Part shown: piece after piece, positions 1 to 43,069 of the stretch | Numbering within the stretch: position 1 is the stretch's first letter | Layout: every line of letters starts with the position of its first letter | DNA from: Flavobacteriales bacterium | Lineage (GTDB): Bacteria; Bacteroidota; Bacteroidia; Flavobacteriales_D; Crocinitomicaceae | Reading direction: 5' to 3' | Assembly: GCA_947461635.1 (NCBI GenBank) | Contig: CANHMH010000006.1 | Coordinates: 1-43,069, forward strand | Length of the DNA: 43,069 bases | Translations under genes and position numbers: made by a program | Notes under the pieces: generated by a model | The model's input: the letters and a program-made list of their open reading frames with translations, nothing else | What the model was told of the DNA's origin: nothing | Database searches by the model: none

Positions 1-374
1 GGCTCGTGATTCCATCCACCAACATGGTCAAAGGATGTATATGCTTGACACTTTTCTTTAACTCTTGTAAATGGAATGGTTATCTTATAAATTACTTTTC
101 CAGACCCCATTCCTTCAGTAGTCATTATGATTTTGGAAAAATCAACTTTAGAATATTTGCCATTTTTATATAGTGCCTTTAATTTATCTCCAACACTATC
201 ACACATTTTGTTTGAGAATTGATGAGCGATGTCAGACGAATATTGGAACTCTGGACCGATGTAAATGCCATCACAGCTGCTAACTGTACAAACTATTTCT
301 GATTTATTGTCTCGGCTGTCACAAGACCAGCACATTAGCGTAATCAAGAAATAAATTATGTAATGTTTTCCCAT
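1..374 (-). CDS. Putative lipoprotein of unknown function, 3' end outside the window
   Basis: An open frame reads leftward from ATG at 372-374 through the window edge without a stop (about 124 codons). The N-terminus MGKHYIIYFLITLMCWSC is a short basic-hydrophobic signal ending in a cysteine, so a lipoprotein cleaved before Cys18 is likely, although the lipobox (C-W-S-C) is not canonical. The rest is a soluble, mixed-charge domain with four further cysteines; I do not recognise the family. It lies 21 bases downstream of the stop of the large PKD-rich secreted protein on the same strand, so it is probably co-transcribed with it. The C-terminus is unseen. Confidence is high that it is coding and low on role. 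Confidence 0.7.
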   Translation of the reverse strand, partial: MGKHYIIYFLITLMCWSCDSRDNKSEIVCTVSSCDGIYIGPEFQYSSDIAHQFSNKMCDSVGDKLKALYKNGKYSKVDFSKIIMTTEGMGSGKVIYKITIPFTRVKEKCQAYTSFDHVGGWNHE

Positions 375-395
375 GTTTAATTTAATAACCACTAA

Positions 396-3068
396 CTACC
401 GAATCAAGGTAACAAATCCATCTACTTGCTGCCAGATATATGGTTTGTCACAGGAACGGAACTTTAGTTTATAGCTATACAAACCATCTTGACACATCAC
501 CCCATTTAACTGGCCATCCCACGCCTGCTTTGGATCATTCGTTTGAAAAATTAATTCTCCCCAACGATTGTAAATACTAAACTCCCAAGCTACAACATCA
601 AAATCAGTAACGGGAATAAACAATTCGTTTCGATTGTTCTGGTCAGGAATGAACGTGTTTGGTATGTAGATAGAAAAAGGCTCCACCATCACTGTTCTTC
701 GCGCCGTATCTCGACATCCAAATTGATTGGATACAACCTGAATCGGATAATCCGAACCTGAATTTACATAGTCATGACTGAAATTTGCTAGGTTAGATGT
801 GTATTCCTTGTTGTCAAAAAAGTACTGGTAATTTGTTGCTCCACTAGACTGATCCATGAAGGATACTGTATTTTGACAAACATCAACCTTTTCTGGATTA
901 ACCGAGAATCCTGCAGTTGGAGATGGATTTACGGTGACAAGGTCTTGTTTCATCAAATAAAGTGTATCCATACATCCGTACAGCTGATTCAAGGTTAAAC
1001 CAATACTGTAATTTCCCGGGCTAAGGTAGATGTGATTTGGATTTACAGCGGAAGATGTATTGCCATCCCCGAAGTCCCAAAAATATTGTGTAGGGACATC
1101 CGATTGACTTAAATTCACAAATTGGGCAAGCGAAGGAGCACATTGTAGTGTATTGATAAACATGAAATCAATGGTAGCATGTCCAAAGATTCGGACGGCC
1201 GAATTAACAGTATCGATGCAATTGTCGTATTGTCCAATAAAATAAACCGGCATACTTCCCGACTGAGCGTAACTTACACCCTGAACACTTAAATTCGTGG
1301 ATGTATTTGGAATGGCTTGCGTACCAAAGTCCCAGTAAAAAGTAGCATTACTTGGTCCAGAAACAGTTGCAAGAAAATCAAAACTTTCATCGATACATAA
1401 GGAATCAGAATGAGTAATCGACATTACCAAAGGTTCCTTTATCGTTACTTGGACTTCAGATGTGTCAGAACAAGTGGAGTAGGAACTTGCAATGAGTTGA
1501 ACGTTATATAGTCCAGGTGCCGGAAAGGTAAAAGTTGGAGTCATTACATTACTTTGTCCAACACTATTCGATCCCAAACTGAAATTCCAAGCATAATTGA
1601 TTGCTGAACTCGAATTATTGCCAAATGGAATGGTGAAACCGAGGCACTCAACCAAAGGTGGAACAGCAATTTCACTCGTTGGAACGTCAAAAATAAATAC
1701 TGAATCGATATAACTCAATTGACAAAATCCATCATCCGCAATTACCTCGATTGTATGGTAACCTGGCGTAGAAAAAGTGACATTAAATACAGAATTTCCA
1801 GTGCCAGATGTTTGACTTGCACTTGGGTCCAATACCCAATTTAGAGTTGCCGCTGGATTTGAAACGTTCGCAATAAAATCAAAATTATTCCCAAGAATAC
1901 ACAAGGAATCTTGGGAGGACCAAGAAACACTTAATGGATTATTCACGATTATGTTCATATACGCAGTATCCGTACATGGCATTCCTGGATTCACAATTAA
2001 CTGAACATTGTAATTTCCTGGAGACGGGAAAGTATAATTTGGAGCAAACTGAGAACTCACATCCGTTGTGATATTTGGCACACCAAAGTTCCACGCATAA
2101 GAAGTTCCACCGTATGAATTATTTACAAATTGAACATTCAGACCTTGACAATAGGATACGAAAGTTGGCAGTTGCGTTTGAAGTGGTAATAAGGCCTGCA
2201 TGACAATGTTGCAATCAAAGACGCGAAACAAAAAATCACGGATGGTTTGACCAACTAATACACCATTTCTATATTCCTTTACACAAACTCCGACTACAAA
2301 TAAGCCAATCATGTTTGGATTCACAGTAAGAACTCCACTAACAGGGTCTATCACAGTGGAAGAACCTACACCAAGTGGTTGTTGTGCGTTAAACGTTCCA
2401 CCATTCCATTGTACCGGAAAATAAGGTGGTGCTGGAGCTTGTGTTGGCTGTGGATTCGTTGAACTAGCACCGGACCAAGGAGTTACTAATGAATAGACCA
2501 ACTGATCCCCATCTGGATCAGTCGCAACATGATTAAAAACGAGTTCATCATTATTACAAAGCAATACTGGTGGATAGTTCGTGAATCGCGGACTACTATT
2601 TGCAGTGAATCCAGTGTCAGAACCTGGAACATGTGTAGTCAATGTGATGCCAGTATCGTCAGGAAACAACAAATTGGTGATGTTTGGTCCTCTACAACAA
2701 CGCTGATAAGAGACGTCATATCCTCCCGGAGTGGGTGGCAGTGTGACAACTGTTGTATAAATAGCACGTTCAACACATATATTCGTAGGCGGCGTGGCAC
2801 AGGGATTATTAAAATTAATCGGCAAAATAACACTACCAGGAAAAGGAACAAGAATGTTTTGGAAAAATACATTGTTTGCTTTGTAAATGGTTAAAGCAAG
2901 CGGATCATCGTATTGTGCACCTGTTGAATTACAATCACGGTATAAGGTAATGAAAAAACGGTACTGATTATTTCCTAGATAATCATAATAGATATCTCCA
3001 CCAATAATATGCGAAGCATAACTATTGGTGATCATGAAAAAGGAAAGAATAAGGTAGAGATTCTTCAT
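396..3068 (-). CDS. PKD-repeat surface protein with T9SS type B (gliding motility-associated) sorting domain
   Basis: A secreted protein of about 890 residues. The chosen start begins MKNLYLILSFFMITNSYAS, a good Sec signal peptide; the in-frame ATG 18 bases upstream lies inside a -7 promoter box, so it is unlikely to be used. After the signal comes a roughly 270-residue N-terminal module opening SHIIGGDIYYDY with several cysteines, which recurs in large Bacteroidota surface proteins. Next come five or six PKD-like repeats, recognisable by YAWNFG, FYWDFG and YFWDFGDGNTSS. The last 85 residues (PNTFIPD, then IYNRWGELIF, WDG, and a terminal VTLIR) are the type B CTD that directs export by the type IX secretion system. 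PKD domains usually mediate protein or glycan contacts, so an adhesin or extracellular matrix role is likely, but no catalytic domain is visible. The downstream gene is a lipoprotein. Confidence 0.9.
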   Translation of the reverse strand: MKNLYLILSFFMITNSYASHIIGGDIYYDYLGNNQYRFFITLYRDCNSTGAQYDDPLALTIYKANNVFFQNILVPFPGSVILPINFNNPCATPPTNICVERAIYTTVVTLPPTPGGYDVSYQRCCRGPNITNLLFPDDTGITLTTHVPGSDTGFTANSSPRFTNYPPVLLCNNDELVFNHVATDPDGDQLVYSLVTPWSGASSTNPQPTQAPAPPYFPVQWNGGTFNAQQPLGVGSSTVIDPVSGVLTVNPNMIGLFVVGVCVKEYRNGVLVGQTIRDFLFRVFDCNIVMQALLPLQTQLPTFVSYCQGLNVQFVNNSYGGTSYAWNFGVPNITTDVSSQFAPNYTFPSPGNYNVQLIVNPGMPCTDTAYMNIIVNNPLSVSWSSQDSLCILGNNFDFIANVSNPAATLNWVLDPSASQTSGTGNSVFNVTFSTPGYHTIEVIADDGFCQLSYIDSVFIFDVPTSEIAVPPLVECLGFTIPFGNNSSSAINYAWNFSLGSNSVGQSNVMTPTFTFPAPGLYNVQLIASSYSTCSDTSEVQVTIKEPLVMSITHSDSLCIDESFDFLATVSGPSNATFYWDFGTQAIPNTSTNLSVQGVSYAQSGSMPVYFIGQYDNCIDTVNSAVRIFGHATIDFMFINTLQCAPSLAQFVNLSQSDVPTQYFWDFGDGNTSSAVNPNHIYLSPGNYSIGLTLNQLYGCMDTLYLMKQDLVTVNPSPTAGFSVNPEKVDVCQNTVSFMDQSSGATNYQYFFDNKEYTSNLANFSHDYVNSGSDYPIQVVSNQFGCRDTARRTVMVEPFSIYIPNTFIPDQNNRNELFIPVTDFDVVAWEFSIYNRWGELIFQTNDPKQAWDGQLNGVMCQDGLYSYKLKFRSCDKPYIWQQVDGFVTLIR

Positions 3069-3083
3069 GTTGCTACTTAGACG

Positions 3084-3115
3084 CAAAAATAGGTCAAATG
3101 TTGTCTTTTCTCAAA
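3084..3115 (-). promoter_or_regulatory. Bacteroidota-type promoter for the PKD surface protein
   Basis: Read on the minus strand, TTTG at 3115-3112 is followed after 20 bases by TATTTTTG at 3091-3084, matching the TTTG/TAnnTTTG pattern of Bacteroidota housekeeping promoters. It overlaps the last codons of the upstream SDR gene and predicts a start of transcription about 10 bases before ATG 3068, which supports that start over the ATG at 3086. Confidence 0.6.
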
Positions 3116-3888
3116 TCCAAATCTTTGATTTCGTCTATTGAATGGCGGTATCTAAACTTGGTTTCGCGGGTGATCTTGCTTCCATCAATTTTCTTGCCAT
3201 GATTCCCCTCTAAAAAGGAAAGTTTTTCCGCTCCCATTTCAAGTGCAAGGTTTCCATAGTAAAGCTGCTTTGTTGGATGTTCAGGCCAGCATACATTGTA
3301 TACCTTATTCGGAAATGACTCCTCGAATAGACAAGTAATTGCTCCTATAATGTCTGCCTGATGTATTAAGTTGACAGGCGCTTGTCCATTTGGGATTTCA
3401 CGTCTGTTTCGTAAGAAAAAGCGAACAGGATGACGGTTTGGTCCGACATGACCTGCCAATCGAAGAATAACATACTTGCTAGTAACTAGTGATTCAATGC
3501 ATTCTTCCATTTGTAAAACAAGGTGTGATTTAATGACTGGAGCTGTTTCATCCATCGTTTTAGATTCATCCAAATAAACACCGGTAGAACTTGTGAAAAT
3601 TACACGTTTGGCTTGAATGCTCTGCATTAAATTCTGTAAGGATTCAAGTACCCCATCAAATGGAGGAAGGGTTATAATCACCGCGTCAAATTGTGTTTTT
3701 GGTGTTTCCTGCCAAGAAACAACTTCACCAGTTTTCATCAATGGCACAGGTGAAATACCCTCTGACAACATTTCTTGGAGTTTGACCGCATCCCTGGAAG
3801 TAGAAAAAACGTTCGTTCCTTCACCTTTTATGGTAAGAGAAAGTGCTTTTCCTAGCCATCCATATCCAATAACTAAATAATTTTTCAT
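3094..3888 (-). CDS. NAD(P)-binding extended-SDR epimerase/dehydratase-like protein (YeeZ-like)
   Basis: From the ATG at 3888 the product (264 aa) starts MKNYLVIGYGWLGKAL, placing the dinucleotide-binding GxGxxG motif (GYGWLG) at the very N-terminus as in this fold; the ATGs at 3897 and 3912 would add an unneeded tail. Further SDR features are the FTSSTGVYL strand with the catalytic-region Ser and Tyr, followed by a loosely spaced Lys (YxxxxK rather than YxxxK), and a later YNVCWPEHPT segment near the substrate site. It resembles small cytosolic sugar-nucleotide epimerase-like proteins such as YeeZ, whose substrates are unknown. It is 25 bases upstream of the PKD surface protein, which has its own promoter. 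The family is fairly secure; the substrate cannot be told. Confidence 0.75.
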   Translation of the reverse strand: MKNYLVIGYGWLGKALSLTIKGEGTNVFSTSRDAVKLQEMLSEGISPVPLMKTGEVVSWQETPKTQFDAVIITLPPFDGVLESLQNLMQSIQAKRVIFTSSTGVYLDESKTMDETAPVIKSHLVLQMEECIESLVTSKYVILRLAGHVGPNRHPVRFFLRNRREIPNGQAPVNLIHQADIIGAITCLFEESFPNKVYNVCWPEHPTKQLYYGNLALEMGAEKLSFLEGNHGKKIDGSKITRETKFRYRHSIDEIKDLDLRKDNI

Positions 3889-3975
3889 CCAAGTCATAAA
3901 CGCAGAATTCACAAAAGAGTTTGATTTTTATTTACGGATATCCCCTTTCTGTTTTTAACTTGTGAATTGTTGTGC

Positions 3976-3983
3976 TAACTTTG
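3976..3983 (+). promoter_or_regulatory. -7 promoter element of lpdA
   Basis: TAACTTTG matches TAnnTTTG exactly and ends 16 bases before the lpdA ATG. No well-spaced TTTG is visible at -33 (the nearest TTG, at 3960-3962, is only 13 bases upstream). Confidence 0.5.
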
Positions 3984-3999
3984 AGGAAAAATTTGTGAG

Positions 4000-5403
4000 A
4001 TGAACGCTTTTGATGTAATTGTAGTAGGATCGGGTCCAGGTGGGTATGTTTCAGCGCTTCGATGTGCACAACTCGGACTTAAAACAGCACTTGTTGAAAA
4101 ATACAACACTCTCGGTGGAACCTGTTTGAATGTGGGATGTATTCCGTCTAAAGCGCTATTGGATTCATCTGAACATTTCCACAATGCACAACACAATTTC
4201 CAAACACATGGAATTGAAATCACAGGCTTAAAGGCCAACTTAACACAAATGATTAACCGCAAAAATGAGGTGGTTAGTCAAACATGTGCAGGTGTTAAAT
4301 TTTTAATGGATAAAAATAAAGTAAGCGTATTTCACGGACTTGGTTCTTTTGCAGATGCAAATACCATTTTGGTGAAAGGAGCAGATGGATCAGAAACCGC
4401 TCTACAAGGAAAAAATATCATTATTGCAACAGGTTCAAAACCCAACTTTTTCCCAGGCATGGAGCCGGATAAAAAGCGCATCATTACTTCTACCGAGGCC
4501 TTGAATATGACTGAGATTCCGAAAAGAATGTTGGTGATTGGTGGAGGTGTCATTGGACTAGAACTTGGTTCCGTTTACGCACGGCTAGGTTCAGAAGTTG
4601 AAGTAGTTGAATTTGCACCAACAATTCTCCCTACAATGGATGCTGGAATTGGGAAAGAATTTACAAAAATCCTTAAAAAAGAAGGATTCAAATTCCACAT
4701 GGAACACCGCGTTCTGAAAGTGGAAAATAAAGGTAAAAAAGTAGTTCTAACTGCGGAGAATAAAAAAGGTGAGACGGTAACGCTTGAAGCTGACTATTGT
4801 CTTGTGGCAGTTGGAAGAAAAGCGTATACAGAAGGGTTGAACCTAGATAAAGCAGGGTTAAGTATCACTGATCGAGGTCAAATCGAGGTCAATGATCATC
4901 TGCAAACAAAAATGAGTCACATCTACGCTATTGGAGACGTTGTTCGCGGGGCAATGCTTGCACACAAAGCGGAAGAAGAAGGTGTATTCGTTGCAGAAAT
5001 GATTGCTGGACAAAAACCACACATCAATTATAATTTGATCCCTGGAGTTGTCTATACTTGGCCGGAAATTGCTGCAGTTGGAAAAACAGAAGAAGAATTG
5101 AAAGCTGCAGGTATTGCCTATAAAGCTGGAAGTTTTCCAATTAAAGCCTTAGGAAGAGCTAGAGCAAGTATGGATACAAGCGGATTCATCAAAGTGTTAG
5201 CAGACGAAAAAACAGACGAAATTCTTGGTGTACATATGATCGCTCCAAGAGCGGCTGATTTAATTATGGAAGCAGTTACAGCCATGGAATACCGTGCTTC
5301 TGCAGAGGATATTGCTCGCATTTGTCATGGTCACCCAACTTACTCAGAAGCATTGAAAGAAGCTGCATTAGCCGCAACGGACAATCGCGCTTTACACATC
5401 TAA
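4000..5403 (+). CDS. lpdA: Dihydrolipoyl dehydrogenase (E3)
   Basis: A 467-residue FAD-dependent pyridine nucleotide-disulfide oxidoreductase that reoxidises dihydrolipoyl groups of 2-oxoacid dehydrogenase complexes and the glycine cleavage system, passing electrons to NAD+. The N-terminal FAD site is VVGSGPGGYVSALR. The redox disulfide is GGTCLNVGCIPSKAL (about residues 39-53), the NAD-binding GxGxxG is VIGGGVIGLELG (about 180), and the C-terminal catalytic His-Glu pair is in CHGHPTYSEALKEA. The length is typical. No E1 or E2 gene is adjacent, so the partner complexes are encoded elsewhere. It ends 4 bases inside the convergent yraN gene. Confidence 0.97.
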   Translation: MNAFDVIVVGSGPGGYVSALRCAQLGLKTALVEKYNTLGGTCLNVGCIPSKALLDSSEHFHNAQHNFQTHGIEITGLKANLTQMINRKNEVVSQTCAGVKFLMDKNKVSVFHGLGSFADANTILVKGADGSETALQGKNIIIATGSKPNFFPGMEPDKKRIITSTEALNMTEIPKRMLVIGGGVIGLELGSVYARLGSEVEVVEFAPTILPTMDAGIGKEFTKILKKEGFKFHMEHRVLKVENKGKKVVLTAENKKGETVTLEADYCLVAVGRKAYTEGLNLDKAGLSITDRGQIEVNDHLQTKMSHIYAIGDVVRGAMLAHKAEEEGVFVAEMIAGQKPHINYNLIPGVVYTWPEIAAVGKTEEELKAAGIAYKAGSFPIKALGRARASMDTSGFIKVLADEKTDEILGVHMIAPRAADLIMEAVTAMEYRASAEDIARICHGHPTYSEALKEAALAATDNRALHI

Positions 5404-5753
5404 GCTGAAAAAGCATCTGCAATGTGCTCGACGCTTGTTTGAAATTGATTGTGAACGATGGAAATGATATCAAAGCGAACGTTTCTATCGATTTGATTAT
5501 CTTGAACATAACGATCTGCAACTTTGATGATTTGACGCTGTTTAGACCTTGTTACTGCGCGCCATGGCTCTCCAATTTGTGCGGTGCATCTTGCTTTTAC
5601 TTCTACAATGACTAATTCATCACCATCCAGAAGTACGAGGTCGACTTCCCACTTCTTGAATCGGATGTTCCTGTCAATTAACTGAAAGCCTTTTCCTTGT
5701 AAAAAATGCAATGCCTCATTCTCTCCCCATTGACCCAACTCCTCTTTTTTCAT
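5400..5753 (-). CDS. YraN family protein (UPF0102), nuclease-fold
   Basis: The 117-residue product is a full-length YraN/UPF0102 protein. The family has an endonuclease-like PD-(D/E)XK fold: here GQWGENEALHFLQGKG forms the first helix, and WEVDLVLLDGDELVIVEVKAR supplies the Asp and the Glu-x-Lys of the putative metal site. The biochemical role of YraN is not established. Its stop lies within the 3' end of lpdA (4-base overlap, opposite strands), and its start faces hutI across an 84-base divergent region. A TATATTTA box at 5773-5766 on the minus strand, one mismatch from TAnnTTTG, may be its promoter. Confidence 0.88.
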   Translation of the reverse strand: MKKEELGQWGENEALHFLQGKGFQLIDRNIRFKKWEVDLVLLDGDELVIVEVKARCTAQIGEPWRAVTRSKQRQIIKVADRYVQDNQIDRNVRFDIISIVHNQFQTSVEHIADAFSA

Positions 5754-5814
5754 GTTCTTTTTACTTAAATATACAATTTCCGCTTCAATTTTCCGAGAGA
5801 ACGAAACAAGAAAG

Positions 5815-5822
5815 TATCTTTA
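5815..5822 (+). promoter_or_regulatory. Possible -7 element of hutI
   Basis: TATCTTTA differs from TAnnTTTG by the last base and ends 15 bases before the hutI ATG. No -33 TTTG is visible at the right distance, so this is tentative. Confidence 0.35.
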
Positions 5823-5837
5823 TATTAAATTCGATTT

Positions 5838-7070
5838 ATGTCCAAAATTCTAATCAAAAATATCAAAGGACTCGTTCAGGCGGGAGAACAGATTCCATCT
5901 GTTCGAAGAGGAGCTGAAATGAAGCAACTAGAGGTGCTTGAAAATGCCTATCTCGCACTAGAAGACGGTGAGGTGATTGCATATGGACCAATGAACGAAT
6001 GGGAGGGCATCATTGATTGGCGAGACCTTGAAATTGTAGATGCTGACGGATGTTTTGTCTTACCAGCATTTATCGATTCTCACACCCACACGGTCTTCGC
6101 AAAAACACGGGAAGAAGAGTTTGTCGATCGGATTCATGGATTAAGTTATGAGGAGATTGCTGCTAGAGGTGGAGGAATATTGAACTCTGCAAGAAAATTA
6201 AGTGAGTTGTCGGAGGATGATCTTTATTCAGATGCAAAAAAACGAATTGAACGCATCATTCAAACCGGAACAGGTGCATTAGAAATAAAATCAGGCTATG
6301 GTCTTTCTTTAGAAGGGGAACTAAAAATGCTTCGAGTGATCAAAAGATTGAAAGAAGCTATGCCGATTGTCATCAAAGCAACTTTTCTAGGTGCTCATGC
6401 TTTTCCTGCTGAATACAAAGAAAATAAACGGGCTTACATTGATTTGATCATAAATCAAATGCTACCTGCCATTCACGCAGAACAATTAGCAGATTACATC
6501 GATGTTTTCTGCGAACGTAATTATTTTTCTGTTGCTGAGATGGAGGAGATCTTGAAGGCGGGAATTGCTTATGGACTTAAACCCAAAGTTCATGTCAATC
6601 AATTTAGTATTCTCGGCGGAGTGGAAAAAGCTGTCGAACTTGGTGCTGTTTCAGTTGATCACTTAGAGGAAATTGATGAAAAAGACATTCAGGCACTTAA
6701 AAAATCGAATGTAATCCCTACCCTACTTCCAGGATGCTCGCACTTTCTTTCCATTCCTTTTGGTAATGCAAGACGCATGATAGAAGCTGGACTACCTATC
6801 GCATTGGCAAGTGATTTCAATCCTGGCTCATCTCCAAATTATGACTTAATGACGATTTTATCCTTGGCATGTATCAAACAAAAAATGACACCGGAAGAAG
6901 GAATCAATGCCCTGACAATTAATGCAGCGGCAGCACTTGAACTGAGTGAAAGTCACGGTAAAATTGCAATAGGAAGAAAGTCACCAATCATGTTGACAAA
7001 CGAAATTCCATCATTAGCTTATCTTGCTTACGCTTTTGGAGAACAACATGTACAACGAATTTTCATTTGA
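5838..7070 (+). CDS. hutI: Imidazolonepropionase
   Basis: A 410-residue amidohydrolase of histidine degradation that converts 4-imidazolone-5-propanoate to N-formimino-L-glutamate. Family features are the metal-ligand strand FIDSHTHTVFA, the substrate loop ARGGGILNSARKL, a later VHVNQFS histidine strand, VDHLEE, and the C-terminal ASDFNPGSSPN with the metal-binding Asp. The length is typical. In many Bacteroidota hutI sits beside other hut genes or a formimidoylglutamase; none is in this window, so the rest of the pathway must lie elsewhere. The downstream neighbour (TraB/GumN family) has its own promoter box and need not be linked in function. Confidence 0.95.
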   Translation: MSKILIKNIKGLVQAGEQIPSVRRGAEMKQLEVLENAYLALEDGEVIAYGPMNEWEGIIDWRDLEIVDADGCFVLPAFIDSHTHTVFAKTREEEFVDRIHGLSYEEIAARGGGILNSARKLSELSEDDLYSDAKKRIERIIQTGTGALEIKSGYGLSLEGELKMLRVIKRLKEAMPIVIKATFLGAHAFPAEYKENKRAYIDLIINQMLPAIHAEQLADYIDVFCERNYFSVAEMEEILKAGIAYGLKPKVHVNQFSILGGVEKAVELGAVSVDHLEEIDEKDIQALKKSNVIPTLLPGCSHFLSIPFGNARRMIEAGLPIALASDFNPGSSPNYDLMTILSLACIKQKMTPEEGINALTINAAAALELSESHGKIAIGRKSPIMLTNEIPSLAYLAYAFGEQHVQRIFI

Positions 7071-7093
7071 TTCAGTGTAAAAATGTACCTTTG
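7066..7093 (+). promoter_or_regulatory. Promoter of the TraB/GumN gene
   Basis: TTTG (7066-7069, overlapping the hutI stop region) and TACCTTTG (7086-7093) are separated by 16 bases, slightly shorter than usual. The second box ends 8 bases before the ATG, giving a very short leader. Confidence 0.5.
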
Positions 7094-7101
7094 AAGACAA
7101 G

Positions 7102-8328
7102 ATGAAATACGTATCCCTATTTTTTTCCTTTTACTGCACATGCCTTTTGGCATTTGGCCAAAATTATGCTTCCGATCGTGAATTGCTTTGGGAAATTTCG
7201 GGAAATGGGATAAAACAAAAGTCCTATTTGTTTGGATCCTTGCATTCGAATGACAAAAGACTATTTCAATTTTCAGATTCGCTTTACACAGCGCTAGTCA
7301 ATACAGAGAAGTTAATCCTGGAAACTGATGTGTTTAGTTTATTCAATGAGCTCGACACAAGAACAAAATTACCGACAACCCTATACGATAAGAATGGGAA
7401 TCCCTATACATCTGAAATAGATGCGAGTAAAACATTTTATGGCGATGAGGATGGGATGCCACAGTTTTTAGATGCTTATTTTCAGCAATACTGTTTGAAT
7501 GCCAAAAAAGAATTTATCCCACTAGAAACAGTGAAAGAACAATACGATTTACTAACAGATGAATTTCAACTTTCGGATAAACAAATCATTGATAATGCCT
7601 TAAATAACTTTACACACGAACGTTTAATCGAACTTTACCTAAAAGGTGATTTAATCTCTATCGATAAATTCATGAAAGCGAACATGTCGATGCAAGAAGG
7701 GCTTTACGACGAAGTGATCACTAAGAGAAACATCCGCATGTCTCAAAAGCTTGATTCCATATTGAAAACGAAAACTAGTTTTTTCTGCGCCGTAGGTGCG
7801 GGGCATTTGGGTGGATCAAATGGCATCATTAATCTTTTAAGGTCAAAAGGCTACAAAGTGAGAGTGGTAACATGGTATCATTCCGAAAAAGCAAATTTGG
7901 ATCAATTGAAAGTTCGTTCGTATACCGAATATCTTTTTCGAGACGGGCAATCCGGATTAGTAGCGAAATTAGCAGGTAAACCAATAATTTTAGACGAAGC
8001 GGACGGAGTTAAACGCATTATTTACCGCGAACTCGGCCAAGGAAATACTTACGAAATATCGATTGTGCCCCTCGACACAAATTTAACTCCGGAAGAAATC
8101 GCCTCCATTTACATTGCCAATCCATCAAATACAAGCACCCGTGAGGTCTTACTTGACGATGGGCGAGTGATCTTCGAAGGATTATCAAACAACTATCCAG
8201 AGGGTTTAAATTATGTTCAAATACAATTTAATTCCAAGCACTTCGCAGTAATTAAAGCATATGGTGGAAATAAATTTATGCATTCTAACCGTCCAAATCA
8301 ATTTTTCCAAAGAGTATGGTTTGAATAG
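7102..8328 (+). CDS. TraB/GumN family secreted protein
   Basis: The product has 408 residues with an N-terminal signal peptide (MKYVSLFFSFYCTCLLAFGQ). The next about 260 residues are the TraB/GumN (TIKI-like) domain: the conserved GSLHS near residue 45, LILETDV around 75, and FFCAVGAGHLGG near 230 carry the His and Glu residues proposed to bind metal in this family. Animal TIKI relatives are metalloproteases; bacterial activity has not been shown generally. The last about 140 residues are an extra C-terminal domain I cannot assign. Location is probably periplasm or outer membrane after Sec export. It stands alone between hutI and the nuclease-family gene. Confidence 0.85.
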   Translation: MKYVSLFFSFYCTCLLAFGQNYASDRELLWEISGNGIKQKSYLFGSLHSNDKRLFQFSDSLYTALVNTEKLILETDVFSLFNELDTRTKLPTTLYDKNGNPYTSEIDASKTFYGDEDGMPQFLDAYFQQYCLNAKKEFIPLETVKEQYDLLTDEFQLSDKQIIDNALNNFTHERLIELYLKGDLISIDKFMKANMSMQEGLYDEVITKRNIRMSQKLDSILKTKTSFFCAVGAGHLGGSNGIINLLRSKGYKVRVVTWYHSEKANLDQLKVRSYTEYLFRDGQSGLVAKLAGKPIILDEADGVKRIIYRELGQGNTYEISIVPLDTNLTPEEIASIYIANPSNTSTREVLLDDGRVIFEGLSNNYPEGLNYVQIQFNSKHFAVIKAYGGNKFMHSNRPNQFFQRVWFE

Positions 8329-8369
8329 AATGCTTATCTTCGGTACATTCTTCCACCTATTACTATCCA

Positions 8370-11165
8370 ATGAAATTTATTGATACGCTTGCACAGAAAA
8401 TCCTTGATGAATACTCTGAATTAGAACATTTAGTTGTCATTCTTCCCTCTGAAAGAGCTGTTAAATACCTTGGAAATTCGTTGTTTAAATTAAATAAGGG
8501 GCCTTTGATTGCTCCAGAAATGCACACAATCGACCGCTGGGTAAGAAGTCAATTCAATCATATCATTGATCCAACAAGACTTTTACTTGTGCTGTTCGAA
8601 AGTTATTTGCAAACCGAGGAGGGAAAAGGTCAAAGTTTTGAGTCCTTCCTAACTTGGGGATCAACATTACTTAGTGACTTCAACGACTTAGACCGATACC
8701 TGATTGACCAGGAACAAATCTTTAAAAATTTAAAATCCATAAAAGAATTAGAAAGCTGGCAAATTGACGAGGAAAACTATAGTGAATCTCAATTAAAGTT
8801 CATGGCTTTTTGGGAACAAATCCCTAAACTACATGCGCAGTTAATGGTTGAATTGAAAAAAAGATCTCAGATCACACTTTCTCAAGCATACAGAAAATTA
8901 GCAGAGGAAACCATGACCTTAATTTCATCTGATAAGAACTATATTTTTGCTGGATTCAATGCACTTTCTAAAGCAGAACTTCAAATCATTAAAAATTTAA
9001 TGCAACGAGGGAGTGCCGAGTTCATTATTGATGCTGACACCTATTATTTAGAGAATGAGCAGCATGAAGCTGGATCATTCCTGAGGGCTGACTTGGAATT
9101 TTTAGGAATCAAAACCGCGAGCGTTACTCAAAGTAACATGCAACATTCCCCAATTGATTTTACTGTTATCGAATGTGCTCAGCACACGGGGCAAATTAAG
9201 GTGGCAGCAACAGAACTAGCAAAATTGAATCAAGATGAATTAGACGAAACCCTCGTTTTACTCGCTGACGAAAGTTTGATTCATTCTTTAGTGAAGAATA
9301 TTCCTGCAAATGTTGGAAAAGCTAATATCACCCTTGGTCTTCCTCTGCAACAAACACCCGTTAAATCCTGGGTGGATTTATTATTTACCATTCAAGAAAA
9401 CAAGAAACGTTTTCGCACTAAAGCACTATATTTTAAAGATTTTCAGCGCATTATTAACCATGTGTTTTGCCTATCTTCCCTTCCTGAAGAAGAGAAAAAA
9501 CAAATATCAGCCATTGAACAAGATAGCATACGAAAAAACAAAGTTTTTCAATCCGTAGACCGCCTAAATTTGCCGCCGAAAGCAAAAATATTGTTTGAAT
9601 TAATCACGGAAGATTGGAAAGAAGATTGGCACGTTGCGCTGGGTAAAATTCGAGAATTAAATCTTCTGTTCGCGGATTCATTTGATCAAATACATGAATT
9701 TGAAAGAACCGCAATCCAAGTTTTTGATCAAGCAATGCGTGGATTTGAATCCTTACTAAGGGAAGGAATTCCTGCTATGGAGATGCGCAGTTTCAAGTTA
9801 TTACTTAACCAACATTGGTCAACTTCCACTATCGCATTTCATGGGAATCCAACAAACGGACTTCAAATCATGGGCTTATTGGAAACACGTATGATCGACT
9901 TTAAAAACCTCATCATCCTTGGATTAAACGAAGGGAAACTCCCAAATAACAATCCCATTCGAACCTTGATTCCAATGGATTTACGTGCTGTTTTCAAACT
10001 TCCATCAACACGAGAAAAACAAGGGTTGTTTGCACATCACTTCTACCGCCTTTTACATCAAGCAGATCGTGTTTTGGCTACATATACTGCAGCAGCAGAA
10101 CAAATAGGCAGCAATGAAGCAAGCCGCTATCTCATGCAAATAGAAATGGAATTAACAAAAGCAAATCCATCCATCAAATGGAAAAAGTTGTTTTACCATA
10201 TCCCATTCGCAGATAGAGCCACATTGAATACCACCCAAATTGAAAAAACCCCTGAAGTTCTTCAACGAATAAACGAATTTTTAGAGAGGCCTTTATCAGC
10301 CTCTTCATTAAACAAATTCATGATTTGTCCATTGGACTATTACTACCGGTATTTAGTTGAATTTGGAGAAGACAAAGAAGTAGAAGAGGAAATTGAAAAC
10401 AACACTTTTGGAAGCATCATTCATGTCACATTAGAAGACTTATTTAAACCTTTCGTTCAGAGAGATCAACACGGGAAATTAATACACCCTACACCTCCTC
10501 CTGTTCGTGAAAAAGACATCTTAAGAATGCTTGAAACATTCAAAGAAAGTTTGTTAAAAGGATTTTTAAAACACTTTGATCAAGATGAGTCTTTATTCAA
10601 GACCGGAAAAAACCGCTTGAGTTATGAAATGGCAATTGAGATCACAAAAAATGTATTGCAAAAAGAACTGGAATTCATTCAAGGATTAGATGAGCCTTTG
10701 TTTATAGAACAGATCGAAGCAGAAATGCATACAGAAATTAGTGTTCCTTTCGGAAACGGAACAAAAAAAATACGATTCAAAGGATACATTGATCGTATTG
10801 ATCGTATTGGTGACCGTTACAGGGTAATAGATTACAAAACCGGGAAAGTCAAGAAGGACCAGGTTGAATATCAAGCATCCAATAAAGGTATTATTACATC
10901 ATTTCTGAAAACGAAACACGCACTTCAATTGTCGTTGTATTGCCTATTCTTCAAGGATCAATATGGAAGAATGCCAGACGAAGCAAAAATAACCTCATTA
11001 ATTAACGTTCACGAGGATTTTAGTTTATCCGTTAAAAATGGGAACTTATCCGATATGATTCCCGTTGTGCATGACCTACTCAGCGAAATCCTAGTTCAAC
11101 TATTTGATACAGATCAACCATTTGAACATCAACCTGATTCAGAATATTGCCAATATTGTTCTTAA
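8370..11165 (+). CDS. AddB-like PD-(D/E)XK nuclease family protein
   Basis: The 931-residue product resembles the AddB half of AddAB double-strand-break resection enzymes. The N-terminus (VVILPSERAVKYLGNSLFK) matches the degenerate helicase domain of AddB. The middle holds ENNTFGSIIHVTLE (about residues 675-690), and the C-terminal nuclease core is YIDRIDRIGDRYRVIDYKTGK (about 800-825) with the metal-binding Asp and the Asp-x-Lys. AddB usually carries a four-cysteine Fe-S staple; here I see Cys653 in FMICPLDYYYRY and the two of the terminal CQYCS, but the protein ends before the expected fourth cysteine. No AddA-type helicase is adjacent, although it could be elsewhere. Likely role: DNA end processing and recombination. 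Confidence 0.8.
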   Translation: MKFIDTLAQKILDEYSELEHLVVILPSERAVKYLGNSLFKLNKGPLIAPEMHTIDRWVRSQFNHIIDPTRLLLVLFESYLQTEEGKGQSFESFLTWGSTLLSDFNDLDRYLIDQEQIFKNLKSIKELESWQIDEENYSESQLKFMAFWEQIPKLHAQLMVELKKRSQITLSQAYRKLAEETMTLISSDKNYIFAGFNALSKAELQIIKNLMQRGSAEFIIDADTYYLENEQHEAGSFLRADLEFLGIKTASVTQSNMQHSPIDFTVIECAQHTGQIKVAATELAKLNQDELDETLVLLADESLIHSLVKNIPANVGKANITLGLPLQQTPVKSWVDLLFTIQENKKRFRTKALYFKDFQRIINHVFCLSSLPEEEKKQISAIEQDSIRKNKVFQSVDRLNLPPKAKILFELITEDWKEDWHVALGKIRELNLLFADSFDQIHEFERTAIQVFDQAMRGFESLLREGIPAMEMRSFKLLLNQHWSTSTIAFHGNPTNGLQIMGLLETRMIDFKNLIILGLNEGKLPNNNPIRTLIPMDLRAVFKLPSTREKQGLFAHHFYRLLHQADRVLATYTAAAEQIGSNEASRYLMQIEMELTKANPSIKWKKLFYHIPFADRATLNTTQIEKTPEVLQRINEFLERPLSASSLNKFMICPLDYYYRYLVEFGEDKEVEEEIENNTFGSIIHVTLEDLFKPFVQRDQHGKLIHPTPPPVREKDILRMLETFKESLLKGFLKHFDQDESLFKTGKNRLSYEMAIEITKNVLQKELEFIQGLDEPLFIEQIEAEMHTEISVPFGNGTKKIRFKGYIDRIDRIGDRYRVIDYKTGKVKKDQVEYQASNKGIITSFLKTKHALQLSLYCLFFKDQYGRMPDEAKITSLINVHEDFSLSVKNGNLSDMIPVVHDLLSEILVQLFDTDQPFEHQPDSEYCQYCS

Positions 11166-11220
11166 ACAAAAAAACCTGAAAAGAAATAAAGGAATAATTC
11201 CGATTAGTTCTTTTCAGGTT
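11166..11220 (-). terminator. Intrinsic terminator for the 11312-11671 gene
   Basis: A perfect 13-bp inverted repeat (AACCTGAAAAGAA at 11173-11185, its complement at 11208-11220) with a 22-base loop is followed on the minus strand by a run of T (plus-strand A run at 11168-11174). It therefore acts best on leftward transcripts. The loop itself contains GGAATAATTCC, which could form a small inner stem. Confidence 0.65.
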
Positions 11221-11246
11221 ACTGCAAGTTAAATAAAACCAAAACC

Positions 11247-11298
11247 GAACAAACGTTTTTGTTCTGCTTTTCACTAGACGGAATAGCCTAGGTGAAAG
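11247..11298. other. Two further hairpins in the convergent intergenic region
   Basis: GAACAAA-CGTT-TTTGTTC (11247-11264) is a perfect 7-bp stem with a tetraloop followed by TGCTTTT. It is trailed by an imperfect stem between TTTCACTAG (11269-11277) and CTAGGTGAAA (11288-11297), which has one bulged G. They lie between the 3' ends of two convergent genes and may help end the rightward transcript of the AddB-like gene. Confidence 0.45.
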
Positions 11299-11311
11299 TT
11301 GCCTTTTGCTA

Positions 11312-11671
11312 TTAATATAATTCTGCTTTCAATGCTGTTCTGTAATCTTTCATTTCTTCGCGATTGATTTTGTGATCAGCATTTTTCAATAAATTCAACA
11401 AATACAATAAATTCTCCTTCTCCTCAATTTCCATTGGGTATTCATTTCCCTCCTCGTCTTCATCATATTGTGCTTGAACATCAAAACTCTCGTTTTCAGT
11501 AAGAAACTCGTATGTTAAACGCAATAATTTAACGACCAAAGGATCTTGCTCTAACAAAGCCATTTCGCGTAATGCTTTTAAATCCTCCACTAAATTTGAG
11601 GCAGTTACACCACTCTTTTCAACATTTGCGATGATAGCATCTAATTTTTGATTCGCTAGTCCAGTTTTCAT
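11312..11671 (-). CDS. Small acidic helical protein of unknown function
   Basis: The product has about 119 residues from the ATG at 11671 (MKTGLANQKLDA). The in-frame ATG at 11692 falls inside a TAnnTTTG promoter box and cannot lie in the message if that box is used. The protein is predicted mostly alpha-helical, lacks a signal peptide and membrane segments, and has an acidic central stretch (YDEDEEGNEYPMEIEEKE). I do not recognise a family. It is monocistronic: a promoter is immediately upstream and a strong hairpin terminator downstream. It is transcribed divergently from the LysE-type exporter gene. Confidence 0.7.
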   Translation of the reverse strand: MKTGLANQKLDAIIANVEKSGVTASNLVEDLKALREMALLEQDPLVVKLLRLTYEFLTENESFDVQAQYDEDEEGNEYPMEIEEKENLLYLLNLLKNADHKINREEMKDYRTALKAELY

Positions 11672-11689
11672 GTAGTCAATTTTGATAGG

Positions 11690-11697
11690 CAAATTTA
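11690..11697 (-). promoter_or_regulatory. -7 element for the 11312-11671 gene
   Basis: Minus-strand TAAATTTG, an exact TAnnTTTG, lies 18 bases before the chosen ATG at 11671. It overlaps the alternative upstream ATG and so decides the start. Confidence 0.55.
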
Positions 11698-11772
11698 GTG
11701 GAAATCATTGAAATATTCACGCTTACAGACAGAACATTGTTCAAAAGCGCTTTCTTAAGCAAAAAGAAATCC

Positions 11773-11780
11773 TATTTTTG
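11773..11780 (+). promoter_or_regulatory. -7 element that fixes the LysE-family start
   Basis: TATTTTTG matches TAnnTTTG exactly, with a weak TTTC 18 bases upstream. The exporter ATG follows only 4 bases after the box, so the message would be leaderless or nearly so. Confidence 0.5.
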
Positions 11781-11784
11781 TTAT

Positions 11785-12450
11785 ATGGATTTCTTTATAC
11801 AAGCTTTTAGTATTGGGTTCTTATTAAGTGTGATGATTGGTCCGATCTTCTTTCTTTTACTTGAAACAAGTATTACGAAAGGTTTTCGGTCAGCACTTGC
11901 CTTAGACCTAGGTGTGCTCATTAGTGATATTATTTACGTGCTCATCGCTGTCATGTTTGTGGAACAAATTAAAGGACTCATTGCCGGGAACAAACTTATG
12001 TTCAGTGTTATTGGAGGTAGTATTTTTGTCATCTATGGAATCATTAACTTGGTGAAAAAAGTCGCCTTACTTGATAGCCAAAAAATGGAGGGGATCGATG
12101 TGAACATCGATTCAATTAAACCGCAAAACAATACGAAAGATTACGTTTTTTTAGGACTAAAAGGATTTGTGTTAAATTTCGCTAATCCAATGGTTATTTT
12201 CTATTGGGTCAGTGTAGCATCGGTTGCAAACAATACAGTTCCAGATGAAAATAGCACCGCTTGGGCCTTCGTTTTCTTGGGAATTGTACTTCTTACTTTT
12301 TTCAGCATTGACATTTTAAAAATAATTGCTGCGAAAAAAATTCGGCCTCTGGTAAATCAAACCCTGCTGAATGGATTAAATCGACTCATCGGAATTGTAT
12401 TTACCTTATTTGGATTATTCCTTATTCTACAATTCTTTCTCAAGAAATAA
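11785..12450 (+). CDS. LysE/RhtB family amino-acid exporter
   Basis: The product has 221 residues from the ATG at 11785 (MDFFIQAFSIGFLLSVMIGP). A longer in-frame start at 11698 would add 29 hydrophilic residues and would begin upstream of the promoter box, so the shorter start is preferred. The N-terminal GFLLSVMIGPIFFLLLETS stretch, with the Gly-Pro, and the following glycine-rich helix ALDLGVLISD are typical of the LysE family of inner-membrane exporters of amino acids or related metabolites; about six membrane helices are visible. A roughly 30-residue hydrophilic loop (residues 93-120) separates the two halves. The substrate is unknown. It is followed after 6 bases by the YwqK/MORN protein gene, suggesting one operon. 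Confidence 0.85.
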   Translation: MDFFIQAFSIGFLLSVMIGPIFFLLLETSITKGFRSALALDLGVLISDIIYVLIAVMFVEQIKGLIAGNKLMFSVIGGSIFVIYGIINLVKKVALLDSQKMEGIDVNIDSIKPQNNTKDYVFLGLKGFVLNFANPMVIFYWVSVASVANNTVPDENSTAWAFVFLGIVLLTFFSIDILKIIAAKKIRPLVNQTLLNGLNRLIGIVFTLFGLFLILQFFLKK

Positions 12451-12456
12451 ACCTCT

Positions 12457-14160
12457 ATGAAAAACCTTTTATTTCTTCTTTTTATTTTTGGAATTACTCC
12501 GCTTTTTGGTCAAAAGGTTTTAAAGGAAAACCTCAGCCCTAAAGTTCGCTTATACTGGGACGCAAACAAGAAACACCTGCAAGCTACTGGTTCCTATTTC
12601 ACAAGTGAAGTTGTACCAAATACAACTGAGAAGCATGGCAAATGGACCTTCTATACCTACGATGGGATTATGGAAGAGGAGAGTAATTATTACCGAGATC
12701 GCTTACATGGCAAACGTGTATTTTATTATCCAAATAAGAAAATAAAAGAAGAGTCTTACTTTAAATTCAATGTCCCCGATAGTTTATTCTTCCAATGGAA
12801 TGAAAATGGAAAATTAATCACAAATGGAAAATTTGAATTAGGAAGTCCAATTGGTGAATGGTCCTATTTTTATTCAGACGGCAGGGAAAAATCAATTGAA
12901 AAAGTCGTTGTTGATACCGTTTACCTCATGGCAAAATGGGAAGAAGATTCTGCGCATCGTCAAACGATTATAAACGGCGATGGTTTTATAGAAGATCGTT
13001 ATATCAGTGGTGGTATTAAAGCTAAATACACCTTTAAAAACGGCTTGAAAAATGGTGTCTTTGAAGAAAGAACGGCAAATGGCGTGCTCTCAATTGCTGG
13101 AGCGTTTAATCAAGGTAAAAAGGACGGCGTTTGGGAGTTTTATGAATACCGTGGAATACTTGAAAAAATGGTGACATATAAAGCAGATTCATTAGATGGC
13201 GCTTATCTTGTTTTGGCAATTTCTGGAGATACTATCACTTCCGGAAACTATGTGCTCGGAAAAAAAGATGGTTTTTGGATTTGGAAGACACCTGAACAAA
13301 CGGTTGAAATGACCGGTTTTTTTAAACAAAACTTACAAGATAGTATCTGGCATTATTATTTTTCTTCAGGGGAGCTTTCCTACATTGCACATTATAAAAT
13401 TGGGCTTCGTACGGGAGAATGGAATTATTATTATAAAAATGGCTCTTCTTACCGAAAAGGAACCTATGTAAACGATCTTCGCGAAGGAAATTGGCAAACA
13501 TGGTATGAAGATGGAGTGCTTTTAATGAATGGGAACTATCAGCAGGGAAAAGAGGAAGGTTTGTGGTATAATTACTGGGAGAATGGTTCGCTAAAAAATA
13601 AAGCCGCATTTAAACATGGTAGCTTAAATGGAGAATGGCTTTCTTACACTCCCGAAAGTGTATTGTCAAGTTCAGGAAATTATAAAAACGGATTGAAAGT
13701 GGGGATTTGGAATGATTACTACAACAATGGTCGTTTAAAAGAGAAAGCTCGTTACAAAGTGTTTACTGAAAAAAATAAAACCCATGATATGGCTATCATG
13801 GGCTTAAAGGAAACCGTGAGTGATTATCATGGGAAATTTGAAGCTTATTCTCAAAGGGACTTTGCACTAAAATCAGAAGGAAAATACCGCAAAGGATTGA
13901 AACACGGGAAATGGATAGATTATTATCCAGGTGGTGTTGTTCCAACCATTATCTCAGAATACAAGCACGGTGAATTACATGGTGTTTTTCAACAACGCGA
14001 TCCACGCGGAAGGTTAGTCTATGAAATTCACTACAAAAATGGATTGAAACATGGGCCTTTCATTGTTTTTGGGGAAAACGGAAACATCGTTTCACAAAAA
14101 GAATTTCGATATGGCCGACAAGTTAGTAAGAACGGAGGCGGTGACTTATTTACTCCCTAA
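12457..14160 (+). CDS. Secreted MORN/YwqK-type repeat protein
   Basis: The product has 567 residues with a signal peptide MKNLLFLLFIFGITPLFGQ. The mature part is made of about 18-20 repeats of roughly 23 residues, with the pattern G-x-W-x-x-Y-Y-x-N-G-x-L-x-x-x-G-x-Y-x-x-G; examples are GEWNYYYKNGSSYRKGTY and GLWYNYWENGSLKNKAAF. Annotation pipelines often label this the YwqK-type antitoxin repeat, a MORN variant, but a signal peptide and long repeat array argue for a periplasmic or surface beta-sheet solenoid rather than a toxin antidote. No toxin-like gene adjoins. It probably shares a transcript with the LysE exporter. The last 15 bases overlap rsmA on the other strand. Confidence 0.8.
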   Translation: MKNLLFLLFIFGITPLFGQKVLKENLSPKVRLYWDANKKHLQATGSYFTSEVVPNTTEKHGKWTFYTYDGIMEEESNYYRDRLHGKRVFYYPNKKIKEESYFKFNVPDSLFFQWNENGKLITNGKFELGSPIGEWSYFYSDGREKSIEKVVVDTVYLMAKWEEDSAHRQTIINGDGFIEDRYISGGIKAKYTFKNGLKNGVFEERTANGVLSIAGAFNQGKKDGVWEFYEYRGILEKMVTYKADSLDGAYLVLAISGDTITSGNYVLGKKDGFWIWKTPEQTVEMTGFFKQNLQDSIWHYYFSSGELSYIAHYKIGLRTGEWNYYYKNGSSYRKGTYVNDLREGNWQTWYEDGVLLMNGNYQQGKEEGLWYNYWENGSLKNKAAFKHGSLNGEWLSYTPESVLSSSGNYKNGLKVGIWNDYYNNGRLKEKARYKVFTEKNKTHDMAIMGLKETVSDYHGKFEAYSQRDFALKSEGKYRKGLKHGKWIDYYPGGVVPTIISEYKHGELHGVFQQRDPRGRLVYEIHYKNGLKHGPFIVFGENGNIVSQKEFRYGRQVSKNGGGDLFTP

Positions 14161-14928
14161 TCCTTCAATAAATAGTGTCAATTCGATAAAATCATCCACA
14201 CTAAGTCTTTCCGGTCGTTGAGTGACAAATTTCTCCGGCAACTGCGCATCTTGTGTCAGCGACTTTATTGAATTTCGAAGTGTTTTTCTCCTTTGCTGAA
14301 ATGCAGTTTTCACAACACGCATGAACAACTTTTCATCACAAGGTAATGACTGACGCTCATTTCTCGTACAGCGAATTACGCCAGATTTTACTTTTGGTGG
14401 AGGAACAAATACATGTTCATCAACAGTAAAACAATATTCAATGTCATAAAAAGCTTGCATAAACACACTCAAGATTCCATATTCTTTCGTGCCAGGTTTT
14501 TCTGCTATTCGAACCGCAACTTCCTTTTGAAACATCCCCATGATTTCCGGAATTTGATTTCGGTATTCTAGACACTTAAATAAAATTTGAGAGGAAATAT
14601 TGTAAGGGAAATTACCCGCAACAATGAATGGTTCAGGGCCCATTATTTCCGTTAAGTCTTGTCGTAAAAAATCAGCGTAAATTATTCGATCACCCATTAA
14701 AGGGTATTTGTGATGTAAATACTCGATTGATTCCGCATCGATGTCTACCAGAAAAAGTTCGATTCCATCATGCGATTTCAAAAAATCAGTTAATGCACCC
14801 ATACCCGGTCCAACCTCAAGAACGCGTTTGCATCCTCTATGAAAAGTAACTTGATTGGCAATTTTCTCGCAGGTTTCAAGGTCTTTTAAAAAATGCTGAC
14901 CGAGGTGTTTTTTTGGCTTTACGTTCAT
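14146..14928 (-). CDS. rsmA: 16S rRNA (adenine1518-N6/adenine1519-N6)-dimethyltransferase
   Basis: A 260-residue KsgA/RsmA enzyme that dimethylates two adenines of the 3'-terminal helix of 16S rRNA late in 30S assembly. Seen motifs are KKHLGQHFLKD at the N-terminus, the SAM site VLEVGPGMGALTDFL, the acidic FLVDIDAESIEYL, the catalytic NFPYNISSQI, and FVPPPKVKSGVI. The length is typical. Its ATG overlaps the stop of the upstream DUF4286 gene by 4 bases (ATGA arrangement), so the two are probably translationally coupled. The 3' end overlaps the convergent YwqK-type gene by 15 bases. Confidence 0.96.
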   Translation of the reverse strand: MNVKPKKHLGQHFLKDLETCEKIANQVTFHRGCKRVLEVGPGMGALTDFLKSHDGIELFLVDIDAESIEYLHHKYPLMGDRIIYADFLRQDLTEIMGPEPFIVAGNFPYNISSQILFKCLEYRNQIPEIMGMFQKEVAVRIAEKPGTKEYGILSVFMQAFYDIEYCFTVDEHVFVPPPKVKSGVIRCTRNERQSLPCDEKLFMRVVKTAFQQRRKTLRNSIKSLTQDAQLPEKFVTQRPERLSVDDFIELTLFIEGLGSK

Positions 14929-15242
14929 GATACTTTAAATTCTTCGATGACCGTTAAATTCGTTCTAAATGCTGCGAATTTCCCTCCGTATCGCTGCGCA
15001 TGATCCTGCTGTAATGCCTGAGCATATTTTGCGTGATACTCATCTAATTTCTCTGAAGTTGGAGCTAAATACAAGCATGAATAAGCTGAGCCACCATCTT
15101 CTTCTCCTTGTATTTTTGAAATACGACACTCCAAAAAACAACCTGTCTCCATCACTTGTGGAATGTGAAGTTGGCGCATCCACTCCAACCACTCTTGTTC
15201 GATTTCTCGATCAATACTTACTGTTACATTATATAAAACCAT
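14925..15242 (-). CDS. DUF4286 family protein
   Basis: A 105-residue cytosolic protein that matches the DUF4286 family of Bacteroidota: MVLYNVTVSIDREIEQEWLEWM at the N-terminus, IPQVMETGCF, and the conserved RYGGKFAAFRTNL near the C-terminus. The small alpha-beta fold resembles ferredoxin-like dimeric proteins, but no activity is known. It is the first gene of a two-gene unit with rsmA (4-base overlap), a linkage that suggests a role tied to ribosome maturation or translation. Confidence 0.85.
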   Translation of the reverse strand: MVLYNVTVSIDREIEQEWLEWMRQLHIPQVMETGCFLECRISKIQGEEDGGSAYSCLYLAPTSEKLDEYHAKYAQALQQDHAQRYGGKFAAFRTNLTVIEEFKVS

Positions 15243-15246
15243 CCTA

Positions 15247-15254
15247 CAAATGTA
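15247..15254 (-). promoter_or_regulatory. -7 element for the DUF4286-rsmA operon
   Basis: Minus-strand TACATTTG fits TAnnTTTG exactly and ends only 4 bases before the ATG at 15242, implying a leaderless or near-leaderless message. No good -33 element is visible. Confidence 0.5.
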
Positions 15255-15315
15255 AAAAACTTGGGTGGATACTTCTTTTTAACACAACACAATAATGTGG
15301 AAATCTTACGTTTTA

Positions 15316-15345
15316 TACATTTGACAACAAAAAAACCTATATTTG
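15316..15345 (+). promoter_or_regulatory. Tandem -7 elements upstream of the T9SS type A protein
   Basis: Two exact TAnnTTTG boxes, TACATTTG at 15316-15323 and TATATTTG at 15338-15345, lie in series, the second 23 bases before the ATG. The TTTG of the first could serve as a close-spaced -33 for the second (14 bases). This suggests a strongly or doubly promoted gene. Confidence 0.5.
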
Positions 15346-15368
15346 AATTCGTTAATTAACAAAAAGCT

Positions 15369-16124
15369 ATGAAAAAATTATTGTTTCTCGCATTGTCAAC
15401 GGTATTGTTGAACTCTGCAACATGGGCACAAGCATGTACGCCAGGTGCTAATTTCGTCGACTCAACCTATGGAGTTTGGCCGGATACGACACAAAACTTT
15501 CCTCCAGCACTGGTCAATGTCGCTTATTCCACTGATTTGAACTTCAAAGTTCCAGCAACTGTAACAGCAGAATTAGATGCAACTGGTCAGTTTGTTGGCT
15601 CTCCTATTCAAGGATTCACTGTGACAGGTGTAAATGGACTTCCAAACGGATTCACATATGCATGTAACATCAGTTCATGTTCTTATGCAGGTGGAGCAAA
15701 CGGATGTGCCAACATTTCAGGTACAGCTTCAACAGCAGGGACATTTCCAATTACCATTGATGTAAATGCAACTGTATTGGTGACATTGTTTCCCGGACTT
15801 CCTCCTACTCCAGTGACTCAAACGGTTTCGTTTCCAGGATATAAAATTGTTGTAGGTTCAGCAGGTGTGATTGAGGGAATCATTTCTCCAATTTCTGTGA
15901 GTCCAAATCCAGCGAATGCAAGTATTACCGTGAATGGAATTACAGGAGGGATGAAAGTTTCAGAAATCATTTTAACAAATGTAGAAGGTAAAACGATTGA
16001 AAAAAGAAACATCGGAACTTCAACTAACTTAACATTTGATACAGCTGGATTGAATTCAGGTATTTACTTTGTTCACGTCGTTCATGCAAACGGTGTTGAA
16101 ATCGTTAAATTCATGAAGAATTAA
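15369..16124 (+). CDS. Small secreted protein with T9SS type A sorting domain
   Basis: The product has 251 residues with a signal peptide MKKLLFLALSTVLLNSATWAQ. The central about 150 residues hold a beta-rich domain with a cysteine-containing loop (ACNISSCSYAGGANGC) and a phrase near GTASTAGTFPITIDV typical of Ig-like putative cell-wall or cadherin-like folds; I cannot name a function. The last about 75 residues are a type A T9SS sorting domain: ISVSPNPANASITVNG, an internal ILTNVEGKTI, LNSGIYFVHV and the terminal EIVKFMKN. It is probably released or anchored at the cell surface through the type IX system. It has tandem promoter boxes and a strong terminator, so it is monocistronic. Confidence 0.88.
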   Translation: MKKLLFLALSTVLLNSATWAQACTPGANFVDSTYGVWPDTTQNFPPALVNVAYSTDLNFKVPATVTAELDATGQFVGSPIQGFTVTGVNGLPNGFTYACNISSCSYAGGANGCANISGTASTAGTFPITIDVNATVLVTLFPGLPPTPVTQTVSFPGYKIVVGSAGVIEGIISPISVSPNPANASITVNGITGGMKVSEIILTNVEGKTIEKRNIGTSTNLTFDTAGLNSGIYFVHVVHANGVEIVKFMKN

Positions 16125-16145
16125 GAAAACTTCATTTCTTATGAT

Positions 16146-16177
16146 AAGGGGGACTTCAAAAGAAGTTCCCCTTTTTT
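16146..16177 (+). terminator. Intrinsic terminator of the T9SS type A gene
   Basis: AAGGGGGACTTC, an AAAA loop and GAAGTTCCCCTT make a 12-bp stem with one G-T pair, followed by TTTTTATTTG. The T run overlaps the stop codon of the convergent nadD gene. Confidence 0.85.
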
Positions 16178-16790
16178 ATTTGTAAAAGTGCATGTCCGTA
16201 ATGTACTTATACACGGGTTCTGTTAAAAGATAACGAACGTCTTTTCCCTCTTTGATTGATTGACGTATAAAACTTGCCGAAACCTTCATAATTGGGGCGT
16301 CGTCACAAAAAACGACGTTCGGTGCATTCCGATATGGATGATCAATTGTTCCTTTCTGGGCAATTACTTCTGCCTCTTCTGAACTTGTTAATACGCGTGG
16401 ATAAACGTAAATGGTGTGCTTTGCTAGGATGACTTCGTGATTATACCATTTATGAAAGGTCCTCAAGTTATCTTCCCCCATAATTAAAGCAAAATCATGC
16501 TCCGGATATTTTTCCTTCAGATGCGTCAGTGTTGAAATCGTATAATTCGGTTTGGGCAAATGAAATTCAATGTCTGATACTCGTAACTTCAAGTTGTCCT
16601 CAATTGCTTCCCTGACGATATTTAAGCGATGTGAGTCCTTTAGTAAGGTAGATTTATCCTTCAATGGATTTTGTGGCGTCACAACCATCCATACTTGATC
16701 TACATCTGTGTGTTCAACCATGTAATTCGCAATGATTAAATGTCCGACGTGAATTGGATTAAATGTCCCGAAGTAGAGTCCTATTTTCAT
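16176..16790 (-). CDS. nadD: Nicotinate-nucleotide adenylyltransferase
   Basis: A 204-residue enzyme that makes deamido-NAD from nicotinate mononucleotide and ATP. The nucleotidyltransferase signature is GLYFGTFNPIHVGHLIIANY with the H-x-G-H motif at the N-terminus. Near the C-terminus VSASFIRQSIKEGKDVRYL corresponds to the family's ISSTxIR motif (here SASFIR). The length is typical. It overlaps gmk by 4 bases and is the last gene of the helical-protein/yicC/gmk/nadD cluster. Confidence 0.95.
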   Translation of the reverse strand: MKIGLYFGTFNPIHVGHLIIANYMVEHTDVDQVWMVVTPQNPLKDKSTLLKDSHRLNIVREAIEDNLKLRVSDIEFHLPKPNYTISTLTHLKEKYPEHDFALIMGEDNLRTFHKWYNHEVILAKHTIYVYPRVLTSSEEAEVIAQKGTIDHPYRNAPNVVFCDDAPIMKVSASFIRQSIKEGKDVRYLLTEPVYKYITDMHFYK

Positions 16791-17356
16791 TTTTCAATAA
16801 AACGTGAAATTGCTGAATGCACTGATTGAATGGCCAAGTCTAATTGATCATTCACAATGATAACATCAAAATCTTTGGCTTGTTCAATTTCTTGTTCCGC
16901 TTTCGCCAAGCGCATATTTATTTTCTCTAAAGAATCTGTATTGCGCGAGGTAAGTCGACGGGTTAACTCCTCCATGGAAGGAGGTTGAATAAAAATACTC
17001 AAGGCCTTTTCGCCCATGATTTGTTTTAAGTGAATTCCGCCAACAACATCTACATCAAAAATCACTGTTTTACCTTCATTCCAAATACGTGAAAGTTCTG
17101 ATTTCAATGTTCCATAAAACATTCCTTCGTATACTTCCTCCCATTCGAGAAAAGCATTTTCATTTATGTATTTCTGAAAGGTGTCCTTTCCCAAAAAATA
17201 ATAATCTATTCCATCTTGTTCTTTTCCACGGGGTTCACGAGAACATGCTGAAATGGAAAAAGCAAGTTGATCCAAGTCCTTTAGTAAGGCCTGAACGATG
17301 GTTGTTTTACCTGCACCTGAGGGAGCAGAAATGATGATGCATTTACCTTCCATCAA
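16787..17356 (-). CDS. gmk: Guanylate kinase
   Basis: A 189-residue kinase that converts GMP to GDP with ATP. The P-loop is SAPSGAGKTTIVQ at residues 10-22. SACSREPRGKEQDGIDYYF and EWEEVYEGMFYGT are the GMP-binding segments, and VIFDVDVVGG is the Walker B region. Either of the two adjacent N-terminal methionines could be the start. It is 8 bases downstream of yicC and overlaps nadD, an arrangement frequent in Bacteroidota. Confidence 0.96.
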   Translation of the reverse strand: MMEGKCIIISAPSGAGKTTIVQALLKDLDQLAFSISACSREPRGKEQDGIDYYFLGKDTFQKYINENAFLEWEEVYEGMFYGTLKSELSRIWNEGKTVIFDVDVVGGIHLKQIMGEKALSIFIQPPSMEELTRRLTSRNTDSLEKINMRLAKAEQEIEQAKDFDVIIVNDQLDLAIQSVHSAISRFIEK

Positions 17357-17364
17357 TCTATATT

Positions 17365-18231
17365 TTAGAGCGTGTTTAAGATTTGTTCCTTCATCTTTTC
17401 TAAGTTATCCTTCATGTCAACCACTCTTTTTTGGATCTCTGCATGATTGCATTTGCTACCAAGTGTATTGATTTCACGTCCCATTTCTTGGCAGATAAAT
17501 CCTAGTTTCTTTCCATTTCGTGGAATGACCATGGTATTTAAAAAATAATCCAAATGGTTCGTGAGTCGCATTTTTTCCTCCGAAACATCTAATTTTTCAA
17601 GGTAATAAATCATTTCTTGCTCCAAACGATTTTCGTCAATTCTGACATCTGACAAATCTGTTAATGCTTTTGAAATACGGTCACGAATGACTTGAATACG
17701 TTCTGGTTCGAAGACACTAATCTCTTGAATTCCATTTCGGATTGATTCGATTTTTTCGGTAAAATCAGCATGCAAAGCTTCGCCCTCTTGTGCGCGAAAT
17801 TGCGTGAGTTTTTGACATGCACTCAAGGCAAGATCCAAAATAAATTTCTTCTCCTCTTCGCTGACTTCTGGAGCTTGCTGATTCAACACCTCTGGTAAGC
17901 GCAAAACCAACGAAAGATAATCGACAGGAGCTTCTGACCATGATTCATTCAGTTTCTTAACTTCATGGTAATAAAGTGTGGCAAGTTCGGTGTTAATTAA
18001 TCCGTTTGATTGGTCCGCTTGACTCTCGATATAGATACCAAAATCAATTTTGCCTCGGTCTAATTGTTCTCCAAGAAGTTTACGTAATTCCGACTCCAAT
18101 TCTCTATAAGAGGATGGTATTCTCAAATTCAAATCCAATCCTTTACTGTTCAAGGAACGTATTTCGATGGATACTTTTTTTGCTTGGTATAGGCCATTGC
18201 TTTTTCCAAAGCCTGTCATTGATTGCAACAT
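17365..18231 (-). CDS. YicC/YloC family endoribonuclease
   Basis: The product has 288 residues. The N-terminal MLQSMTGFGKS and EIRSLNSKGLDLNLRIP are the YicC-like N domain. The C-terminal EEKMRLTNHLDYFLN and GFICQEMGREINTLGSK are the DUF1732 half, with conserved acidic and basic residues. Family members in E. coli and Bacillus are ribonucleases acting on RNA ends or small RNAs. It precedes gmk by 8 bases, the widely conserved yicC-gmk linkage, and follows an uncharacterised helical protein gene by 30 bases. Confidence 0.93.
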   Translation of the reverse strand: MLQSMTGFGKSNGLYQAKKVSIEIRSLNSKGLDLNLRIPSSYRELESELRKLLGEQLDRGKIDFGIYIESQADQSNGLINTELATLYYHEVKKLNESWSEAPVDYLSLVLRLPEVLNQQAPEVSEEEKKFILDLALSACQKLTQFRAQEGEALHADFTEKIESIRNGIQEISVFEPERIQVIRDRISKALTDLSDVRIDENRLEQEMIYYLEKLDVSEEKMRLTNHLDYFLNTMVIPRNGKKLGFICQEMGREINTLGSKCNHAEIQKRVVDMKDNLEKMKEQILNTL

Positions 18232-18261
18232 AAGTGCGTTTTTAAAAGTTCGTTTAATAAA

Positions 18262-18819
18262 CTAGTCCTCAATTAATAAATCAGCATCAATTCCTTCGTT
18301 TTGTTCTTTGATAAACCAAGCAATTTCACTCATGATTTGACGTTTTTGCTCGTCCTCATGTGTAGCTTCCTCCACGTATTCTTTCAAAAGTAATTGTGAT
18401 TCCAATAATTCGTGTTCTGCAAATGGTCCCTGCATGTTCTCTATGATCGTTAAACATTCTAGTGACTGCATAAAATCTCCTGTTGACGCGAGCATAACAA
18501 AAAATGGTAAATGTTCATCATAGGTCAATTTAGAATTCCAAATACTCGTTAATACTTTTTGTCTGAGTGCTTGTTCCTTTTCCTCAGAAAGGAATTGAAT
18601 GAAAATTGTTTTTGCATCAACTTTCTGAATATCCGATAGAAATCCTAAAATTGCTTTTTCAATGGTCAGTTCACAGCTGCGTAATTTTTCAAAAACAGAA
18701 GGTAAAATTGAAATGTCACCTTGTTGTTCAAAGATTTTTAGTGCTGAAAGGACATCCGTTTCATTATCGGATTCAAACTGTTTTAATGCCGCCGTAAGCT
18801 TTACTTTTTTTTGCTGCAT
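18262..18819 (-). CDS. Helical-repeat (HEAT-like) cytosolic protein of unknown function
   Basis: A 185-residue product, rich in Glu, Leu and Lys, without signal peptide or membrane segment. The alternating amphipathic helices (ALKQFESDNETDVLSALK, then VFEKLRSCELTIEKAILGFL, then FIQFLSEEKEQALRQKVL) look like a short alpha-solenoid, but I cannot place it in a named family. It has a promoter box 14 bases upstream and is the first gene of the cluster leading into yicC, gmk and nadD, so it may be co-expressed with RNA turnover and nucleotide enzymes. Confidence 0.7.
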   Translation of the reverse strand: MQQKKVKLTAALKQFESDNETDVLSALKIFEQQGDISILPSVFEKLRSCELTIEKAILGFLSDIQKVDAKTIFIQFLSEEKEQALRQKVLTSIWNSKLTYDEHLPFFVMLASTGDFMQSLECLTIIENMQGPFAEHELLESQLLLKEYVEEATHEDEQKRQIMSEIAWFIKEQNEGIDADLLIED

Positions 18820-18833
18820 GCTAGATTTTTGTG

Positions 18834-18841
18834 CAAAGTTA
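18834..18841 (-). promoter_or_regulatory. -7 element for the 18262-yicC-gmk-nadD cluster
   Basis: Minus-strand TAACTTTG (exact TAnnTTTG) lies 14 bases upstream of the ATG at 18819. The genes downstream are separated by at most 30 bases and show no other clear promoter. Confidence 0.5.
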
Positions 18842-18926
18842 CAAAATACAAAGGAGGGTATCTACTTACACGGATGTATGTCAAAGACAATTATGAAATT
18901 TTCATTGTTTAAAAGTTCACACAGTG

Positions 18927-18960
18927 TTTGATATATGCTTGATGAACTTTTCGAAATTTG
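18927..18960 (+). promoter_or_regulatory. Promoter of the OmpA lipoprotein gene
   Basis: TTTG (18927-18930) is followed after 22 bases by GAAATTTG (18953-18960), one mismatch from TAnnTTTG. The ATG at 18979 follows 18 bases later. The in-frame ATG at 18958 is inside the box. Confidence 0.45.
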
Positions 18961-18978
18961 TACCAAATCACTTTTATC

Positions 18979-19953
18979 ATGAAAAATAAGCCTCTATTAA
19001 CTGCCGTATTAGTTACCATCATCGGATTAAGTTCTTGTGTTGCTCCTAAAAAATACAAAGAATTGGAAGCAAGGGAGAAAGCATGTTCAGAAGAACTAGC
19101 GAAATACAAAAAAAGCTCAAGTGATTTTGAGTCTCTTTCCAAAGATTTACAAAACCAATACAACAATGCATCACGAGATGTAAGTAAGTTAAAGCAAGAC
19201 ACTTCCGCAACAGGAATTGCCATGAGACTTCTACAAAGAGACTATGATCAACTTTTGTCGCAACATGAATCATTAGAGAATTCCTTCAATAAAATGAAAA
19301 ACTTGAGTGCGAAGGAAACATCTGAGCTTCAAATTGAATTGGAAAACACCAACAAAGAATTACAAAGAAAAGCAGATGCACTTCTCAGGTTGGATGAAGA
19401 ATTAAAAGCTAAACAAAAATTACTTGAAGAGCGTGAAAAACGAGTAAATGAGCTAGAAGAAGCCATTCGTAAAAAAGATGCTGGAATTCAATTGTTAAAA
19501 GCAAAAGTAGCAAACGCTTTACGTGGATTTGAAAACAAAGGTTTAACTGTCGTTCAGAAAAACGGTAAAATTTACGTTAGCCTAGAGGCGAAATTATTGT
19601 TTAAATCAGGATCCACATTTGTTGAGCCAGAAGGACGTGATGCTTTGATTCAATTAGGTCAAGTTTTAGAAAGTGAGACGGATTTAGAAATTGTAGTTGA
19701 AGGTCACACAGATACTGATAAACTTTCAAGTCCAAATTCACCTAAAAATAACTGGGAACTTTCTGTTCTTCGCGCAACTTCTGTTGTAGAAATTCTTTTG
19801 GCAAATTCTTCCATGTCTCCCGTTCAGGTGATGGCAGGAGGTCGCGGTGAATTTCACCCAGTGGATGTAAACGATAAAGCGAAAAACAGACGCATCGAGG
19901 TGATTATTTCACCGAATTTAAATGAGTTGTTCGAGATTATTTCTAACGATTAA
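18979..19953 (+). CDS. OmpA-family peptidoglycan-binding lipoprotein with coiled coil
   Basis: The product has 324 residues from MKNKPLLTAVLVTIIGLSSC, a lipoprotein signal with a good lipobox (LSSC). Residues about 25-190 are charged and heptad-like (ELEAREKACSEELAKYKK; EERKVNEL-like repeats), consistent with a long coiled coil in the periplasm. The last about 125 residues are an OmpA-C/MotB domain: KLLFKSGSTFVEPEG, VVEGHTDTD, NWELSVLRATSVVEIL and NRRIEVII, with the Asp and Arg that grip diaminopimelate in peptidoglycan. It likely tethers the outer membrane to the wall. The start at 18979 is preferred over 18958. It is 11 bases upstream of the TMTC-like gene. Confidence 0.9.
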   Translation: MKNKPLLTAVLVTIIGLSSCVAPKKYKELEAREKACSEELAKYKKSSSDFESLSKDLQNQYNNASRDVSKLKQDTSATGIAMRLLQRDYDQLLSQHESLENSFNKMKNLSAKETSELQIELENTNKELQRKADALLRLDEELKAKQKLLEEREKRVNELEEAIRKKDAGIQLLKAKVANALRGFENKGLTVVQKNGKIYVSLEAKLLFKSGSTFVEPEGRDALIQLGQVLESETDLEIVVEGHTDTDKLSSPNSPKNNWELSVLRATSVVEILLANSSMSPVQVMAGGRGEFHPVDVNDKAKNRRIEVIISPNLNELFEIISND

Positions 19954-19964
19954 CCACCTTACAT

Positions 19965-21947
19965 ATGGGATCAAAAGAAAAGAAATTAACTCAAGATTCC
20001 GCCGAATCACCGGTAACTTGGTACGGTAAATCCTTCCATTTACTTTTGCTGGCAATCATAGTCATCTCGACTTATTTTACTTTTTCTCCCGGTTTTTCAC
20101 CTGAAAAACAATTTACGAATTGGGATGACTTGGGATATGTTGTGAATCAACCATTGATCAAAACCCAAGATGCAGATAGCGCTGCGCTGCTTTGGAAACC
20201 AAGTACTGAGGTCATGTTGAATTATCATCCAATCACCATGTGGACCCTAGCGAAAAACTATGAGTCGGCAGAATTGGACATTCAACCCTATTTTCAAACC
20301 AATCTATTTTTGCATTGCCTGAATGCAGTTTTGGTGTTTATTTTGCTCTTCTCACTATCGAAAGGCTCAATATTCGTTTCGTTTTTTAGTGCGTTGATTT
20401 TTGCCATACATCCAATGCACGTCGAAAGTGTTGCATGGATTTCCGAACGTAAGGACGTCCTTTATACCTTTTTCTTTCTGCTTTCATTACTTAGTTACAT
20501 CCGTTTTCAGCGCAAACAAAGCTATCTTTGGTTAGTTATCTGCTTTGGGATTTTCATTCTATCTTGCCTAAGTAAAGCAATGGCAGTTCCCTTACCGTTT
20601 GTGTTAATACTACTTGATTATTTTAATGGGCGCAAAATCAATTGGAAATCACTTCTTGAAAAAATACCATTTATTGTCGTTGCTATCTGGTTTGGATTAA
20701 ACGCATTGGAAATTCAATCAAAAGGTGCCATAACTGATTTTGATTTCTTTTCAGGTTGGCAACGTATCATCTTTGCATCTTATGGATACCTATCGTACTG
20801 GCTGAAATTCTTTGTGCCAACGGGATTATCTGCGTTTTATCCTTACCCAAATCTCGATCGTTTAAACGAACTGCCATTATTCTTTACATTAGCGCCATTC
20901 GTCCTGCTTATTTCCATGGGCGGCATTCTCTTTTTATCGTGGAAACGAAATATCGAAACATTCAAAATTAGTTTGTTAGGCATTGGTTTTTTCAGCCTAA
21001 TGATTGCGCTCGTATTGCAATTTATTAGTGTTGGTGCGGCCATCACCGCAGATCGATACAGCTATATCCCATACATTGGAATTGTATTTATGTTACTGCT
21101 TTTATTAGAAAAATGGTCCGTTTTTCAGCGCTTTAAAAAGTACATGATTGGTGGTGTCATGCTGTATTCTATGGTTTTTATGTTTCTTTCTTTTGAACGA
21201 ACAAAAGTATGGACAAACTCAGGAACTCTATGGAGTGATGTGATTGAAAAATACCCCTTCAAACTAAAGATAAATGGAGAAAACATTCAGGTTCTACAAA
21301 CTGGTGCTGAGGTAGCTTACAAAAATAGAGGGAACTTTTACCGTGAGAATGGGGATTCTGCAGCAGCAATGAAAGATTATCTTGTACTCGTTGAAGCGAA
21401 GGTAAAAGATCCATTAATTTATTCCAATGTTGGAAATATGTATGCACTCATGAATAACTTCGATTCATCCCTGCAAATGTATACCATGGCATTAGATCGA
21501 AATCCCAATGCCTATGATGTTTACATCAATCGAGGGATTACGTATATTAAAATGCTCGATAATAAAAATGCCATTAAAGATTTTAAAAATGCCCTAAAGC
21601 TACGTCCAAATGATGTCACATCTTTAATTAATTTATGTGCGGCTCAATTGAACAGTAAGGATTATAATTCATGCATTAAAACGAGTGAAAACTTATCGCG
21701 CGTTGCTCCAAATAGATGGGAGCCCCATTTTTATCAAGGTACGGCCTATGTGAATCAAGGGAAATACAATCTTGGTGCAGCTTCACTCGAAAAAGCGATT
21801 GCGTTGAACCAAAATGATGCGTACGTTTGGTTTAATGCAGGAATTGCTCAGCAACAAATTGGCAACAAGGAAAAAGCGAGGACCTATATTTTGAAAGCAA
21901 AGTCTTTGAATTATCCCGTAAGTGATGATCTGCTAAATAGTCTTTAG
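19965..21947 (+). CDS. TMTC-like multi-pass membrane protein with C-terminal TPRs (putative GT-C glycosyltransferase)
   Basis: The product has 660 residues. Residues about 24-415 contain roughly 11 hydrophobic helices. The first periplasmic loop has FTNWDDLGYVVNQP (residues 50-63) with the acidic pair expected for a GT-C catalytic site, and HPMHVESVAWISERKDVL (149-166) is the diagnostic TMTC/DUF1736-type motif. Residues about 440-655 are tetratricopeptide repeats such as VYINRGITYIKMLDNKNAIK. TMTC proteins in animals O-mannosylate cadherins using lipid-linked sugar; bacterial relatives are uncharacterised. An acceptor could be surface proteins such as those made nearby, but that is inference. 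It lies just downstream of the OmpA lipoprotein and overlaps the convergent T9SS gene by 4 bases. Confidence 0.8.
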   Translation: MGSKEKKLTQDSAESPVTWYGKSFHLLLLAIIVISTYFTFSPGFSPEKQFTNWDDLGYVVNQPLIKTQDADSAALLWKPSTEVMLNYHPITMWTLAKNYESAELDIQPYFQTNLFLHCLNAVLVFILLFSLSKGSIFVSFFSALIFAIHPMHVESVAWISERKDVLYTFFFLLSLLSYIRFQRKQSYLWLVICFGIFILSCLSKAMAVPLPFVLILLDYFNGRKINWKSLLEKIPFIVVAIWFGLNALEIQSKGAITDFDFFSGWQRIIFASYGYLSYWLKFFVPTGLSAFYPYPNLDRLNELPLFFTLAPFVLLISMGGILFLSWKRNIETFKISLLGIGFFSLMIALVLQFISVGAAITADRYSYIPYIGIVFMLLLLLEKWSVFQRFKKYMIGGVMLYSMVFMFLSFERTKVWTNSGTLWSDVIEKYPFKLKINGENIQVLQTGAEVAYKNRGNFYRENGDSAAAMKDYLVLVEAKVKDPLIYSNVGNMYALMNNFDSSLQMYTMALDRNPNAYDVYINRGITYIKMLDNKNAIKDFKNALKLRPNDVTSLINLCAAQLNSKDYNSCIKTSENLSRVAPNRWEPHFYQGTAYVNQGKYNLGAASLEKAIALNQNDAYVWFNAGIAQQQIGNKEKARTYILKAKSLNYPVSDDLLNSL

Positions 21948-24331
21948 CGAATGACATTTACATGTCCCGTAATTTCTTCAAATATTCCTTTTCCAATTTC
22001 ATAATTGAAATACCACGAGTAGGTACCAATTTGAACAGGAACTCCTTTGTAGGTGCCATCCCATTTGAAGTTCAGGTCTGTTGACTCGAATATAAGCTCA
22101 CCCCAACGATCGTATAGATAAAAATGTCCTCCCATGATTCCTATGAAACTTCCAAAGAAAAATTCGTTGCATTCATCATTATCAGGAGTAAATGAATTTG
22201 GGAAATAAATGTATCGTTCCGGAATCACCTGAATCCATTTACCGATACTATCGGTACACCCCTTCTCATCCGTTGCCGTTAAGGTGATTAAATATGCCCC
22301 TGGCGCTGTATAGATATGTGTTGGATTAACCAAAAACGAATTTGAACTACCATCACCAAAATCCCATGTATACGCCCAAGCATTCTGAGATTGATTTAAG
22401 AATGAAGTGGACAGTCCTTCCGTTGGATAATGTGTCATGATCCAGAAGTCGGCTGTTGGTTTCACAACTTGCACTAATGCAACACCCGTAACATAAAATG
22501 TCTGACATTCGTCCGATACTTGAACAAAAAAGGAAGTTGTTGCCGCCGGATTTACCCAAATACCTGGACTCGTTTCATTTGTTTGCGTCCATAAATAATA
22601 ATAATTACCGAAACCGCCTGTTGCCGTCACTTGTAAAAACGCGCTGTCTCCAGGGCATATTTGAATGGGACCATTCATCTGTAAAGTCAACGGTGGACTT
22701 GTGATTGTATATAGGATGGAATCAATGGCAAAGTTGCCACAGTTATCACTCACCTGAATGATATAATTCGTTGTAATGGTCGGTGTCACTGAAATCGAAT
22801 CACTCGTTCCAACAAGGGAATTATTGGCCGTCCAGAGGTAATTATATGCGCCTGTCCCGCCACTTGCAACAACACCAAAATCCTGAGGTAAATAAGGACA
22901 AATTTCAGTAATGCCATTACTCACTACCAAACTGATTGGTTGATATTGTGGCACATTGACCACAATTGACGCTGTTGTTGCCGGACTAGCACACGCATCT
23001 GTCACTTGAACTGAAATTGTTTGAGTGGACGTCGGTGTGAAATTGATGGAACTCGTTGTTTCACCGGTATTCCAAGCATATTGATAGGGCGTTACTCCGC
23101 CAGAGACGTTTGTGGTTAAGTTAATTGGATCACCGGGACATGCAATGGTTGCACCGTTAATCGAAACAGTGAGCGGTGTTACATCCTGAATGTAAAGTGT
23201 GACAACTAGCGGAGTAATGTTGCCGCAAGGGTCGCTGATTGGAAAGGTAATTACTACATTTTCTAGGCCTTCAGTTAAATTATCAAATAAGGCATTCATG
23301 GTAAAGGTTGCCGTGTTTTGACCTGCTGCAAATGTTATACTGCCCGGAATTCCGGAGTAATCCTGTCCATTTGTTGCCGTACCACTAACCTGAACCGGGA
23401 TTGTTAATGTGGAAGAAAGATTATTTTGACGTGTTAAAGTAACCGTCGAGGATACACATCCTTCCGCAAGCCAATCAGGATTTGAATATACTTGTTGAGA
23501 AAGTGTATAATCGATTTCGACTGGCGTTTTAGTTGATAAACTATTGGCTTCCAAAAACATCCCTGAATCCCATTGTCCGTCACCAGCATCGGCTATAGCT
23601 ATAATTAAGTGATACGTTTGTCCACACTGAACTTTCGACACTGCCTCTAGTACCTTTGTAAATCCATCGTATTGAATATACTGAGGACTACTATTATAGG
23701 GTGGAGAGTTTCCATCCCCATTAAAAGTAAAGAATTGTTGATTTGTAATGGCGTTTACGTTATTGATCGAAACGATTCCTCCACCATTTGGTAAACGTGC
23801 GATGTTTTGCATACCTACTATCCCTGGTCCAGAAATAAAAAATCCAAAAACATCATTGTAACCAGAATTATTGGGTGGTGCAAATTCAGGATATTCATCC
23901 GAACCGAACACGTATTTGAAGCGAACGGTGTCGGCATAAGGTATGAAATCAAATTCTAGTATGGCTGCGTTAAACGTTTGAGTACCACCTAAGACTTGAT
24001 TTGTCAGCAAAGTTGAACCTGGAGCATTATTATCCATTCCCGCATTCGATTGATTGTTCGGCCCCTGAGGACCACTGGAAGTTGCTTGAACGGTACCAGT
24101 TGTCATGACGATTCCTTGAGAAATTCCAAGCGTTGTATTATTCGCAGTGAATTGTCCAATGGCTCCTGGACTTCCGTTATACATCACATTTGAGACCGTT
24201 ACCCCGGGCCCAAGTAACACATTTTGAACGAGTCCCTGCGGAGACAAAGTTGAATTCGTAATCAATTGACTCCATGTCGTTGTGTGCATCGCAAGTGCGA
24301 CCAAAACCATCAAAAAACTACTTCTCATCAT
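21944..24331 (-). CDS. Choice-anchor L/PKD surface protein with T9SS type B sorting domain
   Basis: The product has about 795 residues; two adjacent methionines at 24331 and 24328 begin a signal peptide (MRSSFLMVLVALAMHTTTWS). The N-terminal third is a choice-anchor L-type domain: it contains QGIVMTTGTV, AAILEFDFIPYADTV, KYVFGSDEYPEFAPPNN and DVFGFFISGPG. Then comes a Calx-beta-like segment (ATNGQDYSGIPGSITFAAG), three SprB/Ig-like repeats of the GGVTPYQYAWNTG type, and one PKD domain (YTWDFGDGSSNSFL). The last about 85 residues (IYFPNSFTPDNDECNEFF, LYDRWGELIF, WDGTYKG, HVNVIR) are the type B T9SS sorting domain. It is probably a large calcium-stabilised surface or matrix protein. Confidence 0.9.
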   Translation of the reverse strand: MMRSSFLMVLVALAMHTTTWSQLITNSTLSPQGLVQNVLLGPGVTVSNVMYNGSPGAIGQFTANNTTLGISQGIVMTTGTVQATSSGPQGPNNQSNAGMDNNAPGSTLLTNQVLGGTQTFNAAILEFDFIPYADTVRFKYVFGSDEYPEFAPPNNSGYNDVFGFFISGPGIVGMQNIARLPNGGGIVSINNVNAITNQQFFTFNGDGNSPPYNSSPQYIQYDGFTKVLEAVSKVQCGQTYHLIIAIADAGDGQWDSGMFLEANSLSTKTPVEIDYTLSQQVYSNPDWLAEGCVSSTVTLTRQNNLSSTLTIPVQVSGTATNGQDYSGIPGSITFAAGQNTATFTMNALFDNLTEGLENVVITFPISDPCGNITPLVVTLYIQDVTPLTVSINGATIACPGDPINLTTNVSGGVTPYQYAWNTGETTSSINFTPTSTQTISVQVTDACASPATTASIVVNVPQYQPISLVVSNGITEICPYLPQDFGVVASGGTGAYNYLWTANNSLVGTSDSISVTPTITTNYIIQVSDNCGNFAIDSILYTITSPPLTLQMNGPIQICPGDSAFLQVTATGGFGNYYYLWTQTNETSPGIWVNPAATTSFFVQVSDECQTFYVTGVALVQVVKPTADFWIMTHYPTEGLSTSFLNQSQNAWAYTWDFGDGSSNSFLVNPTHIYTAPGAYLITLTATDEKGCTDSIGKWIQVIPERYIYFPNSFTPDNDECNEFFFGSFIGIMGGHFYLYDRWGELIFESTDLNFKWDGTYKGVPVQIGTYSWYFNYEIGKGIFEEITGHVNVIR

Positions 24332-24391
24332 TGTTACCAAAGGTTAAACGTCTAAATGTGGAAATCGTTGTGAAAAACCGAGATTATTTTT

Positions 24392-24420
24392 CAAAAAAAA
24401 AGGATGCCGAGGCATCCTTA
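24392..24420 (-). terminator. Intrinsic terminator of the yceI operon
   Basis: AAGGATGCC-GA-GGCATCCTT (24400-24419) is a perfect palindromic stem, followed on the minus strand by nine T. It sits 19 bases after the stop of the small membrane protein gene and separates the yceI operon from the downstream T9SS gene. Confidence 0.9.
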
Positions 24421-24438
24421 TAAAATTCCTTGATTTAG

Positions 24439-24831
24439 TTACTTCCTTTCGAAAAGTGGTTTTAGCGAATACCATGCCAAAAAAGGAAAGAAATGCATGG
24501 GCATTGCGTACGAATAAAAGATGTATTGATGCGCCTCTGTTGTTTCTCCTTTAAAGACGAAACCAAGCACTCCAATCAAACTTACTGTAGTTAGACCAGC
24601 AAATAGTAATCCAAAAATGAGTTCTCCGAATTTAGGAATGAATTTCGTGAATAACCAGTGTCCTAATGTTGCTAAAACTGTTCCAATTAAACAAGAAACA
24701 AAAATGGCCATTGTTGGAACTTCTTTTGAATAATCCTCGATTAATTGAGTTTGAATCATATCTCCATAAAAATACGATACTATTCCCGCAAGTAAACCTG
24801 AACTTAGAGCGAAGAAGATTTTTTTTATCAT
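24439..24831 (-). CDS. Small four-helix membrane protein of unknown function
   Basis: A 130-residue product with four predicted membrane helices (about residues 4-22, 41-62, 70-92 and 106-124) and short loops. The N-terminus MIKKIFFALSSGLLAGIVSYFYG could equally be read as an uncleaved first helix. I recognise no family. It follows the second yceI gene by 6 bases and precedes a strong terminator, so it is the last gene of a three-gene unit. A few bacterial yceI genes adjoin cytochrome b561-like genes, but this protein lacks the heme-ligand histidine pattern I would expect, so I do not assign it there. Confidence 0.75.
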   Translation of the reverse strand: MIKKIFFALSSGLLAGIVSYFYGDMIQTQLIEDYSKEVPTMAIFVSCLIGTVLATLGHWLFTKFIPKFGELIFGLLFAGLTTVSLIGVLGFVFKGETTEAHQYIFYSYAMPMHFFPFLAWYSLKPLFERK

Positions 24832-24837
24832 AACTTA

Positions 24838-25356
24838 TTATTTTTTCTGAACCTGCAATGTAGCTGTTATTTTCAGAATGTCAGCAACATCGTTTCCTTT
24901 TTTTCCAACGTTATATTCCGATCTGCTAACACTAAATTTAGCGACAAATGTACCTTTATTACCTTTTTTCACGAAAGTAAAAGGAATAGAAACCTCTTTT
25001 TTCACTCCATGCATTTCAAGTTTTCCAAGGGCTTTGAATCCAGATTCGGTTTTTTCAATTTTCGAAGATTCAAATTCAATGTAAGGATATTTTTCCGCGT
25101 GGAACCATTCATCTCCGCGCGCATGTTTATTTTGCAAACCATTTCCAGTATTAATCGACTCAACCTTCAACTTGAAATTGAACTTAGCCGACGCCAAATT
25201 TGCTGGATCAAAGACAATTGTACCACTGATGTCTTCAAATGTACCACTTACATCCGCATTTGAAAATGCAACTTTCTGTGTTTCCAAAATTTTCCATCCT
25301 TGACCAAAACTGGACAAGGAAAGAAACAATGCGGTGATAAAACTGAAACTTTTCAT
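24838..25356 (-). CDS. YceI family periplasmic protein (second copy)
   Basis: The product has 172 residues from the ATG at 25356 (signal peptide MKSFSFITALFLSLSSFGQ); an in-frame ATG at 25389 would start inside the preceding gene. The YceI lipocalin-like beta-barrel is marked by SAKFNFKLKVESINTG, KHARGDEWFHAEKYPYIEFES and GKLEMHGVKKEVSIPF. YceI proteins bind polyisoprenoid-type lipids in the periplasm. This copy lacks the N-terminal DxxHS segment present in its upstream neighbour and in typical YceI, where it has VAFSNADVSGTFEDISGT instead, so its ligand may differ. Confidence 0.88.
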   Translation of the reverse strand: MKSFSFITALFLSLSSFGQGWKILETQKVAFSNADVSGTFEDISGTIVFDPANLASAKFNFKLKVESINTGNGLQNKHARGDEWFHAEKYPYIEFESSKIEKTESGFKALGKLEMHGVKKEVSIPFTFVKKGNKGTFVAKFSVSRSEYNVGKKGNDVADILKITATLQVQKK

Positions 25357-25375
25357 GTTGAGCTTGCGTTCGGAA

Positions 25376-25945
25376 TTAGTTTTTAGCAACTTCTAAATCT
25401 GCGATTAAGTTTACTTCGTCTGATAATCCAGGTCCAACCTCGCCTACTCCAAAATCTGAACGTTTCACGATACCGGTAATTTGTAATCCAGCAACATCAT
25501 TTCCTGCTCTGTTTTTTGCTGATCCTGTATTGGTACCTATAAGTGTAACTACTTTCGTTACACCATGCATAGTGAAATCACCAACGATTGTATAGTTGTT
25601 TCCTTTACCTTTTTTAACTGAAGTACTTTTGAATGTCAGTGTTGGGAATTTTTCTGCATCAAAATAATCTGCTGTTTTTAAGTGGTTATCACGCATTTCT
25701 AATCCTGTATTCACAGAGTTTGATTGAGCGGTCATCTCAATTGAAGCTCCAACGAAGTCTTCGTTTGGCGTACTGACCTTCACATCAAAGTTTGAAAATT
25801 GACCACTAATATTTGTGATACCGTTGTGAACGATTGTAAAACCTAATCTTGAATGCGCTCCATCCAATGACCAATTAGCTACTTCTAATGCTGTAAACGA
25901 AAACAATGCAAATGCTGCAAAAACGGATAAAATTACTTTTTTCAT
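25376..25945 (-). CDS. YceI family periplasmic protein (first copy)
   Basis: The product has 189 residues with a signal peptide (MKKVILSVFAAFALFSFTAL). It has a canonical YceI opening, NWSLDGAHSRLGFTIVHNGI, then ISGQFSNFDVKV, LKTADYFDAEKFPTLTFKS and GDFTMHGVTKVVTL, and ends with the SDFGVGEVGPGLSDEVNL segment seen in many YceI proteins. The eight-stranded barrel binds isoprenoid lipids. It is first in an operon with the second yceI copy (19-base gap) and a membrane protein. A GAACTTTG box at 25987-25980, one mismatch from the -7 consensus, lies about 35 bases upstream. Confidence 0.93.
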   Translation of the reverse strand: MKKVILSVFAAFALFSFTALEVANWSLDGAHSRLGFTIVHNGITNISGQFSNFDVKVSTPNEDFVGASIEMTAQSNSVNTGLEMRDNHLKTADYFDAEKFPTLTFKSTSVKKGKGNNYTIVGDFTMHGVTKVVTLIGTNTGSAKNRAGNDVAGLQITGIVKRSDFGVGEVGPGLSDEVNLIADLEVAKN

Positions 25946-26043
25946 ATTTATATTTTTTTGTTAAACAATTATTTGAATGCAAAGTTCATTTATTCTTGCG
26001 AACTTTCTCTTGACGTAGGTTAATAGATATTAATTATTAAACC

Positions 26044-29000
26044 TTACGCTTGAGGAACTTGCAAAGCGCTTAATTTTTCAAAAGCATCTTTTATGTGCCT
26101 TATCGGTTCAATTACCAAGCGTAACTTATCATTTTGTTGAACTAATCTATAGCCGCTTTGATGTTTCATGATAGCATTAAGTGTATAGGTGAAGGCTTCC
26201 GTCTCATAAAACGAGGATTGAGGATTCGCAATAAAGTAACCCACTAATTTCTCAGACTTGATGACCAATCTTTCCAAGCCTAATTCTTCGGCTAACCAAC
26301 GTAATTCAAACGAAAATAATAATTCTTTTACCGCTTTTGGAAGTGGTCCAAATCGATCAATGAGGTCTTTCGAAAACTGATCCAATTCCGTTTTATTTTT
26401 CAGACTATCTAAAGATTGGTATAAACTCAATCGTTCGGCAACATTATTAACGAAATCATCTGGTATACGGACTTCCATGTCGGTTTCAAAAATACAGTCT
26501 TGCACATACGAAGTTATGAACTGGTCCGTGTGTCGGTCATCAAACAATTCTTTGAATTCGCTGTCTTTCAATTCCTGCATGGCTTCATTTAGGATTTTTT
26601 GATACATCTCAAATCCTATTTCCGAAATAAATCCACTTTGTTCTCCTCCAAGCATATTTCCTGCACCACGAATATCCAAATCCTTCATGGCAATGTTAAA
26701 TCCTGAACCTAAGTCTGAGAATTGCACTAATGCTTCCAATCGTTTTCTAGCCTCGCTTGTTAATACGCTGTATTTAGGAGCAATAAGGTAGCAAAATCCC
26801 TTTTTATTTGATCTTCCTACTCGCCCGCGCAATTGGTGCAAATCACTTAATCCAAATTTATTTGCGTCATTGATGATGATGGTATTGGCATTTGAAATAT
26901 CTATTCCCGATTCAATAATAGTAGTAGCAAGAAGGACATCGTATTTCCCTTCGATGAAATCCATCATGATTTTTTCGAGTTGTTTTCCGTCCATTTGACC
27001 GTGGCCAATTCCGACCCTCACACCCGGACACAATCTGGTGATCAATCCAGAAATTTCTCGGATATTCGACAAGCGATTATTAACGAAAAATACTTGTCCA
27101 CCGCGCGAAACCTCATAAGCAATTGCATCACGAATAGTTTCTTCCTGAAAAGTAATAATTTCAGTAAGTACTGGCTGACGATTTGGAGGAGGTGTATTGA
27201 TAATGCTTAAATCTCTCGCACCCATCAGAGAAAACTGCAAAGTTCGAGGTATGGGTGTTGCTGTAAGTGTCAGCGTATCCACTGTAGCTCGAATCGTTTT
27301 TAATTTATCCTTAACGGAAACCCCGAATTTCTGTTCTTCATCGATGATCATGAGTCCCAAATCTTTGAATTTCACACGATCAGCAACCACTGCATGTGTT
27401 CCGATGAGAATGTCAATTTTTCCTTCTGCTAGATTCTTTAAGGTTTCTGTGATCTCCTTAGCTGATTTAAAGCGATTAATGTAATCAACCGTGCAAGGAA
27501 AAGCAGAAAGTCGTTCTTTAAAACTTCTGTAATGCTGCATGGATAAAATTGTTGTTGGCACCAGAATAGCGACTTGTTTTGAATCTGTAACCGCTTTAAA
27601 TGCTGCTCGAACAGCTACTTCCGTTTTTCCAAATCCAACGTCTCCACAAATTAAGCGATCCATTGGTGTTGAAGCTTCCATGTCGCGTTTAATGTCTTGC
27701 GTCGCTTTGTATTGATCCGGAGTATCTTCAAACATAAAAGATGCCTCTAATTCATTTTGCATGTAACTGTCTGGCGCGAATGCGAATCCTGGTTGACTCC
27801 TTCTCGTTGCATATAACTTAATTAAATCAAAGGCGAGTTCTTTGATTTTCTTTTTTGTTTTATTCTTTAATGTGGCCCAAGCTTGTGTTCCAAGTTTGTT
27901 CATTTTAGGAACAGAACCATCCTTTCCGGTGAACTTAGATATTCGGTGTAAGGAGTGGATACCAACATAAAGTACATCCCCATCTTTATAGATGAGTCGA
28001 ATCGCCTCTTGAGGTTTTCCGTTTACATCGATCGTTTCTAATCCAGAAAATTGACCGACGCCATGATCAATATGTGTTACATAATCACCTTTTTGGAGGT
28101 TGTAAATCTCTTTTAATGTCAGTGCTTGTTTAGCCTGTCTAAATCCTTCTTTGAGTCTGAAGCGATGATATCGCTCAAAGATTTGATGATCTGTATAACA
28201 GACTAGTTTCAATTCTGGAGAAATAAATCCTTCGTGCAGTGAAAAATTCATTGCTGTAAAACTCACTTCAGCTCCAATGTCCTCAAAAATCTGGTAAAGG
28301 CGTTCAATTTGTCTGGGCTGATTGGAGAAAATTAGATTTTCGAACCTGTTAGATTGCCGTGAAAGCAAATCTGTTTTTAGTAGTTCGAAATTCTTGTTGA
28401 AATTCGGCTGTGGAATAAAGTCGAATTCAAAAAGATTTGCCGTTTTGTAATGGAATACAGGTCCCCATTCAACAATTTTGATTCGTTCTATGCTTTTTTG
28501 AAGTTCAATGGACGACAAATATAAAGAACTCGGTAAGGTATGTCGAACCGTTTCATTTAAGTTGCCATAAATCTCAACTGAACGATCATATTCTTTTCTG
28601 AGGATGCTTTCCATGCGTTCGTAAGAACTCATCCAACAGCTTAAATCTTGTCCAAGAAAAGTAAAGATATCTTCCTGTGACTCTATGCTCAACTGACCTT
28701 GAATATTCGGGATGACATTAAAAAACGCATGTGTATTGATGGATAATTGCGTTGCGGCATCGAAAGTTCGAATTGATTCGACTTCCTCACCGAAAAACTC
28801 AATTCGAAAGGGGAAATCATTTGCATATGAAAACACATCAACAATTCCACCGCGAATGGAGAACTGTCCCGGTTCATAAACGAAATCAACACGTTCGAAT
28901 GCATATTCCAGCAGCAATTCATTCATAAAATCAATGCTGTAATTTTTCCCAAGTTCAACCCGTAGGGTATTTTTAATTAAATTTTTTTGAGTTGGAACCT

Positions 29001-29391
29001 TTTCAAACAATGCTTCCGGATAGGTAACGATCCAAGCGTTTGCTCCCCCTGAAATTCTTTCGAGGACTTCAGCCCTTGTTACCACATTCGCATTATCTGT
29101 TTCTTCCAATTGATATGGAACACGGTACGAGGCTGGAAAAAATAAAACGCGTTTATCGTCTGGGAAGAGCCCTTCTAAGTCATTTAAAAAATAGGCGGCT
29201 TCTTCTTTGTCTTCAAGAACGAACAGGTGATTCCCGGGAACCTGTTGCGCTACACAAATGGAGGTCAATGACTTAGCAGAACCAACGAGTCCTTTCCAAT
29301 GGACGCGCACGTTCCCCTGGCTTAAAAGTGAAGCTGTTTGATCGATTTGCCTTAGTTTGGCAATAGATTTCAGGAGTTGTGTTTGGTCCAT
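26044..29391 (-). CDS. mfd: Transcription-repair coupling factor
   Basis: A superfamily 2 translocase that removes stalled RNA polymerase from damaged DNA and recruits UvrA. From the ATG at 29391 (MDQTQLLKSIAKLRQ) the protein has 1115 residues, the usual size. The in-frame extension to 29478 adds 29 residues with no family match, and a TAATTTCG box (29407-29400, one mismatch from the -7 consensus) supports the shorter form. Domains in order are the UvrB-like N-terminus; the RNA polymerase-binding (CarD-like) segment GDYVTHIDHGVGQF; Walker A GDVGFGKTEV near residue 580; the DEEQ box; TATPIPRTL; QLRGRVGRSNKKG; and the C-terminal TRCF domain. It is monocistronic. Confidence 0.97.
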   Translation of the reverse strand: MDQTQLLKSIAKLRQIDQTASLLSQGNVRVHWKGLVGSAKSLTSICVAQQVPGNHLFVLEDKEEAAYFLNDLEGLFPDDKRVLFFPASYRVPYQLEETDNANVVTRAEVLERISGGANAWIVTYPEALFEKVPTQKNLIKNTLRVELGKNYSIDFMNELLLEYAFERVDFVYEPGQFSIRGGIVDVFSYANDFPFRIEFFGEEVESIRTFDAATQLSINTHAFFNVIPNIQGQLSIESQEDIFTFLGQDLSCWMSSYERMESILRKEYDRSVEIYGNLNETVRHTLPSSLYLSSIELQKSIERIKIVEWGPVFHYKTANLFEFDFIPQPNFNKNFELLKTDLLSRQSNRFENLIFSNQPRQIERLYQIFEDIGAEVSFTAMNFSLHEGFISPELKLVCYTDHQIFERYHRFRLKEGFRQAKQALTLKEIYNLQKGDYVTHIDHGVGQFSGLETIDVNGKPQEAIRLIYKDGDVLYVGIHSLHRISKFTGKDGSVPKMNKLGTQAWATLKNKTKKKIKELAFDLIKLYATRRSQPGFAFAPDSYMQNELEASFMFEDTPDQYKATQDIKRDMEASTPMDRLICGDVGFGKTEVAVRAAFKAVTDSKQVAILVPTTILSMQHYRSFKERLSAFPCTVDYINRFKSAKEITETLKNLAEGKIDILIGTHAVVADRVKFKDLGLMIIDEEQKFGVSVKDKLKTIRATVDTLTLTATPIPRTLQFSLMGARDLSIINTPPPNRQPVLTEIITFQEETIRDAIAYEVSRGGQVFFVNNRLSNIREISGLITRLCPGVRVGIGHGQMDGKQLEKIMMDFIEGKYDVLLATTIIESGIDISNANTIIINDANKFGLSDLHQLRGRVGRSNKKGFCYLIAPKYSVLTSEARKRLEALVQFSDLGSGFNIAMKDLDIRGAGNMLGGEQSGFISEIGFEMYQKILNEAMQELKDSEFKELFDDRHTDQFITSYVQDCIFETDMEVRIPDDFVNNVAERLSLYQSLDSLKNKTELDQFSKDLIDRFGPLPKAVKELLFSFELRWLAEELGLERLVIKSEKLVGYFIANPQSSFYETEAFTYTLNAIMKHQSGYRLVQQNDKLRLVIEPIRHIKDAFEKLSALQVPQA

Positions 29392-29638
29392 GAATAGCGC
29401 GAAATTAATGATTCTTATTCGATTCAAAACACAGAAAATCAAGAGATGTTTGGTTTCTACGAGGAAAATTGAGTTCACGTAGAATGACTAGTATGAACGT
29501 TGTACCAAAATGAACCGAATTCCGTTACTGCTGTATTGAAACATGGAAATAACAATTTGATGTGAATATCTAATGGATATGTATCATTTTAACCTGTTTT
29601 CGTTTTTTACTTTTATCCGACGAAATTTAACAAACCAT

Positions 29639-30391
29639 ATGAAAAAACAATTGAAATATCTTTTTGCGATCACTTCTTTGATTTCAGCAGGATTTATGTA
29701 CGCTCAAGATTCAGTAGTTCCAGTTGCTGCAAATGCTGCGGAAGAAACAGGTAAAATTGTAGAAGAAATCTCTGCATTAGAATTCTTAATGAAAGGTGGA
29801 GTCTTTTTGATTCCGATTGCCATTCTATTGTTTTATACATCCTATGTATCAGTTGAGCGTTACCTCTATATTAAACGAATGACAAAGCACAACAAAAGTA
29901 TGTTGACGCAAATCAAGTCGAATTTAGAAAACGCGAATATCCAAGGAGCGCTTAACACACTTGCACAGGATCAAACTGCTTTTGGTAATGTTGTGAGAGA
30001 AGGTGTTCAGTCCATGGGAAGACCTATTCCGCAAATTGAATCTAATATGGAGAAAGTTGCGAATATTGAAATTGGTAAGATGGAAAAAAACATCGGTCAT
30101 TTAGGATTGATTGCTGGGATTGCTCCAACACTTGGGTTCATCGGTACTATTTCTGGGGTAATCAAGATTTTCTACAGCATCTCTGTTACAGAAAATGTCT
30201 CCATTGGAAACATCTCGGGAGGTTTGTATGAAAAAATGATCTCTTCTGGATCAGGATTAGTTGTAGGTATCATTGCCTTTACTGCGTACCACCTATTAAA
30301 TGGAATGATTGATAACTATGCGTTAGCAATCCAACGAGTTAACTTAGAATTCATCAAATTGAATAGACCTAGCGATGGCAATAAAGCGTAA
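29639..30391 (+). CDS. MotA/TolQ/ExbB proton channel family protein
   Basis: The product has 250 residues from the ATG at 29639 (MKKQLKYLFAITSLISAG); an in-frame ATG at 29573 would add 22 residues ahead of the hydrophobic segment. Membrane helices are at about 5-20, 52-74, 155-180 and 200-225. GLIAGIAPTLGFIGTISGVI and the GLYEKMISSGSGLVVGIIAF helix are the ExbB/TolQ signature with its channel-lining polar residues. It forms an inner-membrane proton channel with ExbD that energises a TonB or TolA partner. The 17-base overlap with exbD supports coupled translation. The 247 bases before the gene hold no other gene; TACTTTTA at 29608-29615 is a weak -7 candidate. Confidence 0.92.
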   Translation: MKKQLKYLFAITSLISAGFMYAQDSVVPVAANAAEETGKIVEEISALEFLMKGGVFLIPIAILLFYTSYVSVERYLYIKRMTKHNKSMLTQIKSNLENANIQGALNTLAQDQTAFGNVVREGVQSMGRPIPQIESNMEKVANIEIGKMEKNIGHLGLIAGIAPTLGFIGTISGVIKIFYSISVTENVSIGNISGGLYEKMISSGSGLVVGIIAFTAYHLLNGMIDNYALAIQRVNLEFIKLNRPSDGNKA

Positions 30392-30788
30392 TAGAAGGTT
30401 CCATGCGGAGGTAGCTACTTCTGCATTGAGCGACATCATGTTTTTCTTGTTGTTGTTCTTTTTAATTATTTCTACGCTTGCGAATCCGAACGTGATTAAA
30501 GTTCCGCTTCCTCAAGCAAAGAATAACGAGAAAACGAACAAAGCTCACGTGGCCTTATCGGTAGAAATCGACCCTGTGACAAATGCTAAGAAATACAGTG
30601 TGGACAATAAAGAGGTTCCTTATGATCAGATTGGCTCTGTACTTGTAAAAGAAACACAAAAGAAAGGCGACAGCACCGTTGTTTTACGTATTCCTTTCGA
30701 TTCTAAAGTGCAAGAATTAGTTGATTTACTTGAAATTGGCATGGTCAATCAATTAAAAATGATCATCGCTACGAAGGAGCATAGTTAG
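30375..30788 (+). CDS. ExbD/TolR family protein
   Basis: The product has 137 residues with one N-terminal membrane helix (ALSDIMFFLLLFFLIIST, about residues 17-34). The helix carries the single Asp at about residue 20 that is essential for proton transfer in ExbD/TolR. The rest is the periplasmic domain, which is conserved in shape (VPLPQAKN, SVEIDPVTNAKKYSVDNKEV). It overlaps exbB by 17 bases. Bacteroidota often have two consecutive exbD genes after exbB; here there is only one. Confidence 0.92.
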   Translation: MAIKRNRRFHAEVATSALSDIMFFLLLFFLIISTLANPNVIKVPLPQAKNNEKTNKAHVALSVEIDPVTNAKKYSVDNKEVPYDQIGSVLVKETQKKGDSTVVLRIPFDSKVQELVDLLEIGMVNQLKMIIATKEHS

Positions 30789-30827
30789 ATTTACGGGAAC
30801 ATTTCGTTAAACACAAAAAAACTAAAG

Positions 30828-31601
30828 ATGAGTGCATATATCGACATATTTGAGAAAGATTACATGGAATCTAGAAGTGAAGTCAAGCGATCCTTGGTGT
30901 ACACATCGATTTCCCTGTTAGTGCTTTTCATTATTTTGATGATCACGTCATTCAACATCCTACCAGCCATTCCAGAAGATATTCCACCATTAAAATCAGA
31001 CGAGGTCATTGAATTGTTTGAAATGGAACATGTGGAATTAATTCCTGAAGAAAGAGGGAGTCGTGGTGGAGGAACATCATCTGATGCGCCCATTGATCAA
31101 CCACAAGACCAAACAGAACGAGTAGCTACAAGTCATTCTAGTGATTTCACGTCAACAAGCGGTCAATCGAATAACCACAACACAAACAATTCTAACAACC
31201 CTACTTCTACTACGGTTCGTGGTACGAATTACTTTGGGACAGGAGGTAGTGGTGGCGGAACTGGCTCTGGAAATGGACCGTTTGGAGGTTCAGGTAGTGG
31301 TCCGGATGATGGTGTTGGTCCAGGCAGAGGAACAGGAAGCGGAAAAGCACGCGTGCGTTTAAACAACATTACAGAGAAACAATACAACATCGATGTTGAT
31401 TGTGTAGTTGCATTAAAATTAACGTTTAATGCAGAGGGCGTTGTTACGGATTGCCGACAGATTAAATCCGTCACCACATGTACAAATCAAAGCATTATTA
31501 ATGACGTTATACGACAGGTGAAGCAGCAAGTGCGTTTCAATAAGGACCCTGGCGCACCGCTTGCACAAGCAGATTATACCATTCGACTAAACGCAAGATA
31601 A
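30828..31601 (+). CDS. TonB-like energy transducer with glycine/serine-rich linker
   Basis: The product has 257 residues. A short cytosolic N-terminus precedes one membrane helix (SLVYTSISLLVLFIILMITS, about 22-41). After it comes a periplasmic linker of about 120 residues that is Asn/Thr/Ser-rich and then Gly/Ser-rich (GTGGSGGGTGSGNGPFGGSG). The C-terminal about 80 residues have a TonB/TolA-C look, with the pattern VDCVVALKLTFNAEGVVTDC and QVRFNKDPGAP, and three cysteines. Its position 39 bases after exbD makes it the likely mechanical partner. The usual Pro-rich TonB linker is missing, so a TolA-like or specialised variant is possible. It ends 5 bases from fbp on the other strand. Confidence 0.75.
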   Translation: MSAYIDIFEKDYMESRSEVKRSLVYTSISLLVLFIILMITSFNILPAIPEDIPPLKSDEVIELFEMEHVELIPEERGSRGGGTSSDAPIDQPQDQTERVATSHSSDFTSTSGQSNNHNTNNSNNPTSTTVRGTNYFGTGGSGGGTGSGNGPFGGSGSGPDDGVGPGRGTGSGKARVRLNNITEKQYNIDVDCVVALKLTFNAEGVVTDCRQIKSVTTCTNQSIINDVIRQVKQQVRFNKDPGAPLAQADYTIRLNAR

Positions 31602-31606
31602 CCGAA

Positions 31607-32611
31607 TTATTTAGCGAAAAGACTCATTGCTTTTTCCACCATTAATTTTGATCCCACGTAATATGGAATGCGTTGGTGTAATTTACTTGGCTTAATTTCC
31701 ATGATGCGATGCTCTCCAGTTGTGGCAAGTCCTCCAGCTTGTTCAGCAATAAAGGCTAAGGGATTACATTCATACAACAAGCGCAATCTTCCTTCAGGAG
31801 CAGATGGAACTGCTGGATAGATGTATATTCCACCTTTTATCATGTGGCGGTGGAAATCAGCCACTAGAGAACCGATGTATCTACCAGAGTAAGGTTTACC
31901 CGTTTGATTATCGTAACTCTGACAATAATTGATGTACGCTTTTAGTCCAGGATCAAAATCATTTAAATTCCCTTCATTTACAGCGTAAATACGACCATTT
32001 TCTGGCATTTTCATGTCAGGATGTGAAAGGAAAAACTCACCAATGCTTGGATCTAATGTGAATCCATTCACTCCATTTCCAGTTGTATAAACTAAGATGG
32101 TTGAGGATCCATAAAGCACGTATCCCGCAGCGACTTGTTCCGTTCCAGGCTGAAGCATATCTTCCAATGTAGCTTTTGTTCCTTGCGGAGAAATACGTCG
32201 ATAGATAGAAAAGATAGTACCGATCGAAACATTTACATCGATGTTACTCGAACCATCCAATGGATCAAATAAAACAACATATTTTCCATATTGAGATTGC
32301 TCCGATTCGAATGCTAAAAAATCATCATTTTCTTCTGAAGCGATCCCACAAACTTCTCCTCCATTGGAAAAAGCTCGAATGAATGCTTCATCCGCTACAA
32401 CATCTAATTTTTGCTGTTCCTCACCTTGAACATTTTGACCACCTTGGGCGCCCAAAATATGTTCAACGAGTCCAGCTTTACGCACATCATTGCTTACTAT
32501 TTTAGATGCAAGTACAATGTCATTTAGCAATCTTGAAAGTTCACCTGTTGCGTAGGGAAAGTGACTTTGATTCGTCACGATAAACTCGTGCAGCGTGATC
32601 AATCTCGACAT
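31607..32611 (-). CDS. fbp: Fructose-1,6-bisphosphatase, class I
   Basis: A 334-residue gluconeogenic phosphatase that hydrolyses fructose 1,6-bisphosphate to fructose 6-phosphate. The signature metal site [20 protein letters not shown] is intact near residues 120-140; GIASEEND supplies the acidic ligands, and [20 protein letters not shown] and [20 protein letters not shown] are the substrate-binding stretches. It starts 8 bases downstream of the universal stress protein gene and is probably its operon partner. The convergent TonB-like gene ends 5 bases away. Confidence 0.97.
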
Positions 32612-32619
32612 GGTATAAA

Positions 32620-33444
32620 TTAGATAGAAAACATGCTACCGTGTTCGTTTCCAATTTGAATTGGGTTCACGATCAAGGTTGGAATTAAGGCATCGTTTGT
32701 TATGATGTATTGCTCGTAATTTGTTGTTAATGCTGACAAGAAATTATTGCGATTCAAATTCATGATAGCAATTAAATCTGCATCAACACTTACGGCATAT
32801 TTTACAACTTCTTTATCAAATCCACTTCTTGAAACAATGGCAGAAGTCATTTCGATGTTTCTGTCTTTAAAGAAACTTTCAGAAAAAGTAATATTGGACA
32901 ATACATGGTGACGAAGGTACTCATCTGTTTCATCTGGTGTTACCACGTGAACTTTTGAATTAAAATATTTTGCCAAATTAGCAACAATTGATAATTTTTG
33001 TTTAGTCTCTTTGTGTAAATCCATTGGCACAACGATGGAATCGTATCCAGTTACTTTGATAGATTTCTCTTGAACGATTATAAACGGAACTTGTGAACTT
33101 GTTACCACTTTCAATGCATGACTACCTGTAATGTGCTGCCAACCATGAGCTCCGTGCGTTCCCATGAAAATTAACTCAGCTTGGTGCTCGGCTGCAAAAG
33201 CTCCGATATCTTCAAAAATACTACCAATGCGAACATTTGGTTGAATAGAAACTCCCTCACCAGCAAATTTTGAGATTACATCTTGTAATTGCACAAAGGC
33301 ATCTTCAATTTGATTTTCCTTCGAAACAACGTGTAAAATCTGAACAATGGCGTTTAGGGGTTTAGCAGTTGCAATAGCGTGTTGTAGAGCGATATCCGCA
33401 ACGATCGTAAAATCATGAGGTACGATAAAAGTTTTTTGTTGCAT
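32620..33444 (-). CDS. Tandem universal stress protein
   Basis: A 274-residue cytosolic protein with two UspA folds, about residues 1-135 and 140-270. The first has the nucleotide-binding-like [19 protein letters not shown], corresponding to the G-x2-G-x9-G-S/T motif. The second is divergent, with no recognisable glycine motif, so it may serve as a structural or regulatory half. USPs sense ATP or AMP and modulate stress survival. It is co-oriented with and 8 bases upstream of fbp. Confidence 0.85.
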
Positions 33445-33458
33445 AGTTGTATTTTTTA

Positions 33459-33466
33459 CAAAATTA
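33459..33466 (-). promoter_or_regulatory. -7 element for the usp-fbp operon
   Basis: Minus-strand TAATTTTG, an exact TAnnTTTG, lies 14 bases upstream of the stress protein ATG. No clear -33 element is seen. Confidence 0.45.
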
Positions 33467-33502
33467 AGACAAAGTGACTAAAGAACGCACTAGTTTTATC
33501 TT

Positions 33503-33510
33503 TATTTTTG
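33503..33510 (+). promoter_or_regulatory. -7 element for the GH3-like gene
   Basis: TATTTTTG matches TAnnTTTG and lies 38 bases before the ATG at 33549, giving a leader of about 30 bases, longer than that of its neighbours. Confidence 0.45.
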
Positions 33511-33548
33511 TATGAAGGTGATTTACTTTTCAAGACAAAAACAGGATT

Positions 33549-35075
33549 ATGCCAATTATTGGAAAACTCATCCAAAAAACGACTGCGTTAAGCTTCAAAC
33601 GAAATGCAAAAAAAGGAATTGATTACCGTCATCAACTAGAAGCATTACGCAATACGATTGACCGAGCGAAAAGTACGAAGTTTGGTTTTGTTTACTCGTT
33701 TCACTCCATTTTAGATAAAACGGATGTGGTTTCGCAGTATCAAAAAATGGTTCCAATAGTCGACTACGAGGAGTTTCATGAAAAATGGTTGAAAGATTCG
33801 ATCGCCGGAGTAAAGGACCACACTTGGAAAGGAAGGATTAAATATTATGCTTTATCTTCCGGGACAACAGGGTCGCCAAGTAAGCGGATACCCGTTACGA
33901 CAGAAATGATTCGCTCATTTCAGCGTGTCAGTTTAAGACAATTTTCAATTTTACATGAATTAAATTTACCAGAAGAATTTTATTCTGCCAGTATACTTGC
34001 TGTAGGTGGTTCCACCAAACTCACAAAGAAAAGCACACATATTGAGGGAGATTTAAGTGGTATCTTGAAGAAACATACATCGATCATTGCAGCACCATTT
34101 ACGAAACCTTCAAAAAAAATTACCAATTTAAAAAATTGGAAAGAAAAATTGCCCTTGATGATAGAACAGGCGCCAAACTGGAACATTGGTATTATCGCAG
34201 GTATTCCGAGTTGGTGTATCTTGTTGATGGAAGAAATCGTCAAACATTACCAATTGAAATCGATTCATGACATTTGGCCAAATTTACATGTATATGTACA
34301 CGGTGGGATTTACATGGAGCCTTACCGCGAACGACTAGAAAAAATTTGCGCGCAAAAAGTAGAGTTGCTCGATACATATTTAGCAAGTGAGGGGTATTTT
34401 GGTTATCAAACAAGTCCCCATCGAAAGGGGATGAAATTATTGATGAACAACGGTATATTTTTTGAATTCGTACCTTTTAATTCTGAATATTTCGATGAAA
34501 ACGGTGAATTAATCAATCCAAATAAAGCGTTTACAATCAGTGAGGTAAAAGAAGGGGTTGACTACGCATTAGTCATTACAACGAATGCTGGATTGTGGCG
34601 TTACCTCATCGGTGATCTGGTTCGTTTTGTTGATTTAGAAGCACATGAGATTATTATTTCAGGCAGAATAAAACAGTTTTTAAGTTTATGTGGCGAGCAT
34701 CTTTCTTTGGACAACATAAACCAAGCTTTGATGAAAGTGTCACATTCCAAAGGCATCACTATTTCAGAGTACACCCTTTTTGCTGGAGAAGATCGTCAGA
34801 TTCATCATTGGTATGTAGGCTCGGATATCCCGTTTGATTCTGAGCATATTATCGATGAATTGGACAAAGAACTTTGCTTATTAAATGATGATTACGCTTA
34901 CGTTCGCAAATACAACTTAGAGAAGCCGATGCTTACGATTGTCCCGACCGAAACATTTTATGGATTTTTAGAATCCTTGGGGAAATTAGGTGCCCAAAAC
35001 AAAATGCCACGTGTACTAAATAAAGAACAGGCGGGAAAATGGATGGATTACATTAACGCAAACGATTGCCGCTAA
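33549..35075 (+). CDS. GH3-family acyl-adenylating enzyme
   Basis: A 508-residue protein related to plant GH3 acyl acid amido synthetases, which adenylate a carboxylic acid (auxin, jasmonate) and join it to an amino acid. Seen signatures are YYALSSGTTGSPSKRIPVT (about residues 97-115), the phosphate-binding loop of adenylating enzymes, then YLASEGYFGYQTS (about 275-288) and LWRYLIGDLVRFVD (about 354-367) with the nucleotide-binding Asp. GH3 homologues occur widely in Bacteroidota, but their substrates are unknown. There is no amino-acid synthesis or hormone gene nearby. It ends inside the porP/sprF gene on the opposite strand (23-base overlap). Confidence 0.88.
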   Translation: MPIIGKLIQKTTALSFKRNAKKGIDYRHQLEALRNTIDRAKSTKFGFVYSFHSILDKTDVVSQYQKMVPIVDYEEFHEKWLKDSIAGVKDHTWKGRIKYYALSSGTTGSPSKRIPVTTEMIRSFQRVSLRQFSILHELNLPEEFYSASILAVGGSTKLTKKSTHIEGDLSGILKKHTSIIAAPFTKPSKKITNLKNWKEKLPLMIEQAPNWNIGIIAGIPSWCILLMEEIVKHYQLKSIHDIWPNLHVYVHGGIYMEPYRERLEKICAQKVELLDTYLASEGYFGYQTSPHRKGMKLLMNNGIFFEFVPFNSEYFDENGELINPNKAFTISEVKEGVDYALVITTNAGLWRYLIGDLVRFVDLEAHEIIISGRIKQFLSLCGEHLSLDNINQALMKVSHSKGITISEYTLFAGEDRQIHHWYVGSDIPFDSEHIIDELDKELCLLNDDYAYVRKYNLEKPMLTIVPTETFYGFLESLGKLGAQNKMPRVLNKEQAGKWMDYINANDCR

Positions 35076-36075
35076 ACAAGGAGTTTTTTGTAAATGTATA
35101 GGCGAAATTTACTTCTATTGAGTGGCGGTAAGCACTCGAAATACGCCCCACGTCGTAATCATAAGATAGACCTAAATCAATCGGCCCGAAATTAAAAGAA
35201 AAATAAGGCGCAATGGTTCCCATTGATCTAAAATAAAAACCCATGAAAAGTGATTGTGAGCTTACGAGATTAGTGATTTCAGAATTAGCTCTGAAGTTGG
35301 AGCGATAAAATAATCCAAGAATCGTTTCTTTATGAGGGCCTTGAAAGAGTTGCGTTACGCTTAGTTCCATACTTGATTTGTCATCAAAAGCGTATTTAAC
35401 TTGTGAGTTAAGGCAATATTTTCTAAAAAGGCGATCCGTCGTAAGACTGTTATAATTTAATCTAGGACTGTTTACATGTGCGATGGCAAATCCACCCATA
35501 AATGCAAAATCTCCACTACTTAAATTAGGCTTATTTCCTGGGACATAACGGTAGTTCATGCCTAGTCCGGCATCCAAATAAGAAAACGAGGTGAAATCAT
35601 TCGCTTCGCCAGAATAAACAGATGGATCTAATGAACTTCCATTCCATTGCGAGTAGTAAAGTAAGCGAGAGAAATCGGCACTTCGGTTACAAATTGCTGT
35701 TTGAATTCCTGCCGACAGCCAGTGTCCCTTGGCTAATGGAAGATGTCCACTCACCGACGTTCCAAATGATTTTTGTGACATTTTTGAATCTCCTCCGACG
35801 TCATTGCTAAAGAACACACCAATACCAGCGTAAGCTTTCGTGCTTTTCTTGGTTTTACCAACGGAGAATTCTCCCATCCCGTAACTCGTCATGAACTGAG
35901 TGCCAGAGCCCAGCCATTGATTGCGATTTTGCAAGCTGATTCTCTCAAATCCTTGGTGCATCGAAGTTGTTGACGGATTCAAAATAGGCATTGTTTTATC
36001 AATTTGCGTCAAGTGATAGTCTTGTGCAAAAACCGAGAATCCAACTAAACAAAAAAGCAAGGTGTTAATCTTCAT
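35053..36075 (-). CDS. PorP/SprF family type IX secretion outer-membrane protein
   Basis: A 340-residue outer-membrane beta-barrel with a signal peptide (MKINTLLFCLVGFSVFAQ). The conserved opening YHLTQIDKTMPILNPSTT and the RISLQNRNQWLG segment are typical of PorP/SprF. Family members help export or anchor type B sorting-domain proteins, as SprF does for SprB in Flavobacterium. Here the gene follows directly (8 bases) after a CotH protein with a type B CTD, the usual cargo/partner pair arrangement. The last 23 bases overlap the GH3 gene. Confidence 0.92.
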   Translation of the reverse strand: MKINTLLFCLVGFSVFAQDYHLTQIDKTMPILNPSTTSMHQGFERISLQNRNQWLGSGTQFMTSYGMGEFSVGKTKKSTKAYAGIGVFFSNDVGGDSKMSQKSFGTSVSGHLPLAKGHWLSAGIQTAICNRSADFSRLLYYSQWNGSSLDPSVYSGEANDFTSFSYLDAGLGMNYRYVPGNKPNLSSGDFAFMGGFAIAHVNSPRLNYNSLTTDRLFRKYCLNSQVKYAFDDKSSMELSVTQLFQGPHKETILGLFYRSNFRANSEITNLVSSQSLFMGFYFRSMGTIAPYFSFNFGPIDLGLSYDYDVGRISSAYRHSIEVNFAYTFTKNSLFSGNRLR

Positions 36076-36083
36076 TTTTTTGC

Positions 36084-39000
36084 TTATCGAATTAATGTAA
36101 TATTTCCTGACATTTTTTTCTTTGTTCCACCGGAATAAGTCACATCACATATATACGCGTAAACACCTGTGTTCAACAATTTTCCTTTGTAGGTTCCATC
36201 CCATTTGAATGTTTTATTGTTCGATTCAAACACACAGTTCCCCCAGCGGTCAAAGACCTTAAAGCCGATTGATTCGATGTTTTTACCAACGATGATTTGA
36301 TATACATTATTGTCTTCATTACCGACATTATCAGGTGAAAAAGCAGTTGGAATATGAATGCCATCCGCACACTCCGGCGAACTCGCATTCGGATCACATG
36401 GATTCAAAGGATCTGATCCTTGCGTTACCTCAAGGGCATCGTTGTAACCATCTCCATCTGTGTCTGGGTTGTTTGGATTGGTTCCAATAACTCCTTCTTG
36501 AGCGTCCGTTAATCCATCAAAATCTGTATCGATTTGACAACCTGGCAAAGTATCATCAGGATCACATGGATTCAGTGGGTCTGAACTATTTGTCAGCTCC
36601 GTTCCATCATTCACACCATCTCCATCCGTATCTGGATTTGTTGGGCTTGTTCCTGCCAATCCTTCTTGAGTGTTTGTAAGTCCATCGCCATCTTGGTCAC
36701 AAGGTCCAGCATTTGGATTTGGAATACATGGATTTGCATTGTCTGGATCTAATTCATTCATCACTCCATCACCATCAGTGTCAATAATAATCGATTCTAG
36801 TGCATCAATGATTCCATCACCATCGGTGTCGAGCGGTGTTGCAGGATTTGGTCCAAGTTCGATGCAATCATTTTCACCATCACCATCTGTATCTACTACG
36901 TTCGGATCGGTACCTGCAGCCACTTCAACCGTATTCAAACATCCATCTCCATCTAAATCTGGAATATCTGGCACAAAAACAGCAACGATGGTTTCTGGAC
37001 CATTGATGTTAATGAAATTCGAATCTAATGTGCTTGCTAAGCCCATTGGTCCGGTTGTATATGTCCAGTGGTCAAATACATACCCTGCATTTGCTTTCGC
37101 CTTCACATTCGTTTGTATTCCACCAAAATAGGTTGTTGCCCAAGGATAACTCGGTGGATAAATCGAATTCACTTTGATTGTTCCGGCATTCGCAGGCGAA
37201 ACATCAAACGTAACAGGAAAAGGTCCGGTAAGTTGGTAACAATCGATAAGTCCTTGTGTTAGGGCGGTACAACGCGTGTTTATAAAGTTGTGCAATGCTG
37301 TTACGTTTGCCGTAAAAGTTGCCATTGATCCACCCCATTTAGCAATTTGACCTGGCATTTCTGGTCCAATTTCAGCCAACATGGAGTCAAGTAAAGGTAT
37401 CATAAATGAACATGACAACTTCGTATTCAATAGATCGATGTATCTTGCAATATAATATTGTTCCACCACTGGATTTTCATTGATGAGCTTTTCTAAAATC
37501 TCGGTATGACCTTGCCCACCTGGGTTAGGTAAATTTTCCACATTACAAGGGTCAGCATCTGGAAGTGTACTAGGAACACCCGTATAATTTATATAATGAC
37601 CAAAGGTTGCATCTTGATCCCACAATGCATAACCCCATTTTCTATGTTCTCCTGTTGTATCTAAACCTCGCCACCAAGCTGTATTCCAATTCAGCCAATC
37701 TGTTGTTACGGTAACAGAGTTTAGAACGAAGTAATCTACAAGTGATTTCCAATTAAATAAACTATCCACATAGTTGAAATTTGCAGCCACTCCCATATTG
37801 TTCGTGGCCACATAATTTTTGAGGCTATTCCAAGCTGGCGCTGCATTTGGCGAGCCATATTCCTGCCAAGTACCTCCCCATGTTTTCAAATATTGAAGAT
37901 CATATTTGTACTGGTCAAAATAATAATCTGTAAAATCATGATCATCCGCTTTTTCCCTGATTTCATATACACCCCAATATGCACCATTTAAGTACAAAAT
38001 GCACGGTCGCCATGTTCGTTCATCAAGTTTTAATTCAGCACGAATAGAGAGTGTGTGTACATAAGCATCTCGAATGTGAGCGCCTCCTGTAGAAAACGGA
38101 TAGTTATCATTTGCTGCCGGTTTTAAAATCAATTTTTGAAAACCAGTTCGCGTTCTTTCCGGAAATATTTGATGGTCAATGTCGCCATTTTGACCGTATT
38201 GGTCTCGGCATACAAAATCGAATCCGCGTTGTTGATACGCCCAAGAATCATTACCATGTTTATTGAAATCACCCTCCGATTCATCTTTAAATGTTCCATC
38301 TTGCTCAAATAACTCAAATGCTCCAATGCGATCTGGTGGATTTTGACTTCCTTGTGCGACAAGGTTGTAAACACCTTGGCTACAAATGGAAACAACTGGT
38401 ATAGAATGTGTTACATTTATGAAATATGTATTTGTTGCTGTAAAAGAAGTTAAGCCTGTACCGAAAGCTGCTGCGCGAAGAACCTTGGTTGTTGCTATTG
38501 AAATAGGTCCTGAATATACGGTTGAAGTCGCTACTGGATCTGATCCATCTAGCGTGTATCTAATGGTAGCACTAGGGTCAGCACAAGAAATAGAAACAGA
38601 TTGTGTGACTGGATAGAATCCGGCTTGCTGACTGAACGTAGGAGTAGGTATGTAAAAGTTTTGAGCACCGGAATTGTTTGCATTCGGTGTTGGTGTGGTA
38701 AACAATTTAAAATCAACCGCTGCATTTGTCGATCTGCCAACAGAGTGATTGGCCTTCGTTAAATGGACGATTTTAAATGAATCCACGACATTTCCAAAGG
38801 AATTAGAAAGAATAATCCAGTCTCCATCCGTTTGAGAAAGATTGAAATTTGGATGGTATTCATTCCCATTTACCAAATTTCTTTTGGTGCAAAAGACCAT
38901 TTTAAATCCGCTCGCTGGTATAGATCCACTTGGAATCATCCATTTTGTCAAATTTGTTGCTTTATCCGATAGGTACCACCCTGTTAAATCAATTGGAGCT

Positions 39001-39155
39001 GCAGTGACGTTATACAATTCAACCCAATCTTCTTTTTGACCATAGGCATCAGACGGACCTGTGATATTGGAACAAGAATATTCATTGATAACGACTTGAC
39101 TGAATGCAATTTGATGAAAAGCAAGAATAATCAAACTGAGTAGTAGTTGTTTCAT
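36084..39155 (-). CDS. Secreted CotH kinase-family protein with lamin-tail domain, TSP3 repeats and T9SS type B sorting domain
   Basis: The product has 1023 residues with a signal peptide ([20 protein letters not shown]). The order is: a lamin tail domain ([33 protein letters not shown]); a chitobiase C-terminal-like beta domain ([19 protein letters not shown]); a CotH kinase domain ([35 protein letters not shown], and [10 protein letters not shown] with the acidic pair); a linker; calcium-binding TSP3-type repeats of the [12 protein letters not shown] kind; and the type B CTD ([37 protein letters not shown]). CotH of Bacillus phosphorylates spore coat proteins, so this may be an extracellular protein kinase, but activity is unproven. 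It is paired with the porP/sprF gene immediately downstream. Confidence 0.92.
36400..36960. repeat. Degenerate tandem repeat encoding TSP3 motifs
   Basis: Within the CotH gene the DNA repeats a roughly 40-130-base theme containing CCATCACCATC-like triplets (antisense of GATGGTGATGG), encoding Asp-Gly-Asp-Gly calcium-binding loops. It is coding repeat, not a CRISPR: units are degenerate and vary in length. Confidence 0.7.
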
Positions 39156-39175
39156 AGTTTTTGGTTAAGAGCGAC

Positions 39176-39206
39176 TAAAATTAGCGAAAAGACGAACAAT
39201 TTCCAA
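39176..39206 (-). promoter_or_regulatory. Promoter of the CotH-porP/sprF operon
   Basis: On the minus strand TTG (39206-39204) and TAATTTTA (39183-39176, one mismatch from TAnnTTTG) are separated by 20 bases. The ATG at 39155 follows 20 bases after the box. Confidence 0.45.
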
Positions 39207-39277
39207 TCATCAAAACGTGTATTGTTAAAACAAGTTGTTTTTTTTGTTAAAATTGCATGAATAAAAATTCATTGATT

Positions 39278-39676
39278 ATGAAAAACAGTCTAATTATCCT
39301 TCTATCCATCCTTGTTCTTAGTGTTTCTAATTCATGTAAAAAAGTTGAGGGAACCGGAGGCGGAGCAACGATAAAGGGAATGATAAATGAGCAAAAATAT
39401 AATGCATTAGGAAATATCATTGCAGAATATCCAGCAGCAGATAAAAATGTTTATTTAATTTACGGAACGACTGATCAATTTTATGACGACGACGTAAAAA
39501 CAAGTTATGACGGATCCTTTATGTTTAAGTACCTACAAAAAGGAACCTATACTGTTTTCGTATACGAGGATGATGCTAATCAACCAAGTGGAAAAAATGT
39601 TATTAAACAAACATTTGAAATTACTGAAAAAGGTCAAGTGCAAGATTTGGGCACCATAAATACTCGTAAAATCTAA
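39278..39676 (+). CDS. Small lipoprotein with a carboxypeptidase-regulatory-like beta domain
   Basis: The product has 132 residues from the ATG at 39278 (MKNSLIILLSILVLSVSNSC), a lipoprotein signal ending in the Cys of NSC; the ATG at 39257 would precede it without purpose. The remainder (ATIKGMINEQKYNALG, NVYLIYGTTDQFYDDDVKTSYDGSF, FKYLQKGTYTVFVYEDD) has the look of a small Ig-like, carboxypeptidase-regulatory/transthyretin-type fold. It overlaps the next gene by 1 base (TAATG), so translation is probably coupled; both may act in the outer membrane. Confidence 0.75.
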   Translation: MKNSLIILLSILVLSVSNSCKKVEGTGGGATIKGMINEQKYNALGNIIAEYPAADKNVYLIYGTTDQFYDDDVKTSYDGSFMFKYLQKGTYTVFVYEDDANQPSGKNVIKQTFEITEKGQVQDLGTINTRKI

Positions 39677-40389
39677 TGAAATCGGTTTTCTTTCTGTTGA
39701 TCTTGTGTGTAAATTTTCATGTGATTTACAGTCAATCTACTGTTTTTCAAGTTTGGAATGAACTTGGTGTTAGCGGAAAATTAAAAAACGATTTTTCGTA
39801 CGGCGTTGACTTAACCGCTCGAATTGGAGGCGACGGACTCAATACCATTTTCCCGCAGTTATCCTTAAAATACAAAGTAAACAAGTATGTTCGGGTGTCT
39901 ATTGATTACCGTTTGATTGGAAAAAAAGAGCTAAATGGAAATTTTTTAACCACTAATCGCATTAATGGAAACCTTCAGCTTTCTTATGGAATCAAACGTC
40001 ATTCATTCGGATTTAGAACGCGTTATCAATACTCATTCAATGCGTTAGTTGGTCCATATGAATCTGAGTTTGATCAAGCCATTCGCTTTAAACCGAGTTA
40101 TGCATTTGACATCAATAATAGTTTTTTAACGCCCAATTTCAGTTGTGAGTTCTTTTATAACCCATTATCAGGGGAAAACGGAAAACAATTTACAAGGATT
40201 CGTTATTATGTAGGTGTTGAGATGGAACTTGATGGTCCACATGGTTTCGAATTAGGCTATTACTACGATCAGAAAATTCAAGTTGCGAATCCTATAAATC
40301 GCAGTATTTTAAACCTTTCTTATTCCTATGCGATAGGTCAGGTGAAAAAGAAAGAGCCCGCAAAACGCACAGGCGTCCGATTTTTGTAG
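39676..40389 (+). CDS. DUF2490 family outer-membrane protein
   Basis: The product has 237 residues with a signal peptide (MKSVFFLLILCVNFHVIYSQ). The mature part is a string of amphipathic strands typical of DUF2490: FQVWNELGVSGKLKNDFSYG, INGNLQLSYGIKRHSFGFRTRYQYSF and FELGYYYDQKIQ, about 12 strands in all. Function is unknown; location is the outer membrane. It overlaps the upstream lipoprotein by one base, and its stop lies 3 bases from the end of the convergent cyclase gene. Confidence 0.82.
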   Translation: MKSVFFLLILCVNFHVIYSQSTVFQVWNELGVSGKLKNDFSYGVDLTARIGGDGLNTIFPQLSLKYKVNKYVRVSIDYRLIGKKELNGNFLTTNRINGNLQLSYGIKRHSFGFRTRYQYSFNALVGPYESEFDQAIRFKPSYAFDINNSFLTPNFSCEFFYNPLSGENGKQFTRIRYYVGVEMELDGPHGFELGYYYDQKIQVANPINRSILNLSYSYAIGQVKKKEPAKRTGVRFL

Positions 40390-40392
40390 GTT

Positions 40393-41979
40393 TTAAGTGG
40401 TCTCATCATATTGGTCCGCCATCAAACGATCCAATACAATTTGCAAATTCAATTCCTTTTTTTCTTGACGCATTTGAATAGCTGTTTGCGTAAAAAATTG
40501 ATGTTGCTTCAAGAATTTTACTTGGATTTCATCCCATTGTTTGCGTGATTCTAATTTCCCCATTTCGGTTAATTCTAGTCGCAGGCGGTCAGCTATTTTC
40601 TCAAAATCATCAGTCCCTAGGTAATCTAAATCGGCATCGCAAATGATTTCTTGCAGCTTATTTATTGGTTTGTGTGGGAATTTTGTTACGTGAATAAGTT
40701 CTACAATTGTTTTTACGTGTTGTTCTGTGTAGCCGTATTTTGGGAGGATTTCCCTTGCCATTCGCGCACCAATTTCTTCATTGTTATCGTACCTTTCGAT
40801 AAATCCGGCATCGTGTAAAATAGCCGCAGTTTTCAATAAAAACAGCCCTTCATCTGTCACACCTTCAAGCAATGCAATTCGTTCTACCGACTTTACGACA
40901 TCTTTTGTATGCCTCAAGGAGTGGTAATACAATTTGTCAGACAAGTTCTTTTCTAGAAATGAAAGCACATTGTGTTCCGTTTTATAGTATTTAATCGAGC
41001 TGTAATGATGTAATTTTTTGATTTCTTCGAACCGAGAATTTGGTAACAAACCTTCACCATTGAGGGAAAGCTCTGGTTTTATGCGATTAACCACATATGT
41101 ATCGACTTTCTCACGTGATTTTGTAAGTGCTTTTCCTTTGTATTCACATTCAAAATAAGGCTCAATAAATTGGAATGTACTTCCTGTAATTGTAACTTTC
41201 CCTGGTTCACCTAACATCTCCATCCGTTGAGCTAGATTTACTGTTGATCCCCAAATATCGTAAGCTAATCGAATATTCCCGATGATTCCAGCAATAACAG
41301 GTCCGGTATTTATCCCAAGTCTTATCTCCCAAAAATCTTCGTGATCTGCAATGGCTTCATACTTCAATTTATCCATAAACGCTTGGATCTGTAGCGCTGC
41401 GGTACACGCATCGATGGGATTGGTTGAGTTTTCAATTGGAACGCCCCCAGCACACATGTAGGCGTCTCCAATAGTTTTAATTTTCTCTAGGTTGTTCGCT
41501 TGAATGATTTCATCAAACTTTTGGAATAGAATATCTAGTTTGGAAACGATTCTACTTGGTTGCATGGTATCTGAAATACGCGTAAATCCGACCACATCTG
41601 TAAACATGACGGATACTTGTTGGAATCCTTGCGCTTTTACTTTTCCGGAGCGTTTTAATTCAATGACAACCTCTGAAGGTAATGTATTATTTAGCCATTG
41701 TTCTGTACGGTCTTTTTCCGTTTGAAGTAGAACCTGTTGTTGAAGTACTTTGTTTTTTTCTTCTTCAATTAAGCGGTTTTGTTCTTCGATTTTTGTCTTC
41801 TGGAGGCGTATTTCTCTTGTTCTTTCAGCAATCTTTACCTCTAATCTTACTTGATTTCTTCGAGACCGTTCAATTCTACTTCGAATGAAGATAAAAATGC
41901 TGAAAAATAAAATGACGCTGGACAAGACCCAGAACCACCAAGTTTGCCAAAAATGTATTTCGCGTGTTAATTCTATCAT
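40393..41979 (-). CDS. Membrane-anchored class III adenylate cyclase fused to an HD domain
   Basis: The product has 528 residues. Residues 9-33 are one membrane helix (FWQTWWFWVLSSVILFFS), 34-95 a coiled coil, and 120-300 a class III cyclase. The metal Asp are D128 (MFTDVVGFT) and D172 (GDAYM). The base-selecting pair is K168 and D241 (YDIWGSTVNL), pointing to ATP rather than GTP, with transition-state N248 and R252. Residues about 350-470 are an HD domain: H353, H357, HD at 389-390 (ILHDAGF), H430 and D448 or D450 (CDADLDYLG), a complete metal set. The N-terminus resembles the end of Y_Y_Y sensor proteins, but an in-frame TGA sits directly before the ATG, so no sensor is fused. A TAAATTTG box lies 34 bases upstream. 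Confidence 0.85.
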   Translation of the reverse strand: MIELTREIHFWQTWWFWVLSSVILFFSIFIFIRSRIERSRRNQVRLEVKIAERTREIRLQKTKIEEQNRLIEEEKNKVLQQQVLLQTEKDRTEQWLNNTLPSEVVIELKRSGKVKAQGFQQVSVMFTDVVGFTRISDTMQPSRIVSKLDILFQKFDEIIQANNLEKIKTIGDAYMCAGGVPIENSTNPIDACTAALQIQAFMDKLKYEAIADHEDFWEIRLGINTGPVIAGIIGNIRLAYDIWGSTVNLAQRMEMLGEPGKVTITGSTFQFIEPYFECEYKGKALTKSREKVDTYVVNRIKPELSLNGEGLLPNSRFEEIKKLHHYSSIKYYKTEHNVLSFLEKNLSDKLYYHSLRHTKDVVKSVERIALLEGVTDEGLFLLKTAAILHDAGFIERYDNNEEIGARMAREILPKYGYTEQHVKTIVELIHVTKFPHKPINKLQEIICDADLDYLGTDDFEKIADRLRLELTEMGKLESRKQWDEIQVKFLKQHQFFTQTAIQMRQEKKELNLQIVLDRLMADQYDETT

Positions 41980-42013
41980 TCAAATGAGTGCTCGTGGATA
42001 CAATTGCTTTGAA

Positions 42014-42047
42014 CAAATTTACGAAATACCAAAGCGTAACGCTTCAA
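42014..42047 (-). promoter_or_regulatory. Promoter of the cyclase-HD gene
   Basis: On the minus strand TTG (42047-42045) is followed after 23 bases by TAAATTTG (42021-42014), an exact -7 match. The ATG at 41979 is 34 bases further on. It lies between the upstream gene's terminator and this gene. Confidence 0.45.
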
Positions 42048-42054
42048 TAATCCA

Positions 42055-42078
42055 TAAAAAAAGGGGCCGCAGCCCCTT
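42055..42078 (-). terminator. Intrinsic terminator of the CsgG-like/barrel gene
   Basis: AAGGGGC-CGCA-GCCCCTT (42061-42078) is a 7-bp GC-rich stem with a tetraloop, followed on the minus strand by seven T. It starts 3 bases after the stop codon of the 42082 gene. Confidence 0.88.
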
Positions 42079-42081
42079 CCA

Positions 42082-43069
42082 TTAATAGTATCCTTTTTTA
42101 GGAGTCGGTTGGTTAATTGGTTGTTTACTTTTTTGGACATTGAAACCAACGTTTATTCCAGCAAATCCTCCGCCTTTTTGGGACGTATAAAACAAGTTAA
42201 CTGGGACATTCAACGATCCCGCGCGGAATGTGCGACCAAAAGCAATGACAAAACTTGTACTTAGTTTAGCACTTCCTCTCATATCTAAGTTTTCTTCAAA
42301 CGTATAATTTTGACCTAATTGAGTTCCAGTTGACAATGCATATTGGTTCCAATCGCTTCGTGAAAAATATTTACCTTGTTCACCATATGTGCCCTTCTCG
42401 TCGAAGAATCCTTCGCTCGTATGCTTAATGCTCAATCTAGGTCCGAAAGCAAATTCCCAACCATTTTTACCAAAACGAAATCCATTCATCAAAGTAAACG
42501 AAGGTAAAAATTTACCTTGCTCTAATCCTGATACATTTACGATTCCTTCTACTAATGCAGAGAAGTTTTCTGTTCCGACATATTGTCCTTCGAACTGATA
42601 CCCAATCATTGAAACGAACGGCGCGATATCTAGTCCACCTTGCGAAGTTGGTCGAGTGGCAAATTCATGTAATGAACCTACAAGTGCAGCTCCTCCAATT
42701 CTAGGACCTGAGTTATTGATTTTTCCAATGTTATTTGATGTAATCGGCTCGTTTTTGAATGCCAAGCGATCAGCCGTCACTTTGTCAACGGTAAATCCGT
42801 GTATTTCATAAAGTACAATTTCCAACATGCGTTGGATTTCCGTTTCTTGGTTATCGAACTCCTTCACCGCTGACTTGAATAATGTTTGATTTTTAACATC
42901 GACAATTTTAATGGTTAAAGCAATTTTGTTCCCAAGTCCGTCGATACTTCCGCACATGATGTAATCAACGTTCAATTCTGTTCCAAGTTTGATCAAGCAA
43001 TTTTGACCATAACAATTTGTTCTGAATTCCTCCTTTGCTTTTAAAACATCAGCCATGTCGTATTCGTCA
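42082..43069 (-). CDS. CsgG-like domain fused to an outer-membrane barrel, 5' end outside the window
   Basis: The frame stays open past the ATG at 43056 to the window edge (codons for D-E-Y-D precede it), so the true start is probably outside. The visible N-terminal part (YDMADVLKAK; NCYGQNCLIKLGTELNVDY; IMCGSIDGLGNKIALTI) resembles the nucleoside-triphosphate-free CsgG/TolB-N-like alpha-beta domain of lipoprotein secretion and assembly factors. From about residue 110 of the visible part the sequence turns into amphipathic beta strands (IGGAALVGSLHEFA, FTLMNGFRFGKNGWEFAFGP, AGINVGFNVQKSKQ) typical of a small outer-membrane barrel. A tail KQPINQPTPKKGYY ends it. The name is by resemblance only. 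Confidence 0.65.
   Translation of the reverse strand, partial: DEYDMADVLKAKEEFRTNCYGQNCLIKLGTELNVDYIMCGSIDGLGNKIALTIKIVDVKNQTLFKSAVKEFDNQETEIQRMLEIVLYEIHGFTVDKVTADRLAFKNEPITSNNIGKINNSGPRIGGAALVGSLHEFATRPTSQGGLDIAPFVSMIGYQFEGQYVGTENFSALVEGIVNVSGLEQGKFLPSFTLMNGFRFGKNGWEFAFGPRLSIKHTSEGFFDEKGTYGEQGKYFSRSDWNQYALSTGTQLGQNYTFEENLDMRGSAKLSTSFVIAFGRTFRAGSLNVPVNLFYTSQKGGGFAGINVGFNVQKSKQPINQPTPKKGYY

Follow-up and report, generated by a model that had tools for sequence, protein, structure and literature searches.

The window analysed here is a stretch of 43,069 nucleotides from a 2.38 Mb assembly in 217 contigs that is 83% complete; on its minus strand, close to the contig end, lies a gene for a protein of 528 amino acids that joins a class III cyclase to an HD domain. 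The preliminary description had treated positions 40393-42047 as one feature; the gene itself occupies 40393-41979, and 41980-42047 is intergenic DNA upstream of it. A TGA stop does stand in frame directly before the ATG, as had been noticed. The features are:

40393-41979, minus strand: cyclase-HD gene, sensorless; open reading frame of 528 aa (Pfam domains, orthologues)
41980-41982, minus strand: in-frame TGA stop abutting the ATG (sequence)
41878-41943, minus strand: predicted membrane helix (single), at about residues 13-34, immediately following the former junction with the Y_Y_Y domain that was lost (alignment with long homologues; helix 14-99 of the model; membrane call by eye)
41683-41877, minus strand: predicted coiled coil preceding the cyclase, about residues 35-99 (helix 14-99 of the model; alignment; by eye)
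41086-41640, minus strand: predicted class III adenylate cyclase domain, residues 114-298, with D128, K168, D172, D241, N248 and R252 (PF00211; AC9 alignment; residue counts)
40417-40998, minus strand: predicted HD hydrolase domain, about residues 328-521, with invariant H353, H357, H389, D390, D448 and D450 and also Q486, F489 and H493 (PF01966; model; fold search)
42014-42021, minus strand: TAAATTTG, which we take to be a candidate promoter element, present in all five printed upstream sequences of the short form described below (sequence)
42053-42079, minus strand: terminator-like hairpin and T run, 3' of the upstream neighbour gene (by eye)

The same layout is seen in a model of the whole protein (pLDDT 88.5, pTM 0.71), which consists of a long helix at residues 14-99, a cyclase domain of mixed structure and an HD domain made up of helices only. 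The next gene upstream is 102 bases away, and the terminator-like hairpin behind it suggests that transcription of the cyclase-HD gene may start from a promoter of its own. This neighbour (42082-43068, minus strand), the start of which is cut by the contig end, contains a weak FlgO-like stretch (E 0.2, below the cut-off) followed by an apparent outer-membrane part; a FlgO-like stretch (E 0.004, below the cut-off) is also found in an HD fusion at another locus (L207).

The cyclase half matches Guanylate_cyc (PF00211) at residues 114-298 with 165.8 bits against a cut-off of 21.9 (E 1e-48). Class III adenylate cyclases work with two metal-binding Asp residues, a Lys/Asp pair for adenine and an Asn/Arg pair for the transition state. 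The complete catalytic set that had been read from the sequence is borne out, as all six residues (D128, D172, K168, D241, N248 and R252) stand at the positions named and align with those of adenylate cyclase 9 (AC9). Among 61 homologues, K168, D172 and N248 are retained in 61/61, D128 and D241 in 60/61, and R252 in 56/61; the five exceptions, all long forms (L028, L040, L041, L042 and L045), have Gln in place of R252, which may weaken their cyclase, and have an intact HD site.

This protein is the only class III cyclase detected in the source assembly at its 83% completeness. In 51 genomes of the genus, all at least 90% complete except the source genome, PF00211 matches exactly once in 44, two or three times in six (some of these perhaps pieces of one gene) and not at all in one. 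The source genome further encodes four regulators with cNMP-binding domains (L031-L034), in none of which did we see by eye the classical cAMP-binding cassette, a point against the reading of cAMP as the signal.

Distribution and loss of the sensor

A match at E <= 1e-20 is present in 90 of 100 related genomes, many of those outside the genus having a cyclase alone or an HD domain alone. The cyclase-HD order itself recurs. Of the 61 genus genomes, 52, our own among them, have a match spanning both halves, four have contig-cut pieces only and five have no match at E <= 1e-20; such spanning matches were also seen in 17 of the 39 genomes that belong to other families of the order, one of these matches being contig-cut. 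Across the phylum, a sample of 296 genomes with five candidates scored per genome yielded as clear fusions, among the matches listed, our own, one in the same genus (G020) and one in the same class (G247). Relatives in public contigs come nearly all from metagenome genomes, labelled mostly as Flavobacteriales, Flavobacteriia, Bacteroidetes, Crocinitomicaceae, Cryomorphaceae or Fluviicola, and in some cases oddly (Chitinophaga, Chryseobacterium, Planktophila).

Within the genus the protein occurs in two sizes, of about 530 and about 1300 amino acids. Sensor-bearing versions, the existence of which the preliminary description had raised, are thus at hand: the three long orthologues scanned (one of the genus, two of other families) carry Reg_prop and Y_Y_Y domains, then the cyclase, then the HD domain, whereas the protein in the window has neither a Reg_prop propeller nor a Y_Y_Y domain by Pfam. 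These three long forms have the same sensor as Reg_prop + Y_Y_Y one-component sensors; the difference is that the output here is a cyclase-HD pair and that the sensor is gone in the source lineage. The N-terminal residues of the short protein can be aligned with the final part of the Y_Y_Y domain plus the membrane helix in the long homologues (SPYWATWWFW vs. IHFWQTWWFW), which agrees with the earlier suggestion that the residues before the helix are the last part of a Y_Y_Y sensor protein.

The 21 short proteins of the genus group together in a tree of the 61 homologues, as a single clade (100/100) nested inside the long forms, and it is well supported that the short form is a derived loss of the sensor. 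A second tree places two further sensorless proteins (L110 and L171, the latter on a long branch and of unsure placement) outside the short clade; neither has the sensor within 5 kb upstream. Given the short clade, L110 and L171, the sensor was probably lost three times among the sequences compared. Three other loci with a short reading frame (L159, L169 and L170) are not counted as losses, because the sensor persists there in another frame. When the best 80 of 581 relatives found with the HD query are considered, the reading frame exceeds 1100 aa in 56, is short in 15 and is cut by a contig end in nine; of the 15 short loci, identity (82-96%) assigns ten to the short clade, two are further losses, and the remainder are the three with the sensor in another frame. 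Among these best 80 of 581, sensor-bearing orthologues therefore predominate.

Relocation of the sensor elsewhere in the genome was ruled out by a search with the sensor of a long form (G005) at E <= 1e-10: it has no match in 10/10 short-form genomes (six of them 99-100% complete; our own 83%) and is found once, fused, in 5/5 long-form genomes. Upstream of the short gene, a search for a sensor remnant gave only weak matches (best E 0.012). The downstream gene order is common to the 14 short-form and two long-form stretches compared; the upstream neighbour is common to 13 short-form stretches and to the long form of G043, but did not turn up next to the long form of G005. Within the short clade, the second half has one or two other genes between this neighbour and the cyclase-HD gene.

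An origin of the reading frame by chance, by a frame error or as a pseudogene is excluded by the 52/61 genus genomes with both halves, by the short clade and by low dN. Compared with the protein of G047, dN is 0.015 and dS 1.18 in the cyclase half, and dN is 0.039 and dS 2.09 in the HD half, many other dS values of the same comparison being not estimable.

Sequence and predicted fold of the HD half

The HD half matches PF01966 at residues 356-450 (27.2 bits vs. a cut-off of 22). The metal site that had been called complete stands in six of its residues: H353, H357, H389, D390, D448 and D450 are invariant in 61/61 homologues, and the loss of metal residues in homologues, which had been named as evidence against the reading, did not occur. 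The seventh residue proposed, H430, does not stand; it is His in only 32 of the 61 and is thus unlikely to belong to the metal site, and we rejected it as a ligand. Q486, F489 and H493 are invariant as well, in 66/66 core sequences and 24/24 HD sequences.

Several of these residues are arranged as in class I phosphodiesterases (PDEs). The spacing H353-x3-H357-x32-D390 falls within the class I PDE signature, H-x3-H-x25-35-D/E, and Q486 and F489 have the Q-x-x-F spacing of the Gln and Phe that bind the purine in these enzymes, both as described in the accessible part of PMC7720076; for Q486 and F489 the likeness consists of invariance and spacing only. A profile search with the C-terminal part that carries them returned no PDE sequence, its troponin-like matches being taken as chance, and lent no support to a purine-binding pair on sequence grounds. 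The class I PDE metal pocket comprises eight residues, including HDxxH plus further Glu and His (PMC5617230, accessible part); here the third His of HDxxH is replaced by F393, and the eight-residue pocket is incomplete. The Pfam model of class I PDEs (PF00233) is not listed for the protein; it matches 4/24 HD relatives weakly (best 0.0097), and its cut-off is passed by none of 247 genomes of the phylum.

Profile searches against solved structures gave different neighbours for the whole HD half and for its motif-bearing part. With the whole half, 2pq7 (3e-8), YedJ (3e-6) and YpgQ (0.002) precede every PDE. With the HxxxH...HD part, PDE9A is matched from E 0.003, histidine on histidine, and 37 of the 54 listed PDB sequences are named cyclic mononucleotide phosphodiesterase or simply 'Phosphodiesterase', many of the 37 being constructs of the same few enzymes. 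Two designed repeat proteins, which we take as chance matches, and two bacterial HD proteins outscore PDE9A in this search, and weak matches include a metal-dependent phosphohydrolase (E 0.01) and a cGAMP phosphodiesterase (E 0.05).

The HD domain modelled on its own (residues 305-528, pLDDT 93.5) has a fold like that of class I PDEs. The 50 VIA-align matches listed have Z scores of 16.5-17.7 and rmsd values of 2.8-3.7 over 195-203 aligned residues. A class I PDE is named in 47 of the 50 titles; the remaining three end before the protein name. For the predicted model, the class I PDE fold is matched with Z up to 17.7, rmsd 3.0 and 197 residues, over model residues 16-219 of 224 (PDE10A, PDE7A and PDE9A). 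No dinucleotide enzyme is named among the 50 matches, and no YpgQ chain is among them; the latter is no proof of absence, because PDE entries fill the list. Ranked by E-value in Foldseek, generic bacterial HD hydrolases come first, with 2pq7 (6.0e-4) and YpgQ (9.9e-4) ahead of PDE4D and PDE5. The HD half thus shares with class I PDEs the predicted fold, the HxxxH and HD motifs, the late Asp and, possibly, a Q-x-x-F pair at a plausible place, and differs from them in length, the PDE chains having 277-330 residues vs. the 224 modelled here. As PF00233 is not reached and the third His of HDxxH is missing, the protein resembles a class I PDE and is not filed as one.

Genomic company of the HD family

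We examined 36 free-standing or otherwise fused HD relatives, drawn from the matches in the 100 related genomes and in the phylum sample; one of them (L192) was dropped as it has no HD match. Of the remaining 35 loci, ten are no more than 5 kb from a class III cyclase gene (L202, L205, L206, L208, L209, L210, L211, L215, L216 and L217), a count that was again 10/35 when repeated with a single definition of reading frames, and 25 have none within that distance. A rough estimate from the usual number of cyclases per genome predicts about one or two such neighbours by chance, and no cyclase gene was found in 40 control stretches of 20 kb (800 kb), picked by hand from 20 genomes. At six of the ten loci the neighbouring cyclase has 343-348 aa, and the two of these scanned are both REC-cyclase proteins; these six loci may all go back to a single arrangement passed on by descent. 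The cyclase at L212 lies 5.5 kb from the HD gene and was not counted as near.

Fusions and gene rows point in the same direction. L068 is a REC-cyclase-HD fusion; outside the 35 loci, L214 has a row of two cyclase genes and an HD gene, and L213 (5166-10760, minus strand), from another family of the class, encodes a protein of 1865 aa with kinase, AAA, GAF, cyclase and HD domains. At L206 (4977-6434) and L210 (4116-5570), the HD domain is fused to a YitT membrane protein with DUF2179, and the fusion at L210 is preceded on the same strand by a REC-cyclase gene some 10 bases away. An HD domain of the same family is fused, by Pfam, to the Pycsar effector domain PycTM at L194 (5013-6206) and L199 (4956-6122), proteins that are possibly effectors removing their own trigger. 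L258, judged by eye, and L195, judged by length only, likewise appear to encode HD-PycTM proteins. No cyclase lies within 5 kb of L194, L195 or L199. What the company of the HD family has in common is cyclic mononucleotides, and we therefore favour such a nucleotide as the HD substrate.

Function of the cyclase-HD protein

We give about an even chance to the following reading: the protein is a membrane-anchored homodimeric cyclase, a cyclic mononucleotide, in the first place cAMP, is the most probable substrate for hydrolysis by its HD domain, and one protein therefore both makes and breaks the signal. By analogy with other class III cyclases, two copies would pair through the coiled coil and so form the cyclase sites; on the cytosolic side the HD domains would lie beside these sites and degrade the product or a nucleotide related to it, whereby the signal would be kept low, local or short-lived. 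The ancestral form carried the Reg_prop/Y_Y_Y sensor before the membrane helix, and the lineage dropped it while keeping helix, coiled coil, cyclase and HD domain as a module. With the sensor gone, the output of this module would depend on expression, ATP, metal and any control of either half by small molecules. The opposing activities envisaged in the preliminary description are in this way supported indirectly, by the PDE-like model fold, the HxxxH and HD motifs, and the HD-cyclase and HD-PycTM neighbourhoods and fusions, with the HD substrate inferred.

The main rival, which we regard as somewhat unlikely, is that the HD half acts, like YpgQ and YedJ, as a hydrolase of (d)NTPs or pyrophosphate, and would remove pyrophosphate or spare substrate and so pull the cyclase forward or clear nucleotides. 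It takes this place because two characterised relatives from bacteria, YpgQ and YedJ, are Mn-dependent (d)NTP pyrophosphohydrolases according to the accessible part of PMC6692503; in addition, 2pq7 and YpgQ rank before the PDEs in both Foldseek and the whole-HD profile (YedJ in the profile). YpgQ and YedJ differ from the protein studied here in these reported substrates and in that the matched chains have no cyclase domain. The link of the HD family with cyclases and PycTM, however, fits a cyclic nucleotide better, the 50 listed fold matches contain no YpgQ chain (with the reservation given above), and the same source calls YpgQ and YedJ orthologues of AtCN-PDE1, a reported cGMP phosphodiesterase (PMC6692503). 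The cyclic nucleotide link also speaks against a messenger unrelated to the cyclase, such as ppGpp or a cyclic dinucleotide, the breakdown of which would join two signals in one protein: although the HD domains of HD-GYP proteins and PgpH act on cyclic dinucleotides (PMC12072042, accessible part) and the weak profile matches above include a cGAMP phosphodiesterase and a metal-dependent phosphohydrolase, the family adjoins class III cyclases and its listed fold matches name no dinucleotide enzyme, and we consider such a substrate improbable.

It is also rather unlikely that the HD half is mainly regulatory, binding cAMP, ppGpp or another ligand to control the cyclase with little or no hydrolysis. 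Its C-terminal place on a probably homodimeric cyclase would suit this role, and the sensorless form would presumably need some other input; the invariance of all six metal-site residues would, on the other hand, be unusual in a domain that only binds. That the gene is broken, a truncated leftover of a sensor protein that is in the process of being lost, is hardly credible: it does start where the sensor ended, but the short form is common to 21 genomes as one clade, dN is low in both halves, and the active-site residues are retained.

Enzymes that fuse the maker and the breaker of a signal are familiar from c-di-GMP and ppGpp signalling. The literature searched, which consisted partly of titles and the beginnings of abstracts, described no bacterial fusion of a cyclase with an HD domain or a phosphodiesterase. 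The closest parallel is CAPE (combined adenylyl cyclase with phosphodiesterase), a protein of plants that have motile sperm, Marchantia among them. According to the accessible parts of the reports, both activities of CAPE were measured and local control of cAMP is proposed (PMC5159850, PMC8115329). CAPE likewise combines a class III adenylate cyclase with a class I PDE in one protein, but as described there its PDE is N-terminal and its cyclase C-terminal, with two membrane helices between them, the reverse of the order here; and our protein is from a bacterium, with an HD domain that is not a canonical class I PDE.

In Pycsar systems the effector gene stands beside the cyclase. The protein studied here shares with them a class III cyclase (PycC match, E 1e-10) and HD relatives fused to PycTM, and differs in the adenine-type residues of its cyclase; PycTM has no match in the three neighbouring genes (two downstream and the contig-cut one upstream).

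We tentatively suggest, as a possibility short of an even chance, that bacteria may have a lineage of cyclic-nucleotide hydrolases resembling class I PDEs and accompanying class III cyclases, its members being fused to them, encoded next to them or joined to Pycsar effector domains. If so, the protein would be a bacterial cyclase-phosphodiesterase enzyme comparable to plant CAPE and the lineage a possible prokaryotic relative of the eukaryotic PDEs, and the repeated loss of the sensor would show the maker-breaker pair working alone as a unit. If the HD half breaks cAMP, it would be a bacterial cAMP phosphodiesterase of class I PDE-like type and could explain how the signal is controlled in a genome with one detected class III cyclase. 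Sensor-bearing and sensorless orthologues in one genus form a natural set in which the roles of sensor, cyclase and HD domain are directly testable.
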